Positions 1 to 44,108 of a stretch of DNA of 44,108 nucleotides are shown in pieces. Numbering within the stretch: position 1 is the first letter of the stretch; each line of letters starts with the position of its first letter. The notes under the pieces were generated by a model. The model worked only from the letters and a program-made list of their open reading frames with translations. It was not told the DNA's origin and did no database searches. Source of the DNA: a virus; the IMG/VR virus record IMGVR_UViG_3300038309_000228, positions 1-44,108 of that record, one strand, 5' to 3'. The translations under genes and the position numbers were made by a program.

Positions 1-77
1 TCCGCGAGCATTCGGGGCTCGAGGCCCCAGGGCCCCTCGTGGAGGGCGGGCCCGCCTTTGCTCCTGGTGGAGCGAAG
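1..77 (-). repeat. GC-rich multi-hairpin element, copy 1 (cut by window start)
   Basis: First of four near-identical copies (others 3571-3651, 8905-8985, 42183-42241). Read on the minus strand it holds successive stems: CTTCGCTCC/GGAGCAAAG, GCCCTC/GAGGGGC, GGGGC/GCCCC, and a terminal GAAT..ATTC dyad. It has the 'gcattc' variant also found in copy 2. Its left part is missing, so the leader and array that follow it are presumably those at the right end of the window. It lies 6 nt beyond the stop of the small gene at 83-268. It may be an IS200/IS605-type right end or a solo omega-RNA-like element; the sequence does not decide this. Confidence 0.85.
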
Positions 78-82
78 CTCAT

Positions 83-268
83 CTAATCCCCGGTTTTATC
101 CAGGACGAGTCCATGATTCGACAACATGGAGTTGATCCATTTAGCGTATTTTTCGATCATCTCCTTGTCTCCCCTCAAAATATCAGCAAACATGAACAAG
201 TGCTTCTCAATTACATTATCCATATAGGCCTCCATTGGCAATGGCATCACATTTACATCTATATTCAA
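83..268 (-). CDS. small phage protein of unknown function after gpW
   Basis: A 61-residue acidic, helix-rich ORF that I do not recognise. It starts with TTG overlapping the TGA stop of the gpW-like gene (TTGA), which suggests translational coupling; an ATG seven codons in is an alternative start. It has no signal peptide, membrane segment or cysteine motif. It is the last gene of the packaging operon before the hairpin element at the window edge, in the position between lambda W and B. Its reality rests on tight spacing with gpW and on filling the gap; the function is open. Confidence 0.6.
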   Translation of the reverse strand: MNIDVNVMPLPMEAYMDNVIEKHLFMFADILRGDKEMIEKYAKWINSMLSNHGLVLDKTGD

Positions 269-510
269 TCAGGCTCGAAATACCTAATCGCACTCCTACC
301 AATCCTGTTTTTCGGTTGATTGTTTTCATGGGCCGCATCAGGCATATTTGCAAGGGTAGACTCAAGCTCCATGAGGTCTTTAAGATCGGCCCTGGTTACC
401 GACCTATCGCCATGCGTTGTGCTCTTGCCATACATCAGGATATCGTTGATGGCCTTTCTGACAAACTTCAGGCGCGACCTGGTGTCGGTATCTCCAAAAT
501 CAAACGGCAT
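265..510 (-). CDS. gpW-like head-to-tail joining protein
   Basis: An 81-residue protein resembling lambda gpW, the small protein that binds the portal after packaging and prepares the head for tail attachment. The alpha-helical core with the pattern 'KAINDILMYGKSTTHGDRS...DLKDLMELESTL' matches the gpW layout: helix, basic hairpin with a glycine, helix. The C-terminal 25 residues are an extra basic tail. I chose ATG at 510 because GGAGAGG lies 6 nt upstream; a TTG at 525 is also open. The order Nu1, A, one unknown gene, W is lambda-like and supports the call. Confidence 0.75.
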   Translation of the reverse strand: MPFDFGDTDTRSRLKFVRKAINDILMYGKSTTHGDRSVTRADLKDLMELESTLANMPDAAHENNQPKNRIGRSAIRYFEPD

Positions 511-1021
511 TTTTATCCTCTCCAATACCGAGTAATTCCTTTATCCTAGGCTTCAACCCGTTGATAATGTCTATGTCGTACATCGTCAACCTTCCAGACC
601 TGGAAAACGGTATTTTAGGTTCTGGAAGCAACCTATCCTTTCTTATGTAATGTATAGGAACGCCTAGCATCCTAGCGGCCTCGCAACCACTGACCTTATT
701 TACCTTTTTGAGCTCCGCTTTACGCTCTGCATCGGCAACCATTTTGGCCTCCGCCTCGGACTCATCATCAAAAGATTTCTTGATGCACCTGCCCTGGCTT
801 ACCATTTTTAGGCGGTAATCCTCAGTGCAGTCCCTGCAGTAAAAGAAGTTAACGAACCTCTCGTTAGACATCCTGCTCAGGTTTGAATAATGCAGATACG
901 AATTATCATCTTCAAAGCAAGGCGGCCTATACAGGCCATTCTCCTCAAGCTTTTTCGACACTGTGCTTAGGCCATTTTTACCAGATTCAAATCCTTCAGA
1001 AAGGACGCTTCCGTAGCTCAT
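500..1021 (-). CDS. unknown protein with HTH-like C-terminus, between terminase and gpW
   Basis: A 173-residue protein, not recognised as a named family. The N-terminal half holds cysteines (CRDC near residue 57, another C about 15 residues later) that could bind a metal. A charged Lys/Glu/Ala-rich helix follows. The C-terminal 60 residues look like a MerR/excisionase-type helix-turn-helix ('GCEAARMLGVPIHYIRKDRLLP' region, then 'TMYDIDIINGL'). The ATG overlaps the terminase stop (ATGA), so it is coupled to terL. Small DNA-binding proteins occur next to terminases, so a packaging accessory role is possible, but this is inference. Confidence 0.7.
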   Translation of the reverse strand: MSYGSVLSEGFESGKNGLSTVSKKLEENGLYRPPCFEDDNSYLHYSNLSRMSNERFVNFFYCRDCTEDYRLKMVSQGRCIKKSFDDESEAEAKMVADAERKAELKKVNKVSGCEAARMLGVPIHYIRKDRLLPEPKIPFSRSGRLTMYDIDIINGLKPRIKELLGIGEDKNAV

Positions 1022-2844
1022 TGGATACCTGTACTCCTTGGTCTTCTGACTATTTTCCCCTTTTTCTCTTCCGGATTGGCCATCCTGCGAAACGCCTCCT
1101 CAGGTCGTCCTGCAAAAGATAGATGCAGACCAGCGAGGGAATACACGGTGCAATCAAGCGCTTCATTACGATCCCGCCTTTTTTTCCACCTATAAGATGC
1201 CTGGCCACCTTTCCGATCCAGTACCAGCGCTTCAGCCGAGATTTGAGCGGCGAATTCGGCATCAGCCCATTCTGCAGCCGGGATATGGACGTAATGAGGT
1301 CCAGGGGAGTCTTTCTGGAAGGCATGCATGATCCTGAGCTTTGCTTCATCGACTCCGACGGAGCAGATCCTGATCTGGTGCCCGGATTTCGTCCTGATGA
1401 GCTTTGGGCTTGATGCGATGGGTTTTCCGTTTCCAGGGACGCCCTTGACCGCGAACAACCTTGCCCCTCCTGATCTTCTCGAGATGATGAAATTGTAGAC
1501 TGACTGGGTGGCATATCCCGAGTCGATGCATGCCGTTGTGATTGGGACTTTTGCCCCCTTCGAGTCTTTGTATCTCTTCGCCAAAACCTCATTTAGATCT
1601 TCCCATACTTCACCATGCTCAGGAGTGCCCCTCAAATTGTGGTAATCCATATACCACATCTCTTCACCTAGTCCCCATCCTATAACATAGACCTCTAACC
1701 TGTCAACTTGCAGGTCAATTCCGGCCGTAATGCAAAGCACGCCGTCCGGACATTCATGGTCGTAGAACTCACGGCGTGCAAGGATTATATTTTCCTCGAT
1801 CTTGTCGCCCTGTTCTTCATAGGGCAGACCGAGAGAGGTATTTATCCATACCTGTAGGGCCTGGGTATTATCCTTTGCCCTCAGGTAGTCCTCTACTATA
1901 TCTATCCACCTGCGCCATGGGCTATACAACTCGTTGATGTGGAAACCTGCAATGCCACTGAATGACGACCTCGGCACCCATTCTCCAGCAGCAAGCATGC
2001 CCCTCTTGTTGGTCTGCTCTATCCTGCCACCGCACTCCTCGCACTCATACCACACGTGACGATCGATAATTTTCCCGGAATCCTCATCGAGAACCCATTT
2101 GACGTTGTCCCAAATGAGAGGCTGAAGCGTTTTGCAGTGCGGGCAGGGCACGTAGAAATGGCGCTTGTCAGACTGCTCAAATGCTCTTTCAATGCGTGAA
2201 ACGCCACGCACTGTAGGCGTGGAGAACATACCGATCCTGCGGTTGTGGAAAGTCGCCGTCCTTTTCAGGCCAAGGCTTATCGGATCACCTTCGGTTCCTG
2301 CTGAAGCCGGAAATCTGTCCACTTCGTCGGCGAGCAGAATCCTTATGGGGCGAGATGCGAGGTCCGCTGCGCTGTTAGCGCCAACCAAAGTGATATGGCC
2401 ACCGAGGAACTGCTTATGCAGCAGCGTATTGCCGCTGTCCCTTGATCTCGGGTCAGCAAACTTTGAAGTGAGGCAGGGGGTATCACGAATCATTGGCGCG
2501 ATGCGGTCCTTTGAGAACGCCTCGGCCATACCAAGGGTGGGCTGGATGAGCATGATCGGCGATGGGTCAAGGTCTACGAAGTAGCCTATGATATTTTCGA
2601 TGATCGATGACTTTCCGATCTGAGCAGACGACATGACGACAACCTGCTCGTTGTTGTCGTCACAGAAGGCGTCCATGATCCCCTTTTGATAAGGGGCTCT
2701 GGCGGTGCGCCATTGTCCAGGCTCAGAGCTGCTTTCCTTCGACAGTTTCCGGCGATTATCCGCCCAATCGCTGATATTCCAATTAGGCGGCGGACTCGCC
2801 TGCGCCAGGGCCCTCGAGACCGCTGACAATAGTCTCTGGGTCAT
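1018..2844 (-). CDS. terL: terminase large subunit, lambda gpA family
   Basis: About 608 residues, typical for gpA-type terminases. This is the ATP-driven packaging motor and nuclease that cuts concatemers and fills the capsid. Visible marks are the N-terminal 'NWNISDWADNRRKLS...GQWRTARAPYQ' typical of GpA proteins, the degenerate Walker A 'SSAQIGKSS', the Walker B region 'IRILLADEVDRFP', the zinc-like cluster 'CPHCKTLQPLIW...CEECGGR', and the C-terminal nuclease part with 'GIDLQVDRLEVYVIGWG' and a late 'DRNEALDC'. ATG at 2844 is preferred; an earlier TTG at 2862 would extend it. It overlaps the small subunit gene by 62 nt. The zinc cluster and family placement make the assignment firm. Confidence 0.95.
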   Translation of the reverse strand: MTQRLLSAVSRALAQASPPPNWNISDWADNRRKLSKESSSEPGQWRTARAPYQKGIMDAFCDDNNEQVVVMSSAQIGKSSIIENIIGYFVDLDPSPIMLIQPTLGMAEAFSKDRIAPMIRDTPCLTSKFADPRSRDSGNTLLHKQFLGGHITLVGANSAADLASRPIRILLADEVDRFPASAGTEGDPISLGLKRTATFHNRRIGMFSTPTVRGVSRIERAFEQSDKRHFYVPCPHCKTLQPLIWDNVKWVLDEDSGKIIDRHVWYECEECGGRIEQTNKRGMLAAGEWVPRSSFSGIAGFHINELYSPWRRWIDIVEDYLRAKDNTQALQVWINTSLGLPYEEQGDKIEENIILARREFYDHECPDGVLCITAGIDLQVDRLEVYVIGWGLGEEMWYMDYHNLRGTPEHGEVWEDLNEVLAKRYKDSKGAKVPITTACIDSGYATQSVYNFIISRRSGGARLFAVKGVPGNGKPIASSPKLIRTKSGHQIRICSVGVDEAKLRIMHAFQKDSPGPHYVHIPAAEWADAEFAAQISAEALVLDRKGGQASYRWKKRRDRNEALDCTVYSLAGLHLSFAGRPEEAFRRMANPEEKKGKIVRRPRSTGIQ

Positions 2845-3256
2845 GTTTTTCCAGCTCCTCAAGAGCCTCGTTGATCAGAATCTGGAGCTCCTTCTTCAGG
2901 GGCTTAGAGTCGAAATAGCTCGCTGCCCGGTCGGGGATGGCCAGCATCCTCCGCTTGAAGGCTGCAACAAGGTTTGCCCATGCCATTTCCACTCTTGAGG
3001 CATCAAGGAGATCGCCTCTCTTCTCGAGCACCCGGATTTCCTCGTAGTCGGCCTGATTCTTGGTAAGACGAGCCTTCTCCCGTTGGAAATCGATGGAATC
3101 ATCACCAGCATATCTCCACCGAGCCCACTCCTCGATGTCGATCATGGCCGCATCTCTGGGCCCATCGAACTTGAGGCCATCGGAGAGCCATTTGTTGATT
3201 GCCCTGGTAGTTACGCCAAGGACTTCAGATAACTCTTTGACTGTATATTTTCTCAA
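2783..3256 (-). CDS. terS: terminase small subunit, Nu1-like
   Basis: A 157-residue protein that recognises the packaging site and loads the large subunit. The N-terminal winged-helix segment 'YTVKELSEVLGVTTRAINKWLSDGL' is the Nu1 DNA-binding motif. It is followed by a long coiled-coil region (residues 55-140) with 'REKARLTKNQADYEEIRVLEKRGDLLDAS', the conserved Nu1 oligomerisation part. The only start is TTG at 3256, with no obvious Shine-Dalgarno. Upstream lies, within 34 nt, the last repeat of CRISPR array 1, so the native 5' region appears replaced. The next gene downstream is terL. Confidence 0.92.
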   Translation of the reverse strand: MRKYTVKELSEVLGVTTRAINKWLSDGLKFDGPRDAAMIDIEEWARWRYAGDDSIDFQREKARLTKNQADYEEIRVLEKRGDLLDASRVEMAWANLVAAFKRRMLAIPDRAASYFDSKPLKKELQILINEALEELEKHDPETIVSGLEGPGAGESAA

Positions 3257-3263
3257 AAATACA

Positions 3264-3273
3264 CCAAAAATAC
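3264..3273 (-). promoter_or_regulatory. shared trailer motif GTATTTT(T)GG beyond array 1
   Basis: Minus strand GTATTTTTGG lies 16 nt past the leader-distal repeat. The same motif (GTATTTTGG) follows array 2 at 41810-41818 and array 3 at 43632-43640. This suggests a common distal boundary of the module. Function unknown. Confidence 0.4.
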
Positions 3274-3289
3274 ATCATAATCCATCCCC

Positions 3290-3439
3290 CTCCATCCCCC
3301 GCACGCGTGGGACGGACGAATCGTCAGCGTTGAACCGGTCGACAAGCGCCCTCCATCCCCCGTACGCGTGGGACGGACTTGCACACGCAGGCCATCGGGC
3401 AGTGGTCTACCCTCCATCCCCCGCACGCGTGGGACGGAC
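3290..3439 (-). CRISPR. CRISPR array 1: three repeats, two spacers, type I-E-like
   Basis: 28-nt repeats start at 3290, 3351 and 3412 with a 61-nt period; spacers are 3318-3350 and 3379-3411 (33 nt each). The transcribed strand, judged from the leader, is minus: repeat GTCCGTCCCACGCGTRCGGG followed by GGATGGAG. Repeat length, spacer length and the CCC..GGG stem fit subtype I-E. The first spacer shares 17 of 19 nt with a spacer of array 3. No cas gene is present in the window, so processing would depend on the host. The array sits directly upstream of the terminase small subunit gene. Confidence 0.93.
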
Positions 3440-3546
3440 TCTTGGCGGTTTTCTCAATGATTGCAACGAGTTACATAACACTGAAAATCCTACCAAAAGT
3501 TGGCCCAATTATGTCCGTCTCACTTGCACGAGATTCTCGTTTCTAA
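3440..3546 (-). promoter_or_regulatory. CRISPR leader 1
   Basis: About 107 nt that are nearly identical to leader 2 (42053-42159), while the first 63 nt equal leader 3 (44046-44108). It is AT-rich next to the first repeat, as leaders of active I-E arrays are. It carries the conserved dyad ACGAGA-T-TCTCGT at 3528-3540. Differences from leader 2 cluster in two short patches, next to the repeat and next to the dyad. Presence of the leader suggests that the array can be transcribed and perhaps acquire spacers. Confidence 0.8.
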
Positions 3547-3572
3547 CCAAGGCCATGAGATCATGGACCTGG
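3547..3572 (-). other. variable-sequence hairpin between leader 1 and hairpin element
   Basis: The segment folds as CCA/TGG outside, GG/CC, then CCATGA/TCATGG inside, with single-base bulges. The equivalent positions in the array 2 module (42160-42184) and methyltransferase copy (8884-8903) have a different sequence but the same stem architecture. This indicates a structure kept by compensatory changes. Confidence 0.6.
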
Positions 3573-3651
3573 AATCCGCGAGCATTCGGGGCTCGAGGCC
3601 CCAGGGCCCCTCGTGGAGGGCGGGCCCGCCTTTGCTCCTGGTGGAGCGAAG
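3571..3651 (-). repeat. GC-rich multi-hairpin element, copy 2
   Basis: Full-length copy. On the minus strand: CTTCGCTCC-ACC-AGGAGCAAAG stem, then the GCCCTC/GAGGGGC stem, GGGGC-CTCGA-GCCCC stem, and terminal GAATGCTCGCGGATTC dyad. It lies 12 nt past the stop of the holin gene and immediately upstream of leader 1. It might double as the terminator of the lysis operon. It shares the flanking TCGA with copy 3. Confidence 0.88.
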
Positions 3652-3663
3652 TCGAAATATCCA

Positions 3664-4275
3664 TCACTTTCTTTTAAAAATATTCAGCCCACGCTTGTGG
3701 CCCTTTGGAATGTTGTCTGAAATGACCTCAATGGGCGATCTATCCCCAGACTTCCCCCTATTCCAAGAGTTCCAAGAGGCAATACCCAGGACACTTCCTG
3801 GGACTGCAAATAGGGCCGAATACGAGAATATGATATCACTGACCATATTGAGAGACTCATGGCTCTTGGTGTATATGGCCTCGAATCCAAGATATGAGCA
3901 AAAGATAGTGACTACTAGAAATGAAAGTCCAGTTGTGAATCCGATGAATGGCCTCCATGAGTACTGCACCCAGTGCTCTGCTTTCATCTCCGACCGAATT
4001 GTCTCGTTGACCTGGTTTATCGAATTATCATGCGATGCCGCATCAAGGGATGCAACATGGGCCGCATATTGAGCCTCAAGTTCGGCCAGCTTCATCTCAG
4101 CCTGCTGGTCTGCGTTCATTGCATAGACCAACTTCTCTGGGTCGGCTGATTCTAATCCGAAAGATCTCCCGACCGCTGATCCGACAATGGCTCCAAAAGG
4201 CCCGCCGAGGGCGGCCCCGAGGTGGGGGGCGATGCCTGCTACGGCCCTACCTACATCACCCCATTTCATCGCCAT
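3664..4275 (-). CDS. holin of the 3TM/GTA type
   Basis: A 203-residue membrane protein. It has a glycine/alanine-rich amphipathic N-terminus ('AGIAPHLGAALGGPFGAIVGSAVG'), a charged helix, then the conserved 'HWVQYSWRPFIGFTTGLSFLVVTIF' segment and two further membrane segments. This layout is that of the three-TM holin family known from phages and gene-transfer agents (GTA_holin_3TM). It would permeabilise the inner membrane to release the muramidase encoded upstream at 4452-4982. It ends in a basic tail (HKRGLNIFKRK). It overlaps the preceding small gene by 20 nt. Confident on family, less on timing role. Confidence 0.85.
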   Translation of the reverse strand: MAMKWGDVGRAVAGIAPHLGAALGGPFGAIVGSAVGRSFGLESADPEKLVYAMNADQQAEMKLAELEAQYAAHVASLDAASHDNSINQVNETIRSEMKAEHWVQYSWRPFIGFTTGLSFLVVTIFCSYLGFEAIYTKSHESLNMVSDIIFSYSALFAVPGSVLGIASWNSWNRGKSGDRSPIEVISDNIPKGHKRGLNIFKRK

Positions 4276-4462
4276 AAAGCTCTTTGTCTATAACCATCTT
4301 GCGCTGCTCGATATCAAACCGAGCAATCCTATATTTGCCGTAGCACTGGCACCTGGTCATCTCAACAATAATCTTCCTCAGATTCCAGTTGGATACATTC
4401 AGGGATCCTTGATTGCCGCATTTCTCGCAGATCATGTCGACCTTATAGTGACTAGAACTCAT
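4256..4462 (-). CDS. small cysteine-cluster protein in lysis operon
   Basis: A 68-residue protein with 'CEKCGNQGSLNV' (CxxC) and a later 'CQCYGKYRIAR' (CxC), the spacing of a small zinc ribbon. I do not recognise a named family. ATG at 4462 overlaps the end of the muramidase gene, and its own 3' end overlaps the holin start, so it is translationally embedded in the lysis operon. A regulatory or metal-binding role is only a guess. Confidence 0.65.
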   Translation of the reverse strand: MSSSHYKVDMICEKCGNQGSLNVSNWNLRKIIVEMTRCQCYGKYRIARFDIEQRKMVIDKELYGDEMG

Positions 4463-4982
4463 CGTCGTAAGCCCTGTTAAGCCAACCCCTGAGAAATCTC
4501 TTCAGCTTCTGGTTCCTCTCGGCAAGCACCCTGTAGTACCCGGCCTGCTCACTCCGCAATGAAATGACCATGATGTCGTCATTGATTATATTTACCATAT
4601 CTATGATTTCATCGAAACCTGAATATGATTTCATGTCAAGGGTGCACGACAATAAGGCCCTGGAGCATATTTCCATGGCTCCACCATGGCCCGTGTTAAC
4701 GATAATATCCATGATCCTGTTTGCAACGCGCTGGTCTTCGCATTCATCAAGATAGGCTTTATCCCAATATTGCTTCTTGTATATACTCTTTGCCTGATCA
4801 TACGTCATTGCCCTGACGTCTTTGATATCAGTTTTCCCATCCCCGTCAATATCTAAGTTCAAACTTTCGATTGTTGCCAGAGAGATTCCATATTTAGTTG
4901 GCCCTCCAGGATCATTCTCATCCCAGGAGAAACCGCCCTCATGTCTTGAAATCATTCCAAGGCAATCAGCGAATACCGCCAC
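4452..4982 (-). CDS. endolysin, glycoside hydrolase family 108 muramidase
   Basis: A 176-residue lytic enzyme that cleaves peptidoglycan. The N-terminus 'CLGMISRHEGGFSWDENDPGGPTKYGIS' carries the EGG(F/Y) signature with the catalytic Glu and the DPGGPTKYGI motif of GH108. 'YKKQYWDKAYLDECEDQRVANRIMDIIVNTG' follows as in family members. A short 'LDIDGDGKTDIKDV' insert resembles a calcium-binding dockerin/EF-hand loop, which is unusual for this family and could tie activity to Ca. No signal peptide, so export would be through the holin. GTG start at 4982 with GGAAGAAG upstream. Confidence 0.9.
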   Translation of the reverse strand: MAVFADCLGMISRHEGGFSWDENDPGGPTKYGISLATIESLNLDIDGDGKTDIKDVRAMTYDQAKSIYKKQYWDKAYLDECEDQRVANRIMDIIVNTGHGGAMEICSRALLSCTLDMKSYSGFDEIIDMVNIINDDIMVISLRSEQAGYYRVLAERNQKLKRFLRGWLNRAYDDEF

Positions 4983-5307
4983 GCTTCTTCCCTTCCGTAT
5001 AACTGATGCTTTTTTCTATGTAGTCAAATGCTTTCTCTAGTCCGGAAATACGGGAGAATACCTCCTTCCTGTCATCTCTGGACTTTTTAACTTCATCAAC
5101 AATGATGAGCAGAGACGAGTTGATTGAGGCTAGCTCAACCTTCACCTCGGCCCTGCTCTTGTCTAATTCGTTGATTTGCTGCATTACGGTCTGGTTAACC
5201 TGGTATTGCGTATACCCCTGCCAACTGATGATCAACATAAGAAGCAGTGAAAGCATACGCTCCGGAACATCAAGAAGGGTTTTTACCGTCTCCAAAGGAT
5301 TCATCAT
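4966..5307 (-). CDS. single-TM coiled-coil protein upstream of endolysin
   Basis: A 113-residue protein with one hydrophobic segment (about residues 18-33, 'MLSLLLMLIISWQGY') and then a long charged coiled coil (residues 37-100). The topology, one TM plus a helical extramembrane domain, and the location just before the endolysin fit a lysis accessory such as an i-spanin-like or class III-type holin partner. No lipoprotein partner is seen. It overlaps the endolysin start by 17 nt. Function is inferred from position only. Confidence 0.6.
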   Translation of the reverse strand: MMNPLETVKTLLDVPERMLSLLLMLIISWQGYTQYQVNQTVMQQINELDKSRAEVKVELASINSSLLIIVDEVKKSRDDRKEVFSRISGLEKAFDYIEKSISYTEGKKRGGIR

Positions 5308-5368
5308 GTCATTGCCCCCTTCTTGATGTTATGGGGCGCTGGAACCCAGCGCCCCATAAGATGGATAG

Positions 5369-5851
5369 TCAATGCCTGTCCATGGATCCGATGATCTTAT
5401 CGACCACCCCCATGATCCTGTCGAGTACACTGGTACCTAGTTTGACCGGCCTCTCTACCAGGAGGTTAGCTCCAGTAACTGTCTCGATGAGATCGGTAAT
5501 TCTATCGAGACCGTTGAACACGTTATCAACCTCAGTGGCCAGATTGGCGATCATCTGCATTCCCTTTTCTGTAACAGTGTCAAGGGCGTCTACAGCAGTA
5601 TTGCCTACTGGTCCGAAGGCCAGCACTCCCAGGGCCTCGATTACCTGGATTCTGATGTGCTCGGCTACAGTGTAGAGCTGATCGAAAAGAGCGTCTGCGA
5701 TTGTGTCATGAATCTTGGATTGGCCGCCACGAGGCGCCGCCCTGTTCCTGCGATCATGAATACGATATTGGATTTCATCTAGAGCACCGGCCATCTTGCC
5801 GATCCGTTCACGAAATTGCGGCAAAGCATGCAAAGGATTAAAGTCAGGCAT
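5369..5851 (-). CDS. amphipathic helical protein of unknown function
   Basis: A 160-residue protein not matching a family I know. It is nearly all amphipathic helix, with heptad-like stretches such as 'VTEKGMQMIANLATEVDNVFNGLDRITDLIETV' and 'LDRIMGVVDKIIGSMDRH'. In style it resembles the proteins at 19394-20520, which also end in 'D(K/R)I..(V/I)DK' helices, although it sits far from them. AGGAGG lies 6 nt before ATG 5851. It may be a paralogue or partner of the 19394-20944 group; a virion or membrane role is possible but unproven. Confidence 0.6.
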   Translation of the reverse strand: MPDFNPLHALPQFRERIGKMAGALDEIQYRIHDRRNRAAPRGGQSKIHDTIADALFDQLYTVAEHIRIQVIEALGVLAFGPVGNTAVDALDTVTEKGMQMIANLATEVDNVFNGLDRITDLIETVTGANLLVERPVKLGTSVLDRIMGVVDKIIGSMDRH

Positions 5852-5920
5852 ATTTCCTCCTGAGATAGATTAATGAGAAATAGCATTATACTACACAATA
5901 GATTCAAATGGCAGTCACGA

Positions 5921-6286
5921 TTAGATGGAAGAGTTTCTTTCTATGAACTTATCTAGATCGTGCTTGTTGTACCTAATAAGCTTCCCGAGCTTGATATATG
6001 GGATGATTCTCTTAGTTCTCCTATCATGAGAAAGGTAAGATTTGCTCACTCGCAGATAATTTGAGGCTTCGTCCGGGCTCATTAGTTCCTTGTTGTCAAC
6101 TTTATTGACAGATTGGCGCTTAGGTTTCCAGATTCCCTTAGCCCTGAGATCATCCAGCAACTTCCTGGCACTGGCCTCAAGGCGGAGGGATTCCTCCAGG
6201 TGCCTTTGAGCCCTGGCCGACAACTCATCGATGTAATCGACATCTTGATCTTGGATTTCATGTCCATGATTGGCTTTATTTGGCAT
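5921..6286 (-). CDS. excisionase-like helix-turn-helix protein
   Basis: A 121-residue protein with an acidic and basic helical N-terminus and a C-terminal HTH_17/excisionase-type winged helix: 'LMSPDEASNYLRVSKSYLSHDRRTKRIIPYIKLGKLIRYNKHDLDKFI' (residues 68-116). Such domains bend DNA at att sites or act as MerR/AlpA-like regulators. It is directly downstream of the integrase on the same strand, which supports a Xis role. ATG has GGAGG 5 nt upstream. A candidate -10 (TATAAT) lies at 6327-6332. Confidence 0.75.
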   Translation of the reverse strand: MPNKANHGHEIQDQDVDYIDELSARAQRHLEESLRLEASARKLLDDLRAKGIWKPKRQSVNKVDNKELMSPDEASNYLRVSKSYLSHDRRTKRIIPYIKLGKLIRYNKHDLDKFIERNSSI

Positions 6287-6326
6287 ATTACCTCCTATTA
6301 ACCCTAAAACAGACTAACAGAAAATC

Positions 6327-6332
6327 ATTATA
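6327..6332 (-). promoter_or_regulatory. candidate -10 box (TATAAT) for the excisionase-like gene
   Basis: A perfect TATAAT on the minus strand about 40 nt upstream of the 5921-6286 start. A TTGGCA is 19 nt further upstream, which is longer than ideal. An overlapping TTGACA 2 nt upstream could be an alternative -35. Confidence 0.35.
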
Positions 6333-6363
6333 TGTCAAGTAGCTTTACTGATGCCAAATGCAA

Positions 6364-7503
6364 TCAACCGATCATGGACACGGCTTTCCTGGCGTTATGT
6401 GGGGCTAGATGAGCGTAGCGTAGGGTCATTTTAAGATCACTATGGCCTAGGAGCTCCCTGACTACGTTCAGGTCAACTCCTGATTGGACGAGCCTACTGG
6501 CAAAATCGTGACGTAGGTCGTGCCATCTAAAGTTTGTGATGCCTGCGCTTCTCATAAATCTGTTGAACCCCTGGAACTTTGTGGCAACGTATGGTCGTCC
6601 CCCTTCAAGATGGAAGATATAGGGTCCGACCTCTTTAGCCTTCAATTCGCAAAGTGCAGACATTGCTGCATCATTGAGTGGTACCCATCTCGCCTTCTTG
6701 CTTTTAGAATGCGCGGCCGGCACCTTGACTGCCTGGTTTTCCATGTCCATGTCTGGCCACCTCATGTTGAAAAGCTCGTGGGCCCGCAAACCAGTGTTCA
6801 TGCTTATGATTATGCCGCAGCGCATGTTGTCTCCTGGTGGCAAGGTGGCCAGCGCTGCACGGAGTCTGCTGCGCTCCTCGGCAGAAAGATATCTGACGTG
6901 GGAGCTATCTATGGGAAGGGTCTTGATGCCCTTTAGAGGATCTACGGCAATTATTTTCCTATCGATAGCCATCCTGATGACTGATCTAATGACTATAACG
7001 CTCGAGTCTATATAGCTGTTTTTCTTCCCCTGGGCCCTCCTCCTGGTTCTCCATGATTCAATAGTCTGCATGTCTATTTCTGATAATTTCTTATCACCTA
7101 GAAGGGGAAGGATATCCCTATTCAACCGATAGCGGTACCCGTCGAGTCCTTTCTTGGTCATCCGCACTGTAATTTCAGGAAGGTAATGGTCGGCCACAAA
7201 CTGGGCAAAAGTCCCTTCTGTGGGTCCAGATCCTCGACTACGCCTCTTGACCGCAACCAAGTCTGCTCCCCCGGCAGCCTCGATCATTTTATCCCTTGCT
7301 ACCTTACGAGCATCGTAAGTATTCATTTCTGGGAATGTCCCCAGCTTAACCATCCTGCCTCGGCACCAACGGTAATACCAAACCTTGGAGCCTCCCTTGT
7401 TTACCCTCAAAATCAAGCCGGTGAATTGGGAGTCGGCTATATCTACCGCCTTGTCTCCAGGATGGGCTTTTGAGCAAATTGTGTCGGTCAACCTTACTGC
7501 CAC
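6364..7503 (-). CDS. int: tyrosine-recombinase integrase
   Basis: About 379 residues; catalyses site-specific integration and excision. The N-terminal arm-binding domain has 'TGLILRVNKGGSKVWYYRWCRGRMVKLGTFPEMNTYDARKVA', the DUF4102-like pattern of P4/P2-type integrases. The catalytic domain shows Arg in 'NTGLRAHELFN', HxxR in 'HDLRHDFASRL', and 'LLGHSDLKMTLRYAHL' with the nucleophile Tyr. I start at GTG 7503 because GAGG lies 6 nt upstream; the ORF stays open to GTG 7533, but that longer start would run through the dyad at 7513-7537. It encodes 'SGVDLNVVRELLG', homologous to a spacer in array 2 but with about a dozen mismatches at nucleotide level. Confidence 0.95.
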   Translation of the reverse strand: MAVRLTDTICSKAHPGDKAVDIADSQFTGLILRVNKGGSKVWYYRWCRGRMVKLGTFPEMNTYDARKVARDKMIEAAGGADLVAVKRRSRGSGPTEGTFAQFVADHYLPEITVRMTKKGLDGYRYRLNRDILPLLGDKKLSEIDMQTIESWRTRRRAQGKKNSYIDSSVIVIRSVIRMAIDRKIIAVDPLKGIKTLPIDSSHVRYLSAEERSRLRAALATLPPGDNMRCGIIISMNTGLRAHELFNMRWPDMDMENQAVKVPAAHSKSKKARWVPLNDAAMSALCELKAKEVGPYIFHLEGGRPYVATKFQGFNRFMRSAGITNFRWHDLRHDFASRLVQSGVDLNVVRELLGHSDLKMTLRYAHLAPHNARKAVSMIG

Positions 7504-7512
7504 TTGGCGCCT

Positions 7513-7537
7513 CGTAGTGCAAATATCGTGCACTACG
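7513..7537. promoter_or_regulatory. perfect 9-bp inverted repeat with 7-bp spacer; candidate attP core or int operator
   Basis: CGTAGTGCA - AATATCG - TGCACTACG, immediately upstream of the preferred integrase start. Two inverted 9-bp arms around 7 bp is the geometry of a tyrosine-recombinase core site. It could instead be an operator controlling int. The host attB would have to be known to decide. Confidence 0.4.
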
Positions 7538-7844
7538 GTACGTCACAGGTGACTTTCAGTTCAAGTGAATTAAATTGGTGGCCACAGGAAACCCTTGAAT
7601 TATAAGGGTTTTGGTAGGATTGTGGTTACCTGAGGTTAGGCTATTCAGGTTTCGGTATGACAAGTCATTCTAAGTTTTTTTTTATTTAAGTTCCTGATAA
7701 ATAAAAACTTTTTTCTTTGCCCTGAATTTCTTGAAGATTACATAGTGCAAATGTAATTCCCCAATAGTCAGTTCTCATAAATAAATGTATTCAATAATGT
7801 GACATTTATGATTGGTAATAACAATCCTAGAGATTCATAACAAT
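7538..7844. other. intergenic region between integrase and methyltransferase
   Basis: About 300 nt with no convincing gene. It holds a nested inverted repeat at 7577-7630: an inner 8-bp stem AAACCCTT/AAGGGTTT with 7-nt loop, and outer arms GGTGGCCACA/TGTGGTTACC matching at 8 of 10. A strong AT-rich terminator follows at 7672-7710. The sequence becomes distinctly AT-rich towards the methyltransferase end. It is the natural place for phage attachment arm sites, but no core could be proven. Confidence 0.5.
7672..7714. terminator. bidirectional AT-rich terminator
   Basis: AAGTTTTT(TTTT)ATTTA pairs with TAAATAAAAACTT around a 9-nt loop and is followed by a T-run on both strands. It lies 130 nt past the methyltransferase stop and before the integrase, separating the two transcripts. 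Confidence 0.65.
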
Positions 7845-9008
7845 TTATTCGACGTGTGGGACCATGATTCTGGACACCTCTAGTATGACCGGCACTACTA
7901 CACTGTTTCCGAACTGACGGTAGGCCTGAGTGTCGCTGACGGGAATGCGGAATGTGTCCGGGAATCCCATGAGGCGTGCGCATTCGCGCGGGGTCAGGCG
8001 GCGCGGGCGCTTGCGGCTGCCCTGCAAGACGAGGATTTCCGAGCCGTCCTTGTAATACCGTGCCGACAGGGTTCGGGCCACGCTGTCAGGCGTGACCAGT
8101 CCGAAGCCGAAGCCGTTGCCGGCGGCGCGGTGCTTCTCCGCATAGGCCTGGAGATAGGCCCACAGTTTGGGCGTCAGGGTGTATTTCGGCTGGACGGTCT
8201 GCCGTCCGTGGTCGAAATACCGGTCATCATCCCAAGGCAGCACGGGCTCGGTGCCGTCCGTCCGGTGCAGGATTGAGGAAAGGCGTGGCCCTTCGGGCGG
8301 CAGTTGCAGACCATCCCATGAGAAGCCGGTCTTCTCGCGGAACCCGACGATGATGATCCGTTCACGGTGCTGCGGGGTGAAATGCTGGCCGTCGATAATC
8401 CGGTGATGCACGTCATAGCCCAGCTCGTCGCGCAGGGTTTGAAGAATGACGCGGAACGTGTTGCCCCCGTCGTGCGAAAGAAGGTTTTTGACGTTTTCCA
8501 GCAGGAATGCCTTGGGGCGCTTGGTGGCGATGATTCGCGCCACGTCGAAGAACAGCGTGCCCTGTGTGGTGCATTCAAAGCCGTGCGGACGACCGAGCGA
8601 GTTTTTCTTGGAGACGCCGGCGATGGAAAACGGCTGGCAGGGAAAACCGGCCAGAAGCACATCGTGATCGGGCACATCCTCTGCCGGGAATGGCACGATG
8701 TCGCCGACGTAAGGATGATGGTCGCCGAAGTTCTCGACGTAGGTTTTTTTCGAGAACCCGTTCCACTCACTGGTAAATACGCATTCGCCGCCATGGGTCT
8801 CGAACCCCATGCGGATACCGCCAATTCCTGCGAACAGGTCGATGAACCGGAACCATCCATCCCCCGTACGCGTGGGACGGACAGGTCCGCTACTTAGCGG
8901 CCCAGGAATCCGCGAGCGTTCGGGGCTCGAGGCCCCAGGGCCCCTCGTGGAGGGCGGGCCCGCCTTTGCTCCTGGTGGAGCGAAGTCGATGGTACTTCTG
9001 ATGTCCAC
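7845..9008 (-). CDS. DNA (cytosine-5) methyltransferase with element-derived N-terminus
   Basis: 387 residues; methylates cytosine C5 in DNA using SAM, probably protecting phage DNA from host restriction. Motifs in order: I '[16 protein letters not shown]' (55-70), IV '[11 protein letters not shown]' with Cys124, VI 'LLENVKNLL', VIII '[10 protein letters not shown]', then a target-recognition region, IX-X '[15 protein letters not shown]...[12 protein letters not shown]'. All key motifs are intact. Residues 1-52 are not family sequence: they are translated from the hairpin element (8905-8985), a small hairpin and one CRISPR repeat. No in-frame ATG exists before motif I, so the GTG at 9008 just outside the element is used. 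It is clearly richer in G and C than neighbouring genes, which suggests recent transfer. No cognate restriction enzyme was found beside it. Confidence 0.93.
8855..8882 (-). CRISPR. solitary CRISPR repeat inside the methyltransferase 5' end
   Basis: A single repeat differing from the array consensus only at its first base. It encodes 'VRPTRTGDG' in the methyltransferase frame. There is no leader and no second repeat. On its upstream side it touches the small hairpin and hairpin element copy 3, so it looks like a module reduced by deletion of leader and spacers. Confidence 0.85.
8884..8903 (-). other. variable-sequence hairpin, methyltransferase copy
   Basis: GG-x-CCGCTA / TAGCGG-x-CC. It has the same position and stem plan as 3547-3572 and 42160-42184 but a different sequence. 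Confidence 0.6.
8905..8985 (-). repeat. GC-rich multi-hairpin element, copy 3
   Basis: A full-length copy with the 'gcgttc' variant shared with copy 4. It is translated in frame as the start of the methyltransferase, giving a peptide ([16 protein letters not shown]) that is also the C-terminus of TnpB. It shares TCGA flank with copy 2. Confidence 0.88.
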
Positions 9009-9112
9009 CTAAATTATCATCCTACTTAATATATTTGAATCTGCAACGCACAATTTTATCATGTCTCATAAAACGATAATAGGAACTATTATAAATAACC
9101 TGGCGCTAGCGC

Positions 9113-9136
9113 AAAACCGCGGGTCCCTGAACCCGC
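9113..9136 (-). terminator. terminator after the nuclease gene
   Basis: The stem GCGGGT/ACCCGC with a 6-nt loop is followed on the minus strand by GGTTTT. It lies 28 nt past the stop of the 9164-9490 gene and likely ends the early replication operon. Confidence 0.5.
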
Positions 9137-9163
9137 AGTATACATACTACAGAAAGGACCCGA

Positions 9164-9490
9164 TCATGGGGCAAGTGGCTCATTCATCAGATCAACGATA
9201 GACTCAATGGCCAGGCCATCCTCTACATCCTTCCTGGTGAACTGGAGCACTCTCCACCCGAGCATCTGAGCCTTGTTCATCTTGGCCAGATCCCTCGAGA
9301 AACCAGAAGGTCTGTTATGCCTCCCGCTTATCCAGATTCCACCATGAACCTCAACGGCAAGCTTTATGTTGGGCCACGCAAAGTCAAATCGCCACCTTCT
9401 CGGCGGCGCAAAGCAATACTCTCTCAATGGCTGCTCAGGGCACTCCAACAGAATCTGCTTATGCATGAGATCCTCGATATCGCTGCCCAC
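9164..9490 (-). CDS. PD-(D/E)XK endonuclease-like protein (DUF559/Vsr-like fold)
   Basis: A 108-residue small nuclease. The core 'RRWRFDFAWPNIKLAVEVHGGIW' has the Asp of motif II and the Glu of the ExV/K motif. It is followed by 'GFSRDLAKMNKAQMLGWRVLQFT', the usual helix-strand ending of Vsr/DUF559 folds. It starts at GTG 9490, overlapping the last bases region of the helicase gene (stop 9494-9496), so the two are coupled. This suggests a role in phage recombination or replication-intermediate cleavage rather than restriction, though an R-M partner of the nearby methyltransferase cannot be excluded. Confidence 0.75.
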   Translation of the reverse strand: MGSDIEDLMHKQILLECPEQPLREYCFAPPRRWRFDFAWPNIKLAVEVHGGIWISGRHNRPSGFSRDLAKMNKAQMLGWRVLQFTRKDVEDGLAIESIVDLMNEPLAP

Positions 9491-9493
9491 GAT

Positions 9494-10648
9494 TCAGCAC
9501 CAAGAAACAGACTTTCTAGCCCTGCTCACAGCGACATACAGGGCCCTCAATGGGTCTCTGCACGCCATCAGATCATCTACGGCAACAGTTACATGGTCAT
9601 ATGTACTCCCCTGGCTCTTGTGGGCCGTGATCGCGTTAGCTTTGCGTACAGGGCTGTATAACGCTTTAATCTTTGAAAGTGCAGAAGTAGCCCCATATCC
9701 CCCTTTCGATTTGAGCCCATCGCATATCCGAATCATGTTGTTGTATGAATCGGGAACGACCATCTTTTTGCCGCATGCAGTTATTACCTTGCGTCCCTTG
9801 ATGCCATAGGCCACAACATCGTCGTCTACGCTCGCCACGTCTAGAAGATCGCTATTACGGACTACATGGTGCCCAGCCCTGAAACTTTCCATTGCAATGA
9901 GGACATCGCCGGCTTGTACTACATTGCCAGTAAAACTGTTCGCATACTCAACATATTCATTAGTATACGCAATGACTATATTCCCTTTTCCGTCGCTTGC
10001 CAGATTATCAGCATGAGGTACTAGTGACTTAATTGATTCATATATTTCAATATCATCTCCTATGACAGCATCCCGAACCTTAGAGACCAACCAAGCAAGT
10101 TCATCGTCTTCCTGCCTTAGAATCTTATCTAGATAGATTTGGTCTGGAAGTTCGAATGCCGGTGATGTCCGCTCATTGATTGGTGGAAATTGGAAAGGAT
10201 CTCCAACTAGTATTATTTTGTTGTATGAGCCCATGGCTACACCGAGGATATCGGAATCGACCATGGATGCCTCGTCAATTACCAGTACGTCCTTAGGACC
10301 AGCCTTTACAATTGGTCTGCGCTTGAGCCGCCCTGGATTTTTGTCATCAAAGGCAAATCCGAGGGCTGAGTGTGTCGTTCTGCAATCCGCCATTGGATCG
10401 CCGATCATTTCTCGCATTACTCTGACCGCCTTATGCGTAGGAGCTGTCAGAGTAATCCTCTGCCTATTGCCAATGATTCTGGCAACGGAGCTCACAACTG
10501 TGGTCTTTCCGCTCCCGGCTGGCCCGCAGAGCACTATGGCGCTTTTCCCTGGAATTGACATTTCATTAACAATTCTATTTATTGCATCATCAATATGCCT
10601 TAAATTTCCCCCATCGATTATCCCGCCAATTATTTGTACACTACTCAT
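9494..10648 (-). CDS. RecD-like superfamily 1 DNA helicase
   Basis: About 384 residues; an ATP-driven DNA helicase of the RecD/Dda type, probably acting at the phage replication fork. Walker A 'CGPAGSGKTTVVSSVA' and Walker B 'DVLVIDEASMVDSDI' are intact. 'LVGDPFQFPPI' is motif III. The C-terminal UvrD_C_2-like part has 'ANAITAHKSQGSTYDHV' and 'ALYVAVSRARKSVSW'. I chose ATG 10648 because upstream codons overlap the iteron-like array and lack family sequence. It is shorter than full RecD, like phage Dda-type helicases. Confidence 0.88.
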   Translation of the reverse strand: MSSVQIIGGIIDGGNLRHIDDAINRIVNEMSIPGKSAIVLCGPAGSGKTTVVSSVARIIGNRQRITLTAPTHKAVRVMREMIGDPMADCRTTHSALGFAFDDKNPGRLKRRPIVKAGPKDVLVIDEASMVDSDILGVAMGSYNKIILVGDPFQFPPINERTSPAFELPDQIYLDKILRQEDDELAWLVSKVRDAVIGDDIEIYESIKSLVPHADNLASDGKGNIVIAYTNEYVEYANSFTGNVVQAGDVLIAMESFRAGHHVVRNSDLLDVASVDDDVVAYGIKGRKVITACGKKMVVPDSYNNMIRICDGLKSKGGYGATSALSKIKALYSPVRKANAITAHKSQGSTYDHVTVAVDDLMACRDPLRALYVAVSRARKSVSWC

Positions 10649-10683
10649 GCAATTTCCATCATTAAATGAGAATGGTTCTACAA

Positions 10684-10935
10684 ATGTTGCCAAATGTTGA
10701 CCAAGGTTGACCGTGGTGGTCAACCAAGCTGAGGCCAATAGGGACGTGGCTTCCGGGGATATGTTGCCAAGGTTGACCCTTCGGAGAGTCCAATGTATTT
10801 CTTCCCTTATATAATCCCCCCCTAAGAGGAAATGTGGGAGCGCCCGTAGAACGGTCAACATTGGCAACATATGCTCTGAGCCCTTGTGGCATAAGGGTTT
10901 CAATGTTGACTTTAGCGGTCAACATTGGGCAACAT
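10684..10935. promoter_or_regulatory. iteron-like array between primase and helicase; candidate replication origin
   Basis: An 18-19 nt motif, ATGTTGCCAANGTTGACC, occurs at 10684-10702 and 10761-10778 in one orientation, and inverted at 10853-10870 and 10917-10935. Half-sites GTTGACC or GTTGACT occur at 10706-10712, 10718-10725 (inverted) and 10905-10911. The region 10649-10953 has no convincing gene and divides replication genes on the same strand. Direct and inverted repeats here fit an origin bound by a phage initiator, or an operator array for a repressor. Confidence 0.65.
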
Positions 10936-10953
10936 TTGGAGAATGGTTATCAT

Positions 10954-13059
10954 TCATTGCTTTGACCTGCCTTCGTAGATGGTCATGCCACCCTTTGGAC
11001 CTATCTCAATATGAATGACGCAATCCTCATGCATCCTGGATATGACCTCATCCCTCCTTACCTTATCAAGATTCCTATACTTTTTGCATACTCTTATGAG
11101 GTCGGAATGCTTCAGGCCATCAGGCCCAGCCTTCCTGACGAAGGAAAGAATAGAGTCATACGTAGACTGGCTGCTTTCGTCGTCTGCCGCTGACATGACG
11201 TTAGCTGAATCATTGGTCCTTGCAGTAACGTACCTCCAGGCCCAGTCGGCCATCGCATAGCTAACCACTGGCCTTTCTGGATTATCGAAAGTAGCAAGAA
11301 TCCCGCATAAACGCCTGTAGTTCTTCCTGGCGACATACGACGATGTCATCTCATTTTCGCACGCGTCAAATGAAAATGATATTTCTTCAGGAAATGTTAC
11401 CCTGATGGTTTCATAGCGCAGGGAAGGTACCTCATTACGACCACTCAGAGCACTAGAAACCATGCAATATCTTTCTATATAGGAATCAGGGAAGTCGCCT
11501 ACTTTGGCAGTCTTAACATGTCCTTTGATCGTGGCAATCATGCACAGCCTGGTTAGCTGATTCTTGATGGATGCATTTACATCCGCTGACGGCATCCCTG
11601 CCATTAGGCATACGAAAGGGTTATACACATCTACAATCGGCTCTTCATTACCCTTTCTGTCTTTCTTGGGGATCTCGAACCCCATCAACTTTGGAGGGGA
11701 GCCATGCATGTCTATGAATGATCCAATAGTTGAGCTAAGCGCTCCGCTGGTCTGCCTTCCAGAAAGCTTGAAGTATTGTGTGATGTCGCTGGGCGTATGC
11801 ACAAACTTGTAAAGTTTCTTTACTCTTGCGTTGAAATCAGAGTCTGACTGGATTCGATCCCTGTGCACGTATCTTGCCTGGATGCCATCCTGGTCCATGT
11901 TGTCTAGTATAGCGTAAAGCGAGTTGACAATTTCCCCAAATACTGAAAGTTCGTCTAACGACAACAAATGATATATTATAAGTTGTTCGCTATCTACAGT
12001 GTAATTGCGCCCTGATGCTATGGAGCATGCAGTCAATACGATAATCTGCCTAGCAATCTTGCTGCTTATGTTAATCGAATCTTCCATCTCAGCAAGACAG
12101 CGCACTGGGAAATCATCCGGGTCGCTAACACGCCTCAGGCTAGAAGATGCTTCCGTGCTCGATAACGACTCAGCTATTATACCATCTATTATTCCGTCTT
12201 TAGGGTTATCCTCTCCAGAAACTCCCAGGATATGAGGAATTGATCTCCAGGTTAGCATGCCACTACCTGGGGAATATGGCTTGTAGTATCTCCAGTTCCT
12301 CAGGCAGTCAAGCTTATCAACATACTTGACACTAGACTTAGACCATTCATGCCATATGTCGAATCCGCCGTCAACCCCACGCAATGCCATCCCCACCCTC
12401 GACCATGTATTATAGTCGTCTGGTTTATATTTTCTTAATATATTTTTAATGTCATTAATAGTATCCTTGTCTAGGATTTCAAGCCTTTGCTCGACAGCCT
12501 CATCACGATTAACTTTTGCAGTGCCATCGATGAGCCATTGGGGGGCTTCTAGGGGGGCGTATTCCAGGATGCGCCTCCCCCATTCATAGAGCGCTCCACT
12601 GATGTGTCTTGATGGAGCACAATTGACAAGGTTGTGATATTTAACTTCAATTCCCTTAGATAGTATGAATTTGTACTTTGTATCTTTTTCTGATCTTAGG
12701 TAGAAATGATATCCACCTCCTCCAGTGCGCTCCCATGGGGTTTCGAATATCCAGTCAGGAAGGGTCGAAACATCTCCACCATTTTGTGGATCGACATCAA
12801 TGGCGACCAGATTGCTGACTGCGGGCATGATGGCAATATTCCGCATATCGCCTCTGAACCAGACACTGATAGTTTCGAGATCGTCAGTAGCGTCTATGGA
12901 GCCCCTTGGGGTGGCCGGGTGTTTCCCTGGGGATTTGCATTTTGGGGCCCCACATGTGCATCTCCCATCGACGATCCCGTGCATGGGTAGTATTTTTATG
13001 CCCAGCCTGCCGTAGGCCAAAGCCGCTTCAAGTATGGGATTGTCTACGGCTGTGCTCAT
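10954..13059 (-). CDS. bifunctional primase/polymerase with PriCT domain
   Basis: A 701-residue replication protein. The N-terminal prim-pol domain (about 1-190) shows 'ALAYGRLGIKILPMHG', 'CKSPGKHPAT', the metal-binding 'LVAIDVDPQNGG', 'TGGGGYHFYLR' and 'SRHISGALYEW'. A PriCT_2-like segment follows around residues 205-280 ('WSRVGMALRG...DIWHEWSK'). The middle (about 310-560) resembles DUF3987-type primase-associated domains but I see no clear Walker A. The C-terminal 80 residues are a winged-helix-like tail. It likely makes primers at the adjacent origin-like array. Its ATG overlaps the stop of the ParB-like gene (ATGA). Confidence 0.88.
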   Translation of the reverse strand: MSTAVDNPILEAALAYGRLGIKILPMHGIVDGRCTCGAPKCKSPGKHPATPRGSIDATDDLETISVWFRGDMRNIAIMPAVSNLVAIDVDPQNGGDVSTLPDWIFETPWERTGGGGYHFYLRSEKDTKYKFILSKGIEVKYHNLVNCAPSRHISGALYEWGRRILEYAPLEAPQWLIDGTAKVNRDEAVEQRLEILDKDTINDIKNILRKYKPDDYNTWSRVGMALRGVDGGFDIWHEWSKSSVKYVDKLDCLRNWRYYKPYSPGSGMLTWRSIPHILGVSGEDNPKDGIIDGIIAESLSSTEASSSLRRVSDPDDFPVRCLAEMEDSINISSKIARQIIVLTACSIASGRNYTVDSEQLIIYHLLSLDELSVFGEIVNSLYAILDNMDQDGIQARYVHRDRIQSDSDFNARVKKLYKFVHTPSDITQYFKLSGRQTSGALSSTIGSFIDMHGSPPKLMGFEIPKKDRKGNEEPIVDVYNPFVCLMAGMPSADVNASIKNQLTRLCMIATIKGHVKTAKVGDFPDSYIERYCMVSSALSGRNEVPSLRYETIRVTFPEEISFSFDACENEMTSSYVARKNYRRLCGILATFDNPERPVVSYAMADWAWRYVTARTNDSANVMSAADDESSQSTYDSILSFVRKAGPDGLKHSDLIRVCKKYRNLDKVRRDEVISRMHEDCVIHIEIGPKGGMTIYEGRSKQ

Positions 13060-13421
13060 ATTGGCGGCTTCCTGGAATTGATGATTTTCCTGAGACCATC
13101 AACGCCGCACCAGTGCCTCTTCCTCTCTAGTCTGACACGACCTGCCCTAGAAACATTCCTCTTGCCAATTTGATTATCTATTATCCATTGCTTGGCAGAC
13201 TCTCTATCTCTTATAGATATATATTTTATTTTAAAATCAAAACCATTTTTCATGCATATTTCCAGCCTATGGTGCCCGTCGAGAATCAGACCGGTCTCCT
13301 TCCATATAACAATTGGGTATATGCAACCATGCTCTTTAATGCTGTATTCGAGAAGCTCGAGGCTACCGTCATCAAGTCTGGGCAATACGCTGCACAGCTC
13401 ATCATCAATAGCATACTCCAT
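13056..13421 (-). CDS. ParB/Srx-fold nuclease-like protein
   Basis: A 121-residue protein with a ParB N-terminal (ParBc) domain: 'LRLDD' region near residue 16, 'EHGCIYPIVIWKETGLILDGHHRLEICMKNG' with the DGHHR motif of the CTPase/nuclease pocket. The C-terminal 'QLGKRNVS'-type helix ('DNQIGKRNVSRAGRV') matches phage and plasmid ParB-like proteins. It is the first gene of the minus-strand early operon and is coupled to primase. It may be a replication or regulatory DNA-binding protein; no ParA is present, so partition is unlikely. GGAGG precedes the ATG by 6 nt. Confidence 0.8.
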   Translation of the reverse strand: MEYAIDDELCSVLPRLDDGSLELLEYSIKEHGCIYPIVIWKETGLILDGHHRLEICMKNGFDFKIKYISIRDRESAKQWIIDNQIGKRNVSRAGRVRLERKRHWCGVDGLRKIINSRKPPI

Positions 13422-13468
13422 AAACGCCTCCTTATAAGCTCATAATCTCTCTTTTAGTCGTCAACATA

Positions 13469-13508
13469 CTTGACAGATATTTATCCATTGATTACCATGT
13501 CTGTCAAG
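13469..13508. promoter_or_regulatory. divergent early promoter/operator region
   Basis: A 9-bp perfect inverted repeat CTTGACAGA (13469-13477) / TCTGTCAAG (13500-13508) puts a consensus -35 (TTGACA) on each strand between the ParB-like gene (minus) and the beta-clamp gene (plus). On the plus strand TACCAT follows at 17 nt (4 of 6 match to -10). One regulator binding this dyad could control both early operons. Confidence 0.55.
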
Positions 13509-13528
13509 GTTTTAATCGAGGTAGTTAT

Positions 13529-14635
13529 ATGGGATCTATAATTCTTGATGAAATGTCAACGGCCCTCTCATGCGCTGATGTGCTCGTTGATAAGAATCCG
13601 CATTATCCAATCTACGGTAAAATACTATTCCATAAAGATTCTGATCGTCTTATGGTTACAGCTACTGACGGAAATATTACAATAATATACAAACTAGACT
13701 ACATCGGCCATGATGAAGCCGACCACGCCGTGGATTTCAGCAAGTTTTATGGGGCGGTTAAGGCGTCAAAAAAATGCCATTCCGTAGATTTGAATTTTTC
13801 AAAAAATACGGTTTCCATGTCAGGGGAATCTTTCAGGTACTCATTCCCTTCGGTGCCTGGCAGGGAATACCCTGAATATATTAGGAGGACTCCATCAGAT
13901 GTAAGCTCTATCGCCAAGGCTGGCAATCTTATTGATATGCTTTCAATGGTATCATATTGTTCTGCTAGTGGAGACCTCAGACATTTCCTAAACGGATTGA
14001 ATATATCCATAGATGGACGGATGATATCCGCAACCGCCACAGACAGCCACAGACTAGCCCACTATCGCTGCGACACTCAACACGAATCACTCTGCTCTGG
14101 TTCGGCAATTATTCCCAATAAGGCCGTAAAAGCAATCCAAAGAGCTCTTGGGTCATGTGATAGCGACTGCGACGTAAATATCTATATATATGAAAATGGT
14201 ATTGTTTTCTCGTGCGAAAATTGGACTATAGATTCTTCTGTTATATCAGGGAAATACCCAGATTGCTCTAAACTTATATCATTAGATTACCCCAATAAGA
14301 TACTGGTAAACTCTGGAACATTCAAAAACGATATAAAAAAAGCTTCAGTTTTAGGTGAATCTAGAATAAATATTTCTATAGATTGCGATAAGGTAAGAAT
14401 TAGTACCTCAATGGGGGAGGATTCATCTTTTTATTCAAGTTTTAACATCATTGATGGTTCAGGGAAAGAAATTATAGCGACCTATAATCCTTCTTATATA
14501 AAAGATTCATTGGACGTAGTTACCGGACCAAATATAAATATAGAGTATTCTGACGAACCAGAATCAAACCCCTTATTGTTTAAGGACGCCCTAAGACCAC
14601 AATGGATGAGCATTGTAATGCCAGTAAGGAATTAA
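13529..14635 (+). CDS. dnaN: DNA polymerase III beta sliding clamp homologue
   Basis: 368 residues, the usual clamp length; forms a ring that tethers polymerase to DNA. Recognisable parts: 'VTATDGNITI' in domain 1, 'FPSVPGREYPEY' (the FP..P..E(Y/F)P motif), 'LRHFLNGLNISIDGRMISATATDSHRLAHYRC' in domain 2, 'SGKYPDCSKLI' in domain 3, and the C-terminal 'MPVRN' that matches the MPMRL end. Phage-encoded clamps of this bacterial type are uncommon. It heads the plus-strand operon, followed 3 nt later by a DnaQ-type exonuclease, so the phage supplies two replisome parts. GAGG precedes ATG by 7 nt. Confidence 0.92.
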   Translation: MGSIILDEMSTALSCADVLVDKNPHYPIYGKILFHKDSDRLMVTATDGNITIIYKLDYIGHDEADHAVDFSKFYGAVKASKKCHSVDLNFSKNTVSMSGESFRYSFPSVPGREYPEYIRRTPSDVSSIAKAGNLIDMLSMVSYCSASGDLRHFLNGLNISIDGRMISATATDSHRLAHYRCDTQHESLCSGSAIIPNKAVKAIQRALGSCDSDCDVNIYIYENGIVFSCENWTIDSSVISGKYPDCSKLISLDYPNKILVNSGTFKNDIKKASVLGESRINISIDCDKVRISTSMGEDSSFYSSFNIIDGSGKEIIATYNPSYIKDSLDVVTGPNINIEYSDEPESNPLLFKDALRPQWMSIVMPVRN

Positions 14636-14637
14636 CT

Positions 14638-15180
14638 GTGAACAAAAATAGGATCATATCATTAGACACGGAAACAACTGGACTCAACCCGGATGACGGG
14701 CACAAAATCATAGAGCTTGCCATGGTTGAAATAATTGATCTCAATATATCAAGCACGTGGCGTAGCTACTTCAATCCATGTAGGACAATAGATATTGGGG
14801 CATCAGAGATACATGGCATAACAAGCGATCTATTAATTACGGCTCCATTTTTCAGTCATAAATCAAGAGAAATACTAGATTTCATAGGGGACTCCAAGCT
14901 TCTGATACACAATGCTCCATTTGATCTGTCCTTCATAAACAAGGAGCTGTTGATCGCATCAAGGGTTAATGGGGTTGATTACGGGCAAATAAGCGACCAG
15001 ACAAACGAAATAATCGATACATGTAAATTGTCTAGGATGCTTCACCCAGGGGGGCCAGCATCTCTGAACGCATGCCTTGACAGGTATGGAATTGACAGGA
15101 CATCAAGAACAAAGCACGGAGCCCTGATTGATGCCACTTTGCTGGCAAATCTCTATGCTAAGATGTGTCATTATAGTTGA
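14638..15180 (+). CDS. dnaQ: DnaQ-family 3'-5' exonuclease (Pol III epsilon-like)
   Basis: About 180 residues with all DEDDh motifs: Exo I 'SLDTETTGLNPDDGHKIIELA', Exo II 'LLIHNAPFDLSFI', Exo III 'RTKHGALIDATLLANLY' with the His-Ala-x-x-Asp pattern. It would proofread or degrade 3' ends. I start at GTG 14638 because AAGGA lies 7 nt upstream and the product then begins right at the domain; an in-frame ATG at 14602 lies inside the clamp gene. Together with the clamp it suggests recruitment or imitation of the host Pol III holoenzyme. Confidence 0.92.
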   Translation: MNKNRIISLDTETTGLNPDDGHKIIELAMVEIIDLNISSTWRSYFNPCRTIDIGASEIHGITSDLLITAPFFSHKSREILDFIGDSKLLIHNAPFDLSFINKELLIASRVNGVDYGQISDQTNEIIDTCKLSRMLHPGGPASLNACLDRYGIDRTSRTKHGALIDATLLANLYAKMCHYS

Positions 15181-15205
15181 CTATTTCTATCATAAGGAGT
15201 ATTCA

Positions 15206-15397
15206 ATGAATATAGTTGTTGATAATAATGTAGATAAAATGGAGCTTTTATTGTTGCTTAATGGATATGGTTACTGCGTAAAGTTCAACGGAAGGGAGTT
15301 CAGGCTTACAAATGTAGGTAAGGTTGATGCAATTGCAGAGCCCAGAAACTCAAATGTAGTTGATTTTAGGATGAAGGGCCATGCCGAAAATAACTAG
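15206..15397 (+). CDS. small protein of unknown function
   Basis: 63 residues with a strong AAGGAG 6 nt before the ATG. The sequence reads like a compact alpha/beta fold ('MELLLLLNGYGYCVKFNGREFRLTN'). No family recognised. It overlaps the start of the ATPase gene by 17 nt, which supports translation in the same operon. No membrane or cysteine motif pattern. Confidence 0.7.
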   Translation: MNIVVDNNVDKMELLLLLNGYGYCVKFNGREFRLTNVGKVDAIAEPRNSNVVDFRMKGHAENN

Positions 15398-16067
15398 CAC
15401 CAGGGAACAGCATGTAGGAAACGTGACAATACTGGTCTATGGCCAGGCTGGTACTGGTAAAACGATGATGATGGGCACCGCAGACAATCCCCTGATCATT
15501 GACGTGGAGCACGGCCTTCTATCCCTGGTTGATAGGGATCTTGATTCGATCAGTGTTTCCAGCATGGATGATTTCAGGTCTGCTTTGATATTTTCTAAAA
15601 GCCCAGAAGCTTCTCACTACGGGGCGGTTTGCATAGACTCTTTGAGCGAGCTTGCAGAGATCATCCTCTCCGAGGAGAAGGAGCGCAGCAAAGACCCCAG
15701 GCTTGCGTATATGGCGCTCAACGATACCCTTTCGAAGGTAATCCGAACGCTTAAGTCACTAGGTAAACTGGTATACTGCACCGCGAAGGCGGACCTAAAA
15801 AACGATGACGGTACCGGTTTGTCTTATTTTTCGCCGTCGTTCCCTGGGTCTAAATTGTCAAACCAAATATCGTACAAGTTCGATATTGTTGGAGCTCTCC
15901 GGGCCGACGCTGATAGGAACAGTGGTGATATCGTTAGGTACGTCCAGACCGTAAACGACGGTCGGTATATTGCCAAGGATCGCACCGGGAAGCTCGATGC
16001 CAGGCAGGCTCCAGACATTTCTGAAATGGTTGCCAAAATATTTGGAGGATCAGATGGGATTTCTTGA
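15381..16067 (+). CDS. Sak4-like RecA-fold ATPase (phage nucleotide-binding protein)
   Basis: 228 residues. The P-loop 'VYGQAGTGKTMMMGTADNPLIIDVEHG' near the N-terminus and 'YGAVCIDSLSELAEII' as Walker B match the AAA_24/Sak4 family, RecA-core ATPases used by phages for single-strand annealing recombination together with an SSB. 'SFPGSKLSNQISYKFDIVGAL' is typical of the family. It precedes an SSB-like gene whose start overlaps its stop by 14 nt. That pairing is common for Sak4 and supports the assignment. Confidence 0.85.
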   Translation: MPKITSTREQHVGNVTILVYGQAGTGKTMMMGTADNPLIIDVEHGLLSLVDRDLDSISVSSMDDFRSALIFSKSPEASHYGAVCIDSLSELAEIILSEEKERSKDPRLAYMALNDTLSKVIRTLKSLGKLVYCTAKADLKNDDGTGLSYFSPSFPGSKLSNQISYKFDIVGALRADADRNSGDIVRYVQTVNDGRYIAKDRTGKLDARQAPDISEMVAKIFGGSDGIS

Positions 16068-16602
16068 TCAGGTCAACGAAGCCATACGTGATATTAAATC
16101 AAATGGCGATTTCAAACCCCTTGATGATGGGTGGTACGATGCTGTAGTCAATTCTGCTGAGATTAGGGACACTAGGTCTGGAGGTAAAGCTGTGTTCCTG
16201 ACATTCACTACAGTTTCCCCAAAGCGCAACATATTCCATATATGCAATGTAGTCAATAGCAACCAGAAGGCCGAGGAGATCGGAAAACGTGACCTAGCCA
16301 GACTGGCCCTGGCTTGTGGGATAGTGGAACTCACGAACGTAGATGACCTTTGCGGTAGGGGTGTATCTATATTGCTATCTACAAAAACTGACGACTTCGG
16401 GTCCAGGAATGTCGTCAAGGCTTACGCACAAATCTCCAATGGCGGCAATTCCTCCACTCCAGTACCGGGCAAGAAACAGATGAGGTTTACAGACAGCCGA
16501 CCAGCCAAGTCAAGCATCCCTGTAGGGGATTATCAGGCCGAAGGCCCAGCACCAAGCCAAGAAATCATTGACAAAGCTTTTGACGATGATATTGGTTTCT
16601 AA
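16054..16602 (+). CDS. DUF669-type single-stranded DNA-binding protein
   Basis: 182 residues. The central part ('LDDGWYDAVVNSAEIRDTRSGGKAVFLTFTTV...RNIFHICNVVNSNQKAEEIGKRDLARLALACGI') is the DUF669 pattern found beside phage ATPases. The C-terminus ends in 'FDDDIGF', an acidic tip plus aromatic like the DDDIPF tail of bacterial SSB that recruits partner proteins. It probably serves as phage SSB. ATG 16054 is chosen for its GGAGG at 6 nt; upstream codons are inside the ATPase gene. Confidence 0.85.
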   Translation: MGFLDQVNEAIRDIKSNGDFKPLDDGWYDAVVNSAEIRDTRSGGKAVFLTFTTVSPKRNIFHICNVVNSNQKAEEIGKRDLARLALACGIVELTNVDDLCGRGVSILLSTKTDDFGSRNVVKAYAQISNGGNSSTPVPGKKQMRFTDSRPAKSSIPVGDYQAEGPAPSQEIIDKAFDDDIGF

Positions 16603-16621
16603 GGGCAACCAAAATAGACAA

Positions 16622-16649
16622 TTGTCAACAAACTTTTTAGCTGTATGAT
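16622..16649 (+). promoter_or_regulatory. candidate promoter for the AlpA-like gene
   Basis: TTGTCA at 16622-16627 and TATGAT at 16644-16649 with 16-nt spacing. It overlaps an upstream ATG (16645), which is therefore unlikely to be the true start of the following gene. The TTGTCA sits in the dyad AATTGTCAAC region and resembles half of the 13469-13508 operator. Confidence 0.45.
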
Positions 16650-16722
16650 GGAAGATACCATAAGTACCTTATTATCCAGGCTCTATAGTGCCATAGGCAT
16701 CGGCAGCCATCCTGGTGACAAA

Positions 16723-16929
16723 ATGTATGAAAAGTATTATGACATCAAGCAGCTTCAGGCATCTCTTGGAGTAACTAGAACAAGCATATATAATTGGATC
16801 AATAATAGGGGATTCCCGCATCCCATAAGGGTATCTAGAAGGTCCTTGTGGAATAAGGAAGATGTAGAAAGATGGTGCATGGAAAATCACTCAGTAACGT
16901 TTGCCTCCCCTAGGAGCTACAGGAAATGA
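16723..16929 (+). CDS. AlpA-like helix-turn-helix regulator
   Basis: 68 residues from the preferred ATG. 'YYDIKQLQASLGVTRTSIYNWINNRGFPHPIRVSRRSLWNKEDVERWC' is the AlpA/MerR-type winged helix found in phage and prophage activators and excisionases. The upstream ATG (16645) lies in a promoter-like box, so I use ATG 16723 with GGTGA just upstream. It is probably a transcriptional regulator of later plus-strand genes. Its stop overlaps the next start (ATGA). Confidence 0.78.
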   Translation: MYEKYYDIKQLQASLGVTRTSIYNWINNRGFPHPIRVSRRSLWNKEDVERWCMENHSVTFASPRSYRK

Positions 16930-17378
16930 ATTCAGCTGATTCTATACTTGAGGCATCCAGGAATGTTCTCATGGAAAGGGCAAGGCAGAGGGGCCTAGCC
17001 TATGAGAGGTCCATGTCATCTGCTGTCGATGCAGCAAATATTATGATGGGAACCAGTCTCAATGAGTCAGACGGCTATCTTTTTATGGCCTTACTAAAGA
17101 TTTCAAGGTCCAGGAATGGCAAGCCGTCATTAGACGATTTCGTAGATGCAGCATCATATATAGCTCTTTATGGTGAGTCTGTGCTTTCTGATCCAGAAAA
17201 CGATATAGATGGCGATTGTGACAACGTTATGGATCACCGGGATTTCCCTGGAATCGACGTTGACCTAGACGGAGATAATTCAAATATAATCCATCTGGAC
17301 TTTGGGAATGACAGGGACGCCCTAGACGATTTCATGAAGTTTCTTGAATCGCTGAACCATGGCGGTATTTTAAATTGA
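16926..17378 (+). CDS. DUF6378-like phage protein
   Basis: 150 residues. The first 90 residues follow the phage DUF6378 pattern: an N-terminal helix with 'RGLAYERSMSSAVDAANIMMG', then 'DGYLFMALLKISRSRNGKPSLDDFVDAASYIAL'. The rest is an acidic tail rich in Asp ('DIDGDCDNVMDHRDFPGIDVDLDGDNS') with dockerin-like DxDGD loops that could bind Ca. The family has no established function. It is coupled to the upstream regulator by ATGA. Confidence 0.7.
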   Translation: MNSADSILEASRNVLMERARQRGLAYERSMSSAVDAANIMMGTSLNESDGYLFMALLKISRSRNGKPSLDDFVDAASYIALYGESVLSDPENDIDGDCDNVMDHRDFPGIDVDLDGDNSNIIHLDFGNDRDALDDFMKFLESLNHGGILN

Positions 17379-17410
17379 AACCCCCTATACAGACCAGGAT
17401 AGGTTAGGCG

Positions 17411-17959
17411 ATGCCATATGCTATTTGTCAATCTTGCGGTCAATCAACGCATTACCGCAACACGAGGGGAACACGCCTCGCCAGCATGCAGTGCTCTTGT
17501 GGCGGTGTTCTCAAGTCCAGGGCTCCGTCAGGAGGAGGAGCCAACCAAGGTAAAAAATTGTCCACCTGCGCGATCTGCGGCAAGGGCACATATCGGGAGA
17601 GGCCGATAGATGTTGCCGTGCGTTCTAGGTTAGAGTGCCAAGCAACTTATCCCCCTGGGGCCATCATATGCTGGAGGCACGATGGTGAGTTGTTGCCAGC
17701 AACTCATCCCTATTTCTCTCTCGTGGATACCCCGATTACCAGGGAATATCTCCTATGGATGGTTGGGGCGTTTGCCGAGTGGTGTGCGTCGTTGCTTGAC
17801 GATCACCCAGACGCCGCCTTTTACCTCAATGAGGTCGTACCGCACCTAATTAGGGAGGCCGAAAAGGTTGATGATAACAAGATCGACTACAATGCCCAAG
17901 TCCTACGCAACGGAATCGTCGATTTCTGCATGGTGCCATTGAATCGCGTATCTTTGTAG
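17411..17959 (+). CDS. zinc-ribbon protein of unknown function
   Basis: 182 residues, family not recognised. Two putative metal sites: 'CQSCGQ...CSCGG' (residues 6-31) as a zinc ribbon and 'CAICGKG...CQ...CWRH' (residues 53-89) as a second cluster. The remainder is helical with a Trp-rich 'YLLWMVGAFAEWCASLLDDHPD'. It sits just upstream of two ankyrin-repeat genes. A nucleic-acid or protein-interaction role is plausible but not shown. Confidence 0.7.
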   Translation: MPYAICQSCGQSTHYRNTRGTRLASMQCSCGGVLKSRAPSGGGANQGKKLSTCAICGKGTYRERPIDVAVRSRLECQATYPPGAIICWRHDGELLPATHPYFSLVDTPITREYLLWMVGAFAEWCASLLDDHPDAAFYLNEVVPHLIREAEKVDDNKIDYNAQVLRNGIVDFCMVPLNRVSL

Positions 17960-17963
17960 ATAT

Positions 17964-18473
17964 ATGACATACAATATCTATAATAACAGACTCATTGTGG
18001 CGTCCAAGGAAGGAAAAGCCAAGCTGGTCCTGCGGGCTTTGGATAATGGGGCAGATGTTAACACCTCGAATAGAATGGGAGATACGCCACTTATGTTGGC
18101 AGTCGTACGCGGCCACTATGGAATCGTGGAAACACTAATTCATCATGGTGCTGACGTTAACTTGGGGAACAGGGAAGGCAAGACTCCCATTATGGCAGCA
18201 TCCTCCAAGGGCCGTACAGCCATATCCTCCATACTCATTGCCCACGGAGCTAATGTGGATGCCGTCGACATATATGGTGATACGGCGCTGATGTACGCAT
18301 CAAGGAATGGCTGCACAGAAATAGTCTCGACTCTAATTGACCACGGGGCCAACATCAGCGCCGCAAACAATAACGGCGATACTCCTATTGATATTGCCTC
18401 ACGTTATGTTGCCCGCTACGGCCATATGGAAACAGTTAATCTAATTAGATCAATTCTTGAGAAGAGGGCGTAG
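17964..18473 (+). CDS. ankyrin-repeat protein 1
   Basis: 169 residues made almost wholly of five ankyrin repeats, each with the 'G.TPLM.A...G....V..LI.HGADVN..N' consensus. No signal peptide or extra domain. Such proteins act by binding other proteins. In phages, ankyrin proteins are known from symbiont phages (for instance sponge-associated 'ankyphages' and Wolbachia WO), where they affect eukaryotic cells. The target here is unknown. It follows the zinc-ribbon gene by 5 nt and precedes a second ankyrin gene. Confidence 0.92.
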   Translation: MTYNIYNNRLIVASKEGKAKLVLRALDNGADVNTSNRMGDTPLMLAVVRGHYGIVETLIHHGADVNLGNREGKTPIMAASSKGRTAISSILIAHGANVDAVDIYGDTALMYASRNGCTEIVSTLIDHGANISAANNNGDTPIDIASRYVARYGHMETVNLIRSILEKRA

Positions 18474-18549
18474 ACGATTCCTGGAACGATCCACGTCCAG
18501 GGAGGTGCGCTATTATTCCAAAGACTCTGGAAATCTTCAGGAGATCAAG

Positions 18550-19386
18550 ATGTTAGATAATGTTTACAACGAGACTCTCATCAAGTCAGCAAGGAATGGA
18601 TGCACGGACGAGGCCCGTTGGGCTATTGAGAATGGGGCTGATGTGAATACCGTAGACGAATACGGCACCACCCCATTGATGCTGGCCTCCATGATGGGCC
18701 ATATCAATACCTCTCTACTTCTCATCAACAATGGAGCCGATATCGACGCAGCGAATAACCAAGGCGACACCCCACTTATATGGGCTACCCACTACGGTCA
18801 TATTGCCACAGCCGCCGCCCTAGCTGCACGGGATGCAGATGTAAACTTAGCAAACAAAGAAGGAGTAACCCCGCTCATATACGCTGCCCGCAAAGGGCTA
18901 AATAGCCTAGTAGAAACTCTCATCGCTTATGAGGCTGATGTCGATGCCACAAATTGCAGAGGCCACACCGCGCTCGCTATTGCAGTTCGTAACGGGCATC
19001 ATGGCACAGCATCGCTCCTCATAAGAGAAGGTGCCGACGTCAACGCTGCCGACAACAACGGAACTACGCCGCTCATGTACGCCGCAGACTACGGATACCT
19101 TGATACGGTTGCATTACTCCTCTACCACGGATCTGATATCAACGCCGCCAACAAATCAGGTAATACCGCTCTAGCCCTCGCAGCGCGTTATGGTCATAAT
19201 GACACAGTAGAGCTCCTCATCGACCGGGGCGCTGATATTAGCGCCGCCTCAAAGTATGGACTCACACCTCTAGATGTGGCTATTTCCAGTGGCCACGGAG
19301 AAACTGCCGACATCATCAGGTATCTATTAGGTAGGAAGTCCAGAGACCTCCTTGATGCATCGCATCAAGGAGCCACCGTAAGTTAA
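18550..19386 (+). CDS. ankyrin-repeat protein 2
   Basis: About 278 residues with eight ankyrin repeats from residue 3 to the last 20 residues; the capping repeat ends in 'DIIRYLLG'. ATG 18550 is preferred for AGGAG 8 nt upstream and because repeats begin at once; earlier codons overlap the first ankyrin gene. It is distinct from protein 1 but shares the layout, so tandem duplication is likely. It is the last gene of the plus-strand operon and ends at a strong terminator. No secretion signal is visible. Confidence 0.92.
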   Translation: MLDNVYNETLIKSARNGCTDEARWAIENGADVNTVDEYGTTPLMLASMMGHINTSLLLINNGADIDAANNQGDTPLIWATHYGHIATAAALAARDADVNLANKEGVTPLIYAARKGLNSLVETLIAYEADVDATNCRGHTALAIAVRNGHHGTASLLIREGADVNAADNNGTTPLMYAADYGYLDTVALLLYHGSDINAANKSGNTALALAARYGHNDTVELLIDRGADISAASKYGLTPLDVAISSGHGETADIIRYLLGRKSRDLLDASHQGATVS

Positions 19387-19409
19387 TCGCGGCCTACCGT
19401 GGGCCGCGA
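19387..19409. terminator. bidirectional terminator between convergent operons
   Basis: TCGCGGCC - 7-nt loop - GGCCGCGA, an 8-bp perfect stem at the junction of the plus early operon and minus late operon. It overlaps the stop codon of the 19394-19816 gene. T-runs are weak, so it may be partly factor-dependent. Confidence 0.6.
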
Positions 19410-19816
19410 TCCTGAGACGAGGCCAACCTCTCGCGAAGCCTGGCCTCGATCTGGTCGAGGGCAGTTTTAGCGCTGTCAAGGGAAGCCGAGGCCGCCAATT
19501 CACGGGGTTGGCCGATCTTTTGATGCTCTTCTTCCTTGGCACCAGGCCTACTGTCTTCAGGGCTCTTGTCAATCATTGGCTTTACGATTTCCTTATGCCC
19601 GAAATCTATTGCCTTACGAATCTTGTCGGAGACCATGTCGTAAACCTTATCGCTGATTCCGTCAAGCAGTTTATCAATGGCCTGGGAGGCGGCTGGCGTG
19701 CGTCCTACAGTCTTGTTCAGGACGATCTCAAGGCCGCGCTTCGATGTATTGATGATGATCGAGCTGATCTTGATCGCAACATTTTCCACAATTGGTTCCA
19801 GGATCGCCTTGTCCAT
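19394..19816 (-). CDS. amphipathic helical protein, distal end of late operon
   Basis: 140 residues, no family recognised. It is helix-rich and amphipathic throughout ('IVENVAIKISSIIINTSKRGLEIVLNK', 'IDKLLDGISDKVYDMVSDKIRKAI'), followed by a charged coiled coil. The ATG overlaps the stop of the upstream gene (TAATG) with GGAGG before it. It is the last gene of the tail operon. Its similarity in style to 5369-5851 and 19816-20520 suggests a small group acting together, possibly on membranes or within the virion. Confidence 0.65.
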   Translation of the reverse strand: MDKAILEPIVENVAIKISSIIINTSKRGLEIVLNKTVGRTPAASQAIDKLLDGISDKVYDMVSDKIRKAIDFGHKEIVKPMIDKSPEDSRPGAKEEEHQKIGQPRELAASASLDSAKTALDQIEARLRERLASSQDRGPR

Positions 19817-20520
19817 TAAAAAATCCTCCTTCTATGAGTTTGGCTATCTCCGCCCATCCTTGACGCTATGCGGTCAATGTCCTGATCAGACACTCCATGA
19901 TGCGAGGATTTGTCCTCCTCTTCCTGGCCACTGCGGTCTAATGATTCCTTGATGTGATCGACTGCATCGTCAACCTTATCAACGACGGGCCCGATCAAGG
20001 GCATTCCCTTGAGGATCCCCTCAATACGATCCTTGATGTTGTCGACTACCTGATTCCCGCCACGGCTCCTGTCGATCTTCCTCAGCCACCGCTCAAGCTG
20101 CTTTTCATCCCTTTTAGGGAACACCTTATCCACGGCGTCGTCAGCAAGGTCGAATAGCACCTTGATAATTTTCTTAGCTATTGCCTCGGCGATCTGGGGG
20201 ATTCGGAGTATGTCCTGAACCGCTGCAATCATCGGCCCCACAATTGGGACGTTAGATACCGCCCATTTCTCCAGGCCAAACCCAATCCCAATGACCATAT
20301 TTGCCGCCAGGGCAGTTAAGTCCCCCGCAGCCTCAATCAAGTTTTCTGGCATCAGGCCAGACTTTTTGATTACCAGCTTCTGGAGCTCTGATTGCTCCTC
20401 GCGCCCAAAATGGTCGATGAGGCCCTGCTCCTCCATATAGGTGCCAATAAACTGGGCAATATTGGCTGGAGAATCAGTGACCGCCCCTACGATACCTCTG
20501 ACATTATCAATTACCCCCAC
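19816..20520 (-). CDS. amphipathic helical protein with hydrophobic segment
   Basis: 234 residues, unrecognised. The middle has a moderately hydrophobic stretch ('LTALAANMVIGIGFGLEKW...VPIVGPMIAAVQDIL') and repeated amphipathic helices ending in 'VVDNIKDRIEGILKGMPLIGPVVDKVDDAVDHI'. The two 'P(I/L)(V/I)GP(M/V)' turns are internal echoes and hint at a duplicated helical hairpin. GTG start with GGAGG at 5 nt. It could be membrane-active, but no toxin family is evident. Confidence 0.65.
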   Translation of the reverse strand: MGVIDNVRGIVGAVTDSPANIAQFIGTYMEEQGLIDHFGREEQSELQKLVIKKSGLMPENLIEAAGDLTALAANMVIGIGFGLEKWAVSNVPIVGPMIAAVQDILRIPQIAEAIAKKIIKVLFDLADDAVDKVFPKRDEKQLERWLRKIDRSRGGNQVVDNIKDRIEGILKGMPLIGPVVDKVDDAVDHIKESLDRSGQEEEDKSSHHGVSDQDIDRIASRMGGDSQTHRRRIF

Positions 20521-20944
20521 GCTTGCCTCCAGGGATCATATCCCGAAACTTGTCAACCAGACCACCAAAATTATGGTCTCCAGCATTATTGTGATGGAAC
20601 ACCTTTCCGGCGATATCGGCCAATTGCTCGAATGCTCCGAATCCAGCTCCGCCGAGCTCCTCGATTTTATGACGCAATTCATCTCGATGCTCTTGCAGGG
20701 AATTGAGGATGCTATCCTTTTTCCCCATAGAAAGGCCACCCTTTCTTTCGCAATAATCGAGACCTTCATGCACCCAAGCATCGTCGGGATCGATTGATTC
20801 GCTCATCCTGATGTTCTCAAGGAAAAGTTGCGCCTCCGTATCCTTCATGGCAAGCTCTAGGATACCAATGCGATCCTCTTTTTCAAGATCAAGCCAGAAC
20901 TCCTGCCTTGGCTTTGCGTTCATTCTTTCAAATGGGTTTTTCAT
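20507..20944 (-). CDS. unknown acidic protein downstream of tail-fibre-like gene
   Basis: 145 residues. The N-terminal half is acidic and helical ('WLDLEKEDRIGILELAMKDTEAQLFLENIRMSE'). The C-terminal half is glycine-rich with 'GGAGFGAFEQLADIAGKVFHHNN'. No family recognised. Position after the fibre-like gene resembles tail-fibre assembly chaperones (P2 gpG place), but the sequence does not show that family. GGAG precedes ATG by 5-6 nt. Confidence 0.6.
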   Translation of the reverse strand: MKNPFERMNAKPRQEFWLDLEKEDRIGILELAMKDTEAQLFLENIRMSESIDPDDAWVHEGLDYCERKGGLSMGKKDSILNSLQEHRDELRHKIEELGGAGFGAFEQLADIAGKVFHHNNAGDHNFGGLVDKFRDMIPGGKRGGN

Positions 20945-20957
20945 TACTGCTCCTTAC

Positions 20958-22592
20958 CTAAAATAGAGAATTAAAAGAGAAAAGAGATATTAGCATAACC
21001 AAAAAAACGAAAATATTCACCAATGTGGTTATTGGCCATGTAATAATGCCACCTAGCGCTAGGAAAAGCGCAACTCCTGATGGTGTTAGGACCAAAAAAG
21101 CAGTTACAGCACCAACCAAAGACCCTATAATTCCGTATGGTGGAATTATAGCTGATAGAACTACAATAAAAACAAAAGTTATATTCTGTATTCCTATTGC
21201 AAAAAACCCTAGTATAGGTACTAGAGATCCAATAGTTCCAAATATAAATGCAGCTAGTCCGATCAATCCCAAGACAATAAATATCAATACACTGTAAATA
21301 TTGTATATTACTGGTGATAGCAGTATAAATGATATCAGTAAAAGTAGTCCAATTATGAAAAGAATTGGGTAAAAAATAGCCCCGATGATATTCCCAGCCG
21401 CTCCCCTGTGTGGGGTCAAATCAAAGAGGTGGTTCTTTACGAAGAACATCCTTTGGTCTGACCAGTCTGACCAAAGACCGTGCCTTCCACGGTAGGCCAT
21501 TTTCCAGAAGTAGGATTGCTCCCCAAATAACCTGACATGGCGTACGTGCTCCCTTGGAAGGATGGTTTGGTCTTTAAGGACGATGTCCTCAAAACCAGGG
21601 TCTGCAGCTACAAGCCATTTCGACCTCAGATAGTTATTGAGTAGTCCCCTGCCGTGATACGGGCCGCCAACAAGCAGAGCCCTTCTGGCCACCCCACGAC
21701 CTTCCCTGGGCCACAGAGGCTCAGGCTTTGCTACGGTGTCGATATATCTGTCGATGCGGATGTGCCCTTCGAATCTGGATGATGGAGTGAATCCCTCAAG
21801 CCACGACTGCAGCCAGAAATCTACAACACGATGTCTGGGAGATAGAGGAAGCTGGACCTGGAAATGGCTGCCGTGCTGGTTGACTACCGTGCCGTCTGTG
21901 GTCCCAACGAGGTAGCTATGGCCCCTGTCGTAGTTCTGTATTTCGACGTCGATACGTTCCCCGGGCTGGCCGTGATCCCTGTATTTCGCCCAGGGCTTGT
22001 GAGCCTGAGGCACTACTGAATCGACGCTAATACTCGCCGCTACTGTCTTGGCCCGGCCTACGATGACAATGACATCAATGACGTGCTCAATTGTCGTCTG
22101 CCCGTTGTAAGCTGGGACGAAATCAGGATGCTGGCCAGCGTAGGCTACGGCGTAGAGGTGGGGGAAGAAGAATGGCTTGAGGGGCGGATTGATTAGCCGG
22201 TCGACAATGGAGCGGACAACGTCGGTATCATCGAAATTGTCGTACTCGTCACGCCAATCCTCGAGGATTTCGTGGGCTGCGCCTCGTACCCCGCCATGAT
22301 CTACTCTAGCGTATAGCCCGATGGACCGCAGCCAGAATCCGTCCCTCACCTGACGGTTATCAAAGGCCAGCCTCACCTTTGCTGTGCCATCACCCAGAGC
22401 CTCTGCACTGACCACCTTGGCCCGCATCGCCTTGCCGGGTATGTGCTTGAGGCGCTCAAGATGATTGAACCTGGCTATTTCGCTTTGGCCGATTACCCCA
22501 TGGGTATAGACGAGCCGATCTCCAGCCTGGACCTCGGCCTGCATATCGACACCGGCGTCAGTTAGTACCGTACCCTTGTTGAAATCAGCCAT
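20958..22592 (-). CDS. tail-collar/fibre-like protein with polytopic membrane C-terminus
   Basis: About 544 residues. The start 'FNKGTVLTDAGVDMQAEVQAGDRLVYTHGVIG' and following 'VRLAFDNRQVRDGFWLRSIGLYARV' match the N-terminal tail-collar domain (DUF3751) of P2/Mu-like fibres, which attaches to the baseplate. The middle (about 120-385) is soluble and lectin/beta-like. The last 155 residues are almost uncharged with about six membrane-spanning stretches ('AIFYPILFIIGLLLLISFILL' and onward), which is highly unusual for a fibre. The C-terminal coding part is visibly AT-richer than the rest. ATG at 22592 is chosen; TTG 22604 is possible. Confidence 0.78.
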   Translation of the reverse strand: MADFNKGTVLTDAGVDMQAEVQAGDRLVYTHGVIGQSEIARFNHLERLKHIPGKAMRAKVVSAEALGDGTAKVRLAFDNRQVRDGFWLRSIGLYARVDHGGVRGAAHEILEDWRDEYDNFDDTDVVRSIVDRLINPPLKPFFFPHLYAVAYAGQHPDFVPAYNGQTTIEHVIDVIVIVGRAKTVAASISVDSVVPQAHKPWAKYRDHGQPGERIDVEIQNYDRGHSYLVGTTDGTVVNQHGSHFQVQLPLSPRHRVVDFWLQSWLEGFTPSSRFEGHIRIDRYIDTVAKPEPLWPREGRGVARRALLVGGPYHGRGLLNNYLRSKWLVAADPGFEDIVLKDQTILPREHVRHVRLFGEQSYFWKMAYRGRHGLWSDWSDQRMFFVKNHLFDLTPHRGAAGNIIGAIFYPILFIIGLLLLISFILLSPVIYNIYSVLIFIVLGLIGLAAFIFGTIGSLVPILGFFAIGIQNITFVFIVVLSAIIPPYGIIGSLVGAVTAFLVLTPSGVALFLALGGIITWPITTLVNIFVFLVMLISLFSFNSLF

Positions 22593-22604
22593 GGCGCTAC
22601 CCAA

Positions 22605-23057
22605 TTACTTTCTATTGATAATCTTAGAAAGGAGGCCCTTGACGTCTGAGGCGTCTTTTGGCTTATCCTTGCCCTTGTCTCCCAGGCCCAGAAGGTCACC
22701 GACCATATCAAGGATCTTTGTTTCTGAGGCAAAGTCCTTGGCCATCTCCTTGCCCTTCTCGTAGATTCCAGGCAATTTGGGGCCGATATCATCGGATAGA
22801 TTGCGCACGACGTTGCCTAGGGTTTCCAGAGTTGTCGTGATGGCGTTCTCCTGCAGCTCGTCGCGCCGATTGCTGTCGATGATCTTCTTGGCCTCAAGCC
22901 AGTCGAGAACAGATGGCAACCAATTCGCATTAACGCAATGGGGAGACAAAAGCAGACTGAGTATAAAATCAGCGCTCTTGTCAGTTTCTCCGAGCTCGTA
23001 TAGACGAACCAATTCGTCGAAAGACAATTTGCTCGTTACCGATAGATTGATATCCAT
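22605..23057 (-). CDS. helical protein between two fibre-like genes
   Basis: 150 residues, not recognised. The N-terminal part is a small helical domain ('LSFDELVRLYELGETDKSADFILSLLLSPHCVNANWLPSVLDWLE'). The C-terminal part is amphipathic ('LGNVVRNLSDDIGPKLPGIYEKGKEMAKDFA') and ends with a Lys-rich tail. It is packed tightly between the two unusual fibre-like genes, so it probably works with them, perhaps as assembly factor. It stands 12 nt before the ATG used for the next gene. Confidence 0.65.
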   Translation of the reverse strand: MDINLSVTSKLSFDELVRLYELGETDKSADFILSLLLSPHCVNANWLPSVLDWLEAKKIIDSNRRDELQENAITTTLETLGNVVRNLSDDIGPKLPGIYEKGKEMAKDFASETKILDMVGDLLGLGDKGKDKPKDASDVKGLLSKIINRK

Positions 23058-24916
23058 TATTTACCTCTCCTTATGTGCATGCGTCTCGTGAATCTTTGCC
23101 CGCCACGTGTCAAAAGCATGGATGGGGCTTGCTGTCTTGGATTTTTTCTTGCTCTCCTGAACAGCAATAATCCAATAATTGAACCTACTATTGGAAGTAC
23201 AGGTGCCAAAATAATAGTTATAATTGAAATAATTACAATAACAATGGATATGTCAGAAATTACACCTAAAATGGCAAGAATTGTACATATTATAACAACA
23301 ATCCAAGTTATCAAAATATTTATTATTCCGTATATAAGTAGGATAATCCTCAAAGGAGATTGAAGTATTGTGAATGGAATAAATACAATTTCTATAATTA
23401 AACCGAAAATAATAGCTATTGTACAGTATATAGTACCGATAAGTGCCACTGCTGCGGCAAGGATAGCCGATAATACTGACAAAAAAGTAATTGATGGTAA
23501 AAAAAGCAATAAGTAGCTAATTAGTAATATAAGACAGATTGATGCGAATGTTAACTCTACTATAAAAACAGAAAGAACAACTATTGAAAAAATGATGTTA
23601 ACAATTATTGCAGGGATTATACCGACAATTAAAAGCAATAAATATGGAAGCGTTAGTACTAATTCTATTATTGTTACTATAAACAGTATAATAATTGATA
23701 TTATTGCTAGGATTATATGTAAAATAGCTACAGGTATGCAAACTAATAAAACATATATAAATGTTATTATATGAGAAAATACTGAAGGAATAAATGTTAT
23801 TATTGAAAATGGGGCAACAATTATTACCAGTAATATGGAAAGAACCGGAAGAAACGAAAATGCAAGGGGGGTTATGAAAGAAGCTGCCATGTAGGCGGCC
23901 CTAGGGTGGTATAGCCACAGCGCCCTCAACCTTTGCCACTTGTCCCTGGCAAATCTGGCCAGATCGCTGGCGCGCATCTCACGCTTGAACTCACGCCAGT
24001 CCTTGTCCCTGGCGTGAGTTTTGCGCATCCATTTATAGATGTCGCGCCACGACTTGGCGTCTGCCATGTTGGTTGCAGCAAGAGCATTGATGGCCAGAAA
24101 AAACTGTCTTTCTATATTGTCCTTGAGGTCGAGGTCCTTTTCATAATGCCTATGGTCGCGCCTGTTTTTGCGCAATTGGCGCTTGACTCCACGACCAGCA
24201 CCACCGCCAAGACTAACTCCACCAACGCTTGGCAGCATGTTGCCCAGCAGGCCGCGTCTCCTGAGACGTCTCAACTTCCGGTCTTGCCTATCCTCTTGAC
24301 GATTACGATCCGTGAGGCGGTCAGCCTCCCTTTCGACCCTCCGAACTTCGGTTCGCATCCTCCTGGATGCTAGCCTATCGCGCCGTTCCTCGTTATCGAT
24401 CTCTCGCTCGATTTCATCATCGAGACGATCCAGTGCGACCTTGACCTGATCCTCTGCAGCCTGGGAGAACATGGCCTGCATGGCCGCAGGGGTCATTTGC
24501 TCGGCTTTTGGGTCTACCGTGATATGGACCGGAATGCGGTTACCATCAAATGACAGCGCAATATCGTACCTGACCACCTCGCGCCCACTGTGGTGGGCTA
24601 GGATATGATCCGGGTGATCGAAGTGGACTGTGGCAAAGATGTCTTCCCCGGCAAGGCGCCCAGCGAACCTGGCGTACAAATCTATATAGGCGACCTCGGT
24701 TACTTGTGGAGTGTCCTCATTCGACACAAATAGCTCGATGAGGACTACGCCGTTGGTTGGCGTTGCGGTAATATTGACATTGTGCACTGGGGCAATGAGG
24801 TCCCGACCTCGAACCACGCCCCTTGTAAATTGGATGGTGCCGTGGCCAGTCAAGGCCCGAGCCATCATATGATGGCCGTGCCTGGTAATATCTATGGTGT
24901 ATTCCTGTCCAGGCAT
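23057..24916 (-). CDS. tail-fibre-position protein with very hydrophobic polytopic C-terminus
   Basis: About 619 residues. Residues 1-145 resemble the tail-collar N-terminal domain ('ARALTGHGTIQFTRGVVRGRDL...TEVAYIDLYARF'). Residues 150-335 are a charged coiled-coil and Arg-rich region. Residues about 340-590 are around 250 almost uncharged Ile/Leu/Val residues forming an estimated eight to ten membrane segments with hardly any loops. A basic tail 'RRARKNPRQQ...RRMHIRRGK' ends it. It occupies the P2 gpH place after gpI, but has no receptor-binding tip that I can see. The membrane part is AT-rich. ATG 24916 overlaps the end of gene I. Host range factor, membrane channel or exclusion factor are all open. 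Confidence 0.75.
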   Translation of the reverse strand: MPGQEYTIDITRHGHHMMARALTGHGTIQFTRGVVRGRDLIAPVHNVNITATPTNGVVLIELFVSNEDTPQVTEVAYIDLYARFAGRLAGEDIFATVHFDHPDHILAHHSGREVVRYDIALSFDGNRIPVHITVDPKAEQMTPAAMQAMFSQAAEDQVKVALDRLDDEIEREIDNEERRDRLASRRMRTEVRRVEREADRLTDRNRQEDRQDRKLRRLRRRGLLGNMLPSVGGVSLGGGAGRGVKRQLRKNRRDHRHYEKDLDLKDNIERQFFLAINALAATNMADAKSWRDIYKWMRKTHARDKDWREFKREMRASDLARFARDKWQRLRALWLYHPRAAYMAASFITPLAFSFLPVLSILLVIIVAPFSIITFIPSVFSHIITFIYVLLVCIPVAILHIILAIISIIILFIVTIIELVLTLPYLLLLIVGIIPAIIVNIIFSIVVLSVFIVELTFASICLILLISYLLLFLPSITFLSVLSAILAAAVALIGTIYCTIAIIFGLIIEIVFIPFTILQSPLRIILLIYGIINILITWIVVIICTILAILGVISDISIVIVIISIITIILAPVLPIVGSIIGLLLFRRARKNPRQQAPSMLLTRGGQRFTRRMHIRRGK

Positions 24917-24917
24917 G

Positions 24918-25877
24918 TCAATTACCAAGGAGCTTGCGGTTTTCGATCATAATCCCTCCGCCTTGCGCCGCCCTGACGCGCACACGACCTCCTCTTGGAG
25001 GCGCCGCTTGTATTCCGGTAGATATACGTTGGATAAATCCGATTCCGACCTCTATTTCTGTTTTATAACGATATCTATTAACAAGGCTGCTTGGAACCTC
25101 AAAGTAGTTCGCTTGAGCCATTTGTGACGGGATATCGTTCCCAGACAATCTTCCTAGGGCGATATCTTCCCTGATTGCCATACCCTCGTTGCGGAATAGA
25201 GCTATATCAAGTCGTTGCCGCCTATCCTCCCTAGAAGCCTGAATATCAGCATGTTTGATGCGCTGCACCACTCCAATTCCAAAAAACTGATTCATTTTTG
25301 GTCTATGGCGCAGGTAATAAAACGGAGGAATCTCCTGCTTGGTTGTCTGTCGCAGCCCTATGCCTGTAAATACCGGCAATCTGGTCTGGTGGGATACGTA
25401 TAGAGTCTCTAGCCAAGACCTGCAATTTTTCTTGTCATATATGGTCTTAAAGAAGCTATAGTAGAAGTTCTCGTCTAGCTGCTGCGCCTGTTCTTCAGTC
25501 TTGAGATAAACTGAAAACAGGTAAGGTCTGCTGCCGTACTCATACCATTCCTTGATATTTGCCGTCACGCCCTGGATGTCGAAAGCCTTCCTGATTGCCC
25601 ATTCTGTCCCCTTGTGGGCGTGGAGCTCGTAGGAATTGGCAAGCATGTCCCTTTTGACACTGTCGGCCCAAAACTCCTGCCAATCGTTGGTGCTCATCTG
25701 CCAGGCCATCCATGGCAGGTATTGTTGCGGCACCCGCTTTGGATCGTATAATTTGTTTATTTCTACAGGGACCTGATCGATCCGGGCATGGACCTGCTCA
25801 ACTGCCCTTTCCAGAGCAGTTGCATTCGACGGCAGCAAGGACGGCCTTACCGAGGGATGGCGTTTATTGATCTTCAT
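24918..25877 (-). CDS. tail protein I (baseplate, P2 gpI-like)
   Basis: 319 residues. The first 180 match P2 gpI: 'SLLPSNATALERAVEQVHARIDQVPVEINKLYDPKRVPQQYLPWMAWQMSTNDWQEFW...HKGTEWAIRKAF'. This protein completes the baseplate wedge and links to the fibres. The rest, about 140 residues, is a C-terminal extension with repeated 'GIG(L/V/F)(R/V)Q(R/T)' type motifs not found in P2, perhaps an adaptor for the odd fibres. It overlaps gene J by 14 nt. Confidence 0.88.
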   Translation of the reverse strand: MKINKRHPSVRPSLLPSNATALERAVEQVHARIDQVPVEINKLYDPKRVPQQYLPWMAWQMSTNDWQEFWADSVKRDMLANSYELHAHKGTEWAIRKAFDIQGVTANIKEWYEYGSRPYLFSVYLKTEEQAQQLDENFYYSFFKTIYDKKNCRSWLETLYVSHQTRLPVFTGIGLRQTTKQEIPPFYYLRHRPKMNQFFGIGVVQRIKHADIQASREDRRQRLDIALFRNEGMAIREDIALGRLSGNDIPSQMAQANYFEVPSSLVNRYRYKTEIEVGIGFIQRISTGIQAAPPRGGRVRVRAAQGGGIMIENRKLLGN

Positions 25878-26808
25878 AGAGAGACACTTCGATGTTCACC
25901 GTCTTGCACCTGGCAATCTGATTACTGCGAATGACGATGTTGGCATTCGGATCTGCCAGGCGGACATTGCTCACGCCAGACTGGTGCAAGGCCGCCATGA
26001 TCGATGATCTGTTGATATCGCGACCGATTCGATAATTTGCGGCTAAATACGTATTAATGGCTTTTCTAGCATTGGCCAGGACAACGTCACTCCCAGTACC
26101 GGGGTAGACGATCAATTGGGCGCGGATATCGAAATCAACAAACCTAGGCGGCCTGACCTGAATGAAATCTGTAAGGTTCTTGATATATGGGTTCGTGATA
26201 TATCGCCTCAGGCCCCGCAAAAAAACCCTCGGAGGTTGCCCGTCCCCGATGTTGAGCAGTGGCACGATCCTGACATACCCCGGCCTCGGACTATAAACTG
26301 ATGCATGAGCAATTGCCGGGGAATACTCATAGACATGCTTGAGATATGCCCCGACTGTTCCTGTGGCTGCAAGCCCCTCCCATGCCAGAAGGATGCGAAG
26401 ACGCATCATGGCGTCTGATTCGTAGAGATCATTGCCGTTTTGATCTCGGCCTATTATCCGTCGCTCGACATTAACCAGGGCTGCGAGCTGGTCGAGGTCG
26501 TGGCGCTGGGCGTAGGCCACCAGGACTGAACGTACGGCATGGTTGACTCGTGCCCGCAATACCGTCTCTCGGTACGCCGCCACCTCGATCAATTTGATCA
26601 CCGGATCTGACTCAACCAGCGCATCGTAATCTGGCCAGCGGTTTTTGAAATCATTGATCATGGCCAATCGGACCGCCTCATAATCGAGTTGCTCGACGAT
26701 ATCAGGAGGCGTGACATTCGATAGATCGATAGGAGTAAAATTGCCGGCCTGCGATGGTGGGATTAGATATCGCAGGTCCTGCTCTGTAACGGTCGGTTGT
26801 ATTGGCAT
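25864..26808 (-). CDS. baseplate assembly protein J
   Basis: 314 residues, as P2 gpJ. Recognised from 'IDLSNVTPPDIVEQLDYEAVRLAMINDFKNRWPDYDALVESDPVIKLIEVAAYRETVLRARVNHAVRSVLVAYAQRHDLDQLA', and later 'SDAMMRLRILLAWEGLAATGTVGAYLKH'. It forms the baseplate wedge that triggers sheath contraction. It is translationally coupled to the gp25-like gene by TGATG. Confidence 0.93.
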   Translation of the reverse strand: MPIQPTVTEQDLRYLIPPSQAGNFTPIDLSNVTPPDIVEQLDYEAVRLAMINDFKNRWPDYDALVESDPVIKLIEVAAYRETVLRARVNHAVRSVLVAYAQRHDLDQLAALVNVERRIIGRDQNGNDLYESDAMMRLRILLAWEGLAATGTVGAYLKHVYEYSPAIAHASVYSPRPGYVRIVPLLNIGDGQPPRVFLRGLRRYITNPYIKNLTDFIQVRPPRFVDFDIRAQLIVYPGTGSDVVLANARKAINTYLAANYRIGRDINRSSIMAALHQSGVSNVRLADPNANIVIRSNQIARCKTVNIEVSLYEDQ

Positions 26809-27155
26809 CAGGTGATGATCATGTTTTGCAGTTTTATGGGTTCACCGGTAGGCTTCCACAATGCCTGGATTTCAATTTCAAGTCTTCCTTTTGATGACGA
26901 AACTGCCCGGACTTTGATCAGATCGACGTCTGTCAGTCCATTGATGGGATTCAGGAATGCATCGGCAATTCCTGCGTAGAAATCGACGATGGTCTGCTGA
27001 TTAATCGGGGCGTCTTGCAGGTTTATGATGTCAGAGCCGTATTTTCTACGCATTATACGTGTATTAATAAATGTAGTCAATACGTCATTGATGCGCATGG
27101 TTAAATGATCTATGCCATCAATCTTCTTTCCCGTGTGCCTATCCATACCTATCAC
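26808..27155 (-). CDS. baseplate protein W (gp25-like)
   Basis: 115 residues of the GPW_gp25 family, a small baseplate wedge protein. 'HLTMRINDVLTTFINTRIMRRKYGSDIINLQDAPIN' with the conserved RR.YGS motif (here RRKYGSDI), then 'DAFLNPINGLTDVDLIKVRAV'. The position between D and J on the late strand agrees. It overlaps gene D by 4 nt. Confidence 0.9.
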   Translation of the reverse strand: MIGMDRHTGKKIDGIDHLTMRINDVLTTFINTRIMRRKYGSDIINLQDAPINQQTIVDFYAGIADAFLNPINGLTDVDLIKVRAVSSSKGRLEIEIQALWKPTGEPIKLQNMIIT

Positions 27156-28258
27156 AGGGATTTACCGCCACTTTTCGTGCTGTCAATTTGTTGCTGCATC
27201 TGCTCAAGCGTCATGGTGGCTGGAGTTGGCGGCTTTCCTCTACCATTGCTGCCGCCCCCGCTATTGCTTTTCTGAGTCTCGCTTTCGGACTCACAGGAAA
27301 GCTCAGTGGTATACCCTTGAGCGGAGATCGTATGAGTGGCGGTCTTGATGAGCCATCGTTTGTCTATCAACGGGTGGAAATTCCGAAGCTGGACATAGTA
27401 CTCAGCACGAAGCCTTGGGTCTCCTACCAATGTCAGGGAGACATCGCCAGTGGTTCTGTTGATTCCCTTCATGGCGCTATCCGCCGCATCCTGGGCTTCC
27501 TTTTCAGTTGGGTAGGTCTTCTTGAGCGTCTGTGAGGGGCCATCTCCAGATCCAGACGATTTTTCAACGTATGTAGCCTTGTCCTTGTCGTAGTATCTGG
27601 CCACCACCCTCGAATATCTTGGCTGATCCTTGATATTGGCGCTCCACCTGGTGCAGGTATTTATGGTGATTGGGATATCCTGTGGGCTTTTCCCAGTCCT
27701 GCTTTTTGCCTGTCCATGCTTCTCAACAGCCAGCACCCCTCCTACGGGCTTCCCAACAGCGTCATATTGGGCGGCCATTCTGGTGATGAAATGCATGTTG
27801 CTTTCGTTGGTCTGGTCAATATGGGCTATCTTGACCTGCCGCAATTCCTCGCCGACCAAGGGCTTTAGCTTTTCCTCCTTGGCGATGATTTCGACGATTT
27901 CTTGAATCGTCCTGTTGTCGAATGACCTGGTTTTCTGGGACTTGAATGTATCTGTGAAATTGGCGGCCTTTGCCGTGATTTCTATGGTGTCTGGTTTTCC
28001 CTGTAGCCGGACCTCATCGACGACATATACCCCGAAAGACACCAAGCCCATCTCCTGGTATCCAAGGCCAATGTCCAGCTTGACACCAGTGCGAGGCGGG
28101 TCTATCTTTTGACCAGCATTGTCCAGGGATAAAGTGGCGCTGTCTGATTCAATACCGGCATTATCCGTTACCGACAAGCTGAGAATATGCGGACGTACCT
28201 TGTCTGTGATATCTTGACCGTTAGCGTCGCTCAGCTTGACGTAGAAGTCAGGTTGCAC
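27152..28258 (-). CDS. late control protein D / tail hub (P2 gpD-like)
   Basis: 368 residues. This is the central hub under the tail tube, homologous to T4 gp27. 'DITDKVRPHILSLSVTDNAGIESDSATLSLDN' and 'DEVRLQGKPDTIEITAKAANFTDTFKSQKTRSFDN.TIQEIVEIIA' are the family marks, with 'DQTNESNMHFITRMA' after. The C-terminal 45 residues are a low-complexity Gly/Ser/Pro and Gln tail. GTG start at 28258. Confidence 0.92.
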   Translation of the reverse strand: MQPDFYVKLSDANGQDITDKVRPHILSLSVTDNAGIESDSATLSLDNAGQKIDPPRTGVKLDIGLGYQEMGLVSFGVYVVDEVRLQGKPDTIEITAKAANFTDTFKSQKTRSFDNRTIQEIVEIIAKEEKLKPLVGEELRQVKIAHIDQTNESNMHFITRMAAQYDAVGKPVGGVLAVEKHGQAKSRTGKSPQDIPITINTCTRWSANIKDQPRYSRVVARYYDKDKATYVEKSSGSGDGPSQTLKKTYPTEKEAQDAADSAMKGINRTTGDVSLTLVGDPRLRAEYYVQLRNFHPLIDKRWLIKTATHTISAQGYTTELSCESESETQKSNSGGGSNGRGKPPTPATMTLEQMQQQIDSTKSGGKSL

Positions 28259-28259
28259 T

Positions 28260-28472
28260 TCAATCCCAAAGCTTTATATACGGCTCGTATCTCGATGGTT
28301 TTGGGAAATCAGGCAAATCAACGAAAATGCTCCCTGGTAAATACGGGTCTTCAAGTGCGATGCCGTAATTTGATGGGTGCTCGTAGAGGTCAAAGCCCTG
28401 CTGCTCAAATCCATAAACTTGGTAGGCGATATACTCCATCGTTTCGCCCCGTTGCGTGATATGCTTTTTCAT
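28260..28472 (-). CDS. tail protein X (LysM-like)
   Basis: 70 residues, gpX family of P2-like tails. 'ITQRGETMEYIAYQVYGFEQQGFDLYEHPSNYGIAL' followed by 'LPGSIFVDLPDFPKP' is the LysM-like pattern that caps the tape measure/hub. The position between U and D is that of P2-like phages. Confidence 0.88.
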   Translation of the reverse strand: MKKHITQRGETMEYIAYQVYGFEQQGFDLYEHPSNYGIALEDPYLPGSIFVDLPDFPKPSRYEPYIKLWD

Positions 28473-29446
28473 GGATTTCCCCTAGCCTGGTCCTGGCGCC
28501 CGCGCTCGAAAGCCTGGCGCTCCTCTTCCGTCATATCGGGTGGGGGATCCCCGTAGTCCCCGGTCACATCACCACCAGCCTGCCTCAATCTTCCTGAGTT
28601 ATACGCCATCCTTTGGCCATCATCCTGGTACGGATTAACGTAAGATTCAGATTGTTCTACTCGTGTGCTCCGTGCTGCATCCACACTGGCGTAATTTCCC
28701 CCACCTCCGGTATTTTGTATGGTTCCTGAATCAGTTACCTGGTACTGGTTATCACTCTCAAATGTTCCTCCTTCCTGGAATCCCCTGTTGTAGGCATCCC
28801 TTTCCTCTTGAGTCATATTTGGCGGAGGCTCGCCGTAGTCCCCGGTTAAATCGCCGCCTTGTCTTCTCATCCGCCCCTCATCGTAGGCCATCCTTTGGCC
28901 TTCATCCTGGTAGGGATTTTCAGAGGTACTTTGACCCTGGGTGCCTTGCGTTCTGCCATTAATATAGGCCTGCCTATCATCGCTGAATTGCTCTGAATCG
29001 GGCTGCATGGTCCCAACATTACTATCCTGCTGGCTTGGGGCTCCACCTGGTTGGGCGTATTGTTCGCCGTAGAATGACAGCTCCATGGTGAAATCTATTT
29101 TCCTCGGCAGCCCGTCCTGGAATAAATAATTATAGTTTTCTGATATATTTGTTATGCACCACAAGCCCCAAACATTACCCTGGCCGTCAACCATGCGTAA
29201 TGGAGTTCCCTTAGCTGCCTCCGCCTTCATCCTGTCAAATTGCTCTATCCCGCCCCTAAACAAGGGATAAATGGTCCCTGAAATCGTCACCTTATGTTCC
29301 CCAGGCCCGACGAACTGCAGGATAGGGTAGACTCCGATACGCTCCTGCGCAGGCCACCTGAATGCGTGGCTGCGCTGGAACGTCTCGTATGGATTTTCGT
29401 TAGACTGGAATCTGTAGTCTCCCAGAGCAATCATTGTGGACGGCAT
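28469..29446 (-). CDS. tail protein U (P2 gpU-like) with duplicated C-terminal extension
   Basis: 325 residues, about twice the family length. The first 135 residues match gpU: 'MIALGDYRFQSNENPYETFQRSHAFRWPAQERIGVYPILQFVGPGEHKVTISGTIYP' and 'NVWGLWCITNISENYNYLFQDGLPRKIDFTMEL'. The extra part holds two copies of a 40-residue unit, 'NPYQD.GQRMAY..GR.R..GGD.TGDYG.PPP.MT.EER', at about 188-230 and 279-321. The unit is hydrophilic and likely exposed. gpU sits at the tail tube/baseplate region. Confidence 0.88.
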   Translation of the reverse strand: MPSTMIALGDYRFQSNENPYETFQRSHAFRWPAQERIGVYPILQFVGPGEHKVTISGTIYPLFRGGIEQFDRMKAEAAKGTPLRMVDGQGNVWGLWCITNISENYNYLFQDGLPRKIDFTMELSFYGEQYAQPGGAPSQQDSNVGTMQPDSEQFSDDRQAYINGRTQGTQGQSTSENPYQDEGQRMAYDEGRMRRQGGDLTGDYGEPPPNMTQEERDAYNRGFQEGGTFESDNQYQVTDSGTIQNTGGGGNYASVDAARSTRVEQSESYVNPYQDDGQRMAYNSGRLRQAGGDVTGDYGDPPPDMTEEERQAFERGRQDQARGNP

Positions 29447-29447
29447 A

Positions 29448-32069
29448 TCAATCTACCATCTGCGCCCGTTGCTGGCGCTGCTGGTTTTCCTGATTCCGGC
29501 GCAGGTGCTCGGAGACTGCCCTTCCTACGGCCTCTGGGTCCCCGCCTGGAGGCACATTGATGGTTATCGGCGCGTTGACAGTCGTATTGTTGGTCTGATT
29601 TTGGGTCGTTGTTCCACGTGGAACAACGACGGGGCGCTGCGGGAATGGGATCACGTTGTCCCTTGGATTTTTCTGGGCAGGATCTTGGGGCGCAGGACCC
29701 GGTCCAGAAAAAGATCGATCATTTGCTGCAGTGACTGGCTCAGGCATTCGAGCAGCTGGTTTCAACTTGGATGTCGTGGACTCTTGCAATGTGGCTTTTC
29801 CCTCGTCGTTACCACCACCAAACTGCCTAGATACCCACCCGCCTACATCAGAAGCCTTATCCCCTACCCATCCCGTAGTTCTATCCACAAGACCGGACAC
29901 GGCATCGCCTACTTTACTTGGCAGGTTCAACAATCCTTGTATTTTCCCAGCAAGCCAATCAATCATTGAGCCTACCCAGGAAAAAGTATCCCCAAAAACA
30001 CTCTTTATGAACCCGCCAAGATCGGAGAATACGTTCTTTATGGTTCCTACTGGAGCTATGAAAAGACCGACTAGGTTTCCAAAAAACCACCCAATGTATG
30101 ATCCTATTGCATCCAGGACAGTCATCACGATGTTAAGCGCGCCTCCGATGGCGTTACCTATAGTGGCCCCAACCTCCGTCCATTTTTGCAGTTCAGTTTG
30201 GCTGGCCTTGGATTGTGTGGTTATGTCCCCAAACAAACTAGCAAATGCGTCGGCTAATGGCTTCATGGCCCTTATGATTGGTTCAAAAGAACCCTCGAGA
30301 GGCTCTATTGCGCCCTGTATCCCTTTCCAAACCCCCTTAGCAAAAGCCGAGAACTGGTCCCAGTATTTCCATAGCAGATACGAGGCGGCAACAACGCCTG
30401 CAATGGCCAGGCCCCACGGGGTGAAGAGCTGACCGATTGAAAATGCCCGTATTGCAGTGAACAATTTCGTGAATGTGCCGCCGAGGCCAGCGACAGTCTT
30501 TTGCAGGGTCTCAAAAAACATCCTTGTCTGGAGTACGGACATCCTCGCCAGAAGGGCAGCTCCATTAAATCCTATGATAGCCGCCTTGGCGGCAATGAAT
30601 CCAGCAACTACTGTCCCAATAACCTTGACGAGGCCCTCATTTTCGTGAATCCAATTGGATATCCTGCCTGATATATCCGCCACAACACCTGCTAATTTAG
30701 AAACCGCAGGAAGAAATGCCTCTCCGATAGCTGCAGATGTTATCTGCAGAGACGCTTTCATCCTGTTAATCTGGAAGGCTGTTGTCTGGGATTGTCGGTC
30801 GAACTCACCCTGAACCGAACCGGCATATTTTGTACGATCGGAAACCTTATCAAGCTCTGCGCTCAGCCCATCAACGTTCTGGGCCATAGCAGAAATGGAC
30901 GATGCGCCCTCGGATCCAAAGATCTCCGTGATGGTGGCCAATTGCCCTTCCTTCGGCAATTTATTCAATTGCCTGAGTAAAAGGCCAATTGTCCCAACCG
31001 CGTCACGCTGCATCATCTTCGCAACGTTCTCTGAGTCTAGTCCAATGCCAGCAAGGGCCTCCCTGGCCCCCTTTGACATGGAGGAGCCTTGCGTCATCGT
31101 CCTGAATAAATGCTCGAGGGAGGTTGCTGCCCTTTCTGGAGGTTCGCCTAAACCTTCGACGTATGAGCCGAATGCTGCTATTTGCAGGCCATTTAGCCCA
31201 GCAGCCTTACCAATTCCAGCAATGCGCTGCGTCAGGTCAACAATGCCCTTGACACTGGCATTGCCCTGATCGGCGAGGTAATTGATGCCATCCGCAAGAT
31301 CGGCTAACTCCGTCCTGTTGATAGCCAGACTGTTCTTTAGATTTTCGAAATCCTTGGCCGCGTCTGCGGGATTGGCATAATCCATGGCAACTGCGACTCT
31401 CGCAGCCTGCACCGCCACCTGGTTGAGCTCATCGGCAGTTGCCCCGGACTGGGCTGCGGCCGTATATAGGTCGGCCATTTCAGTGGCTGCAATGCCGGTC
31501 GCCCTCGATGTCTCCTCGACCGATCTCGTCGCGGCATCGAACTGCTCCTGGGTGCCATTCATCGCTCGATTGAGGCCGGTGTAGGCGGACTGCAGCTCTA
31601 TGGCGTCGCTGATCGGCTTTTGCATGACCATGAGCGTCGCTGCAGTCGCTGCCGCTTGCCCAAGCAGCTCCATGCCTCTGGCGTTCATCTCCTGGGCACT
31701 GCGCAATCTTTCAAGGCGACGTCGGGCATCTTCAGAAGCCCTACCCATTTCGCCGAGCTGGTCCTCAAGGTTATCAAGGTCGATGCCGTACCGCCTGGCC
31801 GCCTCCTCAGCACGAGCCATGGCCCTTGATACCCGGTCTAGCTCCTTTTGTATTTCATCGGCCGGGCGAGCCCCACTAGCCATCTCGGCGTTAAGCTCAT
31901 CAATGCGCTTGCGCAATTGATCGACGCCCTCGGCAGCCCGCATCACCCGATCTAGATTGCGGACTGCCTGGCCAAGCTCACCGATCTGGCCGCCCATGCT
32001 CTTGAATATTGAGCCGACGCTGGCGTCCCTCGTCGCGGAGAGCAATATTTCGTAATTGAGTTCAGCCAT
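29448..32069 (-). CDS. tail tape measure protein (gpT)
   Basis: 873 residues; it sets tail length and is threaded through the tube. The N-terminal third is coiled coil. 'LQSAYTGLNRAMNGTQEQFDAATRSVEETSRATGIAATEMADLYTAAAQSG' and the following 'DFENLKNSLAINRTELADLADGINYLADQGNASVKGIV' are the TMP core region of P2/Mu-like tails. Membrane-like segments follow in the middle ('VIGTVVAGFIAAKAAIIGFNGAALLA'), and the end is Pro/Thr/Asn rich. It follows E/E' as expected. Confidence 0.95.
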   Translation of the reverse strand: MAELNYEILLSATRDASVGSIFKSMGGQIGELGQAVRNLDRVMRAAEGVDQLRKRIDELNAEMASGARPADEIQKELDRVSRAMARAEEAARRYGIDLDNLEDQLGEMGRASEDARRRLERLRSAQEMNARGMELLGQAAATAATLMVMQKPISDAIELQSAYTGLNRAMNGTQEQFDAATRSVEETSRATGIAATEMADLYTAAAQSGATADELNQVAVQAARVAVAMDYANPADAAKDFENLKNSLAINRTELADLADGINYLADQGNASVKGIVDLTQRIAGIGKAAGLNGLQIAAFGSYVEGLGEPPERAATSLEHLFRTMTQGSSMSKGAREALAGIGLDSENVAKMMQRDAVGTIGLLLRQLNKLPKEGQLATITEIFGSEGASSISAMAQNVDGLSAELDKVSDRTKYAGSVQGEFDRQSQTTAFQINRMKASLQITSAAIGEAFLPAVSKLAGVVADISGRISNWIHENEGLVKVIGTVVAGFIAAKAAIIGFNGAALLARMSVLQTRMFFETLQKTVAGLGGTFTKLFTAIRAFSIGQLFTPWGLAIAGVVAASYLLWKYWDQFSAFAKGVWKGIQGAIEPLEGSFEPIIRAMKPLADAFASLFGDITTQSKASQTELQKWTEVGATIGNAIGGALNIVMTVLDAIGSYIGWFFGNLVGLFIAPVGTIKNVFSDLGGFIKSVFGDTFSWVGSMIDWLAGKIQGLLNLPSKVGDAVSGLVDRTTGWVGDKASDVGGWVSRQFGGGNDEGKATLQESTTSKLKPAARMPEPVTAANDRSFSGPGPAPQDPAQKNPRDNVIPFPQRPVVVPRGTTTQNQTNNTTVNAPITINVPPGGDPEAVGRAVSEHLRRNQENQQRQQRAQMVD

Positions 32070-32131
32070 GAATAATTGCCATACTATATTATGGTCTAGA
32101 CTTATATTCCCATTTTAGGTTAAAATGGAAA

Positions 32132-32538
32132 TTAGTTTTTTGATAATTCATCGGATAGGACTTGCATCCATTCCATGAACTCTGTGATCGGCAGAGCCTT
32201 TATTTCCGATAAAGTCCAGTGGACATATGAAGATAGGACAAAGATGGCCCTTTTGAGCTCACCATCGGCTACGACAAAAAATGCTCCTTGAAAGCTCCCT
32301 GGATTGTCATATAGACCTTAATGGGAATCTTTCTTAAATCATCCGGGGCGATCTGCAAAAGATCGGCAAAGAGGAAAAGCTCCTTCTCGGACTCATGAAC
32401 ATTGCGCTTATTCATTTGCAGAAAATCGTCAACAGTCGGTTCACGCATGATCACGTGGTCAACATCAATGCCGCATATGTTGATGGTCCTGCCAAGATTG
32501 ATCTTGACGCTGGTCCCGTTCGATGCTTTAGCGCTCAT
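32132..32538 (-). CDS. tail assembly chaperone E+E' (-1 frameshift product)
   Basis: Gene E continues in the -1 frame after the slippery heptamer TTTTTTG (plus strand 32275-32281), the same heptamer as in P2. The shifted frame runs about 47 codons to a TAA at 32132-32134 and reads 'FVLSSYVHWTLSEIKALPITEFMEWMQVL', matching the short GpE' family pattern. E and E+E' act as chaperones on the tape measure. The site lies 3-4 codons before the normal E stop. Predicted from sequence; the efficiency is unknown. Confidence 0.82.
32269..32538 (-). CDS. tail assembly chaperone E
   Basis: 89 residues, between the tube and the tape-measure genes. 'GRTINICGIDVDHVIMREPTVDDFLQMNK' is the usual gpE opening. 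It ends 'KEHFLS' with the slippery sequence in the last codons. It is the zero-frame partner of the 32132-32538 product. It is spaced 2 nt from the tail tube gene upstream. Confidence 0.85.
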   Translation of the reverse strand: MSAKASNGTSVKINLGRTINICGIDVDHVIMREPTVDDFLQMNKRNVHESEKELFLFADLLQIAPDDLRKIPIKVYMTIQGAFKEHFLS

Positions 32539-32540
32539 CT

Positions 32541-33044
32541 TTACAATCCAATCGCATTGCGCTGCTGCTGCAGGACATCAACACCGTTGATGACGCGCAC
32601 CATGTTTACCGGGTCAATCTCCCAGATCTGCTGGCCGCCGATTTCAAGATTGATGTACCTGGCGTTGAACGTGAATTGCACGCTGGGCCGAGTGCCGCCA
32701 TCCCAGGTTCCGCCGTCAACGTTGGCAATCCAGCCCCTAGCCTCGAGCTTCACTGGCTCGACGTTACCGGATGTGTCCTCCTGAGCTCCGCGGAATGTGA
32801 TGCCAATCTGATTGTTGTCTCCAGCAAAACCGAGGCTCAATACCTGGGGGTCGTATTCGTACATTGTCCAGGTGAAAGAGATGGCCTGGATACCGAGGTC
32901 CACTGCAATCGGTCCATCGAGACCGCCCGCATTGTGCTCCTCTGATCGAGTCTGGATATTTGGCACAACAACCTGGCACTTCCCTGCCTGGCTGACTCCA
33001 TCAACAAAAAGATTGAAGTTTTTGAAGGTCTTAAATACAGCCAT
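32541..33044 (-). CDS. major tail tube protein (gpFII-like)
   Basis: 167 residues, as in P2. 'FKTFKNFNLFVDGVSQAGKCQVVVPNIQTRSEEHNAGGLDGPIAVDLG' is the family N-terminus. 'GWIANVDGGTWDGGTRPSVQFTFNARYINLEIGGQQIWEIDPVNMVRVINGVDVLQQQRNAIGL' is the conserved end. It forms the inner tube inside the contractile sheath. Its ATG overlaps the sheath stop (TAATG). Confidence 0.95.
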   Translation of the reverse strand: MAVFKTFKNFNLFVDGVSQAGKCQVVVPNIQTRSEEHNAGGLDGPIAVDLGIQAISFTWTMYEYDPQVLSLGFAGDNNQIGITFRGAQEDTSGNVEPVKLEARGWIANVDGGTWDGGTRPSVQFTFNARYINLEIGGQQIWEIDPVNMVRVINGVDVLQQQRNAIGL

Positions 33045-34507
33045 TATGTGTTCACTCCAGTAACGGCCACGGTGTCGCTAACGAAAATATTCGAGTAATA
33101 GTCATCAACATTGTGCGCTCGGAAAATGATGTGCTCTGCAGGGGGCGGAGCCGTGAAATCGTAATCAAAGTAGATAATGCCCTGCATGAGCTGGTCTGGA
33201 GTATTCAACTCCGGGTTGGCGTAGCACCTACCCCCGAGAATCGCTCCCTGGGAGTAAAGGTTGCGCAGATAGGCGTTTACACTTCCCGTCACTTCCTCAA
33301 CGAAGGTTTTCGTGATATTGCGGTCAATGGCCCACAGGCTCGACGTCATGATCGACTCGGCAATCATGTCCCCAGTGCGCCTCACCGAGAGGAAAGCCCA
33401 TCGTGGATCACTGGAGCACGTACGATTGCCCCACAGCCGGTAGCCGTCCTGACGGATGATCGTGGCGACATCGTTTGAATTGAGATAATTCGCCCTGCTG
33501 TTATAGTCGCCAAGGGCAAAGTCGATATTCCGATATGTGCCGGTCGTGCCGTAGAACTCCCGATTGGACGGCGACCACCAGAAGCCGCGCTCGTTGTCTG
33601 ATTTGGCAATGATCCCAGCAACCCTAGCGCTTGCCGGCTCTGCGGTCTCGTGGTCCGCAATCGTATCCCACACGGTCACCCAAGGATCGACGATAAATAC
33701 CCTCGCGGAGCCGAAGTTTTCCCGGTACTTGATTGCGTCCTCGTCATTTGTATTTGGGCCATCTGCAATGATCACAGCCCTTAGGCGATCGGCAATGCCG
33801 AGCATCTCGGATACAACTGCCTCCTCCTGGGTGTAGCCAGGGGCAATGAGGATTTTTGGCTCAAGTCCGGTCTTGGATTTCGCGTCGAGGAAGCATTGCA
33901 CACCTAGGTTTTTCCCAGTCTTTGGATCGACCCCGCCAATGATGTTCGAAATGACCTGGCTACTGACTTGGGAGCTTCCACCAAGGCCGTTCTGATCCCA
34001 GAAAGACCCGAGTCGATGAGTGAGTCTGGCAATGATCCCATCCCTGTCCCTGCCGGACCTCCTTTCGTTGATCCTGTCCCTGATCGATTTGATCCTATTT
34101 CTTGACCTTCTATCAGAATCTCCATCATTATCGTCTCTGAGTCTGCCCAGCAAAGAACCGTCGCTATTCCCTACCCTATCGCGCAGGTTAGCAAGGATTC
34201 CATCGCCTCGATGTCCAACAATTCCAGAGCGTTCGTTGTCTGGAACCCTGACAACAATGACCATGGCTCCGGCATGATCAAAGATGCCGTCCATGGCGTA
34301 TGGCAGCGTGCCCTTCTCCCCAAGCCATGCGGCCTCTCTCCGGTTCCCCGCCACCAGGATCGGGGTGTCGTATGGGAACTTAGTATCATCGGCGTCTGGG
34401 GCAGTCCCGATCAGGCCAATGATCGAAGATGGCACGGTCCGAATCGGACGAATGCCCTCGTTGATTTCAATGACTTCAATGCCATGTAAAAACTGGTCTC
34501 CTGGCAT
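33044..34507 (-). CDS. contractile tail sheath protein with a charged insertion
   Basis: 487 residues against about 395 in P2 gpFI. 'FLHGIEVIEINEGIRPIRTVPSSIIGLIGTAPDAD' is the conserved N-terminus. 'VFIVDPWVTVWDT...SARVAGIIAKSDNERGFWWSPSNREFYGTTG' and the C-terminal 'DLMQGIIYFDYDFTAPPPAEHIIFRAHNVDDYYSNIF' are conserved. Between residues about 85 and 190 lies a low-complexity insert of Arg/Asp/Gly/Ser ('DDNDGDSDRRSRNRIKSIRD') followed by a domain joint. The insert would project from the sheath surface. Everything else is normal. Confidence 0.94.
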   Translation of the reverse strand: MPGDQFLHGIEVIEINEGIRPIRTVPSSIIGLIGTAPDADDTKFPYDTPILVAGNRREAAWLGEKGTLPYAMDGIFDHAGAMVIVVRVPDNERSGIVGHRGDGILANLRDRVGNSDGSLLGRLRDDNDGDSDRRSRNRIKSIRDRINERRSGRDRDGIIARLTHRLGSFWDQNGLGGSSQVSSQVISNIIGGVDPKTGKNLGVQCFLDAKSKTGLEPKILIAPGYTQEEAVVSEMLGIADRLRAVIIADGPNTNDEDAIKYRENFGSARVFIVDPWVTVWDTIADHETAEPASARVAGIIAKSDNERGFWWSPSNREFYGTTGTYRNIDFALGDYNSRANYLNSNDVATIIRQDGYRLWGNRTCSSDPRWAFLSVRRTGDMIAESIMTSSLWAIDRNITKTFVEEVTGSVNAYLRNLYSQGAILGGRCYANPELNTPDQLMQGIIYFDYDFTAPPPAEHIIFRAHNVDDYYSNIFVSDTVAVTGVNT

Positions 34508-34519
34508 AATGTATCCTCT

Positions 34520-35077
34520 CTATGGTGAAAGCCTGATCGGGACGTTGGTCTTTATCGAAGTTGCTTCCAGGGAGATATCCTCGGCCTGGACCGTAATTGA
34601 TTTCCCCCTTATCAGCACCGATCCATCAGATGATATGGACAGATCAGATGTATAATTCTGGGTTCCGGTTCCTGTTATGCTGATATCAAGGCCGCCATCC
34701 TGGGCCGTAGCAATGCTCAACTTATGGCTCTTGCGGTCGTACTGCACGGATGACCCATCTGCAAAATGGATTGCAGTTACCTCGGCGCTATCTCCCTTTG
34801 CTGGGTATTTCCCCTGGTACAGGGACCCGATGATGGTTCCCTGAGACGGGTCTCCGCTGGGTGAGATCACCATGACCTGCTCCCCGACCTCCGGGGCCGA
34901 CCACACCGAATCAGAATGAGCTCTACCCACAGTCCATGGGATCATTGCCGTCGTGCCGTCTCCGAACTGAACCCGGAGACGCGCCGACTTGTAGTCAGCC
35001 TCTTTCACAACTCCGTAAAATGCGATGTTCTCCACACGGCGGTATAGATCCCGACGTTCTACGAGGTCATCGGCCAT
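34520..35077 (-). CDS. baseplate assembly protein V (spike)
   Basis: 185 residues. 'LYRRVENIAFYGVVKEADYKSARLRVQFGDGTTAMIPWTVGRAHSDSVWSAPEVGEQVMVISPSGDPSQGTIIGSLY' is the OB-fold of gpV/gp45 spikes. The rest is short beta-repeat ('ISITGTGTQNYTSDLSISSDGSVLIRG'), the beta-helix stem. ATG 35077 is supported by AAGG upstream; the ORF continues upstream without family sequence. The spike punctures the outer membrane. No apical His-x-His metal motif seen. Confidence 0.9.
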   Translation of the reverse strand: MADDLVERRDLYRRVENIAFYGVVKEADYKSARLRVQFGDGTTAMIPWTVGRAHSDSVWSAPEVGEQVMVISPSGDPSQGTIIGSLYQGKYPAKGDSAEVTAIHFADGSSVQYDRKSHKLSIATAQDGGLDISITGTGTQNYTSDLSISSDGSVLIRGKSITVQAEDISLEATSIKTNVPIRLSP

Positions 35078-35654
35078 CAGACCACACCTTCTCGTAGTAA
35101 TCCTTGTATTTCTCGCCAACCAGAGGCTCGATGGATGCCCATATTTCATGGGGAACCACAACGCCTTCTGGATTTTCAGTAACGAGTTTATGTGGGGGAG
35201 GACCTAGATGGATTTCCCTCGGCAAGACGCCTGTATCCCACAGGTTATCCCCGAGGTACATCTGGTGCGTCCATTCCACCATCCACACGATGTAGGCATC
35301 GATATCCGGGCTCAGATGGTCTGGTCCTATCGAAGCGATCTTTGCTGGCATCACTGGGACGTCGAAACGACCATGTCTATAGACCTGGTATGCCACTGAT
35401 GCGGCCAGCTCCCTGGCAGCCATATGGCCGTGGGTTGCCATATCGATCATGCACCGGGCCTCAAACGTGGCCGCGACACTCAATTGCTCAGTGCCCGTGT
35501 CTCCGGTCCCAGGCCGCATTTCTGACATCTCAACGAAAACCGCAGGCAGCTTGATGCTTTTCTTGATTTCTGGGAAAACATCAACATAGACGTTGGGGTG
35601 AGTTTCACGCAGCGCCTTGCATATATTGCGATGCAAATCAGTGATGATACTCAT
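35067..35654 (-). CDS. tail completion/terminator-like protein
   Basis: 195 residues. 'MSIITDLHRNICKALRETHPNVYVDVFPEIKKSIKLPAVFVEMSEMRPGTGDTGTEQLSVAATFEARCMIDMATHGHMAARELAASVAYQVYRHGRF' has the alpha/beta arrangement of tail-terminator proteins that cap the tail tube. The position between tail Z-like and spike genes agrees. Family naming is uncertain but a tail-completion role is likely. Confidence 0.75.
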   Translation of the reverse strand: MSIITDLHRNICKALRETHPNVYVDVFPEIKKSIKLPAVFVEMSEMRPGTGDTGTEQLSVAATFEARCMIDMATHGHMAARELAASVAYQVYRHGRFDVPVMPAKIASIGPDHLSPDIDAYIVWMVEWTHQMYLGDNLWDTGVLPREIHLGPPPHKLVTENPEGVVVPHEIWASIEPLVGEKYKDYYEKVWSDGR

Positions 35655-36211
35655 CCGAGCTGCCCGGTCCTGAAGGCGATTTCATGATCCAGGGTGCTGA
35701 AGAATACCTGCTGGGCCTTATCGGCCACATCCTGGGCAATCGATCCCCACTGCATCGCCACGTCCTTGGTCTGGACCCGGACAGGAAACCTGCTGCGCCC
35801 AGTTCGAGCGTAGATATCGACAGCGCTACCATAGATGCGCTGCACGAAAGCATTCGACGGGAGATTCATGCCGCGCACGCTGATCCTCTTGCCCCTATAT
35901 CTCTTGATATCGTCCTGGGTAAGTGGACGCCCCATCAATTGGGATGCCCTAAACGGCAGGACGCCCAGCCATATCATTGACTCAAGTTGATTCCTTGTGG
36001 CTCTCTTCTGGAACATTCTTTTCCGGACAAGCCTCGCTGGAATGTCTGACGCAGCCGAAGCATCTCGGGCAATGTTGCGCATGATAAAGCTGGCGGTCCT
36101 GTTGAGCGCCCTGGCAAGAGCGGCATCCATGATCCCCGGCTGATCGGCCAGTGACAGCCGGATGCGCTCAAGCTGGCGCTCGTCAATACTGAGATCAATT
36201 GGAAATGACAT
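35651..36211 (-). CDS. minor tail protein Z-like
   Basis: 186 residues from ATG 36211 with GGAGGG 6 nt upstream. 'ALARALNRTASFIMRNIARDASAASDIPARLVRKRMFQKRATRNQLESMIWLGVLPFRASQLMG' matches the prophage minor tail protein Z (GPZ) type. This protein helps connect head and tail or completes the tail. It overlaps the next gene by 4 nt. The longer ORF start at 36247 lies inside the upstream gene and is not favoured. Confidence 0.85.
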   Translation of the reverse strand: MSFPIDLSIDERQLERIRLSLADQPGIMDAALARALNRTASFIMRNIARDASAASDIPARLVRKRMFQKRATRNQLESMIWLGVLPFRASQLMGRPLTQDDIKRYRGKRISVRGMNLPSNAFVQRIYGSAVDIYARTGRSRFPVRVQTKDVAMQWGSIAQDVADKAQQVFFSTLDHEIAFRTGQLG

Positions 36212-36527
36212 TGCATTCCCTCCTGAGCCACAGGCTGACAAGACCACCGTCGATATCGTCGTCGCTGATATCGTAGATCGTGTAGAACGACCCGAGATGC
36301 TCTATGCGATCATCCTCTCTGATATCGAGAGCATCTCGAGGCAATATCTCAGCACGAATGTCCTCCAATCCAGTATCGAGCGTGCCTATCATTGACCTTT
36401 TATCAGGCTGCCAGAGCACCGCCATGATCTCAAATATCCCCGACCTTTTATGGATATGCACCCTCTCTCCAAAAGCTCCGATGATCATTTCATCGGCTTT
36501 CATGGAGATATCACGGAACGTTTGCAT
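36195..36527 (-). CDS. head-tail attachment protein (gpFII-type)
   Basis: 110 residues. 'MKADEMIIGAFGERVHIHKRSGIFEIMAVLWQPDK' and 'EDDRIEHLGSFYTIYDISDDDIDGGLVSLWLRR' follow the pattern of lambda gpFII/Phage_attach proteins that sit at the head-tail interface. ATG 36527 overlaps the end of the esterase gene. Moderately confident. Confidence 0.7.
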   Translation of the reverse strand: MQTFRDISMKADEMIIGAFGERVHIHKRSGIFEIMAVLWQPDKRSMIGTLDTGLEDIRAEILPRDALDIREDDRIEHLGSFYTIYDISDDDIDGGLVSLWLRRECNVISN

Positions 36528-37410
36528 GGCGCTCGAAAAAGTCCATGATCAACTGATTGGCATCAATGACATTCGATGCAGCGCCGAGAAGTTTCTCGGT
36601 AGGCTCCTTGCCCTTCGCGCCTGGCCACACATGCCCTGGACCCCTGGTGACCCATAATTCAATTTCAGAATGCCCGGAGCAATTTCCGTAAACCTTGCGT
36701 CTTGCGTAATGGGGGCTCCCTCCAGGGGACTTCCACGATCTCTCTGGATCCTCGACTGGGGCATCCTTGCATCCGTTACGCCCCATCCATTCCTTGATTA
36801 CTTTGCTTACGGGGGGGAAATAGTGCCCCTTCCTCGTCCCCCCATCAAATGGAACCCTTTGATCGTCGGCGCTGTGGATGATCATGAGAGGAACCGGATT
36901 TCCACGGGGTAGTTTGTCGATGACCATGGTCCCCTCGACAATTGCTGCAGCAGCCACCATTTCTGGAGCCTCCGCAGCAACCCTATAAGCCATCATGCCT
37001 CCGTTGGACATCCCAGCTATATAGACCCTTTTCCGATCTACTCCATACTTTTCATGGATTCTATCTACCAATGATCTTATGAATCCAACATCGTCAACAT
37101 GAGTCCTGTAGGGAATGCCGCAGCAAGTACCGGCGTTCCACGTACGTCCAATGCCATCCGGGTAGACCACAATGGCCCCGCCATTTTCAGCGGTTTCATC
37201 GAATCCGGTCCATCTCTCAAATGATTTTGCGCTGCCGCCGCCGGCATGGAGCATGATGACCAAAGGTGGGTCATCGGGCCTTTTCTTCGGGATATGCACC
37301 AATGCCTTCCGGCGTAGGCCGCCAATTTCGAAGCCCAGACTATCTGCCCATGAGGTATTGGCCATGGCCAGGACAATGATCGCAAGGTAAATCGCAATCT
37401 TCCCGATCAT
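36511..37410 (-). CDS. secreted PHB depolymerase/LpqC-like esterase
   Basis: About 299 residues, an alpha/beta-hydrolase that would hydrolyse ester bonds outside the cytoplasm. A signal peptide is clear ('MIGKIAIYLAIIVLAMANTSWA'). The oxyanion region 'PPLVIMLHAGGGSAKSFERWTGFDETAENGGAIVVYPDG', nucleophile 'YIAGMSNGGMMAYRVA' (GxSxG), acid 'MIIHSADDQRVPFDGG' and His 'RGPGHVWPGAKG' match the poly(3-hydroxybutyrate) depolymerase/feruloyl esterase LpqC group. It lies between the capsid-related gene and head-tail joining genes, an unusual place, and looks like a 'moron' inserted in the head operon. It could give a lysogen a metabolic gain or degrade surface polyester or PHB granules at lysis. ATG 37410 is preferred to TTG 37416. 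Confidence 0.88.
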   Translation of the reverse strand: MIGKIAIYLAIIVLAMANTSWADSLGFEIGGLRRKALVHIPKKRPDDPPLVIMLHAGGGSAKSFERWTGFDETAENGGAIVVYPDGIGRTWNAGTCCGIPYRTHVDDVGFIRSLVDRIHEKYGVDRKRVYIAGMSNGGMMAYRVAAEAPEMVAAAAIVEGTMVIDKLPRGNPVPLMIIHSADDQRVPFDGGTRKGHYFPPVSKVIKEWMGRNGCKDAPVEDPERSWKSPGGSPHYARRKVYGNCSGHSEIELWVTRGPGHVWPGAKGKEPTEKLLGAASNVIDANQLIMDFFERHANVP

Positions 37411-37420
37411 GGCCAATTGG

Positions 37421-37735
37421 TCATCGACCCGTCAGCACGCCTGGGCCGGATGGGCCCTTTTTCTGCCCCCCGTCTTCCTTACCAGTGACGGCTTCTGCGA
37501 TATCCTCGCGACGATCCTCGCGGCGTTCGCGGCGCCCCTCCTGACGCTCACCCTGACGGGTAAGCTCTAGCCACCCGTTCGCGAGTACGAGATCATTCGC
37601 CAGGTGACTTGGAAGAGTCGCGACGTCTCCAGGACAAAACGTTGCATCAGGAGACCCGCCCTCAGGGAAAGCACCGCCGTATACATAACAATTTTTAACA
37701 AGAAAATTAGTCCCATCATTGAACAAAATGCCCAT
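37421..37735 (-). CDS. small head-region protein, unknown
   Basis: 104 residues with strong GGAGGGAGCT before ATG. The N-terminal 60 residues are globular ('LFNDGTNFLVKNCYVYGGAFPEGGSPDATFCPGDVATLPSHLANDLVLANGWLEL'). The rest is an Arg/Glu-rich helix ('GERQEGRRERREDRREDIAEAV') and a flexible end. It sits just after the capsid gene, where lambda FI-like proteins lie, but no family match is recognised. Confidence 0.7.
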   Translation of the reverse strand: MGILFNDGTNFLVKNCYVYGGAFPEGGSPDATFCPGDVATLPSHLANDLVLANGWLELTRQGERQEGRRERREDRREDIAEAVTGKEDGGQKKGPSGPGVLTGR

Positions 37736-37753
37736 AGCTCCCTCCAGAGACTC

Positions 37754-38815
37754 TTAACCGATTGTGACGTGCGCCGCAGCATATGCGTCTGTCATATAGG
37801 GCACAGGTAATGGATTAGCCTGAACCATAACCCACTGCGCGCTAGGATCATGGTCAACCCATGACTTGGCGAAGTATTGCCCAGCGTAGGTCGTGACTCC
37901 AGTATTCGATGCATAGGCGTCCATATCAAGGACTGCGCCGTATAGCATGCGGCCCAGGCCAGATGCACCGACAAAGATCATGTCGTCTGGGACCATCTCC
38001 ATTACCCGGCCGTGATGCCCGGTATATGTGACGTCGTAGGTGTAGATATCGAGACCTGGGTCGAGAAGACGTCCCCAATAGGTCACCCCAGGGGACTGCT
38101 GCGCCGGCTGTAGAGTCCCGACATTGAGTCTCTGGATGTCGAGCCTCTTCATCACAACCTGATTATTCAGGAAAATATCGATCAGCTTGCTGCCGAAAAT
38201 GGCCACGTCAGCGGTCTGCCCACTGTTGCGGGCTACGGTCCTCTTGAGGAACCTGAGCCAGCGGAACCATGCATCGGAATCTTTTTCTGGGATGCCCTTG
38301 TTCACAAGGATGACGTTGTTTGATGCCGACCTCTTGAAATCGATGTGCATCCCCTTGTGGTCTTTCTCTGGTTCGGTGGCGATCCCACCGTAGAAAAGCG
38401 CCTGGGCACACATCCACTCGATCCGTCTGTCGATCATGGCCCGCATTTCAGCAAGGTCATTCATCAAAAGATCAGCGGCGCGCTGCATGGGGCCACCGGA
38501 CTGATAGACCGTCTCCCCGGCACCACGCAACAAAAGGTCGTAGTATGGGACAATGGGTCTCTTGATCTTGATCGATGGCAGCCGGATGGTAACCGTCGAG
38601 AACCCCTCCCTCTTGACGGTGAGGCCCTCTTGCATCGGGGCTACGAAAGGAGCCAGCTTTTCGTTTCCCTTGACGATATCGATGTCCGCCACGCCAGAAT
38701 CGAGCGTCATGTTATTGGGGAAGAACGTGCTGGCCAGAAAACTGGATGGGACCTGGACATTGTTGACAGCCCCAACCAGGGAGCGTGTTTCGTATGGGTT
38801 GAACTCAGCCGCCAT
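37754..38815 (-). CDS. major capsid protein (lambda gpE family)
   Basis: 353 residues, family length. 'NNVQVPSSFLASTFFPNNMTLDSGVADIDIVKGNEKLAPFVAPMQEGLTVKREGFSTVTIRLPSIKIKRPI' is the conserved N-terminal arm and spine. 'RAADLLMNDLAEMRAMIDRRIEWMCAQALFYG' follows and the end 'SAQWVMVQANPLPVPYMTDAYAAAHV' is typical. It forms the icosahedral shell (HK97 fold). ATG 38815 overlaps the decoration protein stop (TAATG). Confidence 0.95.
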   Translation of the reverse strand: MAAEFNPYETRSLVGAVNNVQVPSSFLASTFFPNNMTLDSGVADIDIVKGNEKLAPFVAPMQEGLTVKREGFSTVTIRLPSIKIKRPIVPYYDLLLRGAGETVYQSGGPMQRAADLLMNDLAEMRAMIDRRIEWMCAQALFYGGIATEPEKDHKGMHIDFKRSASNNVILVNKGIPEKDSDAWFRWLRFLKRTVARNSGQTADVAIFGSKLIDIFLNNQVVMKRLDIQRLNVGTLQPAQQSPGVTYWGRLLDPGLDIYTYDVTYTGHHGRVMEMVPDDMIFVGASGLGRMLYGAVLDMDAYASNTGVTTYAGQYFAKSWVDHDPSAQWVMVQANPLPVPYMTDAYAAAHVTIG

Positions 38816-39273
38816 TACCAGGCCCTCTTTACAAGATAAATGCATTTGTCGGATAGCATCTTTTCGACCACCTCGTGATCAAGCCCCTCGCCGTAGCAGA
38901 CGGCTTCAGGATTGAAGCAACCAGTCACCCATACTGCCGCCTGGACGCGCTCTTCATCAGCGCATACCTCCTCGGCCAGAATCCCGATGGGGTCTCGAAA
39001 CCTGACGATCAACCGGTCGGCCCCACGCTCGATACCCTCGGCGATCTTATCGATGATCGGGATGTTCTTCGTGATTGGGTTGTCGTAGATCAGCCCAGCG
39101 ACTCGATCGATGATCGAGCTTTCCAGCATCACATACACATCGTCATCGCCGAACTTGGGACAAACCACAGTCCCAGGCTTGTACTTGCTCCCTTTCGGGA
39201 ACCAGCGCAACCTGGAAATCCTCGGGAAGTCTCCAGTAATCAGATGGCTGGAATCCATGGGCTTATGATCCAC
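38815..39273 (-). CDS. head decoration protein (lambda gpD-like)
   Basis: 152 residues. GTG 39273 has AGGAGG at 7 nt, so I use it rather than ATG 39258. The C-terminal region 'QAAVWVTGCFNPEAVCYGEGLDHEVVEKMLSDKCIYLVKRAW' has the HDPD pattern (GxFN.xA...G...D....L...IyL). The N-terminal part 'GDFPRISRLRWFPKG...GTVVCPKFGDDDVYV' precedes it and is longer than lambda gpD. It stabilises the capsid after expansion. It sits between protease and capsid genes as in lambda. Confidence 0.78.
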   Translation of the reverse strand: MDHKPMDSSHLITGDFPRISRLRWFPKGSKYKPGTVVCPKFGDDDVYVMLESSIIDRVAGLIYDNPITKNIPIIDKIAEGIERGADRLIVRFRDPIGILAEEVCADEERVQAAVWVTGCFNPEAVCYGEGLDHEVVEKMLSDKCIYLVKRAW

Positions 39274-40459
39274 GCGCCTTCCTCCTATCGATGGCCTCAG
39301 CAAGAGCATTGTTCCACTGGTTACGCTGGCCATCATCTTCTGATGGAGCCTGATATGGAACCGACGGAGATTGCGCGGCTTTATAGCTCGACGGCCCGAG
39401 GGTCTCAACCTTGAAAGCCCCTCGCTTGATCATTTCATAGGCCAGGACCTCGGCAGTCTTGCCGTTGGCTACGGCATCGGCAAGAACCTCACGGTGAGAC
39501 GTCACATCGAAGAGCTTGATGATCCGCTCACGCTCCTGGGCCGTGACGTTCTTCAACTGATCATGAAGCTGCGCCACCTCGGTCCTCAGTCTCTTGTTTT
39601 CTTCCTCGAGCTGTTCTGCCGTTGAATCCGCAGCAGGAACATCGCCATGATCAGCCATACTATAGCCTCCATATTTATAAATACCCTCTATGCCGTCTAT
39701 CATGCCGCGTCTTTTGGCATCTGCAGCTACGACCAGGCCACCCTTTCCATACTTTTCAGCTACATCATTATACTTTATTCCTCTATATTTAGCAATATAA
39801 TTAACGAATACCTCGGATATCTTGTCAACACGACCCTGGTAGTAAGAATATTCGGCGTTAGGGTCAGCAACCTTTAGAGGAGAAACACTGGATACAATGT
39901 TTATCTTCTTAAGTCCGGCGTTATCCATTGCCTTTGTATCATCGACAAGAGAAAGAACAACACCGATGCTGCCGACCTCAGACGTATCCGATGCAGTGAT
40001 CGTCTTTGCAGCGCTGGCCAGCCAGTAGGCAGCGCTAGCCGCCATGCCGGAGACGTAGGCCCTGATTCCCTGGCGACGCATGGAGTAGATTTTCTCGGCC
40101 AAGCTAGAAATACCGGTAACATGGCCGCCTGGGCTATCGATATCAAGAGTGATAGGGCCTTTCCCTTTCAGTTGATCGAGCTGCCTGGAGATGGACTCCA
40201 CGGTAGGGAACCCAAAAATGCTGGAGACCATATTGTCCCTGGGCAGGATCGGACCATGGATTCGGATCACATTTGACTTTAAATTAGGTTGATTATTGGA
40301 AACATAATGCAAATCATTATTCGAGCTGGAATCATTAAACAGTGCGCATAAAAATGTTAGCCAACCTTGATCAATCGCCCACGGATACGCCAGGGCTTCC
40401 ACCATCAACGGACTGCAGGCCATCTTGTGCTTTTCTGCGCTGCTCTGCGACGAGCTCAT
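39263..40459 (-). CDS. head maturation protease, S49/SppA-like (lambda gpC)
   Basis: About 398 residues. 'ITLDIDSPGGHVTGISSLAEKIYSMR' and 'AYVSGMAASAAYWLASAAKTITASDTSEVGSIGVVLSL' carry the S49 fold and the nucleophilic Ser region. The C-terminal half is a coiled coil ('EEENKRLRTEVAQLHDQLKNV') acting as scaffold, so protease and scaffold are fused as in lambda C/Nu3. ATG 40459 has GGGAGG at 9 nt; ATG 40480 is an alternative. It overlaps the portal gene by about 90 nt. Confidence 0.9.
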   Translation of the reverse strand: MSSSQSSAEKHKMACSPLMVEALAYPWAIDQGWLTFLCALFNDSSSNNDLHYVSNNQPNLKSNVIRIHGPILPRDNMVSSIFGFPTVESISRQLDQLKGKGPITLDIDSPGGHVTGISSLAEKIYSMRRQGIRAYVSGMAASAAYWLASAAKTITASDTSEVGSIGVVLSLVDDTKAMDNAGLKKINIVSSVSPLKVADPNAEYSYYQGRVDKISEVFVNYIAKYRGIKYNDVAEKYGKGGLVVAADAKRRGMIDGIEGIYKYGGYSMADHGDVPAADSTAEQLEEENKRLRTEVAQLHDQLKNVTAQERERIIKLFDVTSHREVLADAVANGKTAEVLAYEMIKRGAFKVETLGPSSYKAAQSPSVPYQAPSEDDGQRNQWNNALAEAIDRRKARGS

Positions 40460-41813
40460 TATGGATAACCTCCCAATCATCTCCAGACATGGCTGCCGAC
40501 TCGCGGGCCAGGCTCGATACGCCTATGTTCATCCTGAGCTGTGCCGCCTGAGCCTCCTTGAGCTCATCGACAGCGCCACGTGCTGGCCCAATCCATCTAG
40601 CACTTCCGTATGCGTTTCTGCGCTGGGCGTCATCAAAATATCCAGGCAAATCGATGATGCCCAATGATACCACATTATCAAGCCAATATCTATACACCTT
40701 TGAGCACATATGGTTGGCGAAAGATTCACGCCTGACAAGATAAGCCTGCCAGGCTTTGAGCATGGAGGCGCGAGCGGCGCTGTAGCTGGAATCAAAGTGC
40801 ATCATCAACTCATCGCCGGGGATTTCCAGAGCTGCACCGATTTGTCGCACCATGGACGTGAGAAAATCACCAAAACCGGGCACAGGGCGCTTTGGGTCGG
40901 CTAAATTGATGCGCTCTCCTGGTGCTAGGTCAATAATTGCACCATTTCCGAGCTTGATGTTCGATGCCTCAATATCCTGGGGCATCTCGAGGTCCATGCC
41001 GGGCTGCAGATCACGCTCGATGAAAAGCGTGAGCATGCTGTTGATTGCGGTTGCAGTCAATTCGGCGTTGATATACTGCTCAATTCTGAAAAGTGATTCG
41101 AGAATCGGCGCAAGAAAAGGTGCCCCGCGCGGGGCGCCTGGTCGGTCCCTGTCACCAAATACCTGCAGGATCTGCTCTCTGCCCATTGAATCGAATACCG
41201 GAACCCTGGTCCACGATGGCTGGGCCTGGTCCTGGGGGTAGGAACCTGCGACATGAATGGCAACGGTTCGCCCAGAAGCATCCTTCTCGATACCGTCGAA
41301 AATATTGGACTGATTTTGCCTGTTCAGAGGAGTGCTGACACGGTCCGCCTCTATAATCTGCAGGGTCGTGCCGTATATTTTACCTGGATCACTTTTAATA
41401 TATACGAAACAATCACCAGAAAGCAGGGCTGATTGGAAAACCGCCGACTGCAGGTATGAGAACGTCTGGTGACCTTCAATATCGCATTCATCAGGGCTAT
41501 CCGCCCAGGCCCTGAAATGGCCTTCAATCAGGGTTTCCGTGGCGCTGATCGTGTCTGGGTCTGCTGAATCAAACTGAGGTCCTGATATCTTCGATCTCAG
41601 GCGCAGACCGCGTCCGATGACGTTGGTGCGCAACCTGTTGATGATTGCCCGGGCAATCAAATGATTGCGATACGCGTCCCTGGAACGATTGATGAGCGTC
41701 TGGCGCTCTCTGGTAGGCAGGTCGGTCCGTGGAGATGTGGCAAACGGGAGCCACGATCTCAGGCTCTTTATGGCCCGGGATGCTCCTCGGTAGTTTGTTT
41801 CAGATTGGTCCAA
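40371..41813 (-). CDS. portal protein (lambda family)
   Basis: 480 residues. 'QTLINRSRDAYRNHLIARAIINRLRTNVIGRGLRLRSKI' and 'PGDELMMHFDSSYSAARASMLKAWQAYLVRRESF' are family signatures, together with 'DPGKIYGTTLQIIEADRVSTP'. It forms the dodecameric ring for DNA entry. The only start at the domain is TTG 41813, with no good SD, and it lies inside the motif GTATTTTGG and 27 nt from the CRISPR repeat at 41840. The original start region was therefore probably lost when the array was inserted. Confidence 0.94.
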   Translation of the reverse strand: MDQSETNYRGASRAIKSLRSWLPFATSPRTDLPTRERQTLINRSRDAYRNHLIARAIINRLRTNVIGRGLRLRSKISGPQFDSADPDTISATETLIEGHFRAWADSPDECDIEGHQTFSYLQSAVFQSALLSGDCFVYIKSDPGKIYGTTLQIIEADRVSTPLNRQNQSNIFDGIEKDASGRTVAIHVAGSYPQDQAQPSWTRVPVFDSMGREQILQVFGDRDRPGAPRGAPFLAPILESLFRIEQYINAELTATAINSMLTLFIERDLQPGMDLEMPQDIEASNIKLGNGAIIDLAPGERINLADPKRPVPGFGDFLTSMVRQIGAALEIPGDELMMHFDSSYSAARASMLKAWQAYLVRRESFANHMCSKVYRYWLDNVVSLGIIDLPGYFDDAQRRNAYGSARWIGPARGAVDELKEAQAAQLRMNIGVSSLARESAAMSGDDWEVIHNELVAEQRRKAQDGLQSVDGGSPGVSVGD

Positions 41814-41818
41814 AATAC
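41810..41818 (-). promoter_or_regulatory. shared trailer motif GTATTTTGG beyond array 2
   Basis: Minus strand GTATTTTGG; it includes the TTG start of the portal gene. The counterparts are at 3264-3273 and 43632-43640. Confidence 0.4.
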
Positions 41819-41839
41819 ATCTCTACCATTCCAATTTCA

Positions 41840-42052
41840 CTCCATCCCCCGTACGCGTGGGACGGACCCCAACAGCTCCCGAACGGTGTTTAGATCGGCG
41901 CCCTCCATCCCCCATACGCGTGGGACGGACTCGAGCACCCGCGTAAAGATCGCCATGTATTGCCTCCATCCCCCATACGCGTGGGACGGACGCGGGTTGT
42001 CCACATACTGCACCACGCCATACCCTCCATCCCCCATACGCGTGGGACGGAC
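41840..42052 (-). CRISPR. CRISPR array 2: four repeats, three spacers
   Basis: Repeats begin at 41840, 41903, 41964 and 42025; the leader is on the right. Spacers are 41868-41902 (35 nt), 41931-41963 and 41992-42024 (33 nt). The inner repeats carry 'catacgcg' rather than 'gtacgcg'. Read on the minus strand, spacer 41868-41902 encodes G-A-D-L-N-T-V-R-E-L-L-G, the conserved end of tyrosine integrases. The array lies between tnpB and portal and is transcribed towards portal. No cas genes are nearby. Confidence 0.94.
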
Positions 42053-42159
42053 GCTTGGCATTTTTCCCAATGATTGCAACGAGTTACAGAACACTGAAAA
42101 TCCTACCAAAAGTTGGCCCAATTATGTCCGTCTCCAACATACGAGATTCTCGTTTCTAA
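42053..42159 (-). promoter_or_regulatory. CRISPR leader 2
   Basis: Nearly identical to leader 1, with the dyad ACGAGA-T-TCTCGT at 42141-42153. It lies just downstream of the tnpB end on the same strand, so leader transcription may also be fed by tnpB read-through. Confidence 0.8.
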
Positions 42160-42184
42160 CCTGGGCCGTGAATCACGATCCAGG
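42160..42184 (-). other. variable-sequence hairpin, tnpB/array 2 copy
   Basis: CCTGGG-x-CCGTG / CACG..ATCCAGG folds into an 11-level stem with AAT loop and one mismatch. It contains the tnpB stop codon. It matches the plan of 3547-3572 with a different sequence, for example T-A here where copy 2 has A-T. Confidence 0.6.
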
Positions 42185-43624
42185 AATCCGCGAGCGTTCG
42201 GGGCTCGAGGCCCCAGGGCCCCTCGTGGAGGGCGGGCCCGCATTTTCCCATTTCAGGGAGCATTCATTCTTCTGTGTCTCGATGCCCATGACTTTATCCA
42301 TGGTTTCCGGGACCACAGAGATAATATCACCATGCTTCATTTTGTCATTTTTTGAAGCTTTGATATTCTTGCATTTAACTTCTTTTATTTCAACATCAAC
42401 CACGTCGTTTGGCTGATACTTATAGAGATTCCTCGCCGCATTCTCGTCTCTGTCAACTATCAGGCCACATTCACACGTAAAAATCCTTTTATAGAGTGGC
42501 ATTTCTTCAGCAATCTTGCCGCAGGAGCTGCAGGTTTTGGTGCTCGGATACCACATCCCGGCCTCGACAATAGAGCGCCCATGCCATGCTGCCTTGTATT
42601 TGATGATTCCGAGAAGCTGGCCCATGGCGGCATCACTGCATGCCCTGGCAAGGTTACTATTTTTCATCATACCAGATACGTTAAGTGATTCTAACTTTAT
42701 CGTATTTGCAGCACATACGATATCATTAGCGACCCTGAATTGGGTATTTTTACGAATCTCCGCAACCTTCTTATGGATTTTCTCCACCCGGAGCTTCGCC
42801 TTCAGGTACCTACGGCTGTCGGTCTTGTATTTTCTCCTATCTCCACCTTCTCTCCTCGACAAAATGCGCTGTGCCTTTTTCAGCCTGCCTTCTGCCATGT
42901 ATAGAGCCCTTGGGTTCTCAAAATACCTAGCTTCCTGGCCATCGAATGTCGTCGCCAGAGTCTTTATGCCCACATCGACGCCAATCGACTCAGCCTGGGC
43001 TATGGTCTCCGGCAGATCCTCGCATTCATAGACGGCAGAGAGGTACCACTTTCCAATAGACCGGAATACGCGGCATGACAACATGCGCCCTTCAATACCA
43101 AAATCACCAGAAAATCTCATATGGCCCAATTTAGGGAGCCTGATCCTGTCTCCGTTGATGGAGACTTCCCATCTATATTCGCATCCAGGGCCTCCATTGG
43201 CATTCCTGCTGGATGCAAGGAAAAAGATAGAAATATTCGAGCGCCCCCTGGCCTTGAACCTGGGGAAACCGACCAGGTTATGAAGGAAAGACCCATCCGG
43301 CCTGATTTTGCGGCGCAGTTTACGCCCCCCTTTCTGGACATCCCTGAACCTTTTTAGGGATTCATGCATCGAAAAAGCAAGACCCTCTATCGATCTAGAT
43401 GACAGCTCCCGTAGCCACTCATGCTCCGGATTATCCCGGATTTTCCTGCAAATGGTCGTCAGAGTGAACTTTGAAGGAAACTTGCCAGTCTCGTCTTTCG
43501 TTCTCACAATTTCGTCTAGCATCTTATTCCAGACGAACCTCAACATGCCCAATTGGCGAGAAAGTGATGCCTCCTGGGTTTTGTTGGGGTACAGTCTGTA
43601 AGTCCGGCCTACCATCCTAGACAT
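42173..43624 (-). CDS. tnpB: TnpB RNA-guided nuclease (IS605/IS200 OrfB), intact
   Basis: 483 residues from ATG 43624, with GGAGG 5 nt upstream; the ORF continues upstream through CRISPR repeats but these are not family sequence. N-terminal 'GRTYRLYPNKTQEASLSRQLGMLRFVWNKMLDEIV' is the usual OrfB opening. The RuvC residues are all present: D217 in 'SIGVDVGIKTLATTFDG', E312 in 'IKLESLNVSGMM', D393 in 'DRDENAARNLY'. The zinc site is 'CSSCGK' (365-368) and 'CECG' (384-386). TnpB cuts DNA guided by an omega RNA made from the element's 3' end. Here residues 462-482 are encoded by the hairpin element. No tnpA is present. It lies between arrays 2 and 3 and begins 25 nt after array 3, so it may be co-transcribed with it. 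Its length, about 80-100 above typical TnpB, is in the range of small Cas12-like (type V-U) proteins. Confidence 0.94.
   Translation of the reverse strand: MSRMVGRTYRLYPNKTQEASLSRQLGMLRFVWNKMLDEIVRTKDETGKFPSKFTLTTICRKIRDNPEHEWLRELSSRSIEGLAFSMHESLKRFRDVQKGGRKLRRKIRPDGSFLHNLVGFPRFKARGRSNISIFFLASSRNANGGPGCEYRWEVSINGDRIRLPKLGHMRFSGDFGIEGRMLSCRVFRSIGKWYLSAVYECEDLPETIAQAESIGVDVGIKTLATTFDGQEARYFENPRALYMAEGRLKKAQRILSRREGGDRRKYKTDSRRYLKAKLRVEKIHKKVAEIRKNTQFRVANDIVCAANTIKLESLNVSGMMKNSNLARACSDAAMGQLLGIIKYKAAWHGRSIVEAGMWYPSTKTCSSCGKIAEEMPLYKRIFTCECGLIVDRDENAARNLYKYQPNDVVDVEIKEVKCKNIKASKNDKMKHGDIISVVPETMDKVMGIETQKNECSLKWENAGPPSTRGPGASSPERSRIPGS
42183..42241 (-). repeat. GC-rich multi-hairpin element, copy 4 (overlapping tnpB 3' end)
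   Basis: Shorter than copies 1-3: it lacks the outer CTTCGCTCC/GGAGCAAAG stem and joins the tnpB coding sequence instead. The position at the 3' end of tnpB on the same strand is where the right-end omega-RNA scaffold is expected. It has the 'gcgttc' variant. Confidence 0.85.
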
Positions 43625-43631
43625 AAATCCT

Positions 43632-43640
43632 CCAAAATAC
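43632..43640 (-). promoter_or_regulatory. shared trailer motif GTATTTTGG beyond array 3
   Basis: Minus strand GTATTTTGG immediately followed by AGG that forms the tnpB ribosome-binding site. It is 8 nt from the last repeat. Confidence 0.4.
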
Positions 43641-43648
43641 TCCACCGC

Positions 43649-44045
43649 CTCCATCCCCCGCACGAGCGGGGCGGACGCTGGCGCCGAAGGTAGAAGGCTA
43701 CAAGGTGAACCTCCATCCCTCGTACGCGTGGGACGGACTGAACCGGTCCACAAGCTCCTGGCGCTGCTTCACCCTCCATCCCCCGCACGCGTGGGACGGA
43801 CGTATCAAACAGATACTGACGACGCTGGCAAATCCTCCATCCCCCGCACGCGTGGGACGGACGTTCGCCCCTCATTTATAAAACCTAGTCTCATACTCCA
43901 TCCCCCGTACGCGTGGGACGGACGCTCCTATACAAGGCGCAGTTTCCGGCTGCGCCCTCCATCCCCCGTACGCGTGGGACGGACGTTTTGTGCATCCGCC
44001 CAAGGACCCTGGAACCCCTCCATCCCCCGTACGCGTGGGACGGAC
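43649..44045 (-). CRISPR. CRISPR array 3: seven repeats, six spacers
   Basis: Repeats start at 43649, 43711, 43774, 43835, 43896, 43957 and 44018 (28 nt each; period 61-63). The leader-distal repeat at 43649 is degenerate ('cacgagcggggcggac'), as expected for the oldest end. Spacers: 43677-43710, 43739-43773, 43802-43834, 43863-43895, 43924-43956, 43985-44017. Several read as open protein-like sequence. The second spacer in plus-strand order shares 17 of 19 nt with a spacer of array 1. Array 3 is the longest array and is directly upstream of tnpB. No cas1/2 or effector genes are visible. Confidence 0.95.
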
Positions 44046-44108
44046 TCTTGGCGGTTTTCTCAATGATTGCAACGAGTTACATAACACTGAAAATCCTACC
44101 AAAAGTTG
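44046..44108 (-). promoter_or_regulatory. CRISPR leader 3 (cut by window end)
   Basis: 63 nt identical to the first part of leader 1. The window stops in the middle of the leader. With copy 1 at positions 1-77 this would complete a module like that at 3440-3651 if the molecule is circular, with about 70 nt missing between the ends. Confidence 0.8.

Follow-up and report, generated by a model that had tools for sequence, protein, structure and literature searches.

Virus-borne CRISPR arrays are already known. In the Sulfolobales portogloboviruses SPV1 and SPV2, the use of host Cas proteins by mini-arrays against incoming elements is supported by sequence matches (PMC6858448). The tailed cyanophage N-1 carries one cas-less array with a leader, 4 spacers and a 37-nt DR5 repeat; its transcription was shown, and host-Cas use of the phage crRNAs was proposed (PMC4916379). 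Temperate C. difficile prophages have arrays within their structural/morphogenesis region (PMC6079278; PMC4916379); such arrays were proposed to act through host Cas proteins and to block related phages (PMC6079278). Phage solitary repeats, such as the Racr units, can inhibit CRISPR-Cas (PMC10651486). Bacteriophage mini-arrays surveyed earlier by Medvedeva et al. were without leaders, suggesting spacer capture by recombination (PMC6858448).

Here we analyse the 44,108-base virus record IMGVR_UViG_3300038309_000228, the whole of which we call the window. By contrast with the mini-arrays of that survey, this tailed phage has three arrays preceded by the same leader and showing signs of stepwise growth; such multi-copy, leader-bearing arrays are the new aspect. 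Like SPV1 and SPV2, it combines several intergenic, leader-bearing, cas-less arrays with a stand-alone repeat, and its own genome is spared by the spacers. The two portogloboviruses differ in being archaeal, in carrying 1-2 spacers and in having targets proven by 100% matches, whereas the present arrays are I-E-like, hold up to 6 spacers and yielded no target. As in N-1, no spacer found a match, but N-1 has a single array while here three arrays belong to a repeated module. The location among structural genes of a temperate phage is shared with the C. difficile prophages, whose arrays are of type I-B, with the host known and the crRNAs sequenced.

We consider it reasonably probable that these arrays serve interviral conflict, being cas-less, leader-bearing, I-E-like arrays of a temperate myovirus that are served by a type I-E system of the host. 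Transcription would start on the leader side of the arrays, and host Cascade-Cas3, loaded with the processed crRNAs, would then destroy co-infecting elements bearing the protospacers. New spacers would be acquired through host Cas1-Cas2. One spacer, at 41868-41902, would stem from the integrase gene carried by one such co-infecting element, the phage's own integrase being spared through differences at 13 of 35 positions. We infer, in particular, the I-E subtype, the transcription, the use of host Cas proteins, the acquisition by Cas1-Cas2 and the identity of the target. With the host in hand, it would become testable whether a phage can defend itself adaptively against other phages by means of borrowed Cas proteins, and whether conserved genes such as integrases are its preferred targets.

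Results and Discussion

Phage genome and array modules

By its genes, the record belongs to a temperate myovirus, with a gpA-type terminase, a lambda-type portal, an S49 head protease and a contractile tail sheath, together with a tyrosine integrase, a C5 methylase and a DnaN-like clamp. The relatives of its large terminase subunit (TerL) are at most 51% identical and did not point to a host. Amid the head, tail, terminase and integrase genes lie 15 CRISPR repeats at four places, forming three arrays and one solitary repeat, with 11 spacers in total. No cas family was found in about 35 scanned ORFs (small ORFs and some tail-region ORFs fell outside the scan), and only TnpB resembles Cas12 models.

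All four copies are on the minus strand, the repeat being GTCCGTCCCACGCGTACGGGGGATGGAG. Array A (3290-3439; 3 repeats, 2 spacers) lies upstream of the small terminase gene (TerS), with its leader and hairpin at 3440-3655. Array C (41840-42052; 4 repeats, 3 spacers) is directly upstream of the portal gene and is itself preceded by a leader and GC-rich hairpin block at 42053-42245. Array D (43649-44045; 7 repeats, 6 spacers), upstream of tnpB, has its leader at 44046-44108 and its hairpin at the other end of the window (1-77). The solitary repeat (8856-8882), with a hairpin at 8909-8985 and without a leader, is fused to the 5' end of the C5-cytosine methylase ORF. Module copies thus sit upstream of TerS, methylase, portal and tnpB. 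The GC-rich hairpin, of about 80 nt, occurs at all four (1-77, 3575-3651, 8909-8985 and 42187-42245), its copies being 97-100% identical, and between 3408-3633 and 42021-42245, blocks that take in the last repeat, the identity is 90% across 228 nt. The window opens in a hairpin and closes in a leader, so that both contig ends (1 and 44108) fall inside one repeated module, in which the assembly broke. Probably, then, this is a circular or circularly permuted genome that lacks about 71 nt between the contig ends.

The same leader precedes all three arrays on their strand, and the spacers are all different. In array C the three leader-proximal repeats carry the variant ATG, whereas in array D the three leader-proximal repeats carry ACG, followed by GCG and then by divergent repeats. 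Such an order is expected if every new spacer comes with a copy of the leader-proximal repeat, and it suggests that the arrays grew separately. The repeat variants therefore fit a stepwise and independent growth of arrays C and D; array A (GCG, ACG, GCG) is too short to judge.

An alternative is that the arrays are passive fragments of host CRISPR loci gained by recombination, the integrase spacer being an old host memory without function for the phage. Phages are able to pick up host arrays, our searches found no target for any spacer, and the integrase spacer is leader-distal. Nevertheless, there are three leader-bearing arrays, all oriented alike and located at gene boundaries, and the spacers and the blocks of repeat variants are particular to each. 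This fits better with arrays that are maintained and growing, and we regard the passive origin as unlikely. More tentatively than the interviral role itself, we also entertain that hairpin, leader and array make up a duplicated and dispersed "adaptation cassette", inserted at gene boundaries near the packaging genes, each copy of which would be updated independently via host Cas1-Cas2. The phage would in this way possess a multi-site memory against conserved coding sites of its rivals, namely the integrase active-site region and an SNF2 helicase motif.

Both the repeat and the leader were absent from the viral contigs, and a relaxed repeat pattern was absent from 84,980 species genomes, a set in which the host is probably not included. 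The module with its hairpin (3412-3660) had no match in phage and plasmid records, and Rfam returned no CRISPR family. Against the interviral reading count the lack of a protospacer or PAM for every spacer, the lack of a genome with this repeat among those searched, and the outcome of a simple promoter scan, which detected no promoter in the leader of array C or in the leader part of array D.

At the fourth copy, the methylase ORF is free of stops through the solitary repeat and the hairpin (8856-9008). There is no in-frame ATG just before the catalytic domain, hence the native start seems to have been lost to the module that took its place. The solitary repeat, a single leaderless unit like Racr (PMC10651486), could be a decoy of that type, judging by analogy. 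It differs from Racr in overlapping the start of the methylase ORF, in sharing its genome with array-type copies and in being known from sequence alone. Since the ORF around it continues into the methylase gene, it may also be only a remnant. This repeat is what speaks for a broader explanation, in which the repeats act mainly as RNA anti-CRISPR decoys, putting unproductive RNA onto host Cascade, the spacer content being incidental. We find this improbable, because three of the four copies are arrays with leaders and several spacers, and because recognisable genes are the source of three spacers and none of the spacers closely matches the phage itself.

CRISPR subtype

The arrays have a 61-nt period with repeats of 28/29 nt, and the first base is G in 10 of the 11 spacers. 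In E. coli type I-E, the first G of the spacer derives from the PAM. The repeat at 43649-43676, taken with the next G, consists of 5 nt, a 6-bp stem with a 4-nt loop, and 8 nt. It displays most clearly the I-E-type architecture of these arrays (28-29-nt repeat, short stem, 8-nt 3' handle, 32-33-nt spacers and 61-nt period), while the majority repeats carry changes favouring a shifted, longer pairing. Repeat architecture, period and the spacer-initial G together point to arrays of an I-E-like type. Among the window's scanned ORFs, none of the I-E cas genes (cse1, cse2, cas5e, cas6e, cas7e and cas3) was found.

The transposon nuclease gene

The tnpB gene (IS605 OrfB; 42242-43624, minus strand) lies between arrays C and D. 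Its product matches Pfam OrfB_IS605 and has the RuvC residues. Could it act as a Cas12-like effector for these arrays and so give the phage an autonomous system? The gene is on the same strand as the two arrays that flank it, and its best PADLOC match is the Cas12u4 model (4.7e-56); however, the PADLOC Cas12u and Cas12f models overlap TnpB. A phmmer search of the PDB gave 1e-54 for a designed TnpB-like nuclease, 1e-45 for ISDra2 TnpB, the nearest solved natural relative, and only 9e-5 for Cas12f. Being closer to transposon TnpB than to Cas12, the protein was rejected as a Cas12u/Cas12f effector. Furthermore, the length and stem of the repeat and the rule for the spacers resemble those of type I-E, and no tnpB accompanies array A or the solitary repeat. 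An effector role is thus highly improbable, and by its sequence relationships TnpB is a transposon nuclease. One hairpin copy follows the 3' end of tnpB, so the hairpin might be an omega-RNA or a transposon end reused beside the arrays.

The integrase spacer and the phage's own integrase

A sequence-only reading of this DNA had singled out the spacer at 41868-41902 as encoding, on the minus strand, an integrase motif of another mobile element. The spacer is real: it is 35 nt long, is bounded by the repeats 41840-41867 and 41903-41930, and is, within array C, the leader-distal and oldest one. On the minus strand it reads GGCGCCGATCTAAACACCGTTCGGGAGCTGTTGGG, which translates as GADLNTVRELL, a coding-sense fragment of a tyrosine recombinase gene, and the closing G codon takes one base from the repeat. 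With the leader to the right of array C, the minus strand would also be the crRNA sense. Given the spacer-initial G noted above, base 41902 is probably the 29th base of the repeat, which would leave a spacer proper of 34 nt.

The phage's own tyrosine integrase (6364-7533, minus strand; Pfam Phage_integrase 2.6e-32) carries GVDLNVVRELLG (GVDLNVVRELL) at about 6445-6480. Spacer and integrase gene (6446-6480) are identical at 22 of 35 nucleotides; the 13 differences, estimated earlier at about a dozen, entail two amino-acid changes, and with 3, 2 and 8 of them at codon positions 1, 2 and 3 their distribution is, on sequence grounds, that of two diverged coding sequences. In view of this divergence, we rejected a recent origin of the spacer from the phage's own integrase. 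It also bears out the expectation that the spacer would not self-target, the match to the own gene not being good enough, and none of the 11 spacers closely matches the phage's own genome (22 positions at best).

A coincidental peptide match might be suspected from the mere twelve residues involved and from the failure to find a DNA protospacer. The spacer peptide scores 44 against the own integrase under BLOSUM62, whereas 3000 random 35-mers of the window gave a mean of 17.1 and a maximum of 36. The corresponding Gumbel p is 2.6e-5 per spacer, or about 3e-4 over the 11 spacers. Moreover, the sense frame is open across the whole spacer, and every exact match of the peptide in genomes is an integrase (see below), so that we give coincidence practically no credence. 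These data uphold the view that the spacer came from the integrase of another element, and they identify its source, as far as sequence can tell, as another member of the integrase family to which the phage's gene belongs. The owner of that gene could be a rival phage, an ICE, a satellite or a resident prophage.

Search for the protospacer

We searched 2.9 million viral contigs and 84,980 species genomes with a pattern covering all synonymous codons of the spacer peptide. It occurred at seven loci in the species genomes, in Agitococcus, an Omnitrophota MAG, a Synergistaceae MAG, Enterovibrio, Bowmanella, Aliiglaciecola and one further MAG. All seven are tyrosine recombinases, with a frame of the type (H/C)DLxHxFxSxLVxxGADLNTVRELLGH. 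As the best DNA identity to the spacer was only 28/35, these are homologues of the source gene rather than the protospacer.

In the viral contigs we found neither the exact spacer nor any synonymous variant of its peptide; half of the peptide gave two matches, whose frames do not continue as the integrase motif. The wobble pattern recovered the window's own spacer and the collection contains integrases with GVDLNTVRELLG (two viral integrases), so this negative is not a failure of the tool. Blastn of the spacer against phage and plasmid records returned chance-level matches only. With no protospacer for 41868-41902 in the viral, phage, plasmid or 84,980-species collections, the PAM is not readable, and the earlier statement that the spacer is "direct evidence" of aiming at a competitor goes beyond the data. 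One homologous integrase (the Synergistaceae homologue, L104) has AAG, the PAM type expected for I-E, at the right place, formed by the preceding bases and the first G; no more follows from it than the occurrence of this context within the integrase family. Being leader-distal and the oldest of its array, the spacer may have a target that no longer matters.

Other spacers

Two further spacers, from separate arrays, point to a second conserved gene. The spacer at 43739-43773 in array D reads VKQRQELVDRF on the minus strand, an SNF2 helicase motif, and the spacer at 3318-3350 in array A reads ALVDRFNADD on the same strand, from the same site. Their translations overlap, with 17 of 19 nucleotides shared, and in the two strong SNF2 proteins used for comparison the composite peptide aligns immediately before the conserved SLKAGGxGLNL. 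By this alignment, both spacers come from one conserved site of SNF2 helicase genes. There was no SNF2 gene among the phage ORFs scanned, and the SNF2 peptide patterns were not found in viral contigs, phages or about 300 genomes.

Searches of the other ten spacers against phages and plasmids gave nothing beyond chance, and the short peptides were too short to yield anything usable against Pfam and PDB. Three of the 11 spacers, all in coding sense, thus trace to conserved genes, a share that partly reflects ascertainment because only conserved proteins are recognisable.

Additional features of the genome

The phage encodes a DnaN-like sliding clamp adjoining a DnaQ-like exonuclease (13529-15180). 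An adjacent gene pair at 17964-19386, unusual for a phage, comprises a larger ankyrin-repeat protein (six stretches by Pfam) and a smaller one that looks ankyrin-like. The GpU-like tail gene contains an internal direct duplication of 116 nt (28521-28636 and 28803-28918; 75% identity), and a perfect palindrome of 26 nt lies within the tape-measure gene (29605-29630).
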